From Candidatus Melainabacteria bacterium (GTDB lineage Bacteria > Cyanobacteriota > Vampirovibrionia > Obscuribacterales > Obscuribacteraceae): a DNA stretch of 64,000 nt. The stretch is taken from the NCBI GenBank assembly GCA_003242885.1, contig QKMZ01000002.1, forward strand, positions 124,001 to 188,000, read 5' to 3'. Positions 1-64,000 of the stretch are shown piece after piece. The position numbers were made by a program, and so were the translations under genes. Under the pieces are notes generated by a model that had not been told where the DNA came from, searched no databases, and worked only from the letters and a program-made list of their open reading frames with translations. Position 1 is the stretch's first letter; every line of letters starts with the position of its first letter.

Positions 1-1
1 G

Positions 2-637
2 ATGAATTGGCATCAGCCCGCACTCCTGGCTGATTACATTAGTTATCCTTATCTCTGGCAATATTGCTTGAAGCCCAATGTTTCTCTTTCCGAAAAGGTT
101 TTGCTCATTTGCAGTAAGCATAGCGAGCTGATTGCGCAAGGCGGACTGCTGCGCGTCGGCACAATGTACAGCCTGGATGAGGCTGCCGAATGGCTGACGC
201 ACGGTGGCAAAATCGCCAAGAAAGGCGTTTTGATTGTCCAGGAAGGCGGAATTAGAACCGACGAAGCGGCGGTGGCTAACTTCCAAGCGATGGCTCGCCG
301 GCAGGCGGCCGCCGACCTGGTAAACCAAAAACCGGTCGACTGGGACAAGATAGTTCTCAAAGAGATAGTCACTTATATTCAGCAGCATGGCGGAAAAGTC
401 TGCTTCTGCTACATTCCAGTGGGATCTGTAATGAGTAAGCCGCTTTCAACAGATATTCGAAAGCAGGACATTAGAGATTTTGAGGACGTGGCAAAGAAAT
501 GGGGCTGCAAGTACTACCACCCAAATTTCCAACCTGAAGGCGACGACGATTTCCCTGACATGATGCACTTGAGCGAACCGAAATCGCATCTTTACACGAA
601 AGCGCTCTCGGAAGCCTATCTCCGCGATCCGCCCTAG
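2..637 (+). CDS. C-terminal part of an SGNH-hydrolase-like protein (probably 5'-truncated by the window edge)
   Basis: The frame is open from the first bases, so the 211 visible residues are probably only the C-terminal part of a longer protein; the ATG at position 2 need not be the start. Near the C-terminus an Asp-x-x-His block (DMMH followed by LSEPKSHLY) resembles the last catalytic block of SGNH/GDSL hydrolases and DltD/AlgJ-like O-acyl transferases, where Asp and His complete the triad. The preceding CFCYIPVGSV strand fits the same fold. No signal peptide or membrane segment is seen in the visible part. The next gene converges from the other strand about 65 bp away. The family call is an inference from one motif. 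Confidence 0.5.
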   Translation: MNWHQPALLADYISYPYLWQYCLKPNVSLSEKVLLICSKHSELIAQGGLLRVGTMYSLDEAAEWLTHGGKIAKKGVLIVQEGGIRTDEAAVANFQAMARRQAAADLVNQKPVDWDKIVLKEIVTYIQQHGGKVCFCYIPVGSVMSKPLSTDIRKQDIRDFEDVAKKWGCKYYHPNFQPEGDDDFPDMMHLSEPKSHLYTKALSEAYLRDPP

Positions 638-702
638 AAATAGGCTCGGCCGGAGCGCTGGCTTCCAACCGGCATTTTCTGCGTTCTCTATTTTTTCGTT
701 CT

Positions 703-2292
703 CTAATTTGCCGAAGGTTTCAACTTCTCATTGACGAAAAGCTTTGAGGCTTTGTCCTCTGCGACCAGCTTCCAATCAGGGTTTTTGGAGAGCTCTCCAC
801 CAAGCAAACTGTTGCTTGGCATTATCACCCAGTACAAATGATATTTTTCGAAGACCTTTTCAAATCCCGGCAGAGCGCGCGAGCAACTGGCATATTCGAG
901 ATAGAAAGACTCGGGGAAAAAGTCGGCGCGGTCATCAATGAAAACGCGCTTTCCTGTTTTGTATCTCAGAAATCCGCCCCAGTTGTCGTAATTAAAACCG
1001 TTTGCCGGATCAAGATTGTTTTTCACAACATAATCAAGCGTCTTAGTTGGTTTGTCTTTTGGATTAAAACCTGAATTCAAAATTTGGTTACCGGCTACGC
1101 TGCCTCCCATGAAGGCTGCGACCGCGAGGAAAAGCGAGAAAACGATGGGAACCACATGCATCTTGCACTGCAGCTCCTGCGCTTCAAAATCACTGAATGC
1201 TTTGCGCCCACGTGCAATGACCTTTTGCAATACGTTCTGGTTTTCCGTTGCGATACTTCCGAACAGCTTCATATGCCCAAGCAGCTCTCCGATTGCGGGC
1301 AGGGCGACGATAGCGAAAAGCGGCATGTTGCGTTTTGCTTGTAGCGCCATGTGGGCGAAGGTCACGACGGTTAGAAACCTTGGCAGACTGATGTTTTTCG
1401 CAGCGCGGAAAAGACCAGCCAGCAACGCGAAGAATAAAATCTCCAGGCAAATAGAGTGAAGATCGCCATGGAAAGCCGGAGATTGAAATTCGTCCGTTTG
1501 AGAGACCACAGCGGTTTTTGTTTTCAAATACAAATAAATGTACTGGTGCAACTCGATGCCGTATGGATTGACCAGGGTAACGGCACAGAGGGCAACAAGC
1601 AGAATGAATAATGATTTGAGACGTTGAAAGTTGTTCTTCGCGCCTTCTGCGTCCGAGTTGAAAAAACATCCAAACAATATGGCTACAAAATAAATTCCTG
1701 AAATTCCAATTCCCAAGGCAAATGCCGGGTGCATGTTCGTCCACAGAATCATCGTCGGAATCAGCCATAGACAGAGCTTCTTGAAGTCCAGGCGCCCGCG
1801 GTAAAAGTCTTCCAGCTTAGTCGAAAAAATGTACACGCCCCAGAAGTTGAGCAGGTGAGGGCGAGCTAGAAAGTGCATCGCCGACAGCAATGAACCGACG
1901 ACAACAAAGAATAAGCTTGGGAAAACCGATACACCATCCCGGCGCATGCGGTCGTACAGCATGAGAAAAAGACTGCTGATGGTGACGCTGCACGCGACGG
2001 CTAACAGGTTCAAACCACCGGCTTTGACGAGCAACGCCATAATCACATCGGTCAGCCATTGGTAGGCGACCCAGGGGCGCCCTGCGTGCGATGACGTGAG
2101 AATGTCCGTGTGCGGGATCGAGCCGGTGTCGAGAATGTGCATTCCGGTGACGATGTGCCAACCGGTAGAACCATCACCGAAAAGAAAATTCGGAAGCATG
2201 AAGAGAGTCAGGCTGGCCAGAAAAATGAAGAGCATGTCGCCCGCGTCAGGCAAAGGCGACTTCTGGGGAACCTCAGGGTCAGACATTTTCAC
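703..2292 (-). CDS. Polytopic membrane protein, GT-C glycosyltransferase-like
   Basis: 529 residues with roughly ten hydrophobic segments. The first luminal-type loop holds DGSTGWHIVTG and DTGSIPHTD, and the C-terminal soluble region holds FNYDNWGGFLRYK followed by VFIDDRADFF. A 'YDNWGGY...DDRADF' block near the C-terminus is typical of membrane glycosyltransferase-like (GT-C fold) proteins of unknown substrate. The protein is clearly paralogous to the one at 25840-27408, which has the same FNYDNWGG and IDDWADF blocks and the same membrane layout. It lies 18 bp downstream of the gene at 2311-3129 on the same strand, so the two are probably cotranscribed. A lipid-linked sugar donor is plausible for GT-C folds but cannot be read from the sequence. 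Confidence 0.6.
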   Translation of the reverse strand: MKMSDPEVPQKSPLPDAGDMLFIFLASLTLFMLPNFLFGDGSTGWHIVTGMHILDTGSIPHTDILTSSHAGRPWVAYQWLTDVIMALLVKAGGLNLLAVACSVTISSLFLMLYDRMRRDGVSVFPSLFFVVVGSLLSAMHFLARPHLLNFWGVYIFSTKLEDFYRGRLDFKKLCLWLIPTMILWTNMHPAFALGIGISGIYFVAILFGCFFNSDAEGAKNNFQRLKSLFILLVALCAVTLVNPYGIELHQYIYLYLKTKTAVVSQTDEFQSPAFHGDLHSICLEILFFALLAGLFRAAKNISLPRFLTVVTFAHMALQAKRNMPLFAIVALPAIGELLGHMKLFGSIATENQNVLQKVIARGRKAFSDFEAQELQCKMHVVPIVFSLFLAVAAFMGGSVAGNQILNSGFNPKDKPTKTLDYVVKNNLDPANGFNYDNWGGFLRYKTGKRVFIDDRADFFPESFYLEYASCSRALPGFEKVFEKYHLYWVIMPSNSLLGGELSKNPDWKLVAEDKASKLFVNEKLKPSAN

Positions 2293-2310
2293 CCAACTTG
2301 GTTTATTCGA

Positions 2311-3129
2311 TTAAGAGAAAGATTGTGTGTTAAGCCAGCCGCGAACTTGCAGAGACTCTGCCATTTTACACATACCGGTAAGTTCGTCGTACATGGCGAC
2401 CGCCAATTGGTGCATTGAAATCTGTCCGCTCGACAGCAGATATTCGCCAACCTGCAGTGATTGCATTTGTGTATCTGTGACGTAGCCAGCGCTCAACACA
2501 AGTTCTTTAAGCGGAATTTCCGGGGCGATAGCCATTTGGTTTTTGAGAGCTTGAACTTCGGCTGGTCCGATGACGCGGCAGGCTTTGAGCATGTCGATGA
2601 GTAATGGCAGCTTTTCTTCCATCGGAACTGTGATGGCTTGCTGCGGTTTTGCCGGCACTGCTTCGTGGGTCGCGACGGCTGGCGTCGGCACGACTTCCGG
2701 CTCGAGCGAGCCGTCTTCGCCGATAGCTTTTTGTTCGATGAGCCAGGTTCTGACTGCGACAAGATCATGGCTTAGCCGAAGTCTTGGCTTTCTGAGAATG
2801 TAGCCGGCGTCGAGCAGGCGGTAATACTCATCGCGTCTATCTCGAGCATTGGCAACGCGCTGGAAATTACGGATGGCGCGCAAGTATCCGGACAAGACTG
2901 CGGTTTGCGAAACATCGCAGGAGAGACCGAGTAGTGGATAAAGGCTGGTGGCGTTTTTCTCGCCATCGCTGCGAGGAGGCGGGAGCAAGTCGGGGAAAAG
3001 TTGATAAAGCTGGCGCACGACGGTGAGAACGCCTTTCACGTCGTTGATAGCCCAACTCTGACGCAGCGAAGCGCAAAGAATTTGGCTTTCTAATTCGATG
3101 CGGTTGGCGCCACCAGAGGTCTCTGCCAT
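2311..3129 (-). CDS. Unknown cytosolic protein with J-domain-like and MshEN-like regions
   Basis: 272 residues without signal peptide or membrane segment. Residues about 65-125 (SLYPLLGLSCDVSQTAVLSGYLRAI and onward) recall a degenerate J-domain: a 'YxLLGL' entry followed by two charged helices, but no HPD tripeptide is present. The C-terminal 80 residues contain two copies of an 'L..AGYVT..Q...L / LLSSGQIS..QL..A' pattern that resembles the MshEN/T2SSE N-terminal fold, a c-di-GMP-binding module in type II/IV secretion ATPases. Both similarities are weak. A Pro/Ala-rich linker (about 148-170) joins the halves. It is followed by the membrane protein at 703-2292. Function unknown. Confidence 0.6.
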   Translation of the reverse strand: MAETSGGANRIELESQILCASLRQSWAINDVKGVLTVVRQLYQLFPDLLPPPRSDGEKNATSLYPLLGLSCDVSQTAVLSGYLRAIRNFQRVANARDRRDEYYRLLDAGYILRKPRLRLSHDLVAVRTWLIEQKAIGEDGSLEPEVVPTPAVATHEAVPAKPQQAITVPMEEKLPLLIDMLKACRVIGPAEVQALKNQMAIAPEIPLKELVLSAGYVTDTQMQSLQVGEYLLSSGQISMHQLAVAMYDELTGMCKMAESLQVRGWLNTQSFS

Positions 3130-3216
3130 CTAATCCTCAAACCCTAGACTCTATCAATCAGCAATCTAGCCGCTGCTTTTCTCGTACCCGATACCGATTA
3201 TTTTCAATTCCGACTT

Positions 3217-3660
3217 CTAATTTTCAATTTCAAAAGTCAGTTCCGTATGCCCCACTCTAATCTTGTCTCCTGCGGAAAGCACTTGTCTTTTCACAACAGG
3301 ATGCCCGTTCAAAAGAGTACCGTTGGTCGAACCTAAGTCTTCAAGCCAGAAGTCGCTTTCTTCATAAGAAATCCATGCATGGTGGCGGGAAGTGAATGTG
3401 TCATCAGGTATGACGACCTGATTGGACGGGTCTCTTCCTATCTTCACCTTGCGGTTCTTCAGCGGGACCTTTTGTCCCGTCTTTTGAACTACTACGATGA
3501 CCTGTTTCGGCAATTCGGACTCATCGCCCTCCGACGCCTTCATGTAATCGAGCTGAAGGCTCTTGAGGTCGAGATCGGTCACAGTTGCGCAGTATACGCA
3601 TCTGGTTCCGACAGGTGTTGGGCGTCCGCAGCTAGGACAAGGTTCGGTATTGTCGGTCAT
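3217..3660 (-). CDS. Zinc-ribbon plus FHA-domain protein
   Basis: 147 residues. The N-terminus carries a treble-clef or ribbon motif, CPSCGRPTPVGTRCVYC, with four cysteines at about residues 8-24. Residues about 70-147 form a forkhead-associated domain with all hallmark pieces: the GRDPSNQV strand, SRHHA (phosphothreonine-binding Ser-Arg-x-His), and the LGSTNGTLLNG loop. FHA domains bind phosphothreonine peptides, usually targets of Ser/Thr kinases; no kinase is in the window. It sits 87 bp upstream of the gene at 2311-3129 and may be expressed with it. The FHA call is secure; the partner is unknown. Confidence 0.85.
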   Translation of the reverse strand: MTDNTEPCPSCGRPTPVGTRCVYCATVTDLDLKSLQLDYMKASEGDESELPKQVIVVVQKTGQKVPLKNRKVKIGRDPSNQVVIPDDTFTSRHHAWISYEESDFWLEDLGSTNGTLLNGHPVVKRQVLSAGDKIRVGHTELTFEIEN

Positions 3661-3947
3661 CTATCTACTGGTTAATTGAAAACGTTCAGATCTTCAAAGG
3701 GTACACTCTGACCATATTATAGAGGACGAAGGAAACGCGGTCCGGCAATAGATTCACAAATATTTTGCTGAGGGAGAATCTTGTAATCCCTCGTCAACCG
3801 GGCGTTCTTGGCATCCCCACCCAGAGGTTGTAAGAGAATCTCGTTTTGAAGCGCTCTGTGTGCTTTTAGCGAATACGTGGTTAGGCTCTCAAGCAGCAAG
3901 CTTGTTCGGTTGGCTTTTCAAGTCTGTTGTGTAATGTGAAGAATGAG

Positions 3948-3987
3948 GACGCCGCAACTCACGTCTGGTAGAGGGCGTTGCGGCGTC
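3948..3987 (-). terminator. Hairpin with a perfect 11-bp stem, likely terminator
   Basis: GACGCCGCAAC at 3948-3958 pairs exactly with GTTGCGGCGTC at 3977-3987 across an 18-nt loop. It lies 28 bp past the stop of the zinc-ribbon gene at 4016 on the minus strand, and the following minus-strand bases are moderately T-rich (CTCATTCTTCAC). The rest of the 355-bp gap between 3661 and 4015 shows nothing else I can name. Confidence 0.6.
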
Positions 3988-4015
3988 AAATTGAGACTAT
4001 GTTTCGTCTTGATTC

Positions 4016-4366
4016 TCAGACTGTGGCGATTTCGACGTCTCTGTCTGTTGATGCGTCTGCGTCTGTGTCTGTGGCAGGTTGTCCTTCGAGTTTTTTTGTG
4101 CGAAAGCAATAGCTGCAGTACACCGGCCTATAACCTTTCGGTTGGAAGGGCACTCTTGTGGGCGAACCGCATTCGGCGCAATTTACTTCAGCAGTGCGGC
4201 CGGGGTCTTCCCCATTGCGTTGCACCCTCATCAAAATGCGGCAATTTGGGCACCTTTTGGGCTCGTTCACGAGTCCCTTGGCGCTGAAAAATTCTTGCTC
4301 GCCGGCTGAGAATACAAATGTTTTGCCGCAATCGCGGCAAGTGAGATCTTTATTCGAAAATTCCAT
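4016..4366 (-). CDS. Double zinc-ribbon protein
   Basis: 116 residues. Two cysteine modules are visible: CRDCGKTFVFSAGEQEFF...PKRCPNCR (residues about 10-42), which is the 'probable zinc-ribbon' seen in many short bacterial proteins, and CAECGSPTRVPFQPKGYRPVYCSYC (about 63-87), the CxxC...VPFxPxxxxPVxCxxC module often found appended to RNA-related proteins. The last 25 residues are Asp/Thr-rich and probably disordered. It stands alone, 241 bp from the end of tsaD and followed by a strong hairpin. A nucleic-acid-linked role is suggested only by the zinc modules. Confidence 0.8.
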   Translation of the reverse strand: MEFSNKDLTCRDCGKTFVFSAGEQEFFSAKGLVNEPKRCPNCRILMRVQRNGEDPGRTAEVNCAECGSPTRVPFQPKGYRPVYCSYCFRTKKLEGQPATDTDADASTDRDVEIATV

Positions 4367-4535
4367 ATACGAGAAACCTTAACTGCCCCGGGGATTTCCA
4401 TATACAGCCCGCTACCAAGGAGCTTGTTCTGCGGGCGGTTCTGCTTGCTGACAACGGCAGACTAGCCCATGCTATCACGCGGGACAGGCGTGCGGAAGGC
4501 TAAATGCGGGTTCTCTGGGGAAATTGCCATACAAA

Positions 4536-4551
4536 TATGGTAATCACCATA
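4536..4551 (-). terminator. Possible weak terminator after tsaD
   Basis: TATGGT (4536-4541) and ACCATA (4546-4551) form a 6-bp hairpin with a four-base loop, 57 bp beyond the tsaD stop. On the minus strand it is followed by TTTGTATGG, so the T-run is poor. The stem is AT-rich and could be chance. Confidence 0.35.
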
Positions 4552-4607
4552 GCCAAAGCTGCAACTGGTCGGCTCATGGCGCATATATCGACAAGCCGGT
4601 TCAATCC

Positions 4608-5600
4608 TTACTCTTCGGAACCCCGGACTGGCTGCCGAGAGTACGCGCCCACATTGAGTTTTGAGTTTTCCCCATGGAAGAAGGCTGCGGCGGCCACCAT
4701 CGCTGCGTTGTCCGTGCAGAGATGGTTTGAAGGGAAGTAAACGCGATAACCGCTTGCCTTCTCGAATTTAGAGCGTAGCTCTCGATTTGCGGCTACACCA
4801 CCGGCCAGCACAATCGTCTTCAAACCCAATTCGTCAGCGGCTTTCAGTGTCTTCTTAACGAGCACCCTCGTGACAGCCTCCTGAAAAGAGGCGCATAAGT
4901 CCTCTATGGGTAACTCGTCGGTAACCTTCTGTAACTTCTCGACTTGACGCAGCACTGCGGTTTTCAATCCACTAAAACTGAAATCATATCCTTTGACTAC
5001 CCCCTCGGGAAATTTGAATGCATTAGGGTTTCCCTTAGATGCAATTTTGTCGATTACCGGGCCGCCCGGATAGCCAAGACCTAAAAGCCTTCCAACCTTG
5101 TCGTATGCTTCGCCGGCCGCGTCGTCAAGCGTCTCTCCAAGTATTTGAATGTCGTCAAAGTTTTTGAAATGCAGTATTTGAGTATGTCCGCCTGAAACAA
5201 GCAGGGCCACAAAGGGCGGCTCCAGGTCTGTATCTATGAAATTGGCGCAGACATGGGCGAATAAGTGATCGACGGTTTTCAGAGGCAGATTCCAGGACCA
5301 GGAAAGCGCTTTGGCAGCCGAGAGTCCAATGAGCAAAGTGCCGATAAGACCTGGTCCTCTGGTGCAGGCAATGCCGTCCAGCTGGTCGTAAGTCAGACCA
5401 GCTTTTGAAAGAGCTTCATCAATCATCAAATTGATCGTTTGAACATGACTGCGTGCAGCAACTTCCGGCACGACGCCGCCGAACTTTTGATGGATAGGTG
5501 TTTGAGAAACCAGACAGCTGGATAAAAGTGTGCGGCCATCTTTGACGATGGCTGCTGCTGTTTCATCGCAACTGGTTTCCAAACCGAGTAAAACAGTCAT
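4608..5600 (-). CDS. tsaD: tRNA N6-adenosine threonylcarbamoyltransferase TsaD
   Basis: 330 residues, the normal TsaD length. TsaD transfers the threonylcarbamoyl group from threonylcarbamoyl-AMP to A37 of ANN-decoding tRNAs, working with TsaB and TsaE in the cytosol. The ASKHA fold starts with LGLETSCDETAAAIV; the metal ligands are seen in DHLFAHVCANF (His112 and His116), and the nucleotide-binding loops appear as LVSGGHTQI and VLAGGVAANRELR. The N-terminus ATG-ACT-GTT matches the family start. TsaB and TsaE are not in the window. This is the most securely identified housekeeping gene here. Confidence 0.97.
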   Translation of the reverse strand: MTVLLGLETSCDETAAAIVKDGRTLLSSCLVSQTPIHQKFGGVVPEVAARSHVQTINLMIDEALSKAGLTYDQLDGIACTRGPGLIGTLLIGLSAAKALSWSWNLPLKTVDHLFAHVCANFIDTDLEPPFVALLVSGGHTQILHFKNFDDIQILGETLDDAAGEAYDKVGRLLGLGYPGGPVIDKIASKGNPNAFKFPEGVVKGYDFSFSGLKTAVLRQVEKLQKVTDELPIEDLCASFQEAVTRVLVKKTLKAADELGLKTIVLAGGVAANRELRSKFEKASGYRVYFPSNHLCTDNAAMVAAAAFFHGENSKLNVGAYSRQPVRGSEE

Positions 5601-5783
5601 TTTTCAGCTCTAAATAAGAGATCTAATCTTACACCTTTAGATGAAAAGCTGTGAAATGCTCGCCTTGTTGTAGCTTTCGGCGCTCCGAAGGTCCCCGGGC
5701 AGCCTTAGGGTAAAAGAATTATCGGCGCTAGTGGGTACCCCAAAAATGCCTGCCGCTGAGGCGTGTAATAGCCTAAAAACCTA

Positions 5784-5812
5784 TTGACAAGCGCGGTTGA
5801 GAAGAGTAGTAT
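5784..5812 (+). promoter_or_regulatory. Sigma-70-type promoter
   Basis: TTGACA at 5784-5789 and TAGTAT at 5807-5812, with an ideal 17-bp spacer. The predicted start near 5819 would give a leader of about 180 nt before the secreted-protein gene at 6002. No other recognisable gene lies between tsaD and this promoter. Confidence 0.75.
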
Positions 5813-5820
5813 TCTGCCAT

Positions 5821-5950
5821 CTATGCTCTTTTCGCCCATGCTTTTTATGGGCACATAGTAAAGGGGCTAGAACCGAAGGGTTCGCCTTGGCGAGTCGTGA
5901 GGTTCTTAGATAAATCGGTGGAGTTTTTCACCGATTGTGAGCAATCACAA
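5821..5950 (+). promoter_or_regulatory. Structured 5' leader upstream of the secreted-protein pair
   Basis: Directly after the promoter several helices follow each other. Helix A is CTATG/CATAG (5821-5825 with 5854-5858) enclosing GCCCAT/ATGGGC (5834-5839 with 5847-5852). Helix B is CTAGAACC with GGTTCTTAG (5867-5874 with 5901-5909, one bulge). Helix C is AATCGGTG/CACCGATT (5913-5920 with 5929-5936). Helix D is TTGTGA/TCACAA (5935-5940 with 5945-5950) closed by a GCAA tetraloop of the GNRA class and sharing two bases with helix C, so C and D compete slightly. It matches no riboswitch class I can name from the primary sequence. A cis-acting RNA is an inference. Confidence 0.45.
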
Positions 5951-6001
5951 AACCTTACTAAGTAAATTTGTCGGACTCCCTATTTTGACGGGTCTAAATT
6001 C

Positions 6002-6688
6002 ATGAAGAAGCTGCAGCATTTCGCATTTGCATTCGGAGTTGTACTCTTTGCCACTAATTTCTCCGCCCCTGTTTTGGCACAGAGCTCCAACCTCGATTTC
6101 GGTGGCGGTAATTCCATACGAGTTACTCCTAATGGCACCACATTTGGTATGAACGGAAATACCGTCAACATCGGTAATGCCGGTGGCCGAATCAGTGGCT
6201 CAGGCGGCAGCTTCAGCTGGGGTAATGGAACGCAAAACTCCAGCATGGGTCGCACATATGATCTTGACCCAGCTTATCCTTCGCACGGCATGCGCTACGT
6301 CCAGCCACCGCCCGGTGCATTCGGTGAAGGAGCCGGCGGCAATCAATTCAACTCGTCCGGAACGAACGGTGTGATGGGAAGAAGTTCTCGCCGCGAATCC
6401 GGAAATTTGGCTCGACAAGACAATTCATTGCAAGACTACATGGGCGACACCGACGGCAAACAGACTCCGATGTCGCGCGGTGGACTTCCAGAAACAACAA
6501 CAGCTATCCAATCCTTCGACAACATTTATGGAATGACCCGCATCCCCTCCGGTCAGTTCAGATATGGATTCAGCAATCAAGGAGGCGCACTACTGCGCTC
6601 ACCTACTGGATTCGGCAATCAAGGTTTTGGAGGTTTCTTGCCACAGACTTCGACGGGCTCGCTCGACATCAATACGGTCGATCGTTAG
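6002..6688 (+). CDS. Secreted Gly/Asn/Ser-rich protein
   Basis: 228 residues starting MKKLQHFAFAFGVVLFATN with a clear signal peptide ending near APVLAQ (cleavage about residue 26). The mature part is very rich in Gly, Asn, Ser and Gln (DFGGGNSIRVTPNGTTFG, GGRISGSGGSFSWG) and contains no cysteine, which suits a beta-rich, fibrous or adhesive extracellular protein. No enzyme motif is visible. It is the first gene behind the promoter and structured leader at 5784-5950 and is followed 69 bp later by a similar protein. The next locus, on the other strand, encodes a Tad pilus; a link is possible but only positional. Confidence 0.7.
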   Translation: MKKLQHFAFAFGVVLFATNFSAPVLAQSSNLDFGGGNSIRVTPNGTTFGMNGNTVNIGNAGGRISGSGGSFSWGNGTQNSSMGRTYDLDPAYPSHGMRYVQPPPGAFGEGAGGNQFNSSGTNGVMGRSSRRESGNLARQDNSLQDYMGDTDGKQTPMSRGGLPETTTAIQSFDNIYGMTRIPSGQFRYGFSNQGGALLRSPTGFGNQGFGGFLPQTSTGSLDINTVDR

Positions 6689-6757
6689 TTCAAATTCCGC
6701 TTTTTCCGCAGCCGGTAAGGCTAAGAGCATAACTCAAATCTTCAAGGGTTAAATCAA

Positions 6758-7540
6758 ATGATTAGAAAAGCCGCTTTCGCAGCAATCGTCACAACCTTAC
6801 TAAGTCTGCCGGTATACGCCCAAGACTGGAGCACCTCATCAGGCACCACCGGTTCGGGTGGAAGAGAGTCATCTTCTACTGGCTCCCAGGGCATGGCGCC
6901 GGACGATTCGGATTTTACGTCGCCTCAAAATCAAACTCGTCGCAATATGGGTCGCGTTTCCGGCCCTGGTTTTGCTCTTAATGACACTGCTCTTCCAATC
7001 GGTGCCGGTCAAGGATTGGCTCGGGTGAGCGGACCACGTGGTCGCAACGGACTTCCGCCGACAAGGCTCGATAGTTTCGTAAAAGAAGCGGGCGGACATG
7101 CCTGGCATATCTATGGAGACGAAGGCACTTACAGCATTCCTCCATTTTTTGAATTCAGTCCGGTTCACCGTATTGAGCGCGGCATCAACGGACCACGTGC
7201 TGCTGGTCTCACCACACAACACGGTAGCCCGTTGCCACCTGCATGGGGCGGCGATGAATTCGTGAAAACAGAAGGTTTCACGCAGTCCGGCGCACCGTAC
7301 CAAACAGTCAATCCGCTGCTTAATCTTCCGACGCCTGATTTCGGCGGCGGCAATGGCGGTCGTTCCAACTTTGGATTCAATGTCGGTGGACAGCCGGTCA
7401 ATGGAAGTTTCAATCCAAATAGTGGCGGCTTCCGCGGCAGCGTCAACACCGGTCTGGGCACCTTCGGCGGAACATACAATCCGACTACCGGCGGTGGCAC
7501 TGTCAGAATTCCTGGTGGACAAAGTTTCGATTTCCCATAA
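6758..7540 (+). CDS. Secreted Gly-rich protein, related in style to its upstream neighbour
   Basis: 260 residues with signal peptide MIRKAAFAAIVTTLLSLPVYAQ. The mature chain begins with a Ser/Thr/Gly-rich stretch, has a more ordered middle (about 105-165, HAWHIYGDEGTYSIPPFFEF) and ends in a Gly/Asn repeat zone (DFGGGNGGRSNFGFNVGG, GSVNTGLGTFGGTYNPTTGG). The DFGGGN hexapeptide is shared with the protein at 6002-6688, which suggests a common origin or function. The two genes are 69 bp apart in one orientation and probably form an operon. No catalytic residue pattern is recognised; extracellular matrix or surface layer component is a guess. Confidence 0.7.
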   Translation: MIRKAAFAAIVTTLLSLPVYAQDWSTSSGTTGSGGRESSSTGSQGMAPDDSDFTSPQNQTRRNMGRVSGPGFALNDTALPIGAGQGLARVSGPRGRNGLPPTRLDSFVKEAGGHAWHIYGDEGTYSIPPFFEFSPVHRIERGINGPRAAGLTTQHGSPLPPAWGGDEFVKTEGFTQSGAPYQTVNPLLNLPTPDFGGGNGGRSNFGFNVGGQPVNGSFNPNSGGFRGSVNTGLGTFGGTYNPTTGGGTVRIPGGQSFDFP

Positions 7541-7606
7541 ACCGAAATCGAGCGAAATCTGTAGAGTTCAACCTAAGTCAAACTAGGTCAACCAGCGCAT
7601 CCTAAA

Positions 7607-8185
7607 TTAGTTGAATCCCAAGAATGTCAGTGTCTGCTTCTGGAAGAACATGGCGATTACTGTGCCCAGTGCAATTGCCAGTCCGATTGGAATACGCTTC
7701 TTTCTGACTTCAGTAAGTTTTTCCGAATCGACCTGTGGTGCGACCAGTTTGCCGCCCAGGGCAACTGCTGCAAATGCGTTGAAAACTTGCTTCCATGGAA
7801 TCAAGCGACCTAACTGAAACATCGAGATTGCGCCGTAGCAAAGTGCGAAATAAAAAAAGGTTACGAGCACGGTTGTTGTGCCGAGAAACGCGCCCATGCA
7901 TGCCATCAATTTTGCATCGCCCATGCCCATTGGGCCGTCTTCACCATATTTAGGACCGATTGGCAGGTAGATGAAAAACAAAGTGATGGCAGCGCCGACA
8001 AACCAACCAGTCACCGACTGTAGTGCGCCGTCCATGCCCTTGTCCAAATAGTTGAGAAGAATTGCTGCAGCGGATGCAGGGAATGTCAGCAAGTTCGGAA
8101 TCTTTTCAGTGCGCCAGTCGATTACGAGCGCAATCATTACGACTACTATTGCTATTACTTGTGTGATCGTCGTCAGCTGTGTCAC
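7607..8185 (-). CDS. cpaA: Prepilin peptidase of the Tad system (CpaA/TadV type, A24 family)
   Basis: 192 residues, the short form lacking the N-methylation domain. This aspartic membrane peptidase removes the leader of Flp-type prepilins at the cytoplasmic face. The two catalytic aspartates are visible: Asp23 in ALVIDWRTEKIPN and Asp90 in GPMGMGDAKLM, the GxGD signature. Five or six membrane segments fit the family. It closes the minus-strand Tad cluster, 74 bp past the RidA gene. An additional TM segment near the C-terminus (IPIGLAIALGTVIAMFF) is normal. The assignment is secure; the exact pilin substrate is presumably the product of 15846-16043. Confidence 0.92.
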   Translation of the reverse strand: MTQLTTITQVIAIVVVMIALVIDWRTEKIPNLLTFPASAAAILLNYLDKGMDGALQSVTGWFVGAAITLFFIYLPIGPKYGEDGPMGMGDAKLMACMGAFLGTTTVLVTFFYFALCYGAISMFQLGRLIPWKQVFNAFAAVALGGKLVAPQVDSEKLTEVRKKRIPIGLAIALGTVIAMFFQKQTLTFLGFN

Positions 8186-8258
8186 GGTGTTCTTTCTTTC
8201 CTTCGGATTCCGTCTAAGCGAGATGCTTTCGGTTTTCTTTTTTTACAAGATAACTTAA

Positions 8259-8633
8259 TTACAAAACAGCGATGCAGTCGATTTCCACTGCGACGTCGCG
8301 CGGCAATTTTGCCACCTGGACTGTGGCTCTTGCCGGTTTGTGATCTGGAAAATGACTGCCGTAGACTTCATTCATCTCGGTGAAATCTCCCATGTCTTTC
8401 AGGTAGACAGTGGTTTTCACCACCTTTGAAAAGTCTGCGCCGGCGGCTTCGAGTATTGCAGCCAAGTTGGACATGACTTGTTTTGTTTGATCGCTAATGG
8501 ATCCTTCGACAAGATTACCGCTTGCCGGATCGATTGGAATTTGTCCGGAGACGAAGACCATTCCGTTAGCAACGATTGCTTGAGAATATGGGCCGATGGC
8601 TTTCGGCGCTGTGTCCGTAGCAACAACTTTCAT
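8259..8633 (-). CDS. ridA: RidA family (YjgF/YER057c) enamine/imine deaminase
   Basis: RidA proteins hydrolyse reactive enamine and imine intermediates released by PLP enzymes such as threonine dehydratase. The chain from MKVVATDTAPKAIGPYSQAI to the C-terminal DVAVEIDCIAVL has the full family pattern, including GPYSQAI, FVSGQIPIDP and the conserved arginine in the KPARATVQV strand, which binds the substrate carboxylate. I start at 8633 (ATG) because the family begins there and an AAGGA sequence precedes it; an upstream ATG at 8684 would add 17 unrelated residues. Its position inside a pilus locus is probably incidental. Length 124 residues, typical. Confidence 0.92.
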   Translation of the reverse strand: MKVVATDTAPKAIGPYSQAIVANGMVFVSGQIPIDPASGNLVEGSISDQTKQVMSNLAAILEAAGADFSKVVKTTVYLKDMGDFTEMNEVYGSHFPDHKPARATVQVAKLPRDVAVEIDCIAVL

Positions 8634-8790
8634 GTTCTGGATTTCCTTATTGCTGTGCTGCGCGCACATCAGATGCGCCAGCAAAATCTTTTTGATTTCT
8701 CTGTCTTAGTAAATGGCTTCGCTTCAAACAGCATCCGCCTAGTCTTTGATTCCACTTGCGATTGGCTTCTAAGCGAATATTAGCCGACTT

Positions 8791-9156
8791 TTAGACGCTG
8801 TTCTTTTCTTTGGAAACGATGTCACCGAGAGTGGTGCCGGTTTTTTTTATGGTTCCGGCCGGAAGTTCGAGACAAGATTTTGCTTTGCCAAAAATTCGTG
8901 ACAGTTTTCCCGGCGCAAAGTCTTCCAGAATACCCACAACGACGCCGTTCTTATCGAGGAAAACGGCGTCGATGGGGAATTTCATTCCGAACATATGTAT
9001 CGACTGGCAGCTTGTCAAAAACAGCCCTTCGCCATCGCTCAAGGATGTTCGATTGAGCAGCCCAATCAAACGGCTGAAGAATGAATCAGCCAGTTTTGCT
9101 TTGTCTGCAAGAACCGTTTCTTTTGTGTCGTTGAGAAATCGGAACGTGGCTTTTAT
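8791..9156 (-). CDS. DUF192 protein, apparently started at a non-standard ATA codon
   Basis: DUF192 proteins are small beta-barrels of unknown function, often next to pilus genes. The recognisable family body starts well upstream of the first usable TTG (9069): codons between 9156 and 9070 read IKATFRFLNDTKETVLADKA then KLADSFFSR, which is the normal N-terminal strand and 'A.S...R..GL' region. No ATG, GTG or TTG exists in that stretch. The reading frame enters through ATAA, where ATA overlaps the TAA stop of tadC by the same four-base geometry as the usual ATGA junction, with GGTGG nine bases ahead. The alternatives are initiation at TTG 9069, giving a truncated 92-residue protein, or a single-base change from ATG. 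Confidence 0.6.
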   Translation of the reverse strand: MKATFRFLNDTKETVLADKAKLADSFFSRLIGLLNRTSLSDGEGLFLTSCQSIHMFGMKFPIDAVFLDKNGVVVGILEDFAPGKLSRIFGKAKSCLELPAGTIKKTGTTLGDIVSKEKNSV

Positions 9157-10079
9157 TTGCCCAGTCCACCGACGATCGGACCCAAAGCGTTGACAATCGT
9201 TACGACGGCTGGTCCAAGCATCGGCGCCAGGATCAAAGGCATAACGAAGAGCATGATTACAGGCACCATCTTAACCGGCACTTTCGCCGCTTCTTCTTCT
9301 TTCTTTCTCTTCAATCTGTCGCGCAGCGCTTCAGCTTGTTGCTTGAGCGGGTAGGCGATGTCCGAACCTTTTTGTTCGGCTGCGATGAGAGCTGATGCCA
9401 TGTTGATCAATTCGTCGACCATGCATCGTTCGCCCATTTCGCGCAATGCGATAGGAACAGATTTTGCGAAGATTTTGACGTCGCTGATGAGCTGGCGCAT
9501 TTCTTCTGCCAAAATCGGGCAAGAGTCGCCGATTTCTTTGGATACTTTGTCGACGCCCATCATCAAACCGAGACCGGCTTGGGCGCAGACGATGAGCAAG
9601 TCGATGATGGTCGGAAGTTCGCGCAAAATCAAATTCTGGCGCTTCTTAACGCGACCTGCCAGGAAGAAGTTTGGAAGCATCCAACCAAGCAAAGCAGTCG
9701 GAATCGACAGGATCAAGTTGAATGCGTTGCCTGTCGATGCGATCAAACCTAGAAATACCGCACCCATCGCAATGACTGAACGGATGCCGATATAGATAGC
9801 TAAGTGTTGGGGAGTTCTGTAGTTGCCGGCATTGAGAAGTTCTACCGTTCTTCTGTCTGCGCAAGCGGGCACGACGCTCAATACAAGTTCGCCAACCGTG
9901 CGGCAGACCTGAGTGATGGTCGAATCCTTCGGTGCGCCTTCGCCTTCCGGCTCTTTTTCTTTCGGGCGTACTCGGACTGCGTATTGGTCTACATACTGAG
10001 TGAAGAGCGGCTGCATGACGAGGAGTCCGAAGATTATGCAACCTCCGAATGTCAGCATACCGATAAACATTGGGGACAT
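9153..10079 (-). CDS. tadC: Tad pilus inner-membrane platform protein TadC
   Basis: 308 residues with the type II secretion F (T2SSF) domain. TadC, with TadB, forms the inner-membrane platform on which the TadA ATPase acts during Flp pilus assembly. An N-terminal TM (MFIGMLTFGGCIIFGLLVM), a central TM pair and a C-terminal TM (MVPVIMLFVMPLILAPMLG) frame the cytosolic helical domain with DLLIVCAQAGLGLMMGVDKVSKE and LREMGERCMVDELINMASALIAAEQKGSDI, typical TadC landmarks. It lies 2 bp after tadB, and its stop codon overlaps the entry of the DUF192 frame. Secure by motif and context. Confidence 0.93.
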   Translation of the reverse strand: MSPMFIGMLTFGGCIIFGLLVMQPLFTQYVDQYAVRVRPKEKEPEGEGAPKDSTITQVCRTVGELVLSVVPACADRRTVELLNAGNYRTPQHLAIYIGIRSVIAMGAVFLGLIASTGNAFNLILSIPTALLGWMLPNFFLAGRVKKRQNLILRELPTIIDLLIVCAQAGLGLMMGVDKVSKEIGDSCPILAEEMRQLISDVKIFAKSVPIALREMGERCMVDELINMASALIAAEQKGSDIAYPLKQQAEALRDRLKRKKEEEAAKVPVKMVPVIMLFVMPLILAPMLGPAVVTIVNALGPIVGGLGK

Positions 10080-10081
10080 CG

Positions 10082-11014
10082 CTACACCTCGAAAGTCGTC
10101 ATCTTAATTAGGATCCAGAAGCCGACGCCTTCCCAGAGGATGAGAACGATCAAAACGATTCTGGCGATTGGGTGGTTCAAGAACGGAACGATATAACCAG
10201 GGGATGCCAGGTATGTCATAAGCGTGATGCCATAGGGCAAGCAGCCGATGAATGTCGCGGTCGCTTTACCTTGTGCGGTAAGCGCGTTCATGAAGTCGCG
10301 AAGTTTGAATCTTTCCCGGATAGCTTCGGCGATACAAGCAACAACGTCAGCGAGGTTGCCCCCTACGTCCTGACTGATGAAGATTGCTTTGGTCAAGAGC
10401 ATGAAGTCGGGTGTACGGATACGAGTAGCCATTTCACCCATGCAGTCTCTGAATGGTTTACCGAGCTGCAGTGAAACCAGACCGCGCTTGAACTCAGCGC
10501 GAATTGGATCCGGTGCAACTTCGGACAAGACCTTGAACACTTCCATAACCGGCGAACCGGCACGGAGGGCGGACACCATTGTTTCTAAGACTTGCGGCAA
10601 TTGAGCGGTCATTTTGTCCTGGCGTTGTTTTGCAACAAAGCCTAGATATTGAATGTATCCGCCGATGCCCAGAGGAACACCGAGAATAAATGCAGGTATC
10701 GACATTTCAGGCAGACCGCTTACTACAGCGATGACTGCCAAAACCAGTCCGGATGCAACGGATGTGACAATCCACTGCATTTTGATCTGGTCGTACTTAG
10801 ATTCCAAGCCGGCTTGCGCCAAAATGCGTGACAAGTAGTCAGTGCGTTGCTTGAGGAAGATATCGATTTCGACAGCTTCCTGGTTTTTCTCCAGCATCTT
10901 GCGCTGGTGCTTGCCGAGCCTTGAAAGCTCGTCAGCCCATTGGCTTCTAGTGGCCGCCATGATGATGAGACCGGCCAGTAGAACGAAGACAAAGACTATT
11001 CCGCCTACGCTCAT
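10082..11014 (-). CDS. tadB: Tad pilus inner-membrane platform protein TadB
   Basis: 310 residues with a T2SSF domain. It begins with a TM segment (GGIVFVFVLLAGLIIMAA), has a middle TM pair around residues 90-130, and the family's helical bundle with LPQVLETMVSALRAGSPVMEVFKVLSEVAPDPI and GGNLADVVACIAEAIRERFK. TadB partners TadC as platform subunit in the inner membrane. It follows tadA by 70 bp and precedes tadC by 2 bp, the canonical A-B-C order of tad operons. An SD-like GGTAAAAAG lies just upstream of the ATG. Confidence 0.93.
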   Translation of the reverse strand: MSVGGIVFVFVLLAGLIIMAATRSQWADELSRLGKHQRKMLEKNQEAVEIDIFLKQRTDYLSRILAQAGLESKYDQIKMQWIVTSVASGLVLAVIAVVSGLPEMSIPAFILGVPLGIGGYIQYLGFVAKQRQDKMTAQLPQVLETMVSALRAGSPVMEVFKVLSEVAPDPIRAEFKRGLVSLQLGKPFRDCMGEMATRIRTPDFMLLTKAIFISQDVGGNLADVVACIAEAIRERFKLRDFMNALTAQGKATATFIGCLPYGITLMTYLASPGYIVPFLNHPIARIVLIVLILWEGVGFWILIKMTTFEV

Positions 11015-11084
11015 TCTTTTTACCTATTCATTTATGTTGTGAACTCGGTGAACAACGATTGAATCAATATATATAAATCCAATT

Positions 11085-12734
11085 CTATCTGAGCCATTCG
11101 AGTTTGAACGGCACAGCTTCTTGCTCGAGCTGCTCCAGGAATTTCGGTGGCAGACCGGAGCCGACGTGGCGGCATTTGAAGAATCCTCTAGGGTCTCTTC
11201 CTTCCCGCTCTAAGTGGAACATCGTCGAAATTGCAATGGTGTCACCTTCCATACCGGTTATCTCGGATACTTCGGTGACTCGACGTGTACCGTCTTCAAG
11301 ACGTCGAATCTGAATGATCAATTGAACGGCTGATGCGATAAGTTCGCGCGCCGCTTTCAAAGGCATTTCAGCTGCGCCCATGAGAATCATGTTCTCGAGA
11401 CGCTTTGTGCAGTCTCTTGGTGAGTTGGCGTGGATTGTGGTCATTGATCCACCGTGACCGGTGTTCATGGCCTGAAGCATGTCGAACGCTTCTTCCCCGC
11501 GGCATTCCCCAAGAATGATTCGGTCAGGGCGCATCCGGAGGCAGTTGATTACGAGCATACGCTGTGTAATCTGACCTTTTCCTTCCGTGTTCATCGGACG
11601 GGTTTCCATCCGCACCCAGTGCTCGTGCTGCAATCTCAATTCCGCCGCGTCCTCAATCGTGATGATTCGTTCGCGAGGGTTGATGTGTGCAGACAATGCG
11701 TTGAGCAAAGTCGTTTTACCAGAACCAGTACCACCAGAGATGATGGCGTTGATTCTGCCTTTGACGCAAGCTTTCAAAACTTCCGCCATCTGTACGGACA
11801 TGGCGCCTTTTTCTACCAATTGCCCGAGTGACATGATCGACGTACCGAAGCATCGGATTGTGATCGTCGGTCCGTCGATGGTTACTGGCGGAATGGTTGC
11901 GTTTACCCGGGATCCGTTAGGAAGACGGGCGTCAACCATCGGTGAGTTATCGTCAAGTCTTCTGCCGAGAGGCTGAATGATTTTGTCGATTGTTTGGCGC
12001 AAGTGCCTTTCGTTTTCAAAAACAACGTTCGTTTTTTCAAGGCGACCGTGGCGTTCTACATAGACCATAGTTACGTTGTTGACGCAAATATCGCCGACCG
12101 ACGGGTCACGAAGAAGGGGACCAAGTGGACCAAAACCGAATACTTCGTCGAGCACGTTTTGCAGAAGGATACCCTTCTCCATCATCGTGAGCGGCGCTGG
12201 ATCGGAGTTGACGATTTCTCTGATACGAGCACGGACTTGCGCTTGCGTATCTTCGGAAATATTGGTCAAACGCGAAGTATCCAACTCTCTTCTGAGCTGG
12301 TCGATAATTACCTTTTCGCGTTCACGGATAAGTTGCTGGTTGGCTGAGAATTTCGCACCCAAGTCACCTTGAGGTGACTGAACTTCAACCGGTCTGTGAC
12401 CGTAATCCGTTTCGTCACGAGCATCAATTCTCTCGATGTCTGCGCGAGAAGGTTGAACACCTTCAGCTGCAGGCAATCCGCCGCCTGGTTTTGCGGCGCC
12501 TTGTCCTTGAACGCCGGTGGCCGGTCCGGCCTGACGGTTCATGCCAGAACCACCAGGCGGAGGAGCTGCGCCTTTAGCGCCGCCGACTCCGGTTTGTTGA
12601 TTTGGAGAAGCTACGTTCGTTTGTTGATTTTGAGCAGGCGCCACTTCTGATGCCTGTCTTTGACGAACCAGCTGTCCCATCAGAGATGACGCGGGACGTG
12701 CGGGTAAATTTTGATCCTTTCTTTCGTCGCCCAT
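11085..12734 (-). CDS. tadA: Tad pilus assembly ATPase TadA/CpaF
   Basis: 549 residues; a secretion ATPase of the VirB11/PulE superfamily that powers Flp pilus polymerisation at the cytoplasmic face. Walker A is GGTGSGKTT (about 334-342), Walker B RIILGE (405-410), and the Asp and His boxes are seen as ITIEDAAELRL and MTTIHANSPRD. The first 130 residues are an unusually long Gln/Pro/Gly-rich, probably disordered tail (PAQNQQTNVASPNQQ, GAAPPPGG) absent from many CpaF proteins. The catalytic core from about 140 is normal. It lies between cpaE (38 bp upstream) and tadB. Confidence 0.95.
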   Translation of the reverse strand: MGDERKDQNLPARPASSLMGQLVRQRQASEVAPAQNQQTNVASPNQQTGVGGAKGAAPPPGGSGMNRQAGPATGVQGQGAAKPGGGLPAAEGVQPSRADIERIDARDETDYGHRPVEVQSPQGDLGAKFSANQQLIREREKVIIDQLRRELDTSRLTNISEDTQAQVRARIREIVNSDPAPLTMMEKGILLQNVLDEVFGFGPLGPLLRDPSVGDICVNNVTMVYVERHGRLEKTNVVFENERHLRQTIDKIIQPLGRRLDDNSPMVDARLPNGSRVNATIPPVTIDGPTITIRCFGTSIMSLGQLVEKGAMSVQMAEVLKACVKGRINAIISGGTGSGKTTLLNALSAHINPRERIITIEDAAELRLQHEHWVRMETRPMNTEGKGQITQRMLVINCLRMRPDRIILGECRGEEAFDMLQAMNTGHGGSMTTIHANSPRDCTKRLENMILMGAAEMPLKAARELIASAVQLIIQIRRLEDGTRRVTEVSEITGMEGDTIAISTMFHLEREGRDPRGFFKCRHVGSGLPPKFLEQLEQEAVPFKLEWLR

Positions 12735-12772
12735 TTAACAGCTCACCACCTTTTGTAATTTCGGTTTTTCGA

Positions 12773-13954
12773 TTAGCGCTTCGAGAAGATCGCGGGCAGT
12801 TTGAATCCGCCTTTCTTCTCTCCGTCCTTCGTCGTAAGTAATAGCTGCTCTCCTCCAGCGAGTCTGCGAGCTAATGAATCAAGTGCTTTTCCGAGCGCCG
12901 TGTGTCCAGGAGCGATCTGACCCTGGTTGTTGACCCACTTGGCGGTCTTGGTGTCGTTCGGAATTTCATGGAACACAGGATAGTTAAGGTTCGCTCGGCA
13001 TTCACTCAAAACGTCTTGCGGCAGCCATTCGGAGCGGTTGATTACGAGAAGCAGTTTTTCCTGGTTATAGTGAGCTTTGAAAGTATCGAGGCACTTTCTA
13101 GCATTCAAGATGGACGCCCAGTTGTACTCAGTCAGTACCAGAACATGGTCGGCCAAGTCGAGAGTCGCAATAGCGCGCTCGTCGAGAAGGTTTTTCGGCA
13201 AGTCCACGCAGGTGAATCTGAATTCCTGCTTGGCTGTATATAGAATTTCTTGCACTTGAGCAGCATAGATATCGCCGATGTCTTCTAGTTCAGGCGGTGC
13301 TGCCAGGATGCTCAACTTGTCGTCATATCTGGTCATCAGGTTGCGCAGATATGTGGCGTCGAAGTTGGTGTGAGAGAAGTCGATGGTGCTCAAACTGAAC
13401 GAAGGTTCGAGGTTGAGGTAGTGGGACACCATACCGAATTGCAAGTCGAGGTCGACGATGCAGGCTTCACCATATTTGCCGAGATATCCGGCTAAGTTGG
13501 TGCAGATGGTGGTGGCACCGATACCGCCTGTCGGGCTGAAGATAGCGACGACTTTACCGGCGGCAGTCGAGACGGACTCTGACTGGTGCTTAAGTTGAAT
13601 AGATTGAACGGCAGCGGGCAAGTCTGTCCGCCAACGTTCGGCGTCGAGGAAGTCTGATGCGCCCAGTCGATAGGCTGTACGAATCAATTCCGGATCAGGT
13701 ACTTCGTAACTGACAAAGAAGTAGAGCTGCGGGAAAGTTTCCCGCAGCTCTGCTAACAATGACAGTCCACGCACGGGAGCAGGGCTTAGCTCGATCCAGA
13801 CCAACTTCGGATGCAAACTTCCGATTTGCTCGCGCGCCATGCTCCCGGAGACTGTGCTCACGAGCGCCAATGACGGCTGGCTGTGAATCAGATCCTCGAT
13901 CGTTTGACGCTTGTCCAAACCAGCGTCGCATACAAGAAGTGTGGTCAGTTTCAT
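12773..13954 (-). CDS. cpaE: Tad localisation protein CpaE/TadZ with a degenerate P-loop
   Basis: 393 residues: a receiver-like N-terminal domain (about 1-120; no clear phospho-acceptor pocket) followed by a MinD/ParA-type domain. CpaE/TadZ proteins localise the pilus machine, often at the pole. The deviant Walker A of the family, KGGxGKTT, reads TGGIGATT here (about 142-149): both lysines are lost, so ATP hydrolysis is doubtful. The following switch region VDLDLQFG and the remaining strands of the ATPase fold are conserved. Loss of P-loop lysines is known in some TadZ relatives. It sits between cpaB (85 bp) and tadA (38 bp). Confidence 0.88.
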   Translation of the reverse strand: MKLTTLLVCDAGLDKRQTIEDLIHSQPSLALVSTVSGSMAREQIGSLHPKLVWIELSPAPVRGLSLLAELRETFPQLYFFVSYEVPDPELIRTAYRLGASDFLDAERWRTDLPAAVQSIQLKHQSESVSTAAGKVVAIFSPTGGIGATTICTNLAGYLGKYGEACIVDLDLQFGMVSHYLNLEPSFSLSTIDFSHTNFDATYLRNLMTRYDDKLSILAAPPELEDIGDIYAAQVQEILYTAKQEFRFTCVDLPKNLLDERAIATLDLADHVLVLTEYNWASILNARKCLDTFKAHYNQEKLLLVINRSEWLPQDVLSECRANLNYPVFHEIPNDTKTAKWVNNQGQIAPGHTALGKALDSLARRLAGGEQLLLTTKDGEKKGGFKLPAIFSKR

Positions 13955-14039
13955 AGTTTAAGCGTTCTCCTCCTACCAACAGCCCCATCTAATAGTTGTA
14001 CCCATCAGATAGGTGATGTTCACTCGACCTAAGGGCTTA

Positions 14040-14993
14040 CTAGCTCTTCGGTACCGAAAGGACATCTTTCTTGCTGCCGGACCAAATTTCAATTTCGTGC
14101 AATGGTGGTGGTGGCGGTGGTGCCGCAGGCAGTCCTGCTCCTGGTCCGCCGGGTCCAAGATCTGGAGCACCGGGAAGCGGAGGCGGAGGAAGAGCTGACG
14201 GCGGGGGAAGCGCAGCTAGGTCGGCAGCTGGCTTCGCCGGTTTAGGGAAAAGGCTGGTCACATCCACCGTAGCGATCGGAGAGTGATCCTTTTCGTTTCT
14301 CAAGGTCAAATAGAGCTTGCTAGCAACAATAGCCTTGATCAGCTTCTGCGAATCTTCCGGGCTGACTGCAACAGTCACGGAACTTGCAGGTACTGCATTT
14401 GTTGTACCTGGTTGCTTCTGGTAAACCTGACCGCAAGCAATAACTTCTACATCCGAGAGGATGCAGGATGCTTTCGTGTCAACACCAGCACCAACCGAGG
14501 CGTAGATGTCTACATGGCTTTCCGGTTGAACAAAGCCGGCAACACCGGTGTTGTTATCAACTGCGAAAGTCAAGGCGCGCATACCTTCTTTCAGTCTGGA
14601 TTCAAAGCCAAGCGTCATCCCTTGCGGAGCCAAGTCGTGTTGCGACACGATTTGTCCCGAAGCGATACCGTATTTGGCGATGCGTCCTGCAGCCAAACTG
14701 GCCGAAGTGATAGCGTCTTGCGGAATCTTCGCTTGTTCGAGTTCCCGCTCTTCGAGACCTTCGGTAGGAATTGTTTGGCCTTCAGGAATATCCTTGATGG
14801 CGTAAACGACCTTGCCTTTGGCTTCGGCTTTGCGCTTCATTTCTTCGACTTGTTGCGCATATTTAGTCTCTGACTCGCTTACCTTTCCGGTGACCATCAT
14901 CGTTACGACAACAGCCAAACCGATGATGATTAGGAGCATCACGGCTGGAGGCATTCGAGAGAGGCTTAAGAACAACGCACGTAATGGGTTCAT
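14040..14993 (-). CDS. cpaB: Flp pilus assembly protein CpaB/RcpC
   Basis: 317 residues. One N-terminal TM anchor (MPPAVMLLIIIGLAVVVTMMV) is followed by a SAF-like domain with VVYAIKDIPEGQTIPTEGLEER and the RcpC/CpaB core (LTFAVDNNTGVAGFVQPESHVDIY). CpaB sits in the periplasm and connects the inner-membrane platform to the outer channel. The C-terminal 60 residues are strongly Pro-rich (PPPSALPPPPLPGAPDLGPG), probably a spacer through the wall. An AGGGGG sequence eight bases before the ATG supports this start. No secretin gene (rcpA/cpaC) follows, unlike most tad loci, so its partner must lie elsewhere or be absent. Confidence 0.9.
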   Translation of the reverse strand: MNPLRALFLSLSRMPPAVMLLIIIGLAVVVTMMVTGKVSESETKYAQQVEEMKRKAEAKGKVVYAIKDIPEGQTIPTEGLEERELEQAKIPQDAITSASLAAGRIAKYGIASGQIVSQHDLAPQGMTLGFESRLKEGMRALTFAVDNNTGVAGFVQPESHVDIYASVGAGVDTKASCILSDVEVIACGQVYQKQPGTTNAVPASSVTVAVSPEDSQKLIKAIVASKLYLTLRNEKDHSPIATVDVTSLFPKPAKPAADLAALPPPSALPPPPLPGAPDLGPGGPGAGLPAAPPPPPPLHEIEIWSGSKKDVLSVPKS

Positions 14994-15017
14994 TACGGTT
15001 CCCCCTTCTGTCTTCTC

Positions 15018-15037
15018 TAAAGAGAAAGATTAACCAA
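15018..15037 (-). promoter_or_regulatory. Element shared with the pilin gene upstream region (copy before cpaB)
   Basis: On the minus strand this reads TTGGTTAATCTTTCTCTTTA and ends 25 nt before the cpaB ATG. A nearly identical 21-mer lies at the same distance upstream of the pilin ATG. The two differ at only two of the first 17 positions. It may contain a promoter -10 region or be a regulator site; no clear -35 element stands out. Confidence 0.5.
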
Positions 15038-15759
15038 TTACTATTAACGCACATCGGGGGAACAAGAACAACGGCTGCCCTGTCGCACCCATTTAGTCCT
15101 TACCCGACGGCGCGATTTCTAAACAGACCTGATCTTACCGATACTGGCAACAAATCAGGCAAATCAAGAGGTTGGGTTTCTTGGTCTGTCGCGAAAAACT
15201 TACAAAAACTAGGATGCCGAGTGGGTTTCAACCTTACGCCTTACCGTCTCATAACATTTGCTACCAATGACAACTTATCACACGCTGTGGTTTTGCCGCT
15301 TTGCATCTGGGCTGAAAAGGCGAATTTTTTTGAAAAATGTAGGTGCTGTGTAGCTTTTTGTTGCGGGACGACAATTTTTATCGTCGCAGAAGCGTCCCAA
15401 AGACTCTTGAATACACGGTCTTCACTCTCACACAAATTTCACAGCCGACTGATAAAGAGCTCGTAACTCGAAAGAGGTTTGGCTACTAGTCGTAGCGTTT
15501 TTGTGAGGCACCACGGATAGTGATTGTCATTTGCCTGCAAGAACTTGCCAGGCTGTTCTTTTAGTCAAAACTAAATTTGAAATTCGAGAGGTGCTCGTCC
15601 AATCACGCGCCACCACTATGCCACCACGTAAGGTTCTTGTTAGAAGCGTCGCGATTTTTTTATTCGCCGCACAGAGGCGAATAATCGCTCATAGAACCGG
15701 TTTCTAAGTGCATGTCTGAGAACTTTAGAAGGACAAAAGACGAAGCTCTTAAAGACAAA
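15038..15759. other. Long intergenic region between cpaB and the pilin gene
   Basis: About 720 bp without a credible gene on either strand. It holds a few inverted repeats, notably ATTCGCC/GGCGAAT around 15661-15681, nested in GCGATT...AATCGC, and an AT-rich stretch near 15320-15385 with a GACGA/TCGTC hairpin. Short open frames here have no ribosome binding site or family resemblance. The length is consistent with a separate promoter for the cpaB operon. Confidence 0.5.
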
Positions 15760-15781
15760 GAAGGGAGCTTTCGCTCCCTTC
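15760..15781 (-). terminator. Rho-independent terminator of the pilin gene
   Basis: GAAGGGAGC (15760-15768) and GCTCCCTTC (15773-15781) form a perfect 9-bp GC-rich stem with a four-base loop, 65 bp beyond the pilin stop. The minus-strand sequence continues TTTGTCTTTAAG. It separates the highly expressed pilin from cpaB, as in other tad loci. Confidence 0.85.
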
Positions 15782-15845
15782 TAAAGCTTTCTGCCTGCCT
15801 AAGCGATTGCTCGCTTGAAGCAAACCACTGCGTGACGCGACTCGG

Positions 15846-16043
15846 TTACGAGGCGGATCCTGCTGCGGCTGACAGGTTGTTCAATTGGCTGATAACTGCC
15901 GAGAAAGCGGCCGAAATAGCGGACGTCAAAGCGCCTTTGGTGATACTGAACACGAGCGCTACGAGAATCGCGACGAATGCGAGAATCGCGCCATATTCTG
16001 TAATACCTTGACCTGATTCGTCCCGAACGAAACGCTTCAACAT
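15846..16043 (-). CDS. flp: Flp-type pilin
   Basis: 65 residues from the ATG at 16043, chosen because AAGGAGG lies five bases ahead. The leader MLKRFVRDESGQG is followed by ITEYGAILAFVAILVALVF. This is the Flp signature: prepilin cleavage after the glycine, a Glu at position +3 and Tyr at +4 of the mature chain, then a hydrophobic helix. The mature pilin would be about 52 residues, ending in a Ser/Ala tail. It is the major fibre subunit processed by the prepilin peptidase encoded at 7607-8185. It has its own terminator and shares an upstream element with cpaB. Confidence 0.95.
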   Translation of the reverse strand: MLKRFVRDESGQGITEYGAILAFVAILVALVFSITKGALTSAISAAFSAVISQLNNLSAAAGSAS

Positions 16044-16070
16044 GCATACCTCCTTATGTTGTCCCTTGCT

Positions 16071-16091
16071 TAAGAGAGAAAGATACACCAA
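16071..16091 (-). promoter_or_regulatory. Element shared with the cpaB upstream region (copy before the pilin)
   Basis: The minus strand reads TTGGTGTATCTTTCTCTCTT(A), ending 28 nt upstream of the pilin ATG. It matches the copy before cpaB at 15018-15037. The remaining gap to the next gene on the plus strand (16092-16510) shows no further feature that I can support. Confidence 0.5.
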
Positions 16092-16510
16092 CCGAACTTT
16101 TAGTAAGCCCGACGGCGCAAAGACCTATTCTAAGGGTGGACAACGTTTTTGTCGAAAATTTAGTAACACATCTGTCTAAAATATTGGCCAAATCCACACC
16201 GTTATGTTATCTGACTGCTGCTCACCTCCTGAAAACCGCCAAATGGATTGGCTTCTCTCTACTTATGCCCAGGTTTTGTCCTGCGCCACATAACCATCTT
16301 ACCTTGGCATCTCCATAACCGGAAGAGGTTTTGAGATAAGTTGTCAAATTAAATTCTAGAGCCGCCACTGGTGAGGCGATCGGGACAACTGCCGCGGGAC
16401 CCAATAGTGACTTTGGCGGATATAAATAGGAGAATGAGAATAATATATAGATCACTGGATAGTGCGTCTTAACATTTGAAAGTCTCTCGTTACATATCAG
16501 GTCGACCTTA

Positions 16511-17500
16511 ATGCCAAAAGCCGAAAAAATCGAAAGTAAAGGGGCCAATAAATCGCTCACCCCTCGGACTCTCGAAGCCAAGACCGTGCAGCAGGCGCTT
16601 TCAAGAGTCGACAAATACATAGAGAAGGCTTTTGGTGATGGAGCATGGGGTTATTCGCTGGGTGAGTCTGCGTGCATCGAGCCCACTGTCTACTGTGCGA
16701 TTGCGCGGCGCAAAGACGAACACATGCGCAAGCAAGTAATTGAGTTTCTCTGTACCAACCAAAACCAGGACGGCGGGTGGTCTACCTCTCCTGGCATCGG
16801 AAAGTCAGATTGGACGAGCGGCTTGGCGCTTTTAGCTCTGCGACTTCTTTGCAAAGAGGATGGCGGAGTAGATGCCAAACAAGCCGCGGCGATCGATAAA
16901 GCTGTTTCCTATTTATTTGATTCGCGAACCGAGTTTTACGGTGCGTTGGCTAAGTTCTTGTTGTTGATTTCCAAGGGTGATGCGGGCTTGAACTATCCGC
17001 GAGGGTGGCCATGGTCGCCAGGATGTTTTCACTGGGTCGAGCCAACCGCATACACGCTGCTAGCGCTCAAGCTTCCAACGCATATCGAAAAACAAGACAG
17101 CAAGCGCGTTATCGAACGTGCTGACAACTTCCTTCTCGAGCATGCATGCAAAGACGGCGGTTGGAATCATGGAAATGATTTGTGCTTGAAAGTTTTCCTG
17201 CCTCCTTTTGTCGTCACTTCGGCTGAGGCCTTAGTTGCGCTTGCTGATCACAAGTCGGCTGATGTCGTGCAGCATGCTCTCAAAAATTTGCCCAACACAA
17301 TTGGTTTTGCGGGCTCGGCGATGTCTCTTGCTTGGGTGGCAATAGCTCAAAAGTCTCACGATCGAGATACGTCTGAATCAACAACGATGTTGATAGAAAG
17401 ACAAAACGAAGACGGGTCGTTCGGTCCCAACCTAATGGTGACCGCTCTTTCTATGCTGGCACTACAGGCTCATCTCGGCGACAATGTTCTTAAGGTATAG
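16511..17500 (+). CDS. Prenyltransferase/squalene-oxidase-repeat protein
   Basis: 329 residues forming an alpha/alpha-barrel of the terpenoid cyclase/prenyltransferase superfamily. QW-like repeats are visible as QNQDGGWSTSPG (DGGW about 87-90) and ACKDGGWNHGND (about 214-225), plus a late QNEDGSFGPN. The protein is about half the length of a squalene-hopene cyclase, and I do not see the DxDD catalytic motif, so cyclase activity is not supported; many such short proteins have no known substrate. No signal peptide. The next gene (DUF362 lipoprotein) starts 9 bp later, so the two are an operon and probably work together. Confidence 0.8.
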   Translation: MPKAEKIESKGANKSLTPRTLEAKTVQQALSRVDKYIEKAFGDGAWGYSLGESACIEPTVYCAIARRKDEHMRKQVIEFLCTNQNQDGGWSTSPGIGKSDWTSGLALLALRLLCKEDGGVDAKQAAAIDKAVSYLFDSRTEFYGALAKFLLLISKGDAGLNYPRGWPWSPGCFHWVEPTAYTLLALKLPTHIEKQDSKRVIERADNFLLEHACKDGGWNHGNDLCLKVFLPPFVVTSAEALVALADHKSADVVQHALKNLPNTIGFAGSAMSLAWVAIAQKSHDRDTSESTTMLIERQNEDGSFGPNLMVTALSMLALQAHLGDNVLKV

Positions 17501-17509
17501 GAATCTAAA

Positions 17510-18673
17510 GTGGATCACAACGTTAAGCGGTGTCCCAAGACCGGGCGAATCATAGGAAAGGCTCAGCCGAGAGATGAAGTACGTGACGCTGCGTCCGGAG
17601 CAGGGCGTTCCGCCAGCGACACTGCGAAGTCCGGCATTCCCAGAAGAACCTTCATCGCTGGATCTGCCGTAGCAGTAGGTAGTTTTTCATTGACTGCCTG
17701 CGGCGGAAAAACTTTGACCGGCAAGCCGCTGCCCACTCCGACGGAGTCTCAGCGCGCGCGCAAGAAGCAGACGCCTTCGACTGTCGCATTGGTACCGTGC
17801 GCTTCGTATGAAGACGATCCGATGCCCGAGCTGAAGAAGTATGCAAAATTGCTCAAGCTGCCCGACTTGTCAGGCAAGACCGTATTGCTAAAACCCAACA
17901 TGGTCGAATTCCATCCTGGCAGCCCGGTCACCACCAATCCTGCAGCGTTGAAAGCCGCATTCCATTTATTTGATTATCTAGGCGCAAAGGACATCATCAT
18001 TGGTGAGGGGCCTGGGCACATGCGCGATACAGAGTTTCTTCTCGAAGCCACGGGACTGGGAAAGGCTTGCAAGGAGCTCGGTGTGAAGTTTGTGGATCTA
18101 AACCTGGACGAGCTGGAAGTCTTGGATTTGAAAGAAGGCTTTTCTGGTTTGAAACAAATGTTTTTGCCGCGAACATTGATGAATGCGGATGTTGTGGTGA
18201 GCGTGCCGAAAATGAAAACGCACCATTGGGTCGGAATGACTGCATCCATGAAGAATTTTTTCGGTGCTGTACCAGGTCGTAAATATGGATGGCCCAAAAA
18301 CCTTCTGCATATGCGTGGCATTCCTCAATGCATTCTCGATCTGCAAGATCTGATCAAACCTCGCTTTGCTTTAGTTGATGCAGTCGTGGCCATGGAGGGC
18401 GACGGCCCTATTAACGGTAAGGCCAAAGAGATGGGATTTTTAGTACTAGGCGATGACCTTGCTGCAATCGATGCAACATGCGCTAGGACAATAGGATTCG
18501 ATCCTTACGAACTGGATTACATCAAGATTGCCGGTGAGGTTGTTGGCAATATCAGTGCTGACGCTGTGACGGTGATTGGATTGGAAGTGGATAAGGTGAA
18601 GAAAACTTTTGAGCGGCCCGTGACTTTCAAAAACAAAAAACTGCTTGCTGAATCCGAGAACCAAGCGAGTTAG
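17510..18673 (+). CDS. Tat-exported DUF362 lipoprotein
   Basis: 387 residues from a GTG start preceded by AGGA. A twin-arginine signal (RRTFIAGSAVAVGSFSLTACGG, Arg-Arg about residues 44-45) ends in a lipobox-like LTAC, so the product is probably a Tat-exported lipoprotein. The body is a DUF362 domain with VLLKPNMVEFHPGSPVTTNP, IIGEGPGHMRDTEFLLE and VPKMKTHHWVGMTASMKNFFG, all family landmarks. No ferredoxin-type cysteine clusters are present. The long N-terminal region before the RR is unusual for a Tat signal and contains a KRCPKTGRIIG patch. Coupled to the prenyltransferase-repeat gene just upstream. Biochemical role unknown; use of Tat suggests a folded or cofactor-bound cargo. Confidence 0.82.
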   Translation: MDHNVKRCPKTGRIIGKAQPRDEVRDAASGAGRSASDTAKSGIPRRTFIAGSAVAVGSFSLTACGGKTLTGKPLPTPTESQRARKKQTPSTVALVPCASYEDDPMPELKKYAKLLKLPDLSGKTVLLKPNMVEFHPGSPVTTNPAALKAAFHLFDYLGAKDIIIGEGPGHMRDTEFLLEATGLGKACKELGVKFVDLNLDELEVLDLKEGFSGLKQMFLPRTLMNADVVVSVPKMKTHHWVGMTASMKNFFGAVPGRKYGWPKNLLHMRGIPQCILDLQDLIKPRFALVDAVVAMEGDGPINGKAKEMGFLVLGDDLAAIDATCARTIGFDPYELDYIKIAGEVVGNISADAVTVIGLEVDKVKKTFERPVTFKNKKLLAESENQAS

Positions 18674-18713
18674 CTTATTTCTATGTGTAGTGTTGACGCC
18701 GTCCGTCGACCCT

Positions 18714-19718
18714 CTACCTCAATGTGGCCTGTAAATGCTCCATATACATAGAATGCAAATGCGCGGACTGTCGATACCATTTCACCATCTTTCTTAGACC
18801 GTCCTCAAAACTGTGCTGTGGGCGCCAGCCCAGTTCACCTGTGATTTTTGTATGATCGCAGACCCAGACATCCGCATCCCATGCTCTGTTTGCCATGCTG
18901 CCGAAAATCGGCTTTGATTCGATATTGAAAAGTGGTCCGGCGATACGCACCACGTCTTTGAGTTTTGTTTGAATACCGGTCCCTACATTGTATATGGCGC
19001 CTGGGTCGCAGTTTGAAGTTAGTTCACGCTTTGCGGCGAGCATGAAGGCTTCAACAGCGTCCTCTACGTAGATGAAGTCGTGAGCGCAGTTTTCGTCGAC
19101 GAGTTTTGGCCAGCGGCCTTCAACACCACAAGCAACAAGATTTGTCATCAAACGATTTGGTTGTTCGTAAGGACCAAAGCAGGAGTACAAGCGCAGCGTC
19201 GGCATATTGATTTTGTGTTCGCGCGCCATGTAGCTACATAGCGTCGTGGCACCTGCCTTGGTGGCAGCGTAGTAGGTAGAGGGATTGAGCGCTTCGTCTT
19301 CTTTTGGCGCGTGTTTTTTTTGTCCATACTCAGACGATGTCCCTGTATTAACAAAAGACTCGCAGCCATGTTCGACAGCGGCGTCAAGCAGGCGGCTTGT
19401 TAGGATGTAATTTGACTCGAGTATTTGATGCTTGTCTTGTTGCCACGAATAGGCTCCATGAGCCGCAAGGTGAAACACCCAGTGCGGTTTGACTTCCGCA
19501 AAAACGCGGTCTATTTCGGCGGGATCAGTCGGCGCATAGAAATCAAATTTGACATGCTCGTTGATGTCCGTGATACGCCATGGAAATTGATTGGTCTGTT
19601 TGCGCAATAGAAGATGCACATAATGACCTTCCGACACCAGTCGGCGCGCCACATTTGCACCGACAAAACCGGTGGCACCTGTAATCAAAACGACTTTTCT
19701 TTCGTTTGAATCAGGCAT
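18714..19718 (-). CDS. NAD(P)-dependent sugar-nucleotide epimerase/dehydratase (extended SDR)
   Basis: About 334 residues from the ATG at 19718 (a TTG two codons earlier is less likely). The Rossmann glycine motif is GATGFVGANVARRL, the active site is TGTSSEYG followed by YYAATKAG (Tyr-x-x-x-Lys), and the C-terminal part carries the family's GWRPQHSFEDGLRKMVKWY. Such enzymes act on NDP-sugars or NDP-heptoses. It is the third gene of a minus-strand set behind the two transketolase-like subunits, with a gap of about 10 bp. That association suggests a branched or shortened sugar made for a surface glycan; the exact product cannot be read. Confidence 0.88.
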   Translation of the reverse strand: MPDSNERKVVLITGATGFVGANVARRLVSEGHYVHLLLRKQTNQFPWRITDINEHVKFDFYAPTDPAEIDRVFAEVKPHWVFHLAAHGAYSWQQDKHQILESNYILTSRLLDAAVEHGCESFVNTGTSSEYGQKKHAPKEDEALNPSTYYAATKAGATTLCSYMAREHKINMPTLRLYSCFGPYEQPNRLMTNLVACGVEGRWPKLVDENCAHDFIYVEDAVEAFMLAAKRELTSNCDPGAIYNVGTGIQTKLKDVVRIAGPLFNIESKPIFGSMANRAWDADVWVCDHTKITGELGWRPQHSFEDGLRKMVKWYRQSAHLHSMYMEHLQATLR

Positions 19719-19727
19719 AAACAACCA

Positions 19728-20657
19728 CTATCGCGCTGCCAGGTTGAGGCATGAAACAACCTTGTCCGTAATATCTTTTGCCGAAATACCGAGGCGTTCG
19801 CAAAGATACTGCTCCGAACCGACCATTCCCTTCGGGACTTGTCTGACCGCAAGTCTCGTTAATCGCGCATTCAGTCCATTTTCAGCTATCACTTCCGACA
19901 CCATGGAGCCGAGACCTCCGTTGATGTAATGCGCTTCCACAGTAAAAACATACCGGTGGCGTGAGATGGTTTCAATCAAAAGATCTTCCGGTCTTGGGCT
20001 TATTGAGGAAACAAGCGCAACCGTTGCGCTAATGCCTTTCTGCGCAAGAGAAAGTTCTGCTTTTTGAGCCTCCGGTGCTGCGTTGCCCATTGCGATGATT
20101 AGCGCGTCTTGCCCATTTGCGACGAAATCGATCTTGCCGATTTCAAATCTTCCATTCAAGCCGGGCACCGTAATGCCTTCGTTTTTGCTGAGCCGGTAGT
20201 ATGCGGGACCCGGGGCATCCCAGGTTTTCTCAATCGCAGTATTGAGCTGCTCCGAATCGCATGGCGTGATGATCGACAGCCCCGGCTGTACCCGCAAAGC
20301 GCCGACGTCATCCAAACCGAAATGGGTTGGTCCGTGATGAGAGTATTCGACGCCGCCACCGACGCCGACAATTTTCACCGGAAGATTGTGTAAAACAGGA
20401 CCATTGCGGATGAATTCGTATGGACGCAGCGTAGCGAATGTGGCGATTGAATAAACAAAAGGAATCAATCCTGACTCGGCCATCCCGGTTGCCATGCCCA
20501 TCATGTTCTGTTCGGCAACGCCTGCATTGATAAAACGAGCGGGAAAACGCTCTGCAAATGGTTCGACTACATAAAATCCAAGATCGCCTGTAAGCAAGTG
20601 AATTCGAGGCTCTCTCTCCGCCAGCTCGACAAGTTTTTTGACAAAGGCTTTACGCAT
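19728..20657 (-). CDS. Transketolase-like subunit, C-terminal half
   Basis: 309 residues covering the pyrimidine-binding and C-terminal domains of a split transketolase. The catalytic glutamate lies in NAGVAEQNMMGMATGMAESG, and the pyrimidine domain ends with PCDSEQLNTAIEKTW. Together with the preceding protein (20658-21488) it makes one complete thiamine-diphosphate enzyme. The start codon directly abuts the stop of the N-terminal half, consistent with tight translational coupling. Split transketolases are common in archaea and in polysaccharide clusters; the SDR that follows supports a nucleotide-sugar role rather than the pentose phosphate pathway. Confidence 0.9.
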   Translation of the reverse strand: MRKAFVKKLVELAEREPRIHLLTGDLGFYVVEPFAERFPARFINAGVAEQNMMGMATGMAESGLIPFVYSIATFATLRPYEFIRNGPVLHNLPVKIVGVGGGVEYSHHGPTHFGLDDVGALRVQPGLSIITPCDSEQLNTAIEKTWDAPGPAYYRLSKNEGITVPGLNGRFEIGKIDFVANGQDALIIAMGNAAPEAQKAELSLAQKGISATVALVSSISPRPEDLLIETISRHRYVFTVEAHYINGGLGSMVSEVIAENGLNARLTRLAVRQVPKGMVGSEQYLCERLGISAKDITDKVVSCLNLAAR

Positions 20658-21488
20658 TTACGTGTCGAGCTCCTTCATCGCTTGCTCGAATTGCTCTTTT
20701 GTCATTGGCAAATAGTGCCATTCGATTTTGTTTTGCATGAAGGAGACGCCTCTGCCAAACGTGGTTTTGCACACTAGAACATGTGGAGCGCCCGATTCGC
20801 AATCGAGCTTCTTCAGCGTATCTTGCATTTGCTTGCAATTATGTCCGTCCACAGAATGGACATCCCAATTGAATGCTTTAAATTTGTTTTCTACCGAAGC
20901 CGTATCCAGCACGTCTTTTGTGTAGCCTAGCGCTTGCTGTCCGTTTTGATCGACAAACACGATCAGGTTGGACAATCCGTGATGTCCTGCGAAAAGGACC
21001 GACTCCCAGAGCGCACCTTCATTGAGCTCCGCGTCGCTTATGAGGACGTATGTTTTGCGTGAAGAGTTGGTCTTTCTTGCTGCAACAGCACTGCCAATAC
21101 CAAACGAAAGCCCCATGCCTAGTGAACCGGTTGCAAAATCAATACCAGGCACCGCGATTTCTGGGTGCCCGCAGAGCGCGGTGCCATCGTTGCAGAATGT
21201 GCCGAGTTCTTCTCTTGTGATGAAGCCCTTGAGATATAGTGCTGCGTATTGCGCCAGGACCGCATGCCCTTTTGAAAGGATAAAACGATCGCGGTCCGGT
21301 GCGTTGGGCGCCGGAATATTCAAAACGCTGCTGTACAGCAAGGCGATAATTTCTGTGATCGACAATGCGGAGCCGATGTGCCCAACGCCTGCGCGTTTCG
21401 ACTCGATGAGAACCAGTCGGCGGATCTCATTTGCGAATTTCTCGGGGGTGAGAGCGGACTTGACCTGTTGTGTTGCCGTCACTGCCAA
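20658..21488 (-). CDS. Transketolase-like subunit, N-terminal half
   Basis: 276 residues with a TTG start. This is the thiamine-pyrophosphate-binding half: AGVGHIGSALSITEIIALLY, SKGHAVLAQYAALYLKGFI and GSLGMGLSFGIGSAVAAR are standard transketolase landmarks. The usual GDGE diphosphate motif reads SDAELNEGALWES, with Gly-Asp-Gly changed to Ser-Asp-Ala; the metal-binding Asp is kept and the later Asn is provided by VDQNGQQ. The change may alter cofactor affinity or be neutral. First gene of the three-gene set ending with the SDR at 18714. Confidence 0.9.
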   Translation of the reverse strand: MAVTATQQVKSALTPEKFANEIRRLVLIESKRAGVGHIGSALSITEIIALLYSSVLNIPAPNAPDRDRFILSKGHAVLAQYAALYLKGFITREELGTFCNDGTALCGHPEIAVPGIDFATGSLGMGLSFGIGSAVAARKTNSSRKTYVLISDAELNEGALWESVLFAGHHGLSNLIVFVDQNGQQALGYTKDVLDTASVENKFKAFNWDVHSVDGHNCKQMQDTLKKLDCESGAPHVLVCKTTFGRGVSFMQNKIEWHYLPMTKEQFEQAMKELDT

Positions 21489-21607
21489 TGTTTCTCAAGG
21501 CTTGCTACAACGAGAGACTCCAAGCCGTTAGTTTACTAAGCCCGTTCAAACGGTCGATGACAGCGGTGTAATCTGAAGAGCTTTCATACTGCTCCTCCTG
21601 GTTTCGC

Positions 21608-22381
21608 TTAGTCTGATTTCTTGATAATCCGACCTTTGATGCTGGTTTCGGCAGGTTGCAAAACCTTCTTCAAGTATTTCTCATTCGATTCCCATGGTTT
21701 CGGCACGTAGCCAGTCAGGTGTTTCAGGCGTTGTTTGGCGACGACATAATATTCGTCGTCTCCAAAGAAGTGGTCCACAAAACCCATTCCTCGGAAGTTT
21801 GTGCCCTTTTCCATGCCTACTCCGTTGCGCATCACAATCAGCCACTCTCTGACGCATTCGCCAAAAAGCTTGGGGTCTTTCTCTGCTTGAAATTCCAGTT
21901 TGCGATCGAGTGCTTCGGCTAAAGCCTTGTGAACGTCCATATCATCAGGGTCCCGTTGCATTGCTCTGCGCGCTAGCTGGATCGCTCGGTCGACTCGCTC
22001 GGCTCTCAAGGCGAATTCGGAGCCGATCATTGCCGATATCGTCCGCTTCTTGGATGGGTCGATGATCTCATCGTATTCCATTGTTGGCGGTACGTAATTC
22101 GGCTCGTACTCTGCTTTTTTCGTGGTGCGGTGTTGGGCATCAGAGCGCTTAGGGTTTTTGTGTTCTTTTGTGGTTTGTGGCGGTGTCGACGGCGGCAGCT
22201 GCCTTTGCTCTTGTTTTGTAGGCTGCTGTGGTGGCTCACTGGGGGCGGCTATTGCCGCACAAGTGCATACAGGCAGTGCAAAACTCATTGCAAAAAGAAG
22301 CGAATTGAAGCATCCTGCTGTTTGTTTTTTTTCGCGCGCTAAGTCTGCCAGTGTTCGAAACCTGGCTGTTTTTAGAAGCAT
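21608..22381 (-). CDS. Secreted TPR-like helical protein of unknown function
   Basis: 257 residues. The N-terminus includes a basic region, then a hydrophobic segment (SLLFAMSFALPVCTCAAIAAP) that may be a late signal peptide; a lipobox is not clear. Residues about 45-90 are Pro/Gln/Lys-rich (PPQQPTKQEQRQLPPSTPPQTT) and disordered. From about 115 a helical repeat appears: ALRAERVDRAIQLARRAMQRDPDDMDVHKALAEALDRKLEFQAEKD has TPR-like spacing. The C-terminal part has no familiar motif. It precedes, 22 bp apart, the LTXXQ-type protein on the same strand only in map order; transcription runs from that gene (22404) into this one. Confidence 0.6.
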   Translation of the reverse strand: MLLKTARFRTLADLAREKKQTAGCFNSLLFAMSFALPVCTCAAIAAPSEPPQQPTKQEQRQLPPSTPPQTTKEHKNPKRSDAQHRTTKKAEYEPNYVPPTMEYDEIIDPSKKRTISAMIGSEFALRAERVDRAIQLARRAMQRDPDDMDVHKALAEALDRKLEFQAEKDPKLFGECVREWLIVMRNGVGMEKGTNFRGMGFVDHFFGDDEYYVVAKQRLKHLTGYVPKPWESNEKYLKKVLQPAETSIKGRIIKKSD

Positions 22382-22403
22382 TGGAAATTCTCTGATTGGT
22401 TAG

Positions 22404-23069
22404 TTATTTGCCTTGAGGCGCGTGCGGGGGTGGCGGCGGAGGAAAAGGATGTCTGCCAAAACCGCCCATAGGACCGAGCTCCATCTTGTCGTGTGCTAAT
22501 CGCATCTTTTTTCTTTGTTCTGGAGTAAGAATTTTTGCCATCTCAAGCATGTGAGCTGAAAAGCGTTTGCTCATGTCTGATTTTTGTTGAGCAATCTCTT
22601 CAGCCAGTTTGCGAACATCCGAATCGCTTATATTGTCGGTGCTCAGTTTTTCGCGCATTTCGCCTTCGAGTGAACGCAGTGTCGCAAACGAACTTGTGCT
22701 GCCGTTTTCGAAGGTACGCTTTAGTTTCGCCATCTGCGTAACTTGATCATCCGTCAAGTCAGGAATGGGAGGTGGAGGGAGTGGCATTGCAAATTTCGCT
22801 CCAAAATGTGTTCCGCCTGGCGGCATTGGGGGAAAGGGAGGACAGCCGCCGAGCGGAATTGGGCACCCGGATGTCGGGCCGAACTCGCCAACGCCCACTG
22901 CAAAATCTTGAACTGGAAGCGGGGCGGTGGCTTCAAAGGCGAAAAGGATATTTTCAGGACCTTCTTTGGTCATTTGAATGATTGTCGGCTCCTGGCTGAA
23001 AACTGGAGGGCAGGTCAATATAAGGGCGGCGGCTGCAGTCAAGCCGCGCCACGAGGATTTGTGGCTCAT
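22404..23069 (-). CDS. Spy/CpxP-like (LTXXQ) secreted protein
   Basis: 221 residues from the ATG at 23069, chosen because GGGAGA lies six bases upstream and a proper signal peptide follows (WRGLTAAAALILTCPPVFSQ); an upstream ATG-in-frame at 23216 would bury this signal. The helical core has PDLTDDQVTQMAKLKRTFEN and LEMAKILTPEQRKKMRLAHD, matching the LTxxQ motif twice, the mark of Spy/CpxP-type periplasmic chaperones or metal-stress sensors. Pro/Phe/Gly-rich stretches flank the core, including PHPPPPP-type tail segments. It is transcribed divergently from a TetR regulator and may be under its control. Confidence 0.75.
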   Translation of the reverse strand: MSHKSSWRGLTAAAALILTCPPVFSQEPTIIQMTKEGPENILFAFEATAPLPVQDFAVGVGEFGPTSGCPIPLGGCPPFPPMPPGGTHFGAKFAMPLPPPPIPDLTDDQVTQMAKLKRTFENGSTSSFATLRSLEGEMREKLSTDNISDSDVRKLAEEIAQQKSDMSKRFSAHMLEMAKILTPEQRKKMRLAHDKMELGPMGGFGRHPFPPPPPPHAPQGK

Positions 23070-23169
23070 ATGAGTCTCCCTTGGAAACTGTTTGGTTTGT
23101 TCCTTAAATACGAACCGGCTTTCACCCGGGGCCGAGCAAAAGCCGGTTGTATGGACAAGAAGAATTGTA

Positions 23170-23240
23170 CTAGAGTATAAAAATGTACGCAAGTCCAAAA
23201 TTGTTTGACGGTACAAATTTGAACTGCCGTATTATTTATG
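23170..23240. promoter_or_regulatory. Divergent promoter region between the LTXXQ gene and the TetR gene
   Basis: For the regulator, TTGACG (23205-23210) and TATTAT (23230-23235) are 19 bp apart. For the opposite gene, TATACT on the minus strand (23174-23179) is a good -10 without a good -35. CAAATTTG at 23214-23221 is an 8-bp palindrome lying inside the first promoter and could be half of an operator. All of this is by eye. Confidence 0.35.
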
Positions 23241-23298
23241 GTCTAAGATCAGCAGCCGTGAGGTTTTGCGACTTCACATTCATCTAGGTTGAGGTCCG

Positions 23299-23964
23299 AT
23301 GGAAAACATATTGAATAGTCGCAGGGACAAAAAGCGTGTTGAGCGCCAGCATCAAATATTGGATGCGGCGTCCAGCCTATTCAAATTACGCGGCTATGAC
23401 CAAACTTCCATAGATGACATCGCGCGCGAAGCCGACATTGCACGTGGCACAGTCTTCTACAACTTCGAGTCAAAGGAAGATATTGTTTTTGCGTTGCGCT
23501 TCCGCTCTGTTGATGAATCTAAAGAGCGCGCTTTGGAACAGCTGTCCGAGGGCAAGCCCGCGCTCAAGTGCATTGAAAGTTTTCTCGTAGAAGTCGCGCA
23601 GTGGACAGAGAAAAACCCAGAGCTTGCAGAAGTTTTGTGGCGCCACGGACCAGTGAGTGCAAAAAGGTTTCTCAAAGCCGAAATGATGGATGAGAAAATC
23701 ACCGGTGCGCAGACGAAACGAAATGCCGAATTTAAAGCGCCGCCAGGTCCACCGAATCTGGTGCCAATAGAACTCGTGAAAAGCGCGCAATCGGAAAACT
23801 CGCTTCGCTCAGACGTCCCAGCCGAGCGCCTTGCGCACTACATCAATTTCATTCTCATTCACGGTCAAATGGAATGGCTGCGTGGAGATCGCAAACTGCC
23901 GCTTGATGCGCACATGCTTGAAGAGTTACGAATCCTACGGGAAGGAATTGGCGCAACCGTTTAA
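23299..23964 (+). CDS. TetR/AcrR family transcriptional regulator
   Basis: 221 residues. The N-terminal DNA-binding domain is typical: RQHQILDAASSLFKLRGYDQTSIDDIAREADIARGTVFYNFESKEDIVF has the three helices with the HTH at about residues 30-55. The C-terminal ligand-binding domain is not assignable to a ligand. It faces the LTXXQ-type secreted protein across a 229-bp divergent region, the usual arrangement for a TetR repressor and its target. The next gene downstream, 76 bp later, is a secreted TPR protein, which may also be in the regulon. Repressor role is inferred from family. Confidence 0.9.
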   Translation: MENILNSRRDKKRVERQHQILDAASSLFKLRGYDQTSIDDIAREADIARGTVFYNFESKEDIVFALRFRSVDESKERALEQLSEGKPALKCIESFLVEVAQWTEKNPELAEVLWRHGPVSAKRFLKAEMMDEKITGAQTKRNAEFKAPPGPPNLVPIELVKSAQSENSLRSDVPAERLAHYINFILIHGQMEWLRGDRKLPLDAHMLEELRILREGIGATV

Positions 23965-24040
23965 TCGAACATCAGTACTTCCCCTATAGTTGTTTTTGTT
24001 TCTTTTGGGAAACTATGAAGATACGCTTTGGGGGAAACCA

Positions 24041-24667
24041 TTGACACAGTTTTTCAAGCTACTGGTTTTGCCATGTCTCTTGTTTTGCCGCTTACCGGCC
24101 TACGCAGGGCAATATGAACCATCATCCGAACCCGGCGTTTCTAAGGCGGAGATGGCTCATGAAGAGCGTTTGTTGAACGCTCAAAAAACTTTGGAAGCTG
24201 GGAAATTAGAGGAAGCGGAGAAGCTATACCGAATTATTCTGGGACAGCAAAAAGACGATCCTCGCGCATTACTCGGCTTGGCGCGGGTCTTAAAAAAACT
24301 AGCCGAAAAAAATGGCGTGGCTCCGCCAGGTTTGCAACAATTGATGGAAAAGCTGCAGTCGCTTATCGAGGAACAGGGAGTCGGCGTAGCAAAGATGCAA
24401 GAAAGGCTGCGAAGGGAAGACCACTCAAGTGAAACCAAGTCTCGCGGACGGTATGGAAACTCAGAACGCGACTTGGACCTAGCGCGTAGTGAAATTCGCA
24501 GACGATCGGATAATAAGCGACTTTCCACCCAACAGAAGGAGATGAATTCCCATCTTCGACTCAAGCGGATTGAGCAGAGAAATTTTTTCGGCTCTGCTCT
24601 TCTTTTCAGAGGTGATTGTCCAGAGCCAGAATTTGAAGACTGGTATTTTTTAGATCCACCATCCTAA
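24041..24667 (+). CDS. Secreted protein with a TPR-like segment
   Basis: 208 residues if started at the TTG at 24041, which has GGGGGA just upstream and gives a clean signal peptide MTQFFKLLVLPCLLFCRLPAYAG. A farther upstream TTG (23990) would add 17 residues without an SD. The middle holds one or two TPR-like helical pairs (LNAQKTLEAGKLEEAEKLYRIILGQQKDDPRALLGLARVL). The C-terminal half is highly charged (RREDHSSETKSRGRYGNSERDLD, RRRSDNKRL), then ends in a hydrophobic/aromatic tail FEDWYFLDPPS. No enzyme motif. Downstream of the TetR gene in the same orientation. Confidence 0.6.
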   Translation: MTQFFKLLVLPCLLFCRLPAYAGQYEPSSEPGVSKAEMAHEERLLNAQKTLEAGKLEEAEKLYRIILGQQKDDPRALLGLARVLKKLAEKNGVAPPGLQQLMEKLQSLIEEQGVGVAKMQERLRREDHSSETKSRGRYGNSERDLDLARSEIRRRSDNKRLSTQQKEMNSHLRLKRIEQRNFFGSALLFRGDCPEPEFEDWYFLDPPS

Positions 24668-24690
24668 TAGGACTGTGTGCGTGCCTTAAT

Positions 24691-25668
24691 CTAAATTCCG
24701 CTGATGACGTGCGGGACGTAGGGCTCTTCGAGCGCGGCAATGTCTTCTTTGCTGAGTTTTTGATCCACGGCTTTCGCTGCGTCTTCGAGGTGGTGCGGTT
24801 TTGTGGCACCAACAATTGGTGCTACGATAGGCGACTTTTGCAGCAGCCATGCAAGAGCAACTTGTGCTCGTGGTGCGTCAAGCCGTTGAGAAACCTCAGT
24901 CAGCTTTTCGACAACCCTGCGATCCGCGTCGACTTGAACCGCGTACAATTTCTTGCCGAACTCGTCTGTTTGAGAGCGTTCTGTTTGGTCGTTCCAGTCG
25001 CGTGTGAGTCGTCCACGCGCGAGAGGGCTCCAAGGAATTACTCCGATACCTTCGTCTTTGCAGAGTGGAAGCATCTCGCGCTCTTCTTCACGATAAATCA
25101 GATTCACGTAATTCTGCATACTGACAAAACGCGTCCAACCATTCTTGTCAGATACGTGAAGTGCTTTCGCAAACTGCCAAGCATACATGCTTGATGCGCC
25201 GATATAGCGCACTTTGCCGGCTTTGACGAGGTCGTGCAAAGCCTCCATTGTTTCTTCAATCGGAGTGGTGGCATCCCACCTATGGATTTGATAGAGGTCT
25301 ATGTAATCAGTGCCGAGTCTGCGTAAACTTTGCTCGACCTCGTGCATTATCGACTTGCGTGAAAGTCCGAGCCCATGCGGTCCTGGGCGCATGCGTCCGT
25401 TGACCTTTGTGGCGATGATTACATCTTCGCGTTTTGCAAAATCCTTCAGTGCTCTGCCGACAATCTCTTCGCTTGTTCCATCGGAATAAACATTGGCTGT
25501 GTCGAAAAAATTGATATCTAGGTCGAGCGCTTGCTTTATGTATTTGCGACTTTCGTCTTCCGGCAAAGTCCAGCTGTGGTTGCCCCTTTCCGGCGCGCCA
25601 AAACTCATGCAGCCGACGCAAATCCGAGAAACTCTTAGTCCGGTGCGTCCGAGATTTGCAAACTCCAT
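24691..25668 (-). CDS. Aldo/keto reductase
   Basis: 325 residues, a full-length NADPH-dependent AKR barrel. The catalytic tetrad can be read as Asp56 and Tyr61 (FFDTANVYSDG), Lys88 (ATKVNG) and His129 (LYQIHRWD). The C-terminal NADPH-binding segment VAPIVGATKPHHLEDAAKA is also standard. Closest to the YajO/voltage-gated-channel-beta-like AKR subgroup by its NLGRTGLRVSRICVGCMSFG opening. The substrate cannot be predicted. It stands alone, convergent with the gene at 24041. Confidence 0.92.
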   Translation of the reverse strand: MEFANLGRTGLRVSRICVGCMSFGAPERGNHSWTLPEDESRKYIKQALDLDINFFDTANVYSDGTSEEIVGRALKDFAKREDVIIATKVNGRMRPGPHGLGLSRKSIMHEVEQSLRRLGTDYIDLYQIHRWDATTPIEETMEALHDLVKAGKVRYIGASSMYAWQFAKALHVSDKNGWTRFVSMQNYVNLIYREEEREMLPLCKDEGIGVIPWSPLARGRLTRDWNDQTERSQTDEFGKKLYAVQVDADRRVVEKLTEVSQRLDAPRAQVALAWLLQKSPIVAPIVGATKPHHLEDAAKAVDQKLSKEDIAALEEPYVPHVISGI

Positions 25669-25792
25669 GCGAGACTCCTTTGGAAAAGCGACGAAACATG
25701 CAGACCGCGCGTTTCGATGCGCTTGGCCCTGTTAACAAGGCCTTGATTCTAGCCTGTTGAAATCTGTTTGGTTGCATGTCCAGATTAAACCG

Positions 25793-25854
25793 GGCGATGC
25801 ATGGCATCGCCTCTACAGCTTCGCTTTATGGCATCGCCTCTACGGCTTCGTTTT
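25793..25854. repeat. Hairpin followed by a 27-bp tandem repeat overlapping a stop codon
   Basis: GGCGATGC/GCATCGCC (25793-25800 with 25804-25811) forms a hairpin. The sequence ATGGCATCGCCTCTAC plus an 11-base tail occurs twice head to tail at 25801-25827 and 25828-25854, matching at 25 of 27 positions. The second copy runs into the 3' end of the gene at 25840-27408, supplying its last codons and stop. Confidence 0.75.
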
Positions 25855-27408
25855 CTTTACTAAGAAAACGCCGACGTCGTCTTTACACTTCACTTCCCAA
25901 TCTTTGCGCTTCGAGAGTACCTGCGCGATCTGCGCTTCGTTAGGGACCATCACCCAAGTGAAGTTTCGCTTGTTGAAAATCTCTTCCCAGTTGTCCTGAG
26001 TCAGCAATATTTTTATGTATTCTTCAATGAATTCTGGCGGCAAGAAGTCTGCCCAGTCATCGATGTACACTGTGCGTTTCAATTTGAAGTAAATATAGCC
26101 GCCCCAGTTATCGTAGTTGAAGCCCAGCCCTGGCGGGTTTTCTTTCTGCAAGCATTCGACAAGCTTCACTGGAATGCGTGTAGGATCGAAGTCTTTGACT
26201 TTGAACATGTCCATCGACAGGAATGCCACGCTCATCGCGACAGTAATGACGCCGTAGATAAGTGCAGGCTTCCAGCCCATTGGCTCGTTGGCTTCGATTT
26301 CCGCTTCTTTCTTTGCCAGCTTCGCAAGTGCCTTTTCTAGCGGCTTTTGTGGTTGTGAAGCCAGAAGTTTTGGTCTCCATAATTCCCAATAAGGACCAAG
26401 AAATGGAATTACCATAAGAGCGCAATAGGGAACAAAGCGCATGCTGACAAAACTAGCCAGGAAGAAAACGCCCATCACCGCTGTTTCATGAAATTTCAAT
26501 CCGCCTTTCGTTTTCCAAATCGCGACGATTGTAATTGCGCCAAGTATTAGGAAGAACCAGGCGCCAACACCGGCGGTGATATCGAATGAACGCCACTCAT
26601 CTGTTTTGCTCAGAACGACGGGATTGGAAATGTATGTCAAAACCGTATTGTAGAACGACAGCCCGCGCGGGTTTATTGCGGTTGCAATAGCGCCGACAAC
26701 TAGGCATGTAAGCAGTTCTGTTGTTCTCTGTTTTGATCTCTCGTCTGGTGAAAACGCTGCCAGTGGCAGATTTTTCCCCAGAAAAGTTTGAACCAATGAA
26801 GCCCCTGCGCTGACAGCCAACATCACAATTCCAACTGTGTAGCTGCCGTGCAAGTTCGCCCAAAAGCACATGACTAGCGCGGTTGCTAGGGCGCGAATCC
26901 AGAGTTTGTGCTCGCTGATGAAAAGCAAATAGTACAAAACGAGAAACGGTAAATAGGTATAAACGTGGCAGCGAGCCGACCAGTGCATGCCGACGGCGGG
27001 CATGACGAGAAGCACTAAGAGCAGTCCGGCGAGCAAACCCATGCCGCGCGCACGAGCCATTTGATAGCTCCACATCAATCCGAGCGCGCCAACGATGCTG
27101 AAGATGAGCACGATGCCGGTCATGCCGTAATGGCTGAATATGGTTCCGCTCGTGATGTCGCCAAGCCAGCAGCGTGTCAGACAGGGGGAGGAATTGAAAA
27201 TTGCCGAGGTGTAGTTGGTCGTCGGTAAAGCGTGATTGGCGAGCCACATCTCACCATTGATGATATGGCGGCAGGTACCTCCATCCCAGAGGAACATGTC
27301 TGGTCGCATGAAAAGCATTCCGCCTAGTAAATAGACGAAGAACCACCCGCCTGATTGCGGGGCAAAAATGCTGAAGAGCGATGTGTTCTTGCTGGTTTCG
27401 GGGGGCAT
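25840..27408 (-). CDS. Polytopic membrane protein, GT-C-like, paralogue of the 703-2292 product
   Basis: 522 residues with ten or more hydrophobic segments. Shared landmarks with the product of 703-2292 are an early DGGTCRHIINGE loop, NPRGLSFYNTVLTYISNPVVLSKTDEWRS in the middle, and C-terminal FNYDNWGGYIYFK with VYIDDWADFLPPEF. The arrangement fits the GT-C glycosyltransferase superfamily, which uses lipid-linked sugar donors; no donor or acceptor can be named. A Lys/Glu-rich cytosolic loop (about 350-375, EKALAKLAKKEAEIEANE) is distinctive. The last codons are formed by the tandem repeat described at 25793-25854. Divergent from the epimerase gene at 27488. Confidence 0.65.
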   Translation of the reverse strand: MPPETSKNTSLFSIFAPQSGGWFFVYLLGGMLFMRPDMFLWDGGTCRHIINGEMWLANHALPTTNYTSAIFNSSPCLTRCWLGDITSGTIFSHYGMTGIVLIFSIVGALGLMWSYQMARARGMGLLAGLLLVLLVMPAVGMHWSARCHVYTYLPFLVLYYLLFISEHKLWIRALATALVMCFWANLHGSYTVGIVMLAVSAGASLVQTFLGKNLPLAAFSPDERSKQRTTELLTCLVVGAIATAINPRGLSFYNTVLTYISNPVVLSKTDEWRSFDITAGVGAWFFLILGAITIVAIWKTKGGLKFHETAVMGVFFLASFVSMRFVPYCALMVIPFLGPYWELWRPKLLASQPQKPLEKALAKLAKKEAEIEANEPMGWKPALIYGVITVAMSVAFLSMDMFKVKDFDPTRIPVKLVECLQKENPPGLGFNYDNWGGYIYFKLKRTVYIDDWADFLPPEFIEEYIKILLTQDNWEEIFNKRNFTWVMVPNEAQIAQVLSKRKDWEVKCKDDVGVFLVKKTKP

Positions 27409-27487
27409 GCAGCAAGAATATCATTCTAAAACGTGAGTTGCTCGTGGATGGTAAGCTTGTTGTCGGGAAACGACTTGGAGCCTTTGC

Positions 27488-28558
27488 ATGAGCGTAATTA
27501 TCGTCACAGGATCGGGAGGGCTGATTGGTTCAGCGGCTGCCGAATACTTTGCCGCCCTGGGGCACGATATCGTCGGTATCGACAATGACATGAGGCAGAA
27601 ATTTTTCGGTCCCGATGCATCGACTGTCTGGAATCGCAAACGGCTTGAGACAAAGCTAGGCAAGCAATATCAGCATTTTGAAATCGACATTCGGGATGTC
27701 AATGGGGTTGGCGATGTCTTTCAGAAATTCGGTAAGAATATTCAAGCGGTGATTCACACTGCCGCGCAGCCATCGCATGATTGGGCGGCAACAGCTCCCG
27801 TCGAAGACTTTACGATTAATGCCAACGGCACCATGAATTTGCTTGAAGCCACGCGCAAAGTTTGCCCGGAGGCTGTTTTTATCTTTACTTCCACCAACAA
27901 AGTTTATGGTGACACTCCCAATCGTTTGCCGCTTGTCGAAATGGAAACGCGCTGGGAAATTGAGTCTTCGCATACTTACTTTGGTGGTATTAGAGAAGAC
28001 ATGTCGGTCGATCATTGCTTGCACAGTTTGTTTGGCGTGTCGAAGCTGGCTGCTGATGAGCTTGTACAAGAGTACGGACGATATTTCGATATGCGCACTG
28101 CTTGTTTTCGTGGCGGCTGTCTTACTGGACCCAATCATTCAGGCGCTGAGCTGCACGGCTTTCTCGCATACTTGATGCGCTGTGCTGTCACAGGTAAGTC
28201 GTACAAAATTTACGGCTACAAAGGCAAGCAAGTGCGGGACAACATCCACAATGATGACCTTGTGCGTGCCTTTCACGAAGTAATCAAAGATCCAAAGGTT
28301 GCACGTGTGTATAACATCGGTGGCGGGCGCATTAGCAACTGTTCGATGCTGGAAGCAATTACGCTATGTGAAGAAATTACAGGCAAGAAGCTCGATGCGA
28401 CGTATGTCGATGACTCACGCATTGGAGATCACATCTGGTGGATCAGCGACAACGGCAGATTTATGGCAGATTATCCAAACTGGAAAGTCGAGAAGAACAT
28501 CAAAGACATTCTCACTGAAATTTACAACGTCAACAAAGAGCGTTGGGTAGCTGTTTAG
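27488..28558 (+). CDS. CDP-paratose-2-epimerase-like SDR with Phe in place of the catalytic Tyr
   Basis: 356 residues of the extended SDR family. It opens with [22 protein letters not shown] (NAD-binding Gly-x-x-Gly-x-x-Gly) and has [12 protein letters not shown], strongly reminiscent of CDP-tyvelose/paratose 2-epimerases. The catalytic Tyr-x-x-x-Lys position reads Phe182-Gly-Val-Ser-Lys186. [21 protein letters not shown] and [16 protein letters not shown] follow. Loss of the tyrosine argues that the chemistry differs from normal SDR dehydration or epimerisation, or that it binds the sugar non-classically. First of three plus-strand genes with a second SDR and a GT2; GGAG lies eight bases before the ATG. 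Confidence 0.85.
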
Positions 28559-28642
28559 CGTTACGCTTTATCAGGTCATGCGTTTTAATAGAAGCCAATA
28601 TGTGTATGGTAAATAGGCCTGAGTTGGCTTCAGTGGCGGATA

Positions 28643-29710
28643 ATGCGGATTCTCATTTCTGGTATTTGCGGTTTTGTTGGCAGTGCGCTGGCGCGTTATC
28701 TGCTTGAATCCCAGGCTGGCTTGAAGATCTGTGGTTTTGACAACTTTTCGCGAGCCGGTAGCCATCTCAATCGCGATGTTCTTAAAGCTTTGGGTGTTGA
28801 AGTCTTTCACGCCGATGTTCGTTTTGAAAGCGACATGGAGCAAATGCCGGCGGTCGATTGGATTATTGACGCTGCAGCCAATCCTTCCGTCCTCGCTGGT
28901 GTGGATGGTGTTTCCAGCCCGCGGCAGGTGCTTGACTCCAATCTCTACGGCACAATCAATTTGCTTGAAAACGCTCGGCGACACAACTCCGGCTTCATCC
29001 TGCTTTCGAGCAGTCGTGTCTATTCGATAAACGCATTGAAGAAAATTCCGCTGAGGGAAGAGGATTCGGCGTTGGTCTTTGATGGGGCGAAACAGGCTCC
29101 AGTAGGCGCTTCTGCAAAAGGGCTCGCTGAAAGCTTTTCCACTCAGGCACCGATTTCTTTGTACGGCGCCACCAAGCTCGCATCTGAAGTGCTTGCTCTG
29201 GAGTATGCAGAGACTTATAAATTGCCGGTTTTCGTCAATCGGGCTGGTGTCATAGCTGGTGCCGGACAGTTTGGAAAACCAGACCAGGGCATTTTTACTT
29301 ACTGGATCAATTCCTACCTGCGCAAGATGCCGCTCAAATACATAGGCTTCGGCGGTACTGGACATCAATTGCGCGATGCGATGCATCCTAAAGACCTTGC
29401 GCTATTGGTCAGAAACCAAATGAGCAAATCGGGAAGTGGTCAGAACGACGTCATCAACGTAGGCGGCGGCTCGGATAATGCGATGTCGCTAAAGCAGCTT
29501 TCTGATTGGTGTGAGAAACGTTTTGGAGCGCATACGGTTGATTCAGTGAAAGAAGACCGTCAGCTGGACATTCCCTGGGTCGTGATGGACAGTTCTCTTG
29601 CGCAACGCACAATTGGATTTGAAATTACAATGAAGCTTCCAGAGATTTTGGAAGAAATTGCGCAGCATGCTGAAGCTCATCCTGACTGGCTTAAGGTGTC
29701 AGGCGCATGA
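28643..29710 (+). CDS. CDP-paratose-2-epimerase-like SDR with intact active site
   Basis: 355 residues. Gly-rich motif GICGFVGSALARYL, acidic NAD-ribose site GFDNFSRAG, SSSRVYSI, and Tyr174-Gly-Ala-Thr-Lys178 as the catalytic pair. The NRAGVIAGAGQFGKPDQGIFTYWI segment matches the substrate loop of CDP-tyvelose-epimerase relatives. Partner of the upstream SDR (85 bp gap) and translationally coupled to the following GT2 gene, whose ATG overlaps this stop as ATGA. The pair plus GT2 looks like a compact module that makes one deoxysugar or modified sugar and hands it to a polyprenyl-phosphate or glycan acceptor. Confidence 0.87.
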   Translation: MRILISGICGFVGSALARYLLESQAGLKICGFDNFSRAGSHLNRDVLKALGVEVFHADVRFESDMEQMPAVDWIIDAAANPSVLAGVDGVSSPRQVLDSNLYGTINLLENARRHNSGFILLSSSRVYSINALKKIPLREEDSALVFDGAKQAPVGASAKGLAESFSTQAPISLYGATKLASEVLALEYAETYKLPVFVNRAGVIAGAGQFGKPDQGIFTYWINSYLRKMPLKYIGFGGTGHQLRDAMHPKDLALLVRNQMSKSGSGQNDVINVGGGSDNAMSLKQLSDWCEKRFGAHTVDSVKEDRQLDIPWVVMDSSLAQRTIGFEITMKLPEILEEIAQHAEAHPDWLKVSGA

Positions 29711-30558
29711 AATCACCAAAGCCGATTCCGAGCACTATTAGAAACATCGCCGTTGTGATTCCTGCTCACAACGAGGAAGGGTGTATCGAGCTGACGGTTA
29801 AACACCTGCATCTCGAGCTGACTACCAATAAGGTTCCGCATCAAATTGTGGTCGTTGATGACGGGAGCACTGATAGTACCTGGCAAATTCTGCTTGGTCT
29901 CGCGAAAGATATTCCGACACTAAAGCCTGTTAAGAATATGGGACCGCACGGCTTCGGTCGTGCGGTCATTTGTGGTTTGCAGAGTTTTGATGCTGACGCT
30001 GTGACGATCATGATGGCAGACAACTCTGATGACGCGAACGATGTTGTCCAGTATTGGCATAAGCTCAACGAAGGCTATGACTGCGTTTTTGGCAGCCGCT
30101 TTATTAAAGGCGGCGGTGTCATCGACTATCCGATTCACAAACTGATCATGAATCGTATGGCAAATCTGTTCGTCAAAATCATGTTCAACATCTCCTACAA
30201 CGATACAACCAACGCATTTAAAGCGTATCGAAAGAGTGTGATAGACGGTTGTGCGCCGTTTATCTCCCCGCATTTCAACCTGACCGTTGAAATTCCACTT
30301 AAGGCTATGGTGCGCGGATTTAGCTGGACGGTGGTGCCGATCACTTGGAGAAATCGCCGTACAGGCATTTCGAAACTCAAGATACAAGAGATGGGCAGTC
30401 GCTATTTGTTCATCTGCCTCTACATTTGGCTTGAGAAGACTTTGACGCGCGATTATCGAGTAAAACCCGATGAGCCTCGAGTCACCTCTGCGCAGGCTCC
30501 GCAAGTGATTGAGCCAGCGAAGGTTGAAAGTACCGAGTCTATTGAATCCAATAACTAG
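29707..30558 (+). CDS. Family 2 glycosyltransferase, dolichol-phosphate-mannose-synthase type
   Basis: 283 residues. GT-A fold with VVIPAHNEEGCIELTV, the nucleotide-binding VVDDGSTDSTWQIL, and the DNSDDANDV acidic triad where DPM1-type enzymes have DADLQ. The later FGSRFIKGGGVIDYPIHKLIMNR and WRNRRTGISKLKI are typical of polyprenyl-phosphate glycosyltransferases. No transmembrane anchor is obvious. It probably moves a sugar from a nucleotide donor to a polyprenyl phosphate, supplying the GT-C enzymes of this region. The start codon overlaps the previous stop by four bases, and the 3' end overlaps the convergent acyltransferase gene by four bases. Confidence 0.9.
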   Translation: MKSPKPIPSTIRNIAVVIPAHNEEGCIELTVKHLHLELTTNKVPHQIVVVDDGSTDSTWQILLGLAKDIPTLKPVKNMGPHGFGRAVICGLQSFDADAVTIMMADNSDDANDVVQYWHKLNEGYDCVFGSRFIKGGGVIDYPIHKLIMNRMANLFVKIMFNISYNDTTNAFKAYRKSVIDGCAPFISPHFNLTVEIPLKAMVRGFSWTVVPITWRNRRTGISKLKIQEMGSRYLFICLYIWLEKTLTRDYRVKPDEPRVTSAQAPQVIEPAKVESTESIESNN

Positions 30559-31667
30559 CCCTTAATGGGAGCTTCTTTCGGTTCTTCAGGTTCTTTCGAA
30601 CCCTCTTGTGCTTTCGAACTTTGCTGTTCTTCCGAGACTTCTGTCTTTTCTGGCTCAGGCGCGCTGATTACGCTAAGGTCGTTTCGGTCTCTACCTCTCA
30701 TCATGAATGGCTTCTCAATGAGATGCCAGCTTGCAAATGCGCAAAGCATTGATACTGGAGTTGATACCAGTGTTAGAACATTTGGATCTGTAATCCCGGC
30801 TTTGAAAAATAATTGCTGAATCGGAAAAGCGTAAAGATAGACGCCATACGACAGATCCGAATACTTGGTAAAAAACACTAGTTTGTTTAGTTCTAACTTT
30901 TTGTTCAATGCAAGAGCGAGTAGAACGTAAGTCCCTGGAATAGGCAAAATCAAGTTAAGGCAGCGCCCAGACACGCTGGCGACGACGACTGCCAGTATTG
31001 AAAGAACGATTAGCTTCCGTGTGAAGCGGACCTTTTGCAAGAACAAATAGAAAAGCACACCGGCGAAAAAGTGCGACCCGAGGCGATTGAATATCTCGCC
31101 TCCAGGACACAACCCGAAAGTAAAAATCACGAATAACGAAATCGCAACCGGTACTTTGACGAGCTTTAGCAAGCCCATCATGGCAAGGATTGCGTACATA
31201 AACTCTTCGTATCTAATCGTCCACAGGGAGCCGTTGATCATTCCCATGTAAGGATTTTTACTGCAAAATGCCGGGCACGGAATTTGCGGATCTTGCAGTG
31301 TAATGGCGCGAAATATCCAGGTAAACACAGATTGATCGGGAAGCACTACTCCGCCCAAAGGTCCGAATACAAAAGCAGAAACCAGAATTGCAGTGATGAA
31401 TCCCGGATAGATGCGTCGAAGTCGCCGCATCAGATATTCTTTGAAACTGCCCGATTTAAACCAACTGCCACAAACCAAAAAACCGCTTATGTTGAGAAAG
31501 CAGTGAACAGCCCATGTTCCACCATCGAGCTGTCCGCGGGTAAACCAAAACACTGGCTCTGTAGCCTGGCTGAGTTTTGTCAGCCAAAAAGAATGCGACC
31601 AAATTACAATCAGGGCGAGACCTAGTCGGATCGTCGAAAAGTTGTCGAGGCGCCTCAGGCTTGGCAT
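30555..31667 (-). CDS. Acyltransferase family 3 (OafA-like) membrane protein
   Basis: 370 residues with about ten TM segments. The family opening LRRLDNFSTIRLGLALIVIWSHSFWL carries the conserved His thought to act in acyl transfer; LMRRLRRIYPGFI is the second hallmark. Such proteins O-acylate sugars of surface polysaccharides on the outer face of the inner membrane. The C-terminal 40 residues are Glu/Pro/Lys-rich (EPEKTEVSEEQQSSKAQEGSK) and cytosolic. It converges with the GT2 gene, overlapping it by four bases. Substrate unknown, but the neighbouring sugar genes fit. Confidence 0.9.
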   Translation of the reverse strand: MPSLRRLDNFSTIRLGLALIVIWSHSFWLTKLSQATEPVFWFTRGQLDGGTWAVHCFLNISGFLVCGSWFKSGSFKEYLMRRLRRIYPGFITAILVSAFVFGPLGGVVLPDQSVFTWIFRAITLQDPQIPCPAFCSKNPYMGMINGSLWTIRYEEFMYAILAMMGLLKLVKVPVAISLFVIFTFGLCPGGEIFNRLGSHFFAGVLFYLFLQKVRFTRKLIVLSILAVVVASVSGRCLNLILPIPGTYVLLALALNKKLELNKLVFFTKYSDLSYGVYLYAFPIQQLFFKAGITDPNVLTLVSTPVSMLCAFASWHLIEKPFMMRGRDRNDLSVISAPEPEKTEVSEEQQSSKAQEGSKEPEEPKEAPIKG

Positions 31668-31754
31668 TTTGTCGAATGATTATCCGCAGGTTTCACGTAG
31701 TAACTGTGTATGTGCCTGTAGCTTTGTACCCGGATGAATGCGCCGCGGCTCCGC

Positions 31755-33485
31755 TCAAGGCTGGGGAAGCTCGTACACGGTGACTCTGGCGAACTCTACC
31801 GCTGCTGGGTAGTCAATCTTCCGAACAACCTTGAACTTGCGATCCATGGCTGCAACCAATTCATCGATTAGCTTCTTTCGAGGCATCTTTGAAGACGAAA
31901 GCAGTTCCAGCTGCTTGTCTGCATCGCGCGACAAAGCTACGAACCTGTAGCCGCTAGAACCCAGATTTTCAATGTGCTTGAGCGTTTCATCTATCAAGTT
32001 GTCCGCCATCCACGGCTTGTCCATGACCGGAATGTTTGCGGGAATCGTAGTATCTTCCCATTTTGCAAAACCGAACAGGCCGATGTTACGCTCTTTTCGA
32101 GCTGCTTCAGGAAGGTAGTAGCCCATCGTTGGTCCGAGCACATCAGGACAAATAACAAAGGCTGTGTTGTCGAACTTTCCTTTGATTGCATCTTCCGCTA
32201 CTGTTTTCAACGCAGAATTCGGCGCTCCGATACGTAAAATCGCGCAGCCAATATTTACTCCCGAGAATGCAATGAGAATTATGGTTAGAGCAGCTTTTGC
32301 AGCTTTTGTAATCGATCCGTCGCTATTCCAGAATGTCAGACTTACAAATGAAGCGAACAAAACCCAGGCGGCCGAACAGAATGGATAAACATATCGGAAA
32401 TAGCCTGCCCACCAGGTTGTGATATATCCCATGACGCAGCACGGAATAATTGTCACGCATGCAAGGACGATCAAAATGTCAACGCTGAGACCAGAACGAG
32501 TTGTTTCGACGTATGCATCTCCAACGGAAGTGGTTTCAACGGATGTGTTAGTCAGTGATGCTTTCCGTAACTTTCGAATCAGGAAAGCAACAAGGAGTAT
32601 TGCCAGCAACACAGGGCCAAAAAAAATGTGCGTGGGAAGTAAATTCATCGAGTTGAAGTAAAAAACTTCGGGAAAGCGGTTCAGGGGTGTTCTATCCAGA
32701 TACAGAGCACCAGAAGTTTGACTCAAAACAGAAGGCAACCAGGGTCCAAACAAAGCGAAAGCGAAGACAAGCGCACCAACGCATTTGCCGTAAGTCTGAA
32801 GGCTATTTTTGCGCACGTTAGTATCACCGGTGCGCAAATAATTTCGCACCAGGATGATCGTGCTCGCCAATCCCAAGCACGGTATCAAAACGCAACCTAC
32901 ATACGCGGTGTAGCACAATGCCGCCGTGGCAAATGCTGCGGTGAAAAATGCAAGGACGCTCGTTTTTTTTGTCGCCTCTCCCTTTTGCAGGACAACATAG
33001 GCGGTCAATGCGATTGTTGAGAACAGCCCCGCAAGTGCATAGCCTCGACATTGCCCTGAAAGAAATATCGCAAGGGGAGACATCGCACAAAACAGTGCAG
33101 ATAGCAGTCCTACGCGCCTGGAATGGCAGACCTTTCCAAGCCAATAGGATGCAGGGATTGTAAGAAGCCCGAAGATAACGGACGGGATTTTTACTGAAAA
33201 ATCCCCACGCCCAAACAGTTTCATCCAGGTGTTGAGAACCACATAGAACAGCGGTGGATGGTAGTCGTCCTGGCGTCCGAAACCATTGGTAATGACAGCA
33301 ACAAAGTTGTCACCAGTGGAGCTGTTTATCGACAAATATTCGTCGAGCCATATTCCCATGCGCAGAGTCGGGTACAGCACAATGAGCGCCACTGTCATCA
33401 GCGCCAGCAAAGCCAGAAGGACTAGGCGAGAACGCTTTGAGTTTGTGTTTTTATCAAAAGACACTTTTGTGCAGGGCCTTGGCAT
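31755..33485 (-). CDS. GT39-like membrane glycosyltransferase
   Basis: About 576 residues from the ATG at 33485; an in-frame ATG at 33689 would overlap the divergent gene at 33592 and add an unrelated tail, so I reject it. The first periplasmic loop holds RMGIWLDEYLSINSSTG with the acidic residues required in PMT/ArnT-type GT-C enzymes, followed by DDYHPPLFYVVLNTWMKLFG. Eleven or so TM segments and a C-terminal soluble domain complete the fold. Members transfer sugars from polyprenyl phosphate to proteins or lipids. It lies among other envelope genes and is divergent from 33592-34689. Confidence 0.85.
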   Translation of the reverse strand: MPRPCTKVSFDKNTNSKRSRLVLLALLALMTVALIVLYPTLRMGIWLDEYLSINSSTGDNFVAVITNGFGRQDDYHPPLFYVVLNTWMKLFGRGDFSVKIPSVIFGLLTIPASYWLGKVCHSRRVGLLSALFCAMSPLAIFLSGQCRGYALAGLFSTIALTAYVVLQKGEATKKTSVLAFFTAAFATAALCYTAYVGCVLIPCLGLASTIILVRNYLRTGDTNVRKNSLQTYGKCVGALVFAFALFGPWLPSVLSQTSGALYLDRTPLNRFPEVFYFNSMNLLPTHIFFGPVLLAILLVAFLIRKLRKASLTNTSVETTSVGDAYVETTRSGLSVDILIVLACVTIIPCCVMGYITTWWAGYFRYVYPFCSAAWVLFASFVSLTFWNSDGSITKAAKAALTIILIAFSGVNIGCAILRIGAPNSALKTVAEDAIKGKFDNTAFVICPDVLGPTMGYYLPEAARKERNIGLFGFAKWEDTTIPANIPVMDKPWMADNLIDETLKHIENLGSSGYRFVALSRDADKQLELLSSSKMPRKKLIDELVAAMDRKFKVVRKIDYPAAVEFARVTVYELPQP

Positions 33486-33591
33486 TCCGGACCATAAGCC
33501 GTCCGGGCAGGGCAATTGGAAGGGGTCTTTGAGTATTTTACATGCCTTGCGGGTATGATCTTGATCTATAGAGCCCTTACTAAAAAGCAAA

Positions 33592-34689
33592 ATGACCAGC
33601 TCGGTAGTTACTAAAGAAGGCGTCAGCTTTAGATTCCCCTGGATGTTCGGGCGCGAATACGACATCCTTTTCTTCTTTCTGCCCGTCATTTTGGGCGTTA
33701 CGCTGTTCTATTTCGTCCGCTTCTCTCCGCTGGGTTTGTCGGCGCTTTGGTCAGTTTTGCTGTTGGAAGCTTTCGGTGCCGGTGCATTTCACTGGGGGCC
33801 TACCTGGTTTGCTTATTTCGACAAGAAAAATCGTGAGTCATGGAAGGCTCAGCCTTTGAAATTCGCTGTTTTCTTTATTGCTCCCATGATCGTACTACCG
33901 CTGTGCATCGTTGGAAGCATTTACATTCCGTGGTTAGTCACTCTCATCACAATGATTTGGGCTTTGCAGCACTTAATTCAGCAAAACGTTGGAATTGGGC
34001 TGCTTTATCACAATCAAAATCAAGGTGAAGCAATCGTTGACCGGACGACTGAGATGCGCAGCCAGCAAACGCCAGCGATTTTCTTTGCGTCCATCTTGTA
34101 TTGGCGTCATTTCTTCGGTTCGCCCTCCTTTTGGGTTTACAAGTTAATAGGTGTAATTCTGTTTGCCATTGCAGCTTATTTCGTCGGTAAGTACTTGATA
34201 GAGTTCACCAAGCAAGTGAGAGATGGTGCGGCAGTCAACGTCCCATCTCTGGCATTCTGGGCGCTTTCAGTGCTTGCATTTCTGCCTTGCGCGTATCTCG
34301 GCAACAGACCCGACGATTGTTTTTTGATACCGTTGACAATGCACTGGTTCCAATACATCGGGCTCAATTACATGCTGGTGCGCAACAAGTATGTTGAGAC
34401 ATCGGACAACACTGCCAATTTGCCGATACCGAATGTTTCTCCTGTGTTGCTTTTCTTTGTAACTGGAGCCGTTGGAATCGGAATTTTGATTTTGATAAAA
34501 CTAGGCATGAACGTCAAGAACGTGAGCCCATTAGCTATTCAAGTCTTGGCTGGAACCTACATGGGCATAGCCAATCTGCATTATCTGCACGATGCATTCC
34601 TCTGGAGATTCAGAGAAGAGCATGCACGCAAGACGATTTTGCCGTTTTTGATGTCTTATCGGAAGAAGCGACAAACGACTTCTGCATAA
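33592..34689 (+). CDS. Polytopic membrane protein of unknown family
   Basis: 365 residues with about nine TM segments. It opens with FRFPWMFGREYDILFFFLPVILG, has a conserved GAFHWGPTWFAYFDKKNRE loop with His and aromatic residues, and WALQHLIQQNVGIGLLYHNQNQ. A distantly related layout (GLHIFGDGHQPATLFRVY and WGFQHQLAQSYGIALVY) occurs in the protein at 37396-38637, suggesting the two are paralogues; both flank the membrane-fusion gene at 34768. The His-rich loops could bind metal or a cofactor, but I cannot place the family. SD not obvious. Confidence 0.65.
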   Translation: MTSSVVTKEGVSFRFPWMFGREYDILFFFLPVILGVTLFYFVRFSPLGLSALWSVLLLEAFGAGAFHWGPTWFAYFDKKNRESWKAQPLKFAVFFIAPMIVLPLCIVGSIYIPWLVTLITMIWALQHLIQQNVGIGLLYHNQNQGEAIVDRTTEMRSQQTPAIFFASILYWRHFFGSPSFWVYKLIGVILFAIAAYFVGKYLIEFTKQVRDGAAVNVPSLAFWALSVLAFLPCAYLGNRPDDCFLIPLTMHWFQYIGLNYMLVRNKYVETSDNTANLPIPNVSPVLLFFVTGAVGIGILILIKLGMNVKNVSPLAIQVLAGTYMGIANLHYLHDAFLWRFREEHARKTILPFLMSYRKKRQTTSA

Positions 34690-34767
34690 CTGGGTAAGAT
34701 CTCCAAAGTAAGTTGCCGACCAGAGCGCTTGAGTTCCGTTCAAGCTCGTTTTTACTAGGAGGACAAG

Positions 34768-37275
34768 GTGACAAGTGGAGTTTCTGGCTCGAGTGGGTCC
34801 GGCAATAATCACGTTCCTCTTCTAATCGCACTCTGCGCCGTCGCAGCTTCGACGATGATTGTCGAGATAGTCATCGTCAAATTCATTGCGTTCAAGGTAT
34901 TCCACCACTTCATCAACATGATTGTGAGCACCGTTGTGCTCAGCTTTGCTGCCGCCGGCACGTACCTCTATTTGAAGGGTAAGAATGAGGCGGACCCAGC
35001 GAGTTCTTGGCGCAATGCCGCACGAGAAGCGCTTTTGTATTCGATAACCTTGATGTTATCCATTCTTCTTTTCTGCTGGATTCCAATTGATCCTTATAAC
35101 GTCAATTTAAGCCCAATCGTTCGTATTGGCTCCCTGCCTATTTACTTTGCAATTTTGGCCGTACCTTTCTTTTTCGGCGGACTTTGCATTAGTCGTGTGT
35201 TGGCAGAAAGCAGCCTGCAGCCCAGTAGAGTACTCTTGTTCGACCTTGCCGCCGCTGCTATCGCCGCTGCAGCCGCTCCGGCCATGCTAGAAGTTTTAAA
35301 CGGCTACGGCGAAATAGCACTCGCTGCTGCGCTAGGCTTTGTTGCTTATCTTGCGTTCTTAAAAAGCGCGGGAGACTTAAAAGCGAAACCTGTTGGTATC
35401 GGGTTTGCGATCTTCCTTCCCATAGTCGCTGCCACACTTGCTTATCCGGGTTGGGCATTCAATACTTATGGGCTGGACATTCGCACATACAAGGGTGAAA
35501 ACCTCGAGCGAATTGCGCTCAAAGAGCTCAATGGAATTAGCAAAACCTACTGGAATGCGCTCGCGCGTATTGATGTTTCTAATGTCGGCTTTTCCAATGA
35601 CGAGATGTTTTTCTACGGCTTCGTCGATTCGAAAAACAAGAAGGAAGGGCGCTTAATTACCGTCGACAAAGGCGCCAACACGAGACAGTTTGCAAACAAA
35701 GGAAAGCTTGAAGATCAGAAATTCTTTGGCGACAGCGTCGTTGCAATCCCCTACATTGCGCACAAAGAAAACCCAATCAAGAATGTGCTGATTATCGGTG
35801 GCGGCGGCGGTTTGGACATTACGGTTGCCAAATTCTTCAAGTCGCCGAAAGTAGATGTATTGGAAATGAATCCGATGACGTACAAGCATGTCTTGCTTGG
35901 CGAGGGCGATCCCAATCGAGATCTGTTTCAACCTTGGGTGTCTAGTGACGCTACAAGCCAGATTAACATTTTCAATAAAGAGGCTCGTCACTTCTGCTCC
36001 TCGGCTCCTCCGGGCGGATACGACGTCATTCAAGCCACTGGGGTAGATACTTTTACTGCCATTGCATCTGGTGCCTTAGCATTCTCGGACAATTACTTGT
36101 ACACGTATGATGCAGTGAAGAGCTATATGCGTCTTCTCAAGCCCGGTGGTGTTCTTTCGTTGGCTTACTGTCGCGAACCTGAAGCATTGCCGATCCGGAT
36201 TTTTGCGTCGTATCTGGCTTGCCTGGAAGAAAACGGTGTAAAAGAGCCTTACAAGCACGTGATGGTTGTTGGTAAGGATATGTCGGATATCCTCGTCAAG
36301 ACTACGCCATTCACACCGGAAGAATTGCAGAGCGTACGTGATTGGTGTAAGCAAACCGGAGCCGTGTTGGTATTCGACCCGGATCGGAAAACAGCGGAGA
36401 CACCCGGACTGCGTCCACTCGAAGTGATGTACACAAAGCTGGGGTTTGCCGATACAGCTACGCGTCAAAGCCTGATAGACACCTACGAGAAAAACATCTT
36501 CCCCGCGACTGACGATAAGCCTTACTTCTATCAAACAGATCGCAATGAGAGCTTTATCTTCTCATCCAACTACTCATACTCGCCAAATCTAGCGGTCCTG
36601 CTGATTGCGATGTTCTGTGTGGTACTAATTGCTTTGCCTATTCGCAAAGCCGGTATCAGCGCTATGTCCGGTCCACTTCTTGCGCGTGCTGTATATTTCG
36701 CATTTTGTGGTTTTGCATTCCTTCTGTACGAAGTCGCCATCGTTCAGCTCTTCACTGTCTTCGTCGGCGGACCCGCTTATGCGTTGGCGGTGGTATTGGT
36801 GGCGGTGCTAATCGGATATTCTCTGGGGTGTTTTGCAGTTTCTAAATTGCCTGTCCGTAGCTCAACCTTTGTTGCCATCGGGCTTTTGCTGTTTGGCACA
36901 AACATGTTCGCTTGCTTTGCTTTGCCGGGCATCATCTCGTCTCTTCTCAGCATTGGTTTCACAGAGCGGATTGTTTTCTGCGCGCTAATCACCACGTTGC
37001 TGTCCTGCTTCACCGGGCTTTCCGTACCGCTAGCGATGGAAGCCGCAAAGGCGGATTCCGCACGCGAGATTTCCTGGTTTTGGGGAATTAGTTGCTCGTT
37101 CAACGCGCTTGGCGCCGCATGTTTCCCGCTTATTTCCATGCAAATCGGCATCAAAGCTACGCTTGCAGTTGTTGCTGTTTTGTACCTGGTGGCAAATTTG
37201 CTTTTCGCGAAGTTGCTTCAGGGCAATAGCCACGTTGCAAACGAGCAGCAGAATTCACCAGCGGAAGCTGCTTAA
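34768..37275 (+). CDS. Membrane protein with central spermidine-synthase-like Rossmann domain
   Basis: 835 residues from a GTG with AGGAGG six bases upstream. N-terminal TM block (about 10-200), a soluble SpeE-like methyltransferase-fold domain in the middle (VLIIGGGGGLDITVAKFF at about 338; LKPGGVLSLAY), and a C-terminal TM block (about 605-820). SpeE relatives fused to membrane segments are known, but the polyamine-synthase DxxDP motif is replaced by QATGVDTFTA, so classical aminopropyl transfer is unlikely. ATDDKPYFYQTD at about 580 is another family landmark. It lies between two related membrane proteins (33592 and 37396) and may form a complex with them. Confidence 0.8.
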   Translation: MTSGVSGSSGSGNNHVPLLIALCAVAASTMIVEIVIVKFIAFKVFHHFINMIVSTVVLSFAAAGTYLYLKGKNEADPASSWRNAAREALLYSITLMLSILLFCWIPIDPYNVNLSPIVRIGSLPIYFAILAVPFFFGGLCISRVLAESSLQPSRVLLFDLAAAAIAAAAAPAMLEVLNGYGEIALAAALGFVAYLAFLKSAGDLKAKPVGIGFAIFLPIVAATLAYPGWAFNTYGLDIRTYKGENLERIALKELNGISKTYWNALARIDVSNVGFSNDEMFFYGFVDSKNKKEGRLITVDKGANTRQFANKGKLEDQKFFGDSVVAIPYIAHKENPIKNVLIIGGGGGLDITVAKFFKSPKVDVLEMNPMTYKHVLLGEGDPNRDLFQPWVSSDATSQINIFNKEARHFCSSAPPGGYDVIQATGVDTFTAIASGALAFSDNYLYTYDAVKSYMRLLKPGGVLSLAYCREPEALPIRIFASYLACLEENGVKEPYKHVMVVGKDMSDILVKTTPFTPEELQSVRDWCKQTGAVLVFDPDRKTAETPGLRPLEVMYTKLGFADTATRQSLIDTYEKNIFPATDDKPYFYQTDRNESFIFSSNYSYSPNLAVLLIAMFCVVLIALPIRKAGISAMSGPLLARAVYFAFCGFAFLLYEVAIVQLFTVFVGGPAYALAVVLVAVLIGYSLGCFAVSKLPVRSSTFVAIGLLLFGTNMFACFALPGIISSLLSIGFTERIVFCALITTLLSCFTGLSVPLAMEAAKADSAREISWFWGISCSFNALGAACFPLISMQIGIKATLAVVAVLYLVANLLFAKLLQGNSHVANEQQNSPAEAA

Positions 37276-37276
37276 A

Positions 37277-37345
37277 GCTTCGACAGCCGCCATCTAAGGC
37301 TTCTGCTAGCCGCTATATAGAACTTCCGACAGCCGCCGCTTAGAA
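37277..37345. repeat. Three degenerate copies of a 22-24-bp unit
   Basis: Units at 37277-37298, 37299-37322 and 37323-37345 share CTTC-x-GACAGCCGCC and end in TAG or TAAG. The best pair (1 and 3) agrees at CGACAGCCGCC. The array fills the short gap between two converging genes. No coding frame fits. Confidence 0.5.
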
Positions 37346-37395
37346 CTCCTACTGTAGGCGTTTCAGACCCCGACCGTTGCCTCGTTGCATAAGCT

Positions 37396-38637
37396 CTAGG
37401 ACACCAGCAATTTGTTTATCACTGGGTCACGCAGCTTCCAAATGAATGCGTCGGTCCAAAAGTGCTGAATATTCAAAAACACCCAGATGGAGATGAAACA
37501 AAGCGCTTTGTCTGCGATACCAACTTGAGTCATCCAAGTCGGGAGTGAAAACGCCAGGAGAAAACCTACAGCGAAGACAATTCCAAAATAGAGCATGCCG
37601 ACCTTGGTGAACAGCATACGCCCAATCTGATGGAAGCTAACGTTCTCAGGCAAGCCTCTTTCTTTGAAATAGAAAGCGGAAGTGACGACTAGATATTGGC
37701 TCGAATGGAAGAACCATTGCGAGAACATGTAATAGAGCAAGGCAAAGTGCGTGCCCGCAATGAGCGGCAAAGCTGTCAGCGTCATGATGACGAGCAGCGC
37801 CGGCACCGGCATCAACGCTTTTTCTTTGATGTACTTGCGAACAACCATGCCGACAAAAGCGACTACAGAAACTTGCAGCACAACCAGTGAGGCAGTGCAG
37901 AGCCATTCCGGCAGAATTGCGTAGAACGGCACGTCGTAAAGGTTGAGCAGCTTGAATGTGCCGAAATCTTTGAGTGCGAACATGCGAATGATCAAGTAGA
38001 CCATGGTGGCATCGACCATGAACTTCATGATTTTCTTTTCGATGTTGTTGAGCATGTATTTGCGCTTGTAGCAGTAAACGAGCGCAATTCCGTACGATTG
38101 TGCAAGCTGGTGCTGAAAGCCCCAGGCGAGAACGAGCTTGATAAAAAAAGTGGTTGTGGCGTGAATGTAGAGCGTAGAAAGACCAGCTAACAACGCGACA
38201 AATGCGATTACAGCTACTGGCTTACCAATCGCATCGCGTGTGACTTTGCTTCCGTAAACGCGAAAGAGGGTTGCAGGTTGGTGTCCATCGCCAAAGATGT
38301 GCAGACCAATAACACTGAGAGCGAAGAAGGCTTGAGCGGTTGTATTGCCGTCGAAGCCATAGCCGAACTTGGTCAGAGACAGTCCTGCATAGCAAAGCCA
38401 GAATGCGCCTCCGCAGACGAAGAGCAAGTCGATGACGGGATTTAAAATCCAGGGATATGGCCCGAGAGCTTTTGCCGTGGCGGCCGCGGACTGCTCGGAA
38501 GTTGGCTCAGTGAGTTTTGCGGCGTCTATTGCAGGCGTCGGCTGTTGGTATGATGCCGGTGCGGATGCAGGCACGGTGCCAGGTGCAGCGGTTTCAGCCG
38601 TGCGAAAACTGACTTCGTCCACAGGGTCTCCCTCCAA
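37396..38637 (-). CDS. Polytopic membrane protein related to the 33592 product
   Basis: 413 residues. A 50-residue Ala/Pro/Thr-rich cytosolic N-terminus precedes ten or so TM segments. Landmarks are YPWILNPVIDLLFVCGGAFW, GLHIFGDGHQPATLFRVYGSK, WGFQHQLAQSYGIALVYCYKRK and a C-terminal NIQHFWTDAFIWKLRDP. The His-bearing loops match those of the protein at 33592-34689 in position. Function unknown; a shared role with the spermidine-synthase-like fusion between them is an inference from position. Its start is preceded by a pyrimidine-rich element (38664-38683) resembling the one before the pilin. Confidence 0.65.
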   Translation of the reverse strand: MEGDPVDEVSFRTAETAAPGTVPASAPASYQQPTPAIDAAKLTEPTSEQSAAATAKALGPYPWILNPVIDLLFVCGGAFWLCYAGLSLTKFGYGFDGNTTAQAFFALSVIGLHIFGDGHQPATLFRVYGSKVTRDAIGKPVAVIAFVALLAGLSTLYIHATTTFFIKLVLAWGFQHQLAQSYGIALVYCYKRKYMLNNIEKKIMKFMVDATMVYLIIRMFALKDFGTFKLLNLYDVPFYAILPEWLCTASLVVLQVSVVAFVGMVVRKYIKEKALMPVPALLVIMTLTALPLIAGTHFALLYYMFSQWFFHSSQYLVVTSAFYFKERGLPENVSFHQIGRMLFTKVGMLYFGIVFAVGFLLAFSLPTWMTQVGIADKALCFISIWVFLNIQHFWTDAFIWKLRDPVINKLLVS

Positions 38638-38663
38638 TACGCCTTAGTAACTGGGAAATCTTC

Positions 38664-38683
38664 TAAAAGAGAAGGATCAGAAC
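38664..38683 (-). promoter_or_regulatory. Weak copy of the pilin/cpaB upstream element
   Basis: The minus strand reads GTTCTGATCCTTCTCTTTTA, 27 nt before the ATG of the gene at 37396-38637. It shares ATC-[CT]-TTCTCT-[CT]-TT with the elements at 15018 and 16071, which lie 25 and 28 nt before their start codons. Confidence 0.3.
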
Positions 38684-38916
38684 GGTTCTTAAATTCTGAT
38701 ATCCCATTATTTATATGCCCGAGAAAATCGGGACATAAACCATTCTAGAACATGTGGGCACTGCTCGAAAGCTTGATGAGCAGCCAATATTTAGACAAGT
38801 GAATTAATGGCGATGCAAGGCGCGATCGACGAATGCGCAGGCCAGTACTTTGCTCTAGTGTCGATCTCAACAGGCTCTGGGTTTCTAAATTTGGACAAAG
38901 TCGTCTTATTGGCTCA

Positions 38917-38982
38917 TTTTGTGTTCGAAAACACAAAAAAGCGGGTCCCCGCCTCACAAGATAGGCACGTGGCAACCCGCTT
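38917..38982 (-). terminator. Terminator of the small secreted-protein gene, with an adjoining second hairpin
   Basis: AAGCGGGT (38939-38946) pairs with ACCCGCTT (38975-38982); read on the minus strand the stem is followed by TTTTTTGTGTTTTCG, a good intrinsic terminator 43 bp after the stop at 39025. Directly beyond it TTTTGTGTT/AACACAAAA (38917-38925 with 38930-38938) makes a second, 9-bp hairpin with a CGAA loop. The rest of the gap 38684-38916 shows nothing identifiable. Confidence 0.8.
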
Positions 38983-39024
38983 CAGAAAGTCCGAAGGCAA
39001 TGTTGTGCTGATTAGGTTATGCGA

Positions 39025-39246
39025 TTACCTTACGATGGCTCTGGAAAGCCAGAAGGCGCGCAGTCCGCGGTACATTTTGACCATGTCTACGCCGGGTTTG
39101 CTGACCGTGGAGACTGCTGGTGCAATTTTTGGTGCCGCTGTTGGTCCAAGTATGATTGGGCCGCTTGCAAAGCTGCTTGTGGCGAACAGTCCGAAGCTAA
39201 ATACGCCGGCTAATGCAGCTGCAGTAAGTACTTTACGAGTTTTCAT
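39025..39246 (-). CDS. Small secreted peptide
   Basis: 73 residues. The signal peptide MKTRKVLTAAALAGVFSFGL continues to an AxA-like SSFAS-G cleavage site near residue 28, leaving a mature peptide of about 45 residues (GPIILGPTAAPKIAPAVSTV then a basic, amphipathic end MYRGLRAFWLSRAIVR). A strong intrinsic terminator behind it argues for a real, separately transcribed gene. The basic-aromatic C-terminus could be membrane-active. No homologous family is recognised. An AATCTTTC pyrimidine-rich sequence lies about 115 bp upstream. Confidence 0.6.
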   Translation of the reverse strand: MKTRKVLTAAALAGVFSFGLFATSSFASGPIILGPTAAPKIAPAVSTVSKPGVDMVKMYRGLRAFWLSRAIVR

Positions 39247-39438
39247 TTCTTCTTTGATACCTCCGACTTCTGGAATCCTACAGCCTGAGTCATTTCTAGC
39301 TAGATATGTCTATCATAGAAGATAAGCGCGGATGTGGATCTTGACAATATAATATCACGATAGGGAAAGATTAAAATCTAGGAATTTTCCTAAAATCTTC
39401 AAGCTAATAATTGAGTAAAGTAACATCAGAGGTCTGCT

Positions 39439-40491
39439 TTGGGCGATTTTTTCATAGTTATGGGATGTGGGATTCTTGGGCTAATGGCCCACGGAGCCAC
39501 AACTCGCCCGTGGCTGGAGTGGACTCTCCGGTTCATTATCGTAATTGTTTTCCTGGGAGAAGGCTTGATCGCTGCCGGCGCTCTCGTAGACTCGGGTCAA
39601 AATACCTGGCAGGGGGGCATTGCAATCGGCACAGCCGTCGCCACTGGTATCTGTTTAGTCTTTTACGGGCGTAAGCTCTATTCGGTTGCTTTTAGTTTTC
39701 TCGACAATATTTTTTCCGGAGCGGCCGCTGTCGCGCTCTATAAGAAAGCGTCCGTGTACGACGTTTTCACCAAAATCCATGTGTTCTTGCCCAATTCCAT
39801 CCCGCACATGGTGGCGCTATTCATCTATATAAGTACATTTGCAACATTGCTGGGCGCAGTCGACCCCGAGAGCCTGGTTGGCGGCCCGGATGGGCTGAAG
39901 CTGCCCAGTTTGCCGCTGCCTATTCCGGTGCCGATCGACACACTCTTCTCGTACAACGGTCTGGGATTGGTTTTGCTCTCATTTTGCGGCGTCGGTATTT
40001 TCGTCAAGCGCGATTTCAAAAGCGTCTTGGACCGTTTGGGCTGGAAGAAGCCATCGGGCAAGCAAGTTGCTATCGGGCTTGGTTTGGTAGTCTTCAGCTT
40101 CCTGTACGACTATCTCTGGTCGCTTTACACGCACAACACAGGCACCGACATGGCCACGAAGTTGGCGGTGTACAACTCAGGAACCTTCAGCGTTGTCGGT
40201 GGTGCCGAAAAGTCTCTCATCCTCGCCCTGGCCACTGCCATCTTTGCCGGAGTTGGTGAGGAAACGTTGATCAGAGGCGCATTGCAGCCAGTGTTTGGAA
40301 TATTCCCGGCGGCAGTTTTGCATGGAATTTTGCACGCGCAATTTAACCATGCGCCCATACTCATCATTCAAGTGGCGCTCTGGTCTTGCGTCATGGGGCT
40401 CGTTCGCAAGTACACCAATACGACGACAACCATCATTGGTCACGCCGGATTCAATTTCCTGACTACGTTCCTGTTCGCGTTCAATCCGTAA
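39439..40491 (+). CDS. CPBP-family intramembrane glutamic protease
   Basis: 350 residues from a TTG start with AGAGG seven bases ahead; an in-frame ATG seven codons later is the alternative. Eight or more TM segments. The C-terminal CPBP (CAAX protease and bacteriocin-processing) domain shows GEETLIRG with Glu274, Glu275 and Arg279, then HGILHAQFNH and a third His motif GHAGFNFLT: the three CPBP motifs that form the active site. Members process prenylated proteins or bacteriocins, or act as immunity proteins. Here no substrate is evident, although the tiny secreted peptide encoded divergently next door is tempting as a target. Confidence 0.88.
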   Translation: MGDFFIVMGCGILGLMAHGATTRPWLEWTLRFIIVIVFLGEGLIAAGALVDSGQNTWQGGIAIGTAVATGICLVFYGRKLYSVAFSFLDNIFSGAAAVALYKKASVYDVFTKIHVFLPNSIPHMVALFIYISTFATLLGAVDPESLVGGPDGLKLPSLPLPIPVPIDTLFSYNGLGLVLLSFCGVGIFVKRDFKSVLDRLGWKKPSGKQVAIGLGLVVFSFLYDYLWSLYTHNTGTDMATKLAVYNSGTFSVVGGAEKSLILALATAIFAGVGEETLIRGALQPVFGIFPAAVLHGILHAQFNHAPILIIQVALWSCVMGLVRKYTNTTTTIIGHAGFNFLTTFLFAFNP

Positions 40492-40539
40492 GCGCGGATG
40501 ATACAGCGATGGTGCCAGAGCCCAGGTTATGACTTACTC

Positions 40540-41151
40540 TTAGCTCGGCATTCCTGAGCTTTCGTGGATAATGTTGTCGAGGCTCTCGATGGTTTCGGTC
40601 AATGAAAGACTCATGAGCTCTGCGCGCACTCTCTCATTGTTCTGAACAAGAGATGCGAGGTGCAATGAGGCGGCTGGTGCAGTAGCACCGAGTTTCAACT
40701 TGTGCGCCATATTCATCGAAAGAAGTTGGCACGCCATCTCAACGCCTTCAGAAAGCGGATATTTGTCGCCCACTTCAGTTGCGCTAGGGATTGCATAGAG
40801 CTTGTCCGACAATCCAATAGATTGAAGAATGAAGATCTTGAACCACTCAGGTGGATCTGCTTGAGCTTCAGCGTGCTCGTAGAGCGCCAGCCAGATTGAA
40901 AAACACAGAAGCTCCTTCACCGCTTCTGCAAATTCTTCTTGTGTCACTTCTGGCAGAGGGACATTCTTATTCGCTTCATTGGCATGGAATTCTTGCTCGC
41001 AGACGTTCATGTACTCGCGAAGCAGACGAGTGCTTTCCATTCCGTTGATGGTAGCGAAAAACAAAGCTCTTTCCGCGGACTCCCGCTCCGTCGCCGGTGG
41101 TTTTGCTTGACTCGGCACGATTTTTTGAAAGGCGGGGAGCTGACTGTCCAT
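40540..41151 (-). CDS. Unknown cytosolic helical protein
   Basis: 203 residues, no signal peptide, membrane segment or cysteine cluster. Predominantly helical and acidic (MNVCEQEFHANEANKNVPLPEVTQEEFAEAVKELL; LTETIESLDNIIHESSG). Contains an aromatic patch ADPPEWFKIFILQSIGLSDKLY. I do not recognise the family. It converges with the CPBP protease gene and lies about 340 bp from the start of the first sister protein (41491); that gap holds no gene I can support. Confidence 0.6.
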   Translation of the reverse strand: MDSQLPAFQKIVPSQAKPPATERESAERALFFATINGMESTRLLREYMNVCEQEFHANEANKNVPLPEVTQEEFAEAVKELLCFSIWLALYEHAEAQADPPEWFKIFILQSIGLSDKLYAIPSATEVGDKYPLSEGVEMACQLLSMNMAHKLKLGATAPAASLHLASLVQNNERVRAELMSLSLTETIESLDNIIHESSGMPS

Positions 41152-41490
41152 TTAGTCCTCGTTTCCAGGCTGAACCAATTCTAGCAGCGTGAACTTGTCC
41201 AGTACGAAATTTATGGGCTTCGACGGTTTCCTGCAAGATTTAAGGTTCGACTACGTATTTTTCCCAATGACAAGTTCATCTTTCGCAGGCATTATTATCG
41301 TTACGCCGGTTTCTGTACCCACAGCCGCTGGCCCTCCGGTTTATCTTCCCCGTAAATAAGGTATATAGGTAGAGGCTGTAAAGCCCGCCAGAGTCCATTA
41401 TTGCTTGGACATATTCGCCGTGGCTGGTACGACGAATGTAACGAGCTCAACCACTACGTTTGCGTATAAACGACGTTCAGGAGAGTTACT

Positions 41491-43050
41491 ATGGCTGACA
41501 GACCCATCGAACCAGGCAAGTACGACCCCAAGCAGACACCAGAAAGAAACGCTTCAGTTGATTCGACAGCTATTGTCGACAAATACAAATCTGATGGAGC
41601 AGAAGCTGCTTATCAAGCATTGCAGAAGGAATTAGATCCTCAGCAGCTCGCACAAAGAGGTGTCACCGACCAGCAACGAACCGCTTATCAAACTAAGTTG
41701 GTTGAACAACTTCAAACCGCCGGTGTATTGCCGGAAATCTCGATAGCAGCTGTCAAAGACAGAGCCGCTAAACCGGCAGATCAAGGTGGCAGCGACCTTC
41801 AAACAAACAATCAATACGACATCAACAAGATCAGAGCCGCACGTGATTCGGCAACAAATCCCGTCGACAAAGCGCTCTACACTGCATTCTCAGATAAGTA
41901 CAATGATCTGCGCAATGAAAACCGCAATGGACGTGGTTATGCGCCGGTTAACGATGCAGCATTGACTCGTCACATGGACAAGACGAACGCTGCTGCTAAA
42001 GAGAAAGCTCAAGACGATCAATTCAAGAAAGATATTTCTGTTTTGGCAACGCGTCCAGAAGTATTTGACGCAATTGACAAAGCTGGTACCGAAACTCGTA
42101 ACCGCGCTGGTGTCGTCCCAGAGAAGACTGACGGCAAGATAACCGACGAGAATATCGCCGCCTTTGACAAGAAGTGGAACGATCCAAACGAGACAGAGCG
42201 CAAGAAATTCCGTGATGGATTCGGTACGCAGGAGCAACAGGATCAAGTCGACCGTGCTGTAAAAGCTTTGAAGGGCGGACTCGAGCAGCCGAACCTCCTG
42301 AAACATGACATGGTTGAAGGGCGTTGGAACCCGTTCAACGAAAATGGCATAACCAAAGACACTCTGACAGCCGGATTAGGCGGACCTGAAGCCGTAGCGA
42401 AGTTTAAGCAGCAAGAGAATACTCGTCCTGATGGCACTGTCAGACCTGAGGTCGCTCCAGCTCAAAACTTTGCCGACAGTAAGCTTAACCGTGGCGAAGG
42501 ACCATGGCACGTTGCCAACCAAATGATGAAAGGCCAGGAGGGTCAGTTCCAAGATCCAGCTAAAGCACAGCGCGATCTAACCAAGGCACTTCAAAGTTCC
42601 TTCACTGATCGTCAGGGCGCCGAACAGCTCGCTAACGGCGGACGTGACAAGGTTCGCGAAGAAATTCGCAAGAGCGGTAATACAGAACTGCTTAACTGGT
42701 TCGATAAGCGATATCCAAAACCAGAAGGACCTGAAAAACCAGTTGTTAAGCCTGAACCTACAGCAGCGGCTGATTTCAGCAGCACCAAGCTTAAGGACAA
42801 AAATGATGGTCCCAGAGCTATTGCAGGTCGCATGACTCAAGGGCAGGAGCAGTTCTTCACCGATCCAGCCAAGGCGACAAGAGATCTCGCCAAAGCCATC
42901 GGCGTAGAATCTGGAATCCACAATTCCAAGCAAGGCGCGGAACAAGTGACCAAGGAAAACTACGACAATGTGATCAAGAGCATTCAAGCAACTAACAATG
43001 CTGAGTTGCTCGCATGGTTCCAAAAACGCTATCCAAAACCGAAAGCGTAG
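41491..43050 (+). CDS. Sister protein A: unknown, with duplicated C-terminal WF-RYPK domain
   Basis: 519 residues, highly charged, no signal peptide or TM; GGAGA lies seven bases before the ATG. The N-terminal half is helical with regular Asp/Lys/Gln content. The C-terminal third contains two tandem copies (about 325-415 and 425-519) of a roughly 90-residue unit: [ST]KL-x4-GP-x2-[VI]A-x2-M-x2-GQE-x2-F-x-DP-x-KA-x-RDL-x-KA, ending with N-x2-LL-x-WF-x-KRYPKP. The GP-x2-[VI]A part faintly recalls LysM, and I cannot exclude a wall-binding role. The related protein at 43415-44968 has the same architecture. The gene has its own terminator. Confidence 0.75.
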   Translation: MADRPIEPGKYDPKQTPERNASVDSTAIVDKYKSDGAEAAYQALQKELDPQQLAQRGVTDQQRTAYQTKLVEQLQTAGVLPEISIAAVKDRAAKPADQGGSDLQTNNQYDINKIRAARDSATNPVDKALYTAFSDKYNDLRNENRNGRGYAPVNDAALTRHMDKTNAAAKEKAQDDQFKKDISVLATRPEVFDAIDKAGTETRNRAGVVPEKTDGKITDENIAAFDKKWNDPNETERKKFRDGFGTQEQQDQVDRAVKALKGGLEQPNLLKHDMVEGRWNPFNENGITKDTLTAGLGGPEAVAKFKQQENTRPDGTVRPEVAPAQNFADSKLNRGEGPWHVANQMMKGQEGQFQDPAKAQRDLTKALQSSFTDRQGAEQLANGGRDKVREEIRKSGNTELLNWFDKRYPKPEGPEKPVVKPEPTAAADFSSTKLKDKNDGPRAIAGRMTQGQEQFFTDPAKATRDLAKAIGVESGIHNSKQGAEQVTKENYDNVIKSIQATNNAELLAWFQKRYPKPKA

Positions 43051-43073
43051 GATTAGCGCATAACTAAAGTCTC

Positions 43074-43099
43074 AAGAGGAAGGTTCGCGCCTTCCTCTT
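43074..43099 (+). terminator. Intrinsic terminator of sister gene A
   Basis: AAGAGGAAGG (43074-43083) and CCTTCCTCTT (43090-43099) form a perfect 10-bp stem with a six-base loop, followed by TTGTTGTGTGG, 24 bp behind the stop codon. The remaining 300 bp up to the next gene contain no other gene and presumably the promoter of sister gene B. Confidence 0.9.
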
Positions 43100-43414
43100 T
43101 TGTTGTGTGGGTTTTTTCCTTGGAGCGCAATTTCAGTTTTGTACTTCAAGTTAGCGCCAACGCAGTTCCACTTATATTCGCCCCAGTCGCGCTCCGCGTA
43201 CTTTCCGCTCTATCCGTCACGAAGCGGTCACGTTGGTGCGGAATAATCAAAAACATCCGAAGGGCGACGAAAGCCCACTTTCCCCTCAATTAAGAGATTC
43301 CCCGCCCTCCCCGGGCTGCGCTAAAAACTCTGCATTCCAGCCGATGCTTTCAAAAGGAAGGATCTGAGGCAGGTAACCGCGCGCGCCCAGCCGCTTTTCT
43401 CAGGAGAATTGACA

Positions 43415-44968
43415 ATGGCAGAAACAGCACAACTCTACGACTCCGCTAAAGGTCCGACAAAGGAAGCCGCGGCGGATGCCGCAAACATCAGAACGGTGCT
43501 GGAAAAGGAAGGCTCGGATGCGGCAGTGACGAGGTTGCGTAGTGAGGTTGAGTCGGTACCTGAGCGTGATCGTCAGGCTTATAGCACGGCTCTATTTAAA
43601 AACCTGACTGGGGATAGCAATAAGCTGCCAAACATTTTGCCAGATATGGCAATCGCATTCGGAATGCAGAATTCCAATTCCTTTATGGAGCAAAACAGAT
43701 GGAAATGGAATAGTGATGAGCGCATCGTCAATGCGGACAAGCTTACTTCCGCCGCGTCTAAAGAAACAAATCCAATCTATCAAGAACTCTACCGGGAGAT
43801 GTACAACAAATTCCGCTCTATCAAGACTGAAAACGGCGCTCATATTGATCCACTGGACTCATATACTCAAGGCTCTCGCATTCTTCGAGACTATGTTGTG
43901 CCTGAAGGTCAGTTAAAGCAGCAGCTTGCCACTGATGCCGTGCGCGCTGACAACCGCCGACAATTTGGTGTCCTTGCTTCCAATCCTAAATTATTCGGTG
44001 CCATCGCCAATGGTGGCGAGATAACCCAGGATAGTTTGAAAGCATTTAGCGATAACTGGAATCAAACCGGCACAAATGGCGCAGATTTCCGCAAACAGTA
44101 TGCGTCTACGCCAGAACAGCAAAGACAGATTGGGCAGACTCTCGACAATCTTAAGTACGCATTTGATGACGATAGGCACAAGGACAACAAGCCAGGCTCA
44201 GTCCTTCAAGACAACAAAGCTGGTTTTATAGCGAGACACGTTAACGACTACTTCCATGGTTATGGCAAGATGACGCAAGAAAGTTTGTTGAATGGACTTG
44301 GTTACAAGTCTATGGAAGAAGCGAAGCTTCGCCTTCCTGCAGACGTTGGTGGCAAGCCTCTTTCTGATGTGGTTGCGCTCACGAATTATGACAACACCAA
44401 GCTGCGCAACAGGCAAGATGGACCGATGGAACTTGCTCGCAGAATGCTATCGGGGCAAGAGAAACATTTCAAGGACGCACCTGGAGGCGCAGAGCAGGCT
44501 GTTAAAGACTTGACCAACGCGTTGGCTCCAGCTGCGGGTACCTTCGTTGATAAGGCTGTCAATCAGGTCACACCTGAAAATCGCGACAAGGTAATTCAGA
44601 ACATTGCGGCTACAGGCAACGACAGATTGCGCGATTGGTTTGTCAGCCGCTATCCTGCCGACATGTCTGCAGCCTCTACAACAGCTGCTGCAGGACCGCT
44701 GGATAACTCATCTTCCAAGGTTGTGACGAAACAAGGTTCGGATGCGGTTGCGACCAACATGCTTAAGGACGCCGGTCTAGGTCACTCAGAGATGAAGGCT
44801 CTAAGTAATGTCTTATACAAAGATCTCGGAATCAACTGGAGTTCGGTGCATGCCGGCACGCCGCTAATCACTGAAGAAAACCTCGAGACTGTCCGCGAGA
44901 AGATTGCGGCGAAGAACAACGACAAACTCATTCAATGGTTTGACAGCAAATATCCGAAGAGAAACTAG
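43415..44968 (+). CDS. Sister protein B: paralogue with the same repeated C-terminal domain
   Basis: 517 residues from the ATG at 43415, which has AGGAG eight bases ahead; a TTG two codons earlier is too close to the SD. Overall order equals sister A: helical N-terminal half, then two copies of the C-terminal unit. Copy 1 (NYDNTKLRNRQDGPMELARRM...WFVSRYP) is close to those of A; copy 2 (SKVVTKQGSDAVATNMLK...LIQWFDSKYPK) is diverged in its first half but keeps VRxKIAAKNNDKLIQWF. The pair likely arose by tandem duplication, then diverged; nearly equal length suggests conserved function. No export signal is seen. Function unknown. Confidence 0.75.
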   Translation: MAETAQLYDSAKGPTKEAAADAANIRTVLEKEGSDAAVTRLRSEVESVPERDRQAYSTALFKNLTGDSNKLPNILPDMAIAFGMQNSNSFMEQNRWKWNSDERIVNADKLTSAASKETNPIYQELYREMYNKFRSIKTENGAHIDPLDSYTQGSRILRDYVVPEGQLKQQLATDAVRADNRRQFGVLASNPKLFGAIANGGEITQDSLKAFSDNWNQTGTNGADFRKQYASTPEQQRQIGQTLDNLKYAFDDDRHKDNKPGSVLQDNKAGFIARHVNDYFHGYGKMTQESLLNGLGYKSMEEAKLRLPADVGGKPLSDVVALTNYDNTKLRNRQDGPMELARRMLSGQEKHFKDAPGGAEQAVKDLTNALAPAAGTFVDKAVNQVTPENRDKVIQNIAATGNDRLRDWFVSRYPADMSAASTTAAAGPLDNSSSKVVTKQGSDAVATNMLKDAGLGHSEMKALSNVLYKDLGINWSSVHAGTPLITEENLETVREKIAAKNNDKLIQWFDSKYPKRN

Positions 44969-44998
44969 CTTTTTCACTGATGATGACACAACAGGAAT

Positions 44999-45033
44999 GC
45001 CCGATTTAACTTCCTTCGGAAGCTGAGTCGGGC
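44999..45033 (+). terminator. Intrinsic terminator of sister gene B
   Basis: GCCCGA (44999-45004) and TCGGGC (45028-45033) close a hairpin with an inner CTTCC/GGAAG stem and a TTCG-type loop, followed by TTTTCGC. It lies 31 bp past the stop and just before the converging FtsH-like gene, whose transcripts it might also end. Confidence 0.8.
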
Positions 45034-45039
45034 TTTTCG

Positions 45040-48000
45040 CTAGGGGATTAGTGTGCCACTATTGCCGTCTTCCAAATTTTGATCTGTTTCTCTTTGCGTG
45101 GAAATGCCGTTGTCGGAATCTTTGTTGTTTTCTGGCTTAGTGCTGCCACCAGTGACACCTTTCAGCCCTTGCAGGATTGAGAGTGTCACTTCCCTTGGCT
45201 TGCCTACTAGTTTTCTTTCTTCCATTAGAGCAAGCTCGCGTGCGACTTCTTCGTCTGTGCGCTCCGGCTCTAGGATTGCAACTATATCTCGGTAATAGAG
45301 TGTTTCTTTCTCCATCAGCGCTTCGGCGAGTTTTTGAACTTTGTCTTTGTGCTGTCCTAGCAACTTGTTCACGCTTTCCTTGCAATCATTGATAATTTGC
45401 ATGGTTGCGAGTTCCAACTGGCGCTCTGTTTCTGGAGAAGGTCCGGCCGCATCCTCATGTCCAAATGCCACATTGGTATTGAAAGTGAAGTCTTTCGCCA
45501 TGCCCCATTCCCGAACCATTGCTCGAGCACAGGAAGCTACATTCCTCAAATCTGAACTGACTCCTGAGGAAGTTTCCTTTAAGAACATGTTCTCTGCCGC
45601 CCAGCCGCCGAGTGCAATTTCAATACGCACCATCAAATCATGTCTGTCTCGATGGTTGCGATCTTCCTTGCCGACATACCAGACGTACCCAAGTGCATAG
45701 CCACTTGGAACGACCGTAACGACCTGAATTCTGTCGCGCTTGTTGCGGAAGTAGGCAGCTACGGCGTGTCCCGCTTCGTGTATTGCGGTGGCGCTTAATT
45801 CCTCCATCAGTATATGACGGCTGTAGGACATACCGAAACTTTGCCTTTGAATAGCCTGAATTAGGTCAATCATCGTAATTTCTTTTCGCCCTTCACGAAC
45901 GGCGATCAGGCCTGCTTCATTGACGATGTTGGCAATATCTGCGCCCGAGTTCCATACAGTCATGCGAGCGATTTCGCGCAAATCGATTTTGCATTCCATC
46001 TTGAGTTTCTGGATGTAGTGCTTGAACATCGCCTCGCGACCTTCGAGGTTAGGCATCGAGATATTGATGCGTCTGTCGAACCTGCCTGGACGTAGCAATG
46101 CTGGGTCCAGCAATGAAGCATTATTGGTGGCGCCTATGGTGAGTACTTTGTGTTTGCCGAAGCCGTCCAGTTCAACTAGGAACTGGTTCAAGGTCTGGTT
46201 TTGCTCCTGCTTGCCGCCGCCGCCGTAGTCACGGCCTCGATGACCAGCGATACCATCAATTTCGTCAATAAATACTATCGCAGGCTTGCCACTGCGCCTT
46301 GCTTGCTCATATACAGCTCTTACGCGAGCGGCTCCTAACCCTACCCAGACCTGTGCAAAGTCGCTGCCGCTGAGTGCGTAGAATGGTACACCCGCTTCGT
46401 TTGCAATGGCTTTGGCAAGCATAGTTTTACCGGTTCCAGATGGTCCTACAAGGAGAACACCCTTTGGTGCCTTGAGACCAACTTCTTGCACAAGCTCCAT
46501 GTTTTTGATTAAGGCTACTACTTCAGAAGCTTCTGCCTTTGCTTCTTCCATGCCTTTAACGTCGTCGAGTTTAACGTCGACATCGGGCAGTCGAGCCATG
46601 TTTATGCCAGTAGTGTTCATCTTGTGTCCGGCAGTTGCAGACAATTTTGTAATTGCTTCTGCCAGGTCAGCCTCGATGAATTTCTTTCGATTGTTTCTTA
46701 CCGCAAGAATAGCCGCTTCGTTGACTGCGGCAGCAACGTCGGCGCCGGCAAAGTTTACGCTCTGTTTCGAAAGTTCTTCTAGATCAAATTTGCCTTCGTT
46801 CTTGACCTTGCTCATGTAGAGCTCGAACATTTTCTTGCGTGCATCGGAGTCGGGTAGACCGATGTAGATCTTTCGATCAAATCTGCCAGCACGATAAAAC
46901 GCAGGATCTAGATTCTGCTCTTGGTTGGTAGCGCCGATGGTCAGAATATTGCTGCGGCTAAACCCATCTAGTTGAACGAGGATCTCATTCAATTCGCTCG
47001 TACGGTTGTTTCCGACATCTGTCATCGTTCCTGCAATCGCATCGATTTCATCAATGAATACGATTGCTGCAGGGCTTTTTCTCGCTTGAGTATATAGAGC
47101 TCTAAGTCTCGCGGCGCCCTCTCCATCAAACATGCTCTTGAAATAAGATGCGGAAATTCCATAGAACGGCACACCTGCTTCGTTAGCGATTGCTTTGGCC
47201 ATTAGGGTTTTGCCAACGCCAGGTGGTCCGATTAGTAGAATGCCGCGTGGCACTTTTGCACCCATCTCACGAAGTTCCGAGCCTTGGCGCAAGAATGAAA
47301 TGACTTCAGATACGTCCTGTTTTGCGTCGTCGATTCCAATCACATGATCCAGTTTGACTGTCGGATCCGGGTTTGGAATGACAATGCCAGAATCAACTAG
47401 AACGCGATCATTGCCCATAGAAACACGGTCCAGGGCTTGTTCCAATATGTCTGTAGTGACACGGTTTGGACCACCAGGACGCGTACTCACAAGTGCTGCT
47501 TCGTTGACGATTTGGTAGATGTCTGCCGGAGAGAAGCCCTGGGTCAGGCTCGCAATATGTTCAACATTTACTTCTGGGTCGTGCGAAACTCTTTCCAGGT
47601 AGTATCTGAAAATCCTGACGCGCTCTTCCGGATTTGGAATTTGGAAATAAATGCGTCTATCCATACGGCCTGCACGAGTTAGACCCGGATCCAGACCGCC
47701 ATCAAGGTTGGTGGCACCTATGACCAACAAACGCGACGCGTGGAACCCATCCATTTGCGTTAGCAGAGTATTGAGAGTCATGTTCATGTCAGACTGTCCA
47801 CCGAAGCCTCTGTCTTGCCTCCGGCGTGTTGCCATTGAATCGATCTCGTCGATAAACAAAATCGCACGATCATGACGCTTCAGCTTCGCAAAAAGAGTTT
47901 TTAACTTGAGAACCCCCAAGCCAAAAATGAGTCCACTGATACCACCGCCCTCAACGACGTAAAATGGCGTACCGACTTCGTTTGCTATGGCTCTTGCGAA

Positions 48001-48447
48001 AAGCGTTTTACCTACGCCAGGAGCGCCCACGAAAAGCATTCCTTTTGGTAATTCAGCACCGGAAGCTGCATACTTCTCTGGGTTCTGAAGCATATCTATT
48101 ACTTCTTTGATTTCCTGCTTTGCTTGCTCATTGCCAATCAATTCGTCCAATGTCTTTGGAGCCTTAGGATTAATCCTGGGCTTTTCGAACATGAATGGAA
48201 GTACGCGTTCCCAAATAGGTTTTGGTGCCTTCGAATCAGCACGCGGTGGCAGCGGAAAGATGATCGAAAGTACGATGTACCACTGCATCAAAATCATAAT
48301 TGCGCCGAAAACAGCAGCGGCAAACACAGACGTTACTGAGTACTTGAGCAACGCAGGAAAAGAGGCAAAGGGGTTCCAAAACTGCGCTGTGCACAGCAAG
48401 AGCAACATCCATAGAATTAGAACAGTCCATCTCGCCCAATTTTTCAT
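45040..48447 (-). CDS. FtsH-like membrane protease with three AAA+ modules and one M41 domain
   Basis: About 1135 residues (numbered here from a TTG three codons upstream; the ATG at 48447 with GGAAG ahead is the better start). Two TM segments (about 10-27, 40-67) with only a short loop between, so the usual FtsH periplasmic domain is missing. Then three complete AAA+ modules: Walker A GAPGVGKT (144-151), GPPGVGKT (410-417), GPSGTGKT (671-678), each with FIDEID Walker B (about 200-206, 467-472, 729-734) and a GRxDR arginine-finger block. The M41 metalloprotease follows with HEAGH (893-897) and the third zinc ligand in SSDL (Asp969). Normal FtsH has one AAA module in about 640 residues. Pore loops differ: LIFGLG, MFDGEG and VWVGLG. 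All key residues look intact, so an active ATP-driven membrane protease is inferred. Confidence 0.93.
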   Translation of the reverse strand: MKNWARWTVLILWMLLLLCTAQFWNPFASFPALLKYSVTSVFAAAVFGAIMILMQWYIVLSIIFPLPPRADSKAPKPIWERVLPFMFEKPRINPKAPKTLDELIGNEQAKQEIKEVIDMLQNPEKYAASGAELPKGMLFVGAPGVGKTLFARAIANEVGTPFYVVEGGGISGLIFGLGVLKLKTLFAKLKRHDRAILFIDEIDSMATRRRQDRGFGGQSDMNMTLNTLLTQMDGFHASRLLVIGATNLDGGLDPGLTRAGRMDRRIYFQIPNPEERVRIFRYYLERVSHDPEVNVEHIASLTQGFSPADIYQIVNEAALVSTRPGGPNRVTTDILEQALDRVSMGNDRVLVDSGIVIPNPDPTVKLDHVIGIDDAKQDVSEVISFLRQGSELREMGAKVPRGILLIGPPGVGKTLMAKAIANEAGVPFYGISASYFKSMFDGEGAARLRALYTQARKSPAAIVFIDEIDAIAGTMTDVGNNRTSELNEILVQLDGFSRSNILTIGATNQEQNLDPAFYRAGRFDRKIYIGLPDSDARKKMFELYMSKVKNEGKFDLEELSKQSVNFAGADVAAAVNEAAILAVRNNRKKFIEADLAEAITKLSATAGHKMNTTGINMARLPDVDVKLDDVKGMEEAKAEASEVVALIKNMELVQEVGLKAPKGVLLVGPSGTGKTMLAKAIANEAGVPFYALSGSDFAQVWVGLGAARVRAVYEQARRSGKPAIVFIDEIDGIAGHRGRDYGGGGKQEQNQTLNQFLVELDGFGKHKVLTIGATNNASLLDPALLRPGRFDRRINISMPNLEGREAMFKHYIQKLKMECKIDLREIARMTVWNSGADIANIVNEAGLIAVREGRKEITMIDLIQAIQRQSFGMSYSRHILMEELSATAIHEAGHAVAAYFRNKRDRIQVVTVVPSGYALGYVWYVGKEDRNHRDRHDLMVRIEIALGGWAAENMFLKETSSGVSSDLRNVASCARAMVREWGMAKDFTFNTNVAFGHEDAAGPSPETERQLELATMQIINDCKESVNKLLGQHKDKVQKLAEALMEKETLYYRDIVAILEPERTDEEVARELALMEERKLVGKPREVTLSILQGLKGVTGGSTKPENNKDSDNGISTQRETDQNLEDGNSGTLIP

Positions 48448-48468
48448 ATCATTCAACTTCCGTAATTA

Positions 48469-48747
48469 TCAGTTGTTGCCCCAGGCTGGAAACCCTTCCA
48501 CCTTGCCTGCATTTGGATCTGATGCGCAGCTGTTCTTTCCAATATCAGTCAGTAACCGCACCCTGCGGTATCCGTCGGTGTAGACCAACTCAGGAATGAC
48601 ACCGTCCTGCTTATCTAGCTGTCAGGGATAGCCTGGAACAGCAATGTCTGAAATGCCTGTCTTTTCAGGTTCGCCTTTCAAGTCCATGCCGTTAAGCAGG
48701 CAGGTAACGCCCAGCGCAATGAATAACGTGACGAAAAAAGTCTTCAT
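48469..48747 (-). pseudogene. Small secreted protein frame interrupted by one in-frame TGA
   Basis: From the ATG at 48747 the frame encodes a signal-peptide-like start (MKTFFVTLFIALGVTCLLNG) and ends after 41 codons at TGA (48622-48624, read on the minus strand). The same frame then stays open for 50 more codons with protein-like composition (QLDKQDGVIPELVYTDGYRR ... FPAWGNN) to a TGA at 48469-48471. A single substitution, for example GGA to TGA after GYP, would explain it; a sequencing error or readthrough are alternatives. TGA serves as normal stop in this window, so global recoding is excluded. It lies 22 bp upstream of the triple-AAA protease gene on the same strand. The gap 48748-48949 shows nothing else. 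Confidence 0.5.
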
Positions 48748-48949
48748 ACCTTGGTGCTAAACCGGCTCTCTGTCGCTACTTATCTAATATTCCCTGTATC
48801 TACCGGCATTCTATATTCTTTGAAGAGATGCTGCCAATTCCTTTTGCCTGTTGGCTTTCTAGGGTAAACCCGGCATGTCAGGGCTGCTGAAATTTTAGGT
48901 GATGGTTCGCTGGAAACCAGCATTAGGCAAGGAATTCAATGGTTCCTCT

Positions 48950-49447
48950 CTAGTCTGCCGCGGTTCCTGTGCCGGGCTTTTGACTTTCGAGATATGGCTT
49001 AACCATTGCTACTACTTGGGTCTTCGGCATAGCTCCAGTAGTTGAATATTCGCACTTGCCTTCCTTGAAAACCATAAATACTGGAATTGATGAAATTTGA
49101 TACTTCTGCGCCAGATGGGGGGCACGCAAAACATCGACGCGCGCCACCTTTAGGGAGCCCTGATACTCTGTGGCGACCTCGGCCAAAATCGGCTCCATTT
49201 TCTTGCAAGGTCCGCAAGTATCGGCGTAAAAGTCCACAAGGACCGGAGTCTGACTATCAATAACTTCGCTCTCGAAATTTGATTCGTCCACGGAAGCCAT
49301 ACTATTAAGTGCTTCTTCTGACGCTGTTTGTTGAGCCGCCCCCGGGGTTTGCTGCGGAGCGCTGGATGTTCCGCCGGGCTGCTGAGATCCGTTCCAAATA
49401 CTGCCAATAATGAGAGCGATGACAAAAATGATGAATGCTTCTTTCAC
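48950..49447 (-). CDS. Membrane-anchored thioredoxin-like protein
   Basis: 165 residues. An uncleaved N-terminal anchor (KEAFIIFVIALIIGSIWNG), a Gln/Pro/Ser/Ala-rich linker of about 35 residues, then a thioredoxin fold with PVLVDFYADTCGPCKKMEPIL: the redox pair is Cys78-Gly-Pro-Cys81, but the Trp that normally precedes it is Thr. The cis-proline strand reads YQISSIPVFMVFKEGK. It probably acts in the periplasm or at the outer face of the membrane on disulfides. Nearby are a fasciclin protein and a cytosolic thioredoxin on the same strand. Confidence 0.9.
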   Translation of the reverse strand: MKEAFIIFVIALIIGSIWNGSQQPGGTSSAPQQTPGAAQQTASEEALNSMASVDESNFESEVIDSQTPVLVDFYADTCGPCKKMEPILAEVATEYQGSLKVARVDVLRAPHLAQKYQISSIPVFMVFKEGKCEYSTTGAMPKTQVVAMVKPYLESQKPGTGTAAD

Positions 49448-49617
49448 GGCGCTTTTCCGCTCCCATGGCTTCCGATATATGCGTTCGGTTACCTATATAT
49501 TGGCACAGTGATTCGTTGCCTGCACTAGGGATTAATCTAGGTTCGTACTTACCATTTTCAAACCTTCAACAACTGCCACGCTAGCCTGGATTGCTTTTTG
49601 CCTTCAAAGCAAAAAAA

Positions 49618-49641
49618 TAGGGACGCATCTCTGCGCCCCTA
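49618..49641 (-). terminator. Terminator behind the fasciclin gene
   Basis: On the minus strand TAGGGGCGCA pairs with TGCGTCCCTA over ten positions (one G-U) and is followed by seven T. The one non-Watson-Crick position is G-U only when the minus strand is transcribed, which supports the orientation. It is 25 bp past the stop at 49666. Confidence 0.85.
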
Positions 49642-49665
49642 CAAATAATCATGGTTCCGGTCAGC

Positions 49666-50190
49666 TTATTTGCCGCGCTCAGGAATCAGAACGGTGTCGA
49701 TGACGTGAACTACGCCGTTGGTGCAATCTTTGTCAGCTTGCGTAACGAGAGCGCCGTCAACAACTTGTGTGCCGTCTTTGTTGTCGAGCATCACGGATTC
49801 GCCTTCCAAGGTTACGAGCGAACGGCGGCTTGCCAGATCGCTAGCGGTGTACTTCTTGGGAAGAACGTGATACTTGAGCACTGTTGCCAACTTCTTGTTA
49901 TCAGCCAGGAGGGCTTCTCTGTCAGCTTTAGGAATTTTATTGAAAGCTGCATCGCTAGGAGCGAAGAGGGTGTAATCACCTCTTTGTCCGAGAGTCTTCA
50001 TCAAACCGGTCTTGACCAGCGCATGGTGGAGTGTCGACAACTCCTTGTTGCAGGCGGTCGAGCTCGAAACGCTCGGCTTGCCGCAGGCTTTCTTGTGGTG
50101 TCTTTTCGCATCAGCTGTAAGCTGAGACGAGCTAATCACCGCCAATGTCATTGCTACGACAACTGCGGCTACTTTCTTCGATTGCATCAC
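49666..50190 (-). CDS. Secreted fasciclin (FAS1) domain protein
   Basis: 174 residues with signal peptide MMQSKKVAAVVVAMTLAVISS then a short Lys/His-rich segment. A single FAS1 domain follows: STLHHALVKTGLMKTLGQRGDYTLFAPSDAAFNKIP is the H1 region, and TQADKDCTNGVVHVIDTVLIP the H2 region with the conserved Asn-Gly-x-x-His. FAS1 domains mediate adhesion between cells or to matrix. Single-domain forms in bacteria are usually secreted or surface-attached. Good intrinsic terminator downstream. Not operonic with the thioredoxin at 50374 given the gap of 183 bp. Confidence 0.93.
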   Translation of the reverse strand: MMQSKKVAAVVVAMTLAVISSSQLTADAKRHHKKACGKPSVSSSTACNKELSTLHHALVKTGLMKTLGQRGDYTLFAPSDAAFNKIPKADREALLADNKKLATVLKYHVLPKKYTASDLASRRSLVTLEGESVMLDNKDGTQVVDGALVTQADKDCTNGVVHVIDTVLIPERGK

Positions 50191-50345
50191 GATCTCCTTT
50201 GCCTGTCGCGAATCTAGTGATCTAAGTGATCCTACTGACGCGTATATACGATCTTCTTCAACCCTTACCCATAGCTGTCGCTAAAGCACGCGCCAGGCTA
50301 TGTCTTGAATGCCTAAATTATGCCGGATCTAAGTTAAGTGCCCGT

Positions 50346-50367
50346 AAAAAGATCAGGTGACCTGATC
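50346..50367 (-). terminator. Terminator of the thioredoxin gene
   Basis: On the minus strand GATCAGG and CCTGATC (50351-50367) form a 7-bp stem with a three-base loop followed by TTTTT (50346-50350). It starts 7 bp after the thioredoxin stop. Confidence 0.85.
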
Positions 50368-50373
50368 CACCTT

Positions 50374-50697
50374 TTATACGTGCTTGTTAATTGCCGTCGC
50401 GAGAGCTGATTTCGGTACAGCGCCGACTACCTGCTCGACAACCTGACCTGTCTTGAAGACATAAAGGCTTGGAATGCCGCGAATAGAATAGGCTTGCGCA
50501 GTTTTCGGATTTTCATCCGTGTTCAGCTTCACAACCTTGAGACGACCTTCGTATTCTTTAGAAAGGTCTTCCACAACAGGCGCGATTGCTTTGCAAGGAC
50601 CACACCAGGGAGCCCAAAAGTCGACCAGGACTGGAATTTCAGCCTTCAAAACTTCTTGCTCAAACGTGGCGTCGGTGACGTTCAACACAGCAGACAT
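50374..50697 (-). CDS. trxA: Thioredoxin
   Basis: 107 residues, classical thioredoxin length. Active site [16 protein letters not shown] with Cys32 and Cys35; the cis-Pro is in [15 protein letters not shown], and the buried acidic residue is Asp26. It reduces disulfides of cytosolic proteins using thioredoxin reductase, which is not in this window. Standalone with its own terminator. Confidence 0.97.
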
Positions 50698-51024
50698 CTT
50701 CGGAATGGACCTCCCATTTGGCGGGCTAGATAGCAGTCGTTATCAAACTTCTATGCTTCCGCATTATATAGACTCGCAACTTAGTTTCGCACAGATAGGA
50801 CAATTTGTCTTAATCGTTGATCGTGTTGCCAAGCGAGTGGCGTACCGCGGCATAGCGCATGGCAAGCCATAAGTAGAGGAGCTGTGTGACCGATAAGACT
50901 GGCTATTCCTCGAATTCGCCCGTAGCCAATTGTCAAAGGGCTTTCTATTTCAGTTTAGAAAGTTCCGATATTTTTGTTGAAATCGGTATTTAATTAGATC
51001 GGGGAGCGCAATACGACTTGAGCG

Positions 51025-51079
51025 TGCCTCTGTTCCTAAGTATTTTTCTAGTGCCTTAGCTACTCAGCCTTCAGAGGCA
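51025..51079 (+). promoter_or_regulatory. Inverted repeat able to hide the ribosome binding site of the kinase gene
   Basis: TGCCTCTG (51025-51032) is exactly complementary to CAGAGGCA (51072-51079). The 3' arm contains the AGAGG that serves the ATG at 51086. The arms are 39 bases apart. Upstream, a weaker CCGAT/ATCGG hairpin also occurs in the 388-bp gap after the thioredoxin gene. Translational control is an inference. Confidence 0.35.
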
Positions 51080-51085
51080 AATTCG

Positions 51086-52612
51086 ATGGGGCTCTTGGAG
51101 CGAATCTACAAGTGGATGTTCAGAAGTCTGGCCAACCAGCTTCTGTTTACCTACCTGGTCATTATTGTGATTTCGCTCTTGGCTGTGAGCTTATGGGCGT
51201 TGTTTGCCATTAAATCTGAATCTGTCACCGATTTGCGCAACTCGCTTGAAGTTGAAGCTGTGCACTTGGCTTTGGAAATTGACAACGATTTGGGCATGGA
51301 TTCTGAGAAGTCCAGGCAGCGCATTCAAAGCGCGGTGGACCGTCACGCTACTAAGCTTGGCGTGGCAATCACAGTGGTCGATCGTGACGGACGAGTACTT
51401 GCAGATTCATCTACGATCTCGCCAGCGCCGGATGGCGTCAACATCTCCAACGATTCTGAGATCAATGATGCGCTCGCCGGCATCGTTGCGATATACACGA
51501 GAAATGAGCGGACAACAAACAGTAACTGGCTCTACGTCGCCTGTCCCGTGCGCGCCGCAGGTCAGACTACAGGAGTTATTCGAGTTGGAGTTCAGCTGAC
51601 TGAAATCGAACAGCGTTTGCACCGCGACTTGATCATCTTTCTGGAAATTATTTTTGCGACTGGTGTAATGACAGTTCTCATCAGCCTTTGGCTGGCGCGA
51701 CGAGTAAATAGACCGTTGCAAGAAATGAGCATGACTGCCAGAAAAATCGCTGCATCCGGTGACATGTCGGAAACGGTTCCGGTGAAACGACCTGATGAAG
51801 TTGGAGAGTTGGCGCGTTCTTTCAATCAAATGATTCGCCGTCTGCGTGAGCAAGAACGTTTGCGTCAAGAATTCATCGCCAACGCATCACACGAATTGAA
51901 AACACCGACAATGGCGATTGGTTCTGTTGTGGAAGCGCTTCAAGCGGGCGCTGCCGAAGATCCAAAGCTTCGCAATCAATTCCTCGAATCACTCGAAAGA
52001 CTCGTTGATCGACAAGCGAATCTATTGCAAGACCTGCTCGATATCAGCCGATTGGATAGCGGACAGGATATGTCGTTGAAAAACGAAATCAATGTTCAGC
52101 AACTCATCAACGATGCTGTCTATCAAGTTCAGCCAAATGCAGAGAAAAAACAAGTTGAAATCAACGTAGATTCTGACCTTGACGGCGCAGTGGTTATGGG
52201 CAATTCCATACATTTGCAGAGAGCGTTGGTAAACATCCTAGGGAATGCTGTCAATTACACTTCTAAGGATGGAAACGTCGGAATTAAGGCAACTCTCGAT
52301 GGAATCAATGAGGTAGAAATCAAAATTACTGATACCGGAATTGGTATCGATGCAGAAGACCTTCCCAAAATTTTCGAGCGCTTCTATCGTGCTGACAAAG
52401 CGAGAAGTCGCGCAAGTGGTGGCTCCGGACTTGGTCTAGCAATCACCCAAGAAATCATTGCCAGACATCAGGGTAGCGTTAGTGTTGAGTCTGAAGTCGG
52501 CGTAGGGTCTACGTTTGTCGTTCGCTTGCCCGTAAAGGTGCAAGCACCACCCGTGGAAAGACCACTGGAATCTGACGCGGACAAAGATGCTGTTTTAGGT
52601 AGCCATGAATAA
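51086..52612 (+). CDS. Membrane sensor histidine kinase
   Basis: 508 residues. TM1 (about 20-42) and TM2 (about 182-203) frame a 140-residue extracytoplasmic sensor of PAS/Cache type (LGVAITVVDRDGRVLADSST). A HAMP domain (about 204-256) leads to HisKA with the phospho-acceptor His269 in NASHELKTP, and the HATPase_c has N-box NILGNAVNY, G1 ITDTGIGI and G2 SGGSGLGLAI. It autophosphorylates and passes phosphate to a response regulator; the one encoded just downstream on the opposite strand is the likely partner. AGAGG precedes the ATG within an inverted repeat. The stop overlaps a small cysteine protein. Confidence 0.95.
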   Translation: MGLLERIYKWMFRSLANQLLFTYLVIIVISLLAVSLWALFAIKSESVTDLRNSLEVEAVHLALEIDNDLGMDSEKSRQRIQSAVDRHATKLGVAITVVDRDGRVLADSSTISPAPDGVNISNDSEINDALAGIVAIYTRNERTTNSNWLYVACPVRAAGQTTGVIRVGVQLTEIEQRLHRDLIIFLEIIFATGVMTVLISLWLARRVNRPLQEMSMTARKIAASGDMSETVPVKRPDEVGELARSFNQMIRRLREQERLRQEFIANASHELKTPTMAIGSVVEALQAGAAEDPKLRNQFLESLERLVDRQANLLQDLLDISRLDSGQDMSLKNEINVQQLINDAVYQVQPNAEKKQVEINVDSDLDGAVVMGNSIHLQRALVNILGNAVNYTSKDGNVGIKATLDGINEVEIKITDTGIGIDAEDLPKIFERFYRADKARSRASGGSGLGLAITQEIIARHQGSVSVESEVGVGSTFVVRLPVKVQAPPVERPLESDADKDAVLGSHE

Positions 52613-52838
52613 TCTGATCAAAAAGATTCAATCTATTTTTGGAAAGAAAGATGCCCCGCCCGCTCCTGCTGAAGAAGAGGACGAGCTTTGTTGTGAGGGC
52701 AAAGTGCACATCGCATACCGCGGAATCAGTGACGACAAAATGTACGTATCATACAACCGGCGATGGGATGAAGTGAAATTCTTCAAGCCCAACGGGCTGC
52801 GCGTCTTCTGCAACGTTTGCCGCCGCCGCTTGCTTTAG
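52605..52838 (+). CDS. Small cysteine-containing protein overlapping the kinase gene
   Basis: 77 residues, starting eight bases before the end of the kinase frame with AGG ahead of the ATG, so expression is probably coupled. The N-terminus is basic and amphipathic (MNNLIKKIQSIFGKK), then an acidic Pro-rich patch, then EDELCCEGKVHIAYRGISDD and FCNVCRRRLL. The two cysteine pairs (CC and CxxC) about 38 residues apart could bind zinc. I do not recognise a family. The 3' end overlaps the converging regulator gene by four bases. Confidence 0.65.
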   Translation: MNNLIKKIQSIFGKKDAPPAPAEEEDELCCEGKVHIAYRGISDDKMYVSYNRRWDEVKFFKPNGLRVFCNVCRRRLL

Positions 52839-53512
52839 CTCGGCATTTCCCATTTGTAGCCTTGGCGGTGGATGGTTTTGATTGGTGAAGGCTGCCCTTC
52901 TGTCTCGATTTTTCCGCGCAATTTTGTGATGTGCACGCGAATAGTGTCAGGTGATGCTTCTGATTCTGCGGACCAAACCCGGTCGAGAAGCGCTTCTGGG
53001 CTGAATACTTGATTTGGATGGCGAAGGAAAAATTCTAACAGTGCAAACTCTTTCGGCAGAAGTGTAATTTCCTTTCCACCTTTGGTGACCTTGAATCCTT
53101 GCGGATCTAGCTCAATGTCTCCGCAAGTCAAAATGTTTTGTTTCAATTCGCCAGAGCGTCTCAAAAGCGCTCGCACGCGGGCAGATAATTCGCGCGGATG
53201 AAAGGGTTTCGTCAAATAATCGTCGGCTCCAGCGTCCAGCCCTGTTTCTTTATCGGTGATTTCCGACTTGCCTGTAAGCATCAGCACGGGCGTGTTTCCG
53301 CCCTTAGAGCGAAACCGCTTGCAGATTTCGATGCCTGTAAGATCGGGCAATTGCCAGTCGAATATCAGCACGTCGTATTTGTCGAAGCGCAGGCGTTCTA
53401 TAGCTTCGCTGCCTGAGTTGACGACGTCAATCGTATAGTGCTCATCGGTGAGCCAGTCGCTCACGACCTCGCACACTTCCAGGTCATCTTCGACCAATAG
53501 AATTTTGGCCAC
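52835..53512 (-). CDS. OmpR/PhoB-family response regulator
   Basis: 225 residues. Receiver domain with acidic pocket VEDD (residues 7-10), phospho-acceptor Asp52 in LIFDWQLPDL, Thr in MLTGKSE and Lys in YLTKPFHP. The C-terminal winged helix starts near 125 and ends with the expected TIRVHITKLRGKIETEGQPSPIKTIHRQGYKW. It lies between two histidine kinases, converging with the first and divergent from the second, and could serve both. It resembles the orphan regulator at 62656-63339. Confidence 0.96.
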   Translation of the reverse strand: MAKILLVEDDLEVCEVVSDWLTDEHYTIDVVNSGSEAIERLRFDKYDVLIFDWQLPDLTGIEICKRFRSKGGNTPVLMLTGKSEITDKETGLDAGADDYLTKPFHPRELSARVRALLRRSGELKQNILTCGDIELDPQGFKVTKGGKEITLLPKEFALLEFFLRHPNQVFSPEALLDRVWSAESEASPDTIRVHITKLRGKIETEGQPSPIKTIHRQGYKWEMPS

Positions 53513-53648
53513 TGCTGTTCCCTTCTGAATTTGCCGCCTTCGCCATTGAAATATAGGCTACTGTATACCAGCCGTCAAATCACCATTTCCATGGCGCGTA
53601 AGTATAATTTCGGTATGGTCCTTTGATGGGCACGTCGAGGCGAAGCGG

Positions 53649-55097
53649 TTGCGATTTGATCTGAAACTTTCACAGAAGGGATTGATCCTTGTTGCAATTC
53701 CTTTGGCTTTTCAAATCATTTTCTTTGTAGTGCTTGCAGGGCTGATTGCCGCTGCCGAACACGAGGAGATGATTGCGAAGCGTGGGGAGCGTATAACTTC
53801 ACGCATTGGCAATGTTTCCAAGTATTTGATTGAGTCTGAAATGGCTTTGATCGGATATGGCTGTCGTCGCATGGAGCCTTTGCTGGCTGCGTATGAAGCG
53901 AACGATGCTCAGATTCCTCTTGTTTTTGAAGACCTGAAAAAGCTCACGAAGGAAGTTCCTGACACAGCGACGAGCATTACCAGCCTGGAGATTGCGGTCA
54001 ATCAACTGCGAAAAAACATGAGACAGTCGCTCAGCAACATCCAGGGTGGCAATTGGATGCCCGCGGTGGTGCGGCTGGCCGGGCAAAGCACAAATTCCTA
54101 TTTTACTGTGAAGCATGAAATCGAAGCGATCACACGGCAAATTCGCAGAAGCTACATCACTGATCAGCAGGAAGAGCGCAATAAAATGCGGATCTGGGCT
54201 GCACTCATTGTGATGCTTATTTCAAACATCGTGATCACAATTTTGATGTCGCTCTATTTCAGCAAGAATGTGTCTGGGCGTCTGAAGATACTTTCGGAGA
54301 ACACTTTGCGCGTTCGCGACAGAAAGGAACTCAATCCGCCGCTTGAAGGCAGTGATGAAATTGCAGAACTGGACCGCACTTTTCACTCAATGTCGGCTGC
54401 GCTGACAAAGGCAGAGCAGACCAAAGCAGAATTCATTTCAATGATAAGCCATGATCTGCGCAGCCCTCTGACCTCCCTGCAGTTCACTTTTGCGCTGGCA
54501 GAAAAGGGTGCTTTCGGTGAAATGAATGAAAAAGGAAAAGAGCGTTTCTCAAAGGCTGAACATACTGTTGACCGGCTAGTGAAGCTGATTAACGAACTCC
54601 TGGACATTGAGAAGATGGAAGCGGGAATGTTGAGCATGGTTCCTGCTCCAGAAGAACTCGATGCCATCGTAAAGCGCGCATTTGACTCTGTGTCAGGATT
54701 GGCAGAAAAGAAATCTATTGAACTCACTGCGCCTTCAAGCTCGCTCAAAGTCAATGTTGAAGGTGATCGCATTGTTCAGGTTCTGGTAAATCTATTGTCG
54801 AACGCTATAAAGTTTTCCCCGAACAATTCTCGAATTGTTGTCTCTGCCACTGAATTGCCGACCGGTGTAAAAGTGACTGTTGCAGACGAAGGACGCGGAA
54901 TTCCAAAGGAAAAATTGAAAGAAGTATTTGATCGTTTTGCGCAGGTCGAGCATGCGGATGCCACCACTCATGGTGGTACTGGTTTGGGCTTGGCGATTTG
55001 TAAGGCTATCATTGAAGGGCACGGCGGAATTATTAGCGTCGACAGTGATGAAGGCGTCGGCAGCCGTTTTTGGTTCGTCATCCAAAAGGCGGAGTAG
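53649..55097 (+). CDS. Membrane sensor histidine kinase with long extracytoplasmic helical sensor
   Basis: 482 residues from a TTG. TM1 (about 11-33) and TM2 (about 183-204) enclose a mostly helical periplasmic domain of CHASE3/four-helix type. HAMP (about 205-255) leads to HisKA with His268 in SMISHDLRSPLTS; the ATPase domain has NLLSNAIKFS, VADEGRGIP and GGTGLGLAI. Phosphotransfer to the divergent regulator at 52835 is likely by position. Start codon support is limited: the sequence before it has GAGGCGAAGCGG. Confidence 0.94.
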   Translation: MRFDLKLSQKGLILVAIPLAFQIIFFVVLAGLIAAAEHEEMIAKRGERITSRIGNVSKYLIESEMALIGYGCRRMEPLLAAYEANDAQIPLVFEDLKKLTKEVPDTATSITSLEIAVNQLRKNMRQSLSNIQGGNWMPAVVRLAGQSTNSYFTVKHEIEAITRQIRRSYITDQQEERNKMRIWAALIVMLISNIVITILMSLYFSKNVSGRLKILSENTLRVRDRKELNPPLEGSDEIAELDRTFHSMSAALTKAEQTKAEFISMISHDLRSPLTSLQFTFALAEKGAFGEMNEKGKERFSKAEHTVDRLVKLINELLDIEKMEAGMLSMVPAPEELDAIVKRAFDSVSGLAEKKSIELTAPSSSLKVNVEGDRIVQVLVNLLSNAIKFSPNNSRIVVSATELPTGVKVTVADEGRGIPKEKLKEVFDRFAQVEHADATTHGGTGLGLAICKAIIEGHGGIISVDSDEGVGSRFWFVIQKAE

Positions 55098-55190
55098 GTG
55101 CGAGGCTGCTTTCTCTGCTTTAACAACTCCACAACAAGATTCATATAGAGTCCATTAGAACAACCGAACACCCCTCGCCGTGGAGTCCTC

Positions 55191-55571
55191 ATGATCACGA
55201 CGACTTACACCCTGCTGCCTACAAAGAACGATCAGAAGAACGACGGTTCATCAAAAGGAAACGCTGTCGACGATTGGAAGTCTTATGCGATTGCATCCGC
55301 GATTGCCTTAAGTGGCGGATTTCGTGAAGCTTCGAAGCGAATGGTGAAACAGGCTAAGGAGAAGGTGTACGAGATTCCTCCGAGCGCCTATCGCGTGGTG
55401 GCAACGAATATTTGCGATATGATTGTCGCTGCCGACCGCAAGCGGTTCGAACGAGCCGCGCTTTTAAAGCAAACAGCTATGGACGGCATGCGCTCTATCT
55501 CAGGCTCTGAAGCTACCGAGCTGAAGGATGTCTTGGAGCAGGTTTGCGTTCATCTTGAACTAAAATCATGA
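55191..55571 (+). CDS. Unknown small helical protein
   Basis: 126 residues, no signal peptide. It begins with a disordered Thr/Lys/Asn/Ser stretch, followed by helices with basic and hydrophobic spacing (YAIASAIALSGGFREASKRMVKQAKEKVYEIPPSAYRVVATNICDMIVAADRKRFERAALLKQ). GGAGTCCTC stands before the ATG. No family recognised. It follows the second histidine kinase by 93 bp in the same orientation and precedes a hairpin-rich repeat. Confidence 0.55.
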   Translation: MITTTYTLLPTKNDQKNDGSSKGNAVDDWKSYAIASAIALSGGFREASKRMVKQAKEKVYEIPPSAYRVVATNICDMIVAADRKRFERAALLKQTAMDGMRSISGSEATELKDVLEQVCVHLELKS

Positions 55572-55682
55572 GTTACACGCAAACGGTTGTCGAAAACTCG
55601 CCAATATCTCTAAACTCGTATGATTTCAGTAAACCTGGTCTATGCCATTTGAAAGTAGTCACTCCGAATTTCGCAGTTTTCC

Positions 55683-55767
55683 GTAGGGGCGGCATTAATG
55701 CCGCCCGCGCGAAAGGCGCATGCAATGCGCCACTACGCGAACAAGCGACGCATTGCGTCGCCCCTGC
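55683..55767. repeat. REP-like element with three palindromes
   Basis: Three hairpins follow each other: a perfect 20-bp palindrome GGGCGGCATTAATGCCGCCC (55687-55706), GGCGCAT/ATGCGCC (55715-55721 with 55725-55731) and GCGACGC/GCGTCGC (55745-55751 with 55755-55761). GTAGGGGC at the left end and GCCCCTGC at the right end are nearly complementary and may close the whole element. This is the style of dispersed intergenic palindromes in many bacteria. It lies 23 bp beyond the last gene of the operon at 55790-59701 and may protect or end its transcript. Confidence 0.75.
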
Positions 55768-55789
55768 ACGGCTGACCTGTATCTAATTT

Positions 55790-56755
55790 CTAATGACGAT
55801 GGCGGCGGTGATGGCGCTGCGGCGGATCTGGTGCGTCTTGCTGACGTACTCCTGCAAAACTGAAGTGATGCAAGTCACCTTTGATTGGTCCTTTGCTGTC
55901 ACCTTGTCTCCAACCGTTTGCAAGCAAGGCGCGCTTTACGTCAGGGTCTTGCCAGTTGGACACATCCATCGCATTGCCACGAGTGTGATTGGAGAGTGTA
56001 GGTTTTCCAGCCGCGAAATCGCGTCCGTTTCTGCTTCTTGAGCGGATTTCGGTTTGTGTATCTACAGTCCTTCCCGCTCCATTTTTGTCAGAGACGATAA
56101 TTGATTTGCCTTTCGCCGCGAGCTGTTCTTGCGCTCGTGCAAACGCTTGTGCCGCTGGACCTGAGAGCCAATAGTCCTGGGTTTCACCGCTCCTGTTGCG
56201 CGTTGATGTCACCAGACCCTTCTGTCCGATGTATAGCGCGTCGGGTACGCGAGCTAAAATGTTTTGATCGCGGACGGGCTCAAGTAGCCTCTTTGCGTCG
56301 AGTCTGCTGAAGTCCAAATTGCCGCTTGGTGAGAGGCGGTCTCTCCCCTGGGTAATGTCAGGAAACGCAGTAGGCGGTAGTGATGCCCTTAGCTGGCGCG
56401 GTCCGAGTCCTGTCGTTTGGCGCTCCGGCAGCGGATTGATAGTTATCGTCTTGCCGGCGGCGAGTGCATTCCAGTCGATCAAAGAGCGTCCGCTAGCTTG
56501 ATCCTGAAGCGCGGGATACTGCATCCCGGGGCGTTCTGCCGGGCGCGCGGTCAGACCCAGCATCTCATTTAAATTCTGTCGGCTTATATCCGGCATAGAC
56601 GCTGCTGTGATCTCGTTTTTCGTCCAGGCCGCGCGCGCAATGCTGCGCCAGGCTTCGCTTGCGTCATCTGCAGAGGCGGCGGCGAAATTCCTTTCGGTTG
56701 ATTGTTCTTGACTCTGCGCAGTAAATCGCTGTGGGGGTGTTGCGGATTCCGTCAT
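55790..56755 (-). CDS. WxxIAxxxW protein with M15-type peptidase C-terminus
   Basis: 321 residues. N-terminal motif: W36RSIARAAW44, then NEMLGL (residues 63-68), as in its two operon partners. The middle is Pro/Arg/Gln-rich. The C-terminal domain (about 165-305) ends with His257-Thr-Arg-Gly-Asn-Ala-Met-Asp264 and GDLHHFSF (His297), the zinc-binding pattern HxxGxxxD...H of M15/VanY-type D,D- or L,D-carboxypeptidases and endolysins, which cut peptidoglycan stem peptides. A His/Arg-rich tail (HHRRHRH) closes the protein. No Sec or Tat signal is present, so export, if any, must use another route. Confidence 0.75.
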   Translation of the reverse strand: MTESATPPQRFTAQSQEQSTERNFAAASADDASEAWRSIARAAWTKNEITAASMPDISRQNLNEMLGLTARPAERPGMQYPALQDQASGRSLIDWNALAAGKTITINPLPERQTTGLGPRQLRASLPPTAFPDITQGRDRLSPSGNLDFSRLDAKRLLEPVRDQNILARVPDALYIGQKGLVTSTRNRSGETQDYWLSGPAAQAFARAQEQLAAKGKSIIVSDKNGAGRTVDTQTEIRSRSRNGRDFAAGKPTLSNHTRGNAMDVSNWQDPDVKRALLANGWRQGDSKGPIKGDLHHFSFAGVRQQDAPDPPQRHHRRHRH

Positions 56756-56759
56756 GGCG

Positions 56760-57068
56760 TTATTTCGAAATTCTTAGGGCGGTAAGTTGGGCTAGAACGC
56801 TATGCGTCTCAATATCCTGGATGGACCTGATCGTGCCGTGGGCGCGGACTTTTGGTACTCGATTTTCTGGTAAGTGAAACGGAAAAGTTAACGGTAAGGC
56901 GGTTTTGAAGAAACGAATAGGTGTGCGGCCTGAACTCGAGAGCTCAAGGCCGTTTTTCACGAATCGGATGTACTTATCTGGGGTCGGTGCTGGTCGACTC
57001 CAGGACGAAAGATCGTCCCACCCTAACGGTATGACAGGGAGGGTGACTTTTACGTGAAAAATCTTCAC
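56760..57068 (-). CDS. Small unknown protein translationally coupled within the WxxIAxxxW operon
   Basis: 102 residues from a GTG that overlaps the previous stop as GTGA; AAGGAGA lies five bases before it, so it is surely translated. Begins KIFHVKVTLPVIPLGWDDLSSWSRP, continues with KYIRFVKNGLELSSSGRTPIRFFK and LPLTFPFHLPENRVPKVRAHGTI. It looks beta-rich, perhaps a small barrel. No family recognised and no WxxIAxxxW motif. Placed between the hydrolase and the M15 genes, it may be a chaperone or inhibitor of one of them. Confidence 0.65.
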   Translation of the reverse strand: MKIFHVKVTLPVIPLGWDDLSSWSRPAPTPDKYIRFVKNGLELSSSGRTPIRFFKTALPLTFPFHLPENRVPKVRAHGTIRSIQDIETHSVLAQLTALRISK

Positions 57069-58345
57069 GGCACTCTCCTTTCGGATTTAAGGAGTTGGCG
57101 TAAATAGACATGGGTCATCGCTCCGTGCGCGCCATCGCCCCTGTTGGTGAACTCGCTTCTTTTGAAAACGAAGCCGTGCTGAGCGATTGCGTCTGGGCTG
57201 ACGAGTCCGGTGCCTCTGGCGTGGTCTTTATAGATGCTTTGATTACCTAAACCTGCTCGCGCCAACTGTTGCTCTACTCGCCCTTGCAAGCCGGTGCTCT
57301 GATTCGCTAAATGTCCGGTGTAGATCAATTGGAAGTGCTTATTTCCTGAAGCGAGGTCGCGAAGATTGCTCTTTATCCAACCGTCGTAGGCAGTCGGGTT
57401 GTACATTGAATCGAGTACCGTCACCGAAGTGATTTTGTCCTGAAGTCCATTTTTGTAGAGCTGCGCGATTGAAGGGTTGTAGCCTGCGGAATGCGAGATG
57501 ATGCCAATGCTTGCCAAATTGTCGACGTTCTTGCCTGCCAGTTCCGGTGTTTTCTTCATGATTTCGTTGAACATGTTGCGGTAGAAGTTGGGCTGATCAG
57601 AACGCCCGCGCGCGGAGCTGTTGGAGCCCGGGGACGCCTGCCATTCCGGAACGACGAGAATCGTTTGAGGATCTGCCGAGCGCATTTGTTCTCTCAACTC
57701 GCTATAGCTGATAGCTGCATGTGCATCGGTTCGAAAGCCGTGGTTGTAAACGAGCATGCGCGTGGGTTTTTGCGGATCATAGCCTTGCGGAATGATCACG
57801 GATGCATCGACTTTGTGTCGGCCAGTATTGTTTTGGAGTTGGAATTCGTAGACCTTGCCCAGTCCACCTTCGGGCGCGACTATGCGGCGACCAGCTTCTC
57901 CTGCCCTATCCCCCTGGCCTCTTAGCTCCGGCTGACCGGTTCTACCCCGCTGGCCGGCTCGCTCCATTTGTATGTCCGGCAGTTTCACAATGGCGTTTCT
58001 TTGCCCTTCTGCACCGGTTGGGGAAATTCTTGTTTTGGGAAGAAGTCCACGGTTTTCCAGTTGGGCTTGCACATCGGGAGGCTGTATTCCTTGAAACTGC
58101 ATTGCAGCAATTGGTGTGCTCAGACCAAGGCTGTCGCTCAGTGCCTTTGGCACGCTGAAGTCCATTGGTTTGCCGTTAGAGCCCACTGCGTCGCTTTTCG
58201 AGGAATCGCTGCTCCAGATTTTGCTGGCAATCGAGGACCAGGTTTTACTAGTTTCGCAGGACGAAAAATTTGAAACGGCATCCCCTGCCGGTTGCGCCGC
58301 AGAGCGTTCTGAAACAAAATCTGATTGCTGTGATGTTTGTGCCAT
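57065..58345 (-). CDS. WxxIAxxxW protein with alpha/beta-hydrolase C-terminus
   Basis: 426 residues. N-terminal motif W36SSIASKIW44, then SDSLGL (70-75). Residues about 110-165 form a Gly/Arg/Gln-rich linker. The hydrolase domain opens with ASVIIPQGYDPQKPTRMLVYNHGF (oxyanion region, 201-204), has the nucleophile elbow SHSAG with Ser286, an Asp candidate at 312 (TVLDSMYN) and a His near GAHGAMTHVYL. The fold resembles esterases acting on polymers or peptides. No signal peptide. Second gene of a four-gene minus-strand operon, 57 bp behind the RlpA-type gene. Confidence 0.75.
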   Translation of the reverse strand: MAQTSQQSDFVSERSAAQPAGDAVSNFSSCETSKTWSSIASKIWSSDSSKSDAVGSNGKPMDFSVPKALSDSLGLSTPIAAMQFQGIQPPDVQAQLENRGLLPKTRISPTGAEGQRNAIVKLPDIQMERAGQRGRTGQPELRGQGDRAGEAGRRIVAPEGGLGKVYEFQLQNNTGRHKVDASVIIPQGYDPQKPTRMLVYNHGFRTDAHAAISYSELREQMRSADPQTILVVPEWQASPGSNSSARGRSDQPNFYRNMFNEIMKKTPELAGKNVDNLASIGIISHSAGYNPSIAQLYKNGLQDKITSVTVLDSMYNPTAYDGWIKSNLRDLASGNKHFQLIYTGHLANQSTGLQGRVEQQLARAGLGNQSIYKDHARGTGLVSPDAIAQHGFVFKRSEFTNRGDGAHGAMTHVYLRQLLKSERRVP

Positions 58346-58402
58346 AAGAGATTCCGTTAAAGAGCTTGGTGCGTGCGGAATGTGAAAGTGCTGGAAATGT
58401 GG

Positions 58403-59701
58403 CTATGTGCGGCCATCTGCCGTTATCCTTTTTACTTGTGCGAGAAGTTCTTCTTTACCGTCTTTTCTCAAATTGCGTCTGGCATTGCCCCATGCTCGAT
58501 CGGCTGGAATGCTTTCCACTGTTATTTCCATAGCTCTCGGCGTTGTGTCTTTCATGCCGATTGCGTTCGCTGCGCCGAGGGATATGTCCAGGACGCGGTT
58601 GTGGACCTTTTCACTACCGTCTGGGCGAGCTTCTTTCTTGCCCGCAAAAGGTCCGTTATCAGTGATTACAACGCGTGTTTCTTTGCCGTTTTCAGGATTT
58701 CGCACTTTGAGAACAGTGCCAAAGGGAAACTCTCGGCTGGCAGCGGTGAGTTCGTTTTTGTTGAACCTTATCCCGCTTGCTGTGCTGCTGTCTTCCCAGT
58801 AAACGGAGGTAATGCCTTTGAACTTATCGCCTTCGCCATATTTGCGTTCGTAGGGACTCTTCCATTCACCTGGCTTTTCTGGCTCTTTCTTTGCAGGTTC
58901 CAGCCTTTCTTCCGGTTTTTTCTTCAGGTCTTCAGCAGATTGCTTTGCTTCTTTGTCTGGGTCGGTCCTGCGTTTGTCAGCCGTTTTGGTGTCTTTGCCA
59001 CCAGGCTTGGTGCCCTCGCCAATTGTTTTTTCGTTGTCGGAAAGCCTGTCTAGTAAAGCGACTCCACGATTTTTATAATCAACAGCCTTGCCGTTTGCGT
59101 CTTTCTGCGGGTTCAGAGATCCGTCGGCGTTTTGTATTGCTCGTAAAGCATTCAGTTCGCCGCCATTCTTGCCTGAGACGTAGACACCAAGCATACTCCT
59201 GCTTTTGGAGATTTCCTCTTTCTCAAGCCTGACTTTGTTGATCGCGCCGTCAGCGCTTTGCACTGAAAAACTTGTTACGCCTGCGCTGACGAGTTCGCTA
59301 GCCGCTTTCAGTCGGTCTTGAGGATCAGCTTTTGAATTCATGACTGTCTCAGTGCGTTTTTTGTTGTCTCCTTGAAGAGCTTTAGGGGTGTCAAAACCTT
59401 CAACTCGCGCTTCTGCTGTGACGCCCGCTCTTGTGTCTGCGCTGTCCTGAACGATGCTCAGGTCTGGAATGGTGCCGCCTTTAACCAGGTCTTGCTCTTT
59501 TGAGCCGCCAATTCCGAGTGCGTCACCGATTTTCTGCCCTGCTGAGGCGACGCACCCTTTGAGGTCGCCATTCCAGCACTGGCTAGCAATGTCAGACCAT
59601 GTACTTGTTTTGGGCGGAGAAAAATCGACTGTATCGCTGACGACGGGCGCGGCCGGGCGCTCCGAAGCAGCACCCTGGTGTTGTGCTGTTTCTGCTGTCA
59701 T
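58403..59701 (-). CDS. WxxIAxxxW protein with RlpA-like barrel C-terminus
   Basis: 432 residues from the ATG at 59701; a GTG at 59770 would add 23 residues, but alignment of the N-terminus with the two sister proteins favours the ATG. N-terminal motif W35SDIASQCW43 followed by GDALGI. Middle: a long Lys/Glu/Pro-rich linker (PDKEAKQSAEDLKKKPEERLE). C-terminus (about 290-420): an RlpA-type double-psi beta-barrel with TSVYWEDSSTASGIRFN, FGTVLKVRNPENGKETRVVITDNGPF and DISLGAANAIGM. RlpA barrels act as lytic transglycosylases on denuded glycan strands. No signal peptide. First gene of the operon. Confidence 0.78.
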   Translation of the reverse strand: MTAETAQHQGAASERPAAPVVSDTVDFSPPKTSTWSDIASQCWNGDLKGCVASAGQKIGDALGIGGSKEQDLVKGGTIPDLSIVQDSADTRAGVTAEARVEGFDTPKALQGDNKKRTETVMNSKADPQDRLKAASELVSAGVTSFSVQSADGAINKVRLEKEEISKSRSMLGVYVSGKNGGELNALRAIQNADGSLNPQKDANGKAVDYKNRGVALLDRLSDNEKTIGEGTKPGGKDTKTADKRRTDPDKEAKQSAEDLKKKPEERLEPAKKEPEKPGEWKSPYERKYGEGDKFKGITSVYWEDSSTASGIRFNKNELTAASREFPFGTVLKVRNPENGKETRVVITDNGPFAGKKEARPDGSEKVHNRVLDISLGAANAIGMKDTTPRAMEITVESIPADRAWGNARRNLRKDGKEELLAQVKRITADGRT

Positions 59702-59850
59702 AAATTTTCTGTTGTGGCTGTAGGGTGGGGGCTCGATATTTGGCGATGTTTCGACGCCGGTGAATCTCACCGCGTATTTGCTTTATTGGAAGGAAAGAAC
59801 GTTAGTAAATTTCGCATCAATAGCTTTCTCAAAAACATATCACCGGTGCG

Positions 59851-62211
59851 TTACCGGATCGTGACGTGCTGCTTGAGTTCGGCGCCGAACATTCTTTCGC
59901 GGAGTTCTGGAACGAACCTTTGTATAGACAAATCTTCGGTTGCGTTGAAATCTCGCAGTCGATCTTGAATCTGCCTATCGGTGAGAAAGGCGCTGTAATT
60001 TTTTAGCGCAGGCAGTTTCTGCGTTTCAAAAAAATGCTGGTCGCGCGTCCAGTAGTGGTTGATACGGACCTGCTCTACACTGACATACGAAGAGCGGCTG
60101 CCGCTCATCGGAATCTTCTCTTCATTTACCTGTGTGCCGTGTTTTACATATTTTGCAAAATGCGGGTTGGTGACGCGTATTATCAGCTCCGGGCGGGAGA
60201 TTGTTTTGACATGCAAATTATCCTCGTTGTTTGCTTCGGCGCAACGAGTCAGCATTTCAATCATGAGCTTATCTTCTGGAATTCCTTGGCAGTTTGATGT
60301 TCCAAACATTTGCCAATTGACTGAGAGTCCGCCGAAATCTTCGTAATCTTCGAGAAGATCAGTAAGTTTCTCTTCTTTAGTCGGATAGAGATACTCATCT
60401 ACATCTATTAAAGCCAGCCATTTTGCGGATTCTGCAGTTAGATCGACAATGCGTCTGTAAGCGCTGCATTGAATATTGTTGAAGTCTTCTTGCGATTTGA
60501 TCTCAATTGGCCAGTGGTCAAGTTTGACAATGCCTGATTTTATGTACGGTTTGAGAACAGATTCAAAATCGTCTGTGCTCAAATTGTTGAACAAGTAAAA
60601 GCGTTCTACTCCAACGAGCATGTGGAATTCGAGCCATTCTTTCAGGAAGGGAGCCTGATTTTGAATGATGGCGCCAACGACAAGCTGGTTGGGATAACGC
60701 GGTCCACGCGTGTTTTTTTTGCTGCGTGTCTTTTGAGTTGTGCTTACTTGTGTGTTGGTTGCGGTGCTCGCTGTTGCGTTGCTTGTTGCCGCATTTTTTG
60801 ATGAGCTGTTCGATGCGCTGTTTGATGAGCTGTTTGATGCACCTGTTGTCGAAGGCGCTGGCTGACGCGTAGATTGCTGACCTGGCGCGCTTTGGCTACC
60901 TTTCGTTCTGCTGGTGTTAGCGCTGGGGCGATTCTTCTTGCCGAAAAGAACTTCCGGGGCGCGTTTTGGTGCAATTTGCTTTTGCAAAGTTCTGAAGTGT
61001 CGCGTCAATTTCCACGATCGACTTTTCAGAACTCGGCGAATTGACTGGCGTAAATACTGGATGTACTCTTCTTGCGCGTCCAGTGAAAGAGTGAATTCTT
61101 CAGTTGCCTTCTCATCGCCTCCGCTGCCGATGAGTTTGTTTATCTCTCTCAGGCTTCGCGTAAGTGTCCATGATGGAGTATCCATCACGCGCCGAAGATC
61201 CGCTTCCAGTTCGCGAATTCTCAGCTCTCTTCGCAATGCGCCCATGGGAGTGTCCTCTCCATCGCCTGATTGGGCAAGCACAAGCATCGTATGAAAGAGT
61301 GCTTCTTTGAGACCAAACATATCTTCGCGGCGAAGAAATTGGTCGTTGTGCAATTTCTTTTCGTTCAGCTCGCCAGTGTCGATAAGGTTGCTTAGAGCGC
61401 AGGAGAGCCAATAAAGAGTTTCGCGGACAAACTTGTGGCGAGACTTGCCGATTTTTTTCAATGAGCTTTCCATCGCGTATGACAGATGGACAATGTCGGA
61501 GGCAAGCCACAGTTGGGCATTATTGGCAGCCGTCGCACCGCTTGCATGTTTTCGGAAGCTGGCAAGTTCTTCGTTAATGAAGGCGTAGTCGCCTTTTTGC
61601 AAAATCCGAAGCCAGTACTCAATGTCACCGATATGGCGAAATTGCGTGGCGAAGCCGCTGCCTACGGAAGTCTTCCGGAACATCACCGTGCAGGGCTCGC
61701 CTATGATATTGCGCAATGGGTCGAGACTGTGGCTGATTATGTCTTCTGCAGCATAGAAGGGCTCCGAGCCGAAAAGGTCTAAGGCCGTGACAATGCCTTC
61801 GTGAGGAATCGATCTCCCGTTTTCGTCGATTACTTTTCGACGCGAGCTTACTAAAGCAATCTTTGGGTTCTCTTGAAGAACTGCGACCTGGCGTTCAATA
61901 AGAGTTGGCTCCCAGAGATCGTCCTGCGCGTGAGGCTTGATGTATTCGCCTTTTGCTCGCAGCAGGCAAATGTTGTAATTCTGAAAGAGTCCCAGCCGCT
62001 GATCATTTTTTGAATACCGGATGCGGGGGTCATTCTTTGCATATCGCTCAATGATTTCAAACGTGGCGTCTGACGAGCCATCATCTGAAATTATGAATTC
62101 GAAATTCTGGTAAGTTTGCCCAAGAGCGCTTTCGATTGCCTGAGGCAAAAATTCGGCGCCGTTATAAGTCGGCAAGCATATTGAAACTAGGAATTCCACC
62201 AGGCTGCCCAT
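59851..62211 (-). CDS. GT2-GT92 fusion glycosyltransferase
   Basis: About 786 residues from the ATG at 62211; the frame extends to a TTG at 62271, which I consider less likely. The N-terminal GT2 domain has VSICLPTYNGAEFLPQAIES, the DDGSSDATFE nucleotide site and HAQDDLWEPTLIERQ. The middle is helical (about 250-400), then comes a low-complexity Ser/Asn/Thr/Ala-rich linker (SNSSSNSASNSSSKNAATSN). The C-terminal GT92/DUF23 domain has VVGAIIQNQAPFLKEWLEFHMLVGVERFYLFNN, the LIDVDEYL Asp pair and NHYWTRD. Two transferases in one chain suggest successive additions to one glycan. No membrane segment. 150 bp upstream of the WxxIAxxxW operon on the same strand. Confidence 0.85.
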   Translation of the reverse strand: MGSLVEFLVSICLPTYNGAEFLPQAIESALGQTYQNFEFIISDDGSSDATFEIIERYAKNDPRIRYSKNDQRLGLFQNYNICLLRAKGEYIKPHAQDDLWEPTLIERQVAVLQENPKIALVSSRRKVIDENGRSIPHEGIVTALDLFGSEPFYAAEDIISHSLDPLRNIIGEPCTVMFRKTSVGSGFATQFRHIGDIEYWLRILQKGDYAFINEELASFRKHASGATAANNAQLWLASDIVHLSYAMESSLKKIGKSRHKFVRETLYWLSCALSNLIDTGELNEKKLHNDQFLRREDMFGLKEALFHTMLVLAQSGDGEDTPMGALRRELRIRELEADLRRVMDTPSWTLTRSLREINKLIGSGGDEKATEEFTLSLDAQEEYIQYLRQSIRRVLKSRSWKLTRHFRTLQKQIAPKRAPEVLFGKKNRPSANTSRTKGSQSAPGQQSTRQPAPSTTGASNSSSNSASNSSSKNAATSNATASTATNTQVSTTQKTRSKKNTRGPRYPNQLVVGAIIQNQAPFLKEWLEFHMLVGVERFYLFNNLSTDDFESVLKPYIKSGIVKLDHWPIEIKSQEDFNNIQCSAYRRIVDLTAESAKWLALIDVDEYLYPTKEEKLTDLLEDYEDFGGLSVNWQMFGTSNCQGIPEDKLMIEMLTRCAEANNEDNLHVKTISRPELIIRVTNPHFAKYVKHGTQVNEEKIPMSGSRSSYVSVEQVRINHYWTRDQHFFETQKLPALKNYSAFLTDRQIQDRLRDFNATEDLSIQRFVPELRERMFGAELKQHVTIR

Positions 62212-62346
62212 TCCATGGTAATCAATCGGACAATTATTACATGCCGATGGGTTGTGAATTCTCAGCCACAACAGTTAGACTTTCCTCATCGCGTCACGAT
62301 CCTGCGGCCGGCGAGGCTTGAGCAGTCTATTGAAAAGCGCTAATAG

Positions 62347-62481
62347 TCACAATTTGAGCGAGCCCAAAACTATTGTCGCCCAATCCTTGCCGACCTGGCG
62401 GACCAGCTGCGTGATCGCATAAATATCGAGTTTGTCGTTGTGGCACCACCGGTAGTGTTTTCTCATGAGTGTTTGCGACAC
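62347..62481 (-). CDS. Possible very small gene
   Basis: 44 codons from a GTG (or 39 from the ATG at 62466), reading MSQTLMRKHYRWCHNDKLDI then YAITQLVRQVGKDWATIVLG. The composition is protein-like and the frame fills part of a 440-bp gap otherwise empty between the GT2-GT92 gene and the regulator at 62656. No good ribosome binding site is present. It could equally be a relic of a longer gene or chance. Confidence 0.2.
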   Translation of the reverse strand: MSQTLMRKHYRWCHNDKLDIYAITQLVRQVGKDWATIVLGSLKL

Positions 62482-62655
62482 TTTCTAGTTGGGTGTCAAA
62501 AGAAACACCATATTGGATACGTGGCTAGCATCTGCTCAGTAGAATGTATTTTGGCGTGGCATAATGTGCAAAGCCGTGTGACAAAAGGTGGTTGTAAGAT
62601 TGCTCAGTGACACGGATTGTCAGCACGGGAAGAAGAGGAAGCTTCTTAACCACTT

Positions 62656-63339
62656 ATGGCACGAGTTCTCTTTGTTGAAGACGATAAAGACCTTGCAACA
62701 GCCGTAGAGATGGCGCTCGAGGCGCAAAATTTTGTCGTTGAAGTTGTGCATGATGGCAAGTCTGCTCTGGACCGGCTGACATTCGGGCATTACGACGTGG
62801 CGATAGTCGATTGGATGTTGCCGCAAATGAGTGGATACGAAGTCTGCCAGGAATACAGGCGCAATGGCGGGCAAACGCCGATTCTTTTCTTGACCGGGCA
62901 ATCTGATGTAATGCATCGCGTGCAGGCGCTTGATACGGGCGCTGATGACTATCTGTGCAAACCTTTCGCGTATGCCGAATTGATGTCGCGCGTGCGTGCG
63001 CTGCTTCGCCGTTTTCCAAAAATGGAGAATCAGGTGATTAGCCTCGGGCATCTTGAACTTGATGTTCAGCGCTGCCGAGCTAAAGTCGAAGGCAAGGATG
63101 TAGACCTGGCACCCAGCGAATTTGCCTTGTTAGAACTTTTGATGAAACACCAGGGGCGTATTTTTAGTGCCGACGATTTGCTTGACCGCGTCTTTAAGCT
63201 CGATCGAGAGGCGACTGGTGAGGCTGTCCGCCAGCGCATTTTACGTTTGCGGAAGAAAATCGACCTTGTCGGCAAACCGTCATTGATCAAAACTGTGAAA
63301 GGCCTCGGCTATTGCATGGAAGAAGCGGCTGAAAGTTAG
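62656..63339 (+). CDS. Orphan OmpR/PhoB-family response regulator
   Basis: 227 residues. Receiver with VEDD acidic pocket, phospho-acceptor Asp52 in AIVDWMLPQM, Thr in FLTGQSD and Lys in YLCKPFAYAE; the winged helix (about 127-222) ends in RQRILRLRKKIDLVGKPSLIKTVKGLGY. Highly similar in layout to the regulator at 52835-53512, so the two may come from a duplication. No kinase is adjacent. The region behind it up to murQ holds two long palindromes. Confidence 0.95.
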   Translation: MARVLFVEDDKDLATAVEMALEAQNFVVEVVHDGKSALDRLTFGHYDVAIVDWMLPQMSGYEVCQEYRRNGGQTPILFLTGQSDVMHRVQALDTGADDYLCKPFAYAELMSRVRALLRRFPKMENQVISLGHLELDVQRCRAKVEGKDVDLAPSEFALLELLMKHQGRIFSADDLLDRVFKLDREATGEAVRQRILRLRKKIDLVGKPSLIKTVKGLGYCMEEAAES

Positions 63340-63508
63340 CAATTGGATGGACACAGCGTGTAAAGAACCGCACCAGATCGGCAATTGCGAGTGGCCAATA
63401 TCTAGTCGCTGTTACTTCAGCAATTGCTTGCATCGCAGCTTGTTTAGACCGTTGCTGGTGCGATGCGCCTAACCTTACCTTGCGGCAAGCTCCGAAATGA
63501 CCTGATCT

Positions 63509-63544
63509 AGGTGGTCTGAATTTCTCAAGAAATTCAGACCACCT
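63509..63544. repeat. 36-bp inverted repeat, copy 1
   Basis: AGGTGGTCTGAATTTCT (63509-63525) is followed by CA and its exact reverse complement AGAAATTCAGACCACCT (63528-63544). It is not followed by a T-run on either strand, so it is not an ordinary terminator. A second copy with a symmetrical centre lies 105 bp away. Confidence 0.9.
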
Positions 63545-63648
63545 ATGCAGAAAGAAAAGCAGCGCCCCTGAGGCTTCTAGGGCTCAGGGTGAAATTGCTC
63601 AGAATGCAGCCGAAGCATAATCTGTGCTTGTATGGGGCTTTTAAGTCT

Positions 63649-63690
63649 TGCAGGTGGTCTGAATTTCTCGAGAAATTCAGACCACCTGCA
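63649..63690. repeat. 42-bp perfect palindrome, copy 2
   Basis: The arm TGCAGGTGGTCTGAATTTCTC (21 bases, 63649-63669) is followed directly by its reverse complement to 63690, giving a perfect 42-bp palindrome with a CG centre; the inner 36 bp equal copy 1 except for the central dinucleotide. Confidence 0.9.
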
Positions 63691-63728
63691 ACCGCTCGCA
63701 TTTAGGGCCTGCCAGTCGGGAACGAAAA

Positions 63729-63758
63729 AACCCCTGCTGGATCGCTCCTGCAGGGGTT
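63729..63758 (-). terminator. Intrinsic terminator of murQ
   Basis: On the minus strand AACCCCTGC and GCAGGGGTT form a 9-bp stem (63729-63737 with 63750-63758) followed by TTTTTTCG. It lies 60 bp beyond the murQ stop codon. Confidence 0.88.
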
Positions 63759-63817
63759 CTGTATTTCTATTGCATTCTCGCAACTGTTTGAGCAATGCGA
63801 GCCTATAGTCTATGCGC

Positions 63818-64000
63818 TTAGCAGCACTTTTCTGCTTGCGGCTTTGCGGAGCCCTCCGGTGCCGGAGAATTGGCGAGCGCTTTACGCAACGAGCCACCAT
63901 ACTTAGTGAGCAGCTCTTCAGCTTGCGCGCGGCCGAGTTTTCTCTTGGTCATCAAAATGGCCGTTTTTGCTTTGTTTTGCGATGCGACCAGCGCGCCTTC
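63818..64000 (-). CDS. murQ: C-terminal end of MurQ-like N-acetylmuramic acid 6-phosphate etherase (5' end outside the window)
   Basis: 60 residues from the window edge to a TAA. The frame lacks a start codon here because the gene enters from outside. KAKTAILMTKRKLGRAQAEELL then TKYGGSLRKAL matches the C-terminal UBA-like helical end of MurQ (normally 'VKTAIVM...G.S..EA...L...GG.VR.AL'). MurQ cleaves the lactyl ether of N-acetylmuramic acid 6-phosphate in cell-wall recycling. The last 20 residues (ANSPAPEGSAKPQAEKCC) are an Ala/Pro-rich tail ending in two cysteines, which is not typical. A terminator follows. Identification rests on this short end only. Confidence 0.7.
   Translation of the reverse strand, partial: EGALVASQNKAKTAILMTKRKLGRAQAEELLTKYGGSLRKALANSPAPEGSAKPQAEKCC

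What the first reader, a model, noticed from the sequence alone, without database searches (positions are those of the whole stretch)
55790..59701. Operon of three proteins sharing a short N-terminal WxxIAxxxW motif in front of three unrelated catalytic domains
Seen: W35SDIASQCW43, W36SSIASKIW44 and W36RSIARAAW44 at the same distance from the start, each followed by a (D/E)-x-LG(I/L) element, then a disordered linker, then RlpA barrel, alpha/beta hydrolase or M15 peptidase. None has a Sec or Tat signal although two of the C-terminal domains belong to wall-acting families. Inference: the N-terminus is a sorting or export signal, or a docking tag to a common machine, delivering wall-active enzymes. 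This may be an undescribed secretion or toxin-like delivery system.
Basis: partly seen in the sequence, partly recalled or inferred. Interest (0 to 1): 0.8.

Follow-up and report, generated by a model that had tools for sequence, protein, structure and literature searches.

The report
Signal-less wall-enzyme trio sharing N-termini
Three neighbouring genes of a non-photosynthetic cyanobacterium (Obscuribacteraceae) encode likely cell-wall-cutting enzymes that lack any ordinary export signal but share a short front end, and they belong to a family-wide set of similarly built proteins with a previously unlisted domain, which suggests (but does not prove) a dedicated delivery route.

Summary
Observation confirmed. 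Three co-oriented genes (55790-59701, minus strand) encode an RlpA/DPBB, an alpha/beta-hydrolase-like and an M15-like protein. Each carries W-x-x-I-A-x3-W at residue 35/36 and an x-LG element, and has no Sec/Tat-like N-terminus. The trio is kept in 5 of 8 species of the genus, its N-termini are under purifying selection, and no other protein found in those genomes carries the motif.

The wider finding: the RlpA protein also carries a ~105-residue domain ("MD") without Pfam or PDB-fold match. MD occurs in >90 places in 28 of 45 Obscuribacteraceae genomes and in 0 of 29 outside the family. About 40 MD proteins read all lack a signal peptide; many end in wall-acting domains (DPBB, M15, GH75 chitosanase, CHAP-like and others). 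W-x6-C-[WLF] heads MD proteins of three further genera, including Candidatus Obscuribacter phosphatis.

So this is a modular, effector-like enzyme family. The delivery machine is unproven. Sheath-based systems (eCIS, T6SS) were not found. A conserved chromosomal T4SS-like locus is the best candidate; C-terminal arginine enrichment fits but weakens to p=0.03 once relatives are collapsed. The W motif is not a general export signal, since most MD proteins lack it.

The parts
58403..59701 (-). Gene 1: RlpA/DPBB protein, 432 aa (N-terminal module, LP element, MD, disordered linker, DPBB domain)
   Evidence: ORF, Pfam DPBB_1 E 1e-13, syntenic orthologs in G002, G004, G005, G007
59573..59599 (-). Gene 1 W motif W35SDIASQCW43, on predicted helix 35-44
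   Evidence: sequence; AlphaFold2 helix, pLDDT 59-69
59507..59524 (-). Gene 1 x-LG element D60ALGIG65
   Evidence: sequence and ortholog alignment
59453..59488 (-). Gene 1 LP element L72VKGGTIPDLSI83
   Evidence: recurs upstream of MD in about half of MD proteins; uneven statistical support
59036..59368 (-). MD, family-specific domain, residues about 112-222
   Evidence: profile hits in 28 of 45 family genomes, 0 of 29 outside; well-folded model without PDB match
58547..58819 (-). DPBB (RlpA-like) domain, residues 295-385
   Evidence: Pfam PF03330; PDB sequence match 4avr
57065..58345 (-). Gene 2: alpha/beta-hydrolase-like protein, 426 aa
   Evidence: ORF; homologs across the family, with and without Sec signal; no Pfam match
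58214..58240 (-). Gene 2 W motif W36SSIASKIW44
   Evidence: sequence and orthologs
58025..58060 (-). Gene 2 LP element L96ENRGLLPKTRI107
57074..57859 (-). Gene 2 hydrolase-like region, residues about 163-424
   Evidence: region shared with homologs in other genera
55790..56755 (-). Gene 3: M15-like peptidase protein, 321 aa
   Evidence: ORF; orthologs in G002, G004, G005, G007
56624..56650 (-). Gene 3 W motif W36RSIARAAW44
   Evidence: sequence and orthologs
55847..56176 (-). Gene 3 M15-like core, residues about 194-303
   Evidence: SNHTRGNAMD and DLHH in window and orthologs; Pfam cut-off not reached

Best explanation
The trio is one locus of a family-wide set of modular, effector-like enzymes of Obscuribacteraceae that act on cell walls outside the producing cytoplasm. 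SHOWN: shared N-terminal motif, lack of a Sec/Tat-like signal, conservation and selection, recurrence of the same architecture (N-terminal motif, LP element, MD, charged linker, wall-acting domain) in other genera. INFERRED: the N-terminal segment (with MD where present) is a recognition or docking module, the enzymes leave the cell by a non-Sec route, and the most likely machine is the conserved chromosomal T4SS-like apparatus whose VirD4-like ATPase would recruit them, much as X-T4SS or Bartonella effectors are recruited. Targets would be walls of competitors or prey (peptidoglycan; chitosan for GH75 members). My estimate: non-Sec export about 0.55; T4SS specifically about 0.3.
For: Trio syntenic and selected in the genus. 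W-motif module heads MD proteins of three other genera. MD in 28/45 family genomes, none outside, joined to DPBB, M15, GH75 and other wall-acting domains. No signal-like N-terminus in about 40 MD proteins, while homologs of the same catalytic domains carry Sec-like signals. Chromosomal locus with VirB4-like and VirD4-like ATPases, syntenic with O. phosphatis, and PF02534 in 42/45 family genomes. Eligible T4SS signal types include basic C-termini, N-terminal and internal signals (PMC10025392, PMC11288057); signal-less enzymes have Arg-richer C-termini.
Against: No localisation or activity data. No genomic link between trio/MD genes and the T4SS-like locus. Genomes without MD also have the T4SS-like VirD4 gene. 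Arg enrichment weakens to p=0.03 after collapsing relatives and the hydrolases show no contrast within the genus. No obvious immunity gene beside the trio. Most MD proteins lack the W motif. T1SS, T7SS and compartment genes were not searched.
Confidence: 0.42

Rival explanations
1. Lysis-released lysins: the enzymes accumulate in the cytoplasm and reach walls only when a subpopulation lyses; the shared N-terminus mediates storage or assembly of the three proteins.
For: No export signal and no neighbouring machine; the N-termini of genes 1 and 2 are homologous, as expected of mutual assembly; phage-like lysin families such as M15 are used this way elsewhere (established knowledge).
Against: No holin-like or phage genes beside the trio or the MD genes examined; the architecture spans many scattered loci and genera; EF-hand and GH75 members are not typical of lysis cassettes.
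Confidence: 0.25
2. Shared leader without targeting role: the three N-termini are relics of gene duplication and fusion, used for stability, regulation or binding of a cytosolic partner, and the enzymes act inside on unrelated substrates.
For: Genes 1 and 2 share 46-48% identity over residues 2-49; the motif is confined to a few proteins per genome; RlpA copy lacks the His conserved in Sec-bearing paralogs.
Against: The motif recurs outside the genus before other wall-acting domains and stays under purifying selection; several different wall-acting families would have to turn cytosolic independently.
Confidence: 0.15
3. Cargo of an internal compartment (encapsulin or microcompartment-like): the N-terminal helix is a packaging tag.
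For: A short helix plus disordered linker is the general form of such tags (own knowledge); the hydrolase has no clear family.
Against: C-terminal domains repeatedly belong to wall-acting families whose homologs are Sec-exported. Shell genes were not searched.
Confidence: 0.06
4. Export by a type I, type VII or other untested system, with the N-terminus or MD as its signal.
For: Signal-less, modular architecture; these systems were not tested.
Against: No such genes beside the trio or MD genes examined; type I signals are usually C-terminal and type VII substrates usually carry WXG or LXG features, which were not seen here (own knowledge plus sequence).
Confidence: 0.12

Closest known systems
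X-T4SS antibacterial effectors (X-Tfe, TfcB; Xanthomonadales; PMC11253643)
   Same: A shared recognition domain joined to varied enzymes including wall-acting ones; no Sec signal; recruited by VirD4
   Different: Their recognition domain (XVIPCD) is C-terminal and immunity genes adjoin; here the shared parts are N-terminal and central, MD had no significant PDB fold match, and no immunity gene was seen
Bartonella Bep effectors (BID domain plus basic tail; PMC10025392)
   Same: Folded shared domain plus basic C-terminal tail, modular enzymes
   Different: BID was not detected; MD is a helix-helix-beta domain placed before the enzyme; targets differ
T6SS MIX effectors (PMC10025392)
   Same: N-terminal marker in front of diverse effector domains
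   Different: No T6SS VipB gene found in the family
Vampirovibrio chlorellavorus T4SS (PMC4451040)
   Same: Same class; proposed T4SS-based predation
   Different: The proposal concerns a conjugative, plasmid-rich system; the locus here is chromosomal and no relaxase match was seen among the proteins scanned
RlpA, M15 and GH75 enzymes
   Same: Catalytic-domain homology (firm for DPBB and GH75, weak for M15)
   Different: The Sec-exported relatives carry a signal peptide; these carry a new N-terminus instead, and the RlpA-like copy lacks the paralogs' conserved His

Membership tests
X-T4SS effectors (X-Tfe) | C-terminal XVIPCD domain | tested here: inconclusive
   No PDB sequence match to the trio beyond DPBB and no significant fold match of the gene 1 model; XVIPCD not compared directly
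X-T4SS effectors (X-Tfe) | Adjacent immunity gene | tested here: inconclusive
   The only extra ORF inside the trio (102 aa) is not among ORFs of 90 aa or more in G005; the neighbouring 126-aa conserved ORF has no signal peptide by inspection
X-T4SS effectors (X-Tfe) | Recruitment by VirD4 | not testable with these tools
   Needs a binding or secretion assay; a VirD4-like gene exists
T6SS effectors | T6SS present in the genome | tested here: not met
   VipB (PF05943) 0 of 74 genomes, control rings in E. coli
eCIS cargo | Contractile sheath present in the genome | tested here: not met
   PF04984 in 0 of 45 family genomes
T7SS substrates | WXG100/LXG features and a T7SS | not tested
   No family search was run; no WXG motif noticed in the N-termini
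RlpA family | DPBB domain | tested here: met
   PF03330 E 1e-13, above cut-off
RlpA family | Sec or lipoprotein signal | tested here: not met
   Hydrophilic N-terminus; Sec-like signals present in the genome's paralogs
RlpA family | Conserved His and Asp of the active groove | tested here: inconclusive
   Asp of TDNGPF kept, His of FHG(R/K)xTASG absent by comparison with paralogs; catalytic role recalled from memory
M15 peptidases | Zinc motif SxHxxGxAxD and later (D/E)xxH | tested here: met
   SNHTRGNAMD and DLHH, kept in orthologs
M15 peptidases | Pfam M15/VanY profile above cut-off | tested here: not met
   M15_4 E 0.11, VanY E 0.12

The most novel reading that the evidence does not exclude
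Obscuribacteraceae use a chromosomal T4SS without an evident relaxase, reading a new N-terminal and central module (W motif, LP element, MD), to deliver an arsenal of peptidoglycan- and chitosan-cutting enzymes to other cells: an undescribed competitive or predatory system in non-photosynthetic cyanobacteria.
Probability: 0.22. Interest if true: 0.85.

Novelty: new variant of a known kind. Interest (0 to 1): 0.6.

Why it matters
If exported, these proteins define a delivery route and an enzyme arsenal in an uncultured cyanobacterial family whose way of life is poorly known, and MD gives a searchable marker for finding the cargo. Vampirovibrio, of the same class, has been proposed to prey through a T4SS (PMC4451040), so whether its relatives do something similar becomes testable with named genes. 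Even if not exported, a family-specific folded domain joined to many different wall-acting enzymes needs explaining.

Tried and rejected
W motif as a genome-wide tag: rejected, only the trio or single MD proteins carry it. LP element as a standalone family: leave-one-out profiles only partly recover members (E 0.002 to not recovered), so it is suggestive only. eCIS and T6SS: no sheath genes found in the family. Fold of MD: no significant PDB match (full model and MD alone), and none in the viral library with the full-length model. MD profile hits to designed TIM barrels and coronavirus 3C proteases judged spurious. The genome-contig scan with the hydrolase found no relative; the MD profile is too divergent for that tool. 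The 102-aa ORF between genes 2 and 3 (56760-57068) was not found in G005 and was dropped. Sec/no-Sec calls for three proteins were corrected by eye. No paper describing this family was found.

Full report
CHECK OF THE OBSERVATION. The three genes lie on the minus strand in the order RlpA-like (58403-59701), alpha/beta-hydrolase-like (57065-58345) and M15-like (55790-56755), with gaps of 57 and 309 bases. The motifs W35SDIASQCW43, W36SSIASKIW44 and W36RSIARAAW44 are there, each followed by an x-LG element. In 864 kb of the same genome (673 called genes) W..[IVL][AS]...W is found in these three proteins only; shuffling gives 0.32 proteins per sample in the first 90 residues. Because the pattern was taken from these proteins, the stronger evidence is conservation: the trio is kept in G005, G007, G004 and (over two contigs) G002 of the same genus, and the N-terminal 80 codons show pN/pS of about 0.3-0.4 with near-saturated synonymous change. 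The open frames leave 6-27 residues upstream of the chosen starts; the longest, in gene 1, is hydrophilic. SignalP was not available; absence of a signal rests on hydrophobicity.

CATALYTIC PARTS. The DPBB domain is firm (Pfam E 1e-13). Compared with the genome's Sec-bearing RlpA paralogs it keeps the Asp of TDxGPF and lacks the His of FHG(R/K)xTASG, so it may not be a lytic transglycosylase. The M15 assignment is below Pfam cut-offs but has SNHxxGxAxD and DLHH, and MD relatives touch VanY. The hydrolase has no profile match; NHG, SHSAG, LDS and AHG have counterparts in a Sec-bearing paralog (L017) and support an alpha/beta hydrolase by inspection only.

A FAMILY-WIDE ARCHITECTURE. Gene 1 contains a further domain, here called MD (residues about 112-222). 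A profile of MD finds more than 90 places in 28 of 45 genomes of the family and none in 29 genomes of other families of the order and class. About 40 MD proteins were read. None has a signal-like N-terminus, apart from one ORF whose called start is too far upstream. C-terminal parts are DPBB, M15, GH75 chitosanase (Pfam E 5e-13 and 5e-9), a CHAP-like domain (E 0.016), a 3D-like domain and a putative cell-wall hydrolase (the last two by inspection; Pfam gave no match), or no evident enzyme (EF-hand or R/H/D-rich types). In G001 one protein joins the W motif, MD and M15, and in G004 the RlpA protein has an extra M15 domain, so the modules shuffle.

THE MOTIF OUTSIDE THE GENUS. W-x6-C-[WLF] heads MD proteins in three other genera: EWGDISRQCL and relatives (G060, G061, G062, G017, O. 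phosphatis), AWGDASRACW (G032), AAWKAESQACW (G061). In the window trio the Cys is kept only in gene 1. The motif is thus a conserved module of a subset of this family and not a genome-wide tag. A second element, L...G.[IL]P.(L).I, or its LP..xI core, lies upstream of MD in about half of the MD proteins, in trio genes 1 and 2, and in other signal-less proteins; its statistical support is uneven.

STRUCTURE. AlphaFold2 gives MD with high confidence (pLDDT above 93 inside the full-length model, 86.7 alone): helices followed by a beta-meander, without a significant PDB match. The W motif falls on a predicted helix 35-44 followed by helices 47-61 and 66-74, at low confidence (pLDDT 59-69).

WHICH MACHINE. 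No secretion genes adjoin the trio or the MD genes examined. Phage/eCIS sheath genes and T6SS VipB were not found in the family. PF02534 (VirD4/TraG) occurs in 42 of 45 family genomes. One form of about 1000 residues, about once per genome, lies beside a VirB4/TraC-like ATPase, a one-TM protein of 219 residues (VirB8-like by layout), a multi-TM protein of 1688 residues and a small pilin-like protein; the cluster is syntenic between this genome and O. phosphatis, and no relaxase match was seen among the proteins scanned. Component names beyond the two ATPases are inference. T4SS substrates may carry basic C-terminal, N-terminal or internal signals (PMC10025392, PMC11288057). The signal-less enzymes have more Arg in the last 15 residues than Sec-bearing relatives (2.36 versus 1.00), but relatives are not independent; collapsed by family and genus p is 0.03, and the hydrolases show no contrast within the genus. 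The T4SS step is therefore the best available guess and no more than that.

JUDGEMENT. Shown: a real, selected, shared N-terminus; a family-specific modular architecture; no Sec-like signals; no sheath-type machines found. Inferred: docking role, non-Sec export, T4SS, wall targets. Against: no localisation data, no evident immunity genes, no genomic link between trio and T4SS, MD-free genomes that also have the T4SS-like locus. Rivals are lysis release, a non-targeting shared leader, compartment cargo, and other untested export systems.

COMPARISON. On paper it works like X-T4SS or Bep effectors (a shared recognition domain with varied enzymes), but membership is not claimed: XVIPCD was not detected (not compared directly), immunity genes were not seen and VirD4 dependence is untested. 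The novelty lies in MD and the architecture; the enzymes themselves are of known kinds.

Noticed in passing
window 45040-48456 (-): 1138-aa FtsH-like ORF with three AAA modules in tandem and a single HEAGH (M41-type) site.
   Followed up: no
window 41491-43050 and 43409-44968 (+): Two 519-aa signal-less paralogs; the first has an LP element (LQTAGVLPEISI) near residue 74, like trio genes 1 and 2.
   Followed up: partly
L250/L251 (own C6:216249-234430) and L252/L253 (O. phosphatis C1:2303870-2319967): Conserved chromosomal T4SS-like cluster with VirB4- and VirD4-like ATPases, multi-TM and pilin-like proteins, and no relaxase match among the proteins scanned.
   Followed up: partly
L188/L189 (G012:C1 about 858985-874785): Giant ORF (5269 aa) with at least two MD copies.
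   Followed up: no
L014, L015, L144-L146, L152-L155: A second signal-less M15 family of about 580 aa, found in most genomes of the genus.
   Followed up: no
L203, L204, L205, L206: Short MD proteins without an enzyme domain, some in tandem, with an LP element and often EF-hand-like stretches, beside response regulators and histidine kinases.
   Followed up: no
window 59851-62271 (-): Glycosyltransferase with a GT2 domain fused to a GT92-like domain, directly upstream of the trio and kept there in G005.
   Followed up: no
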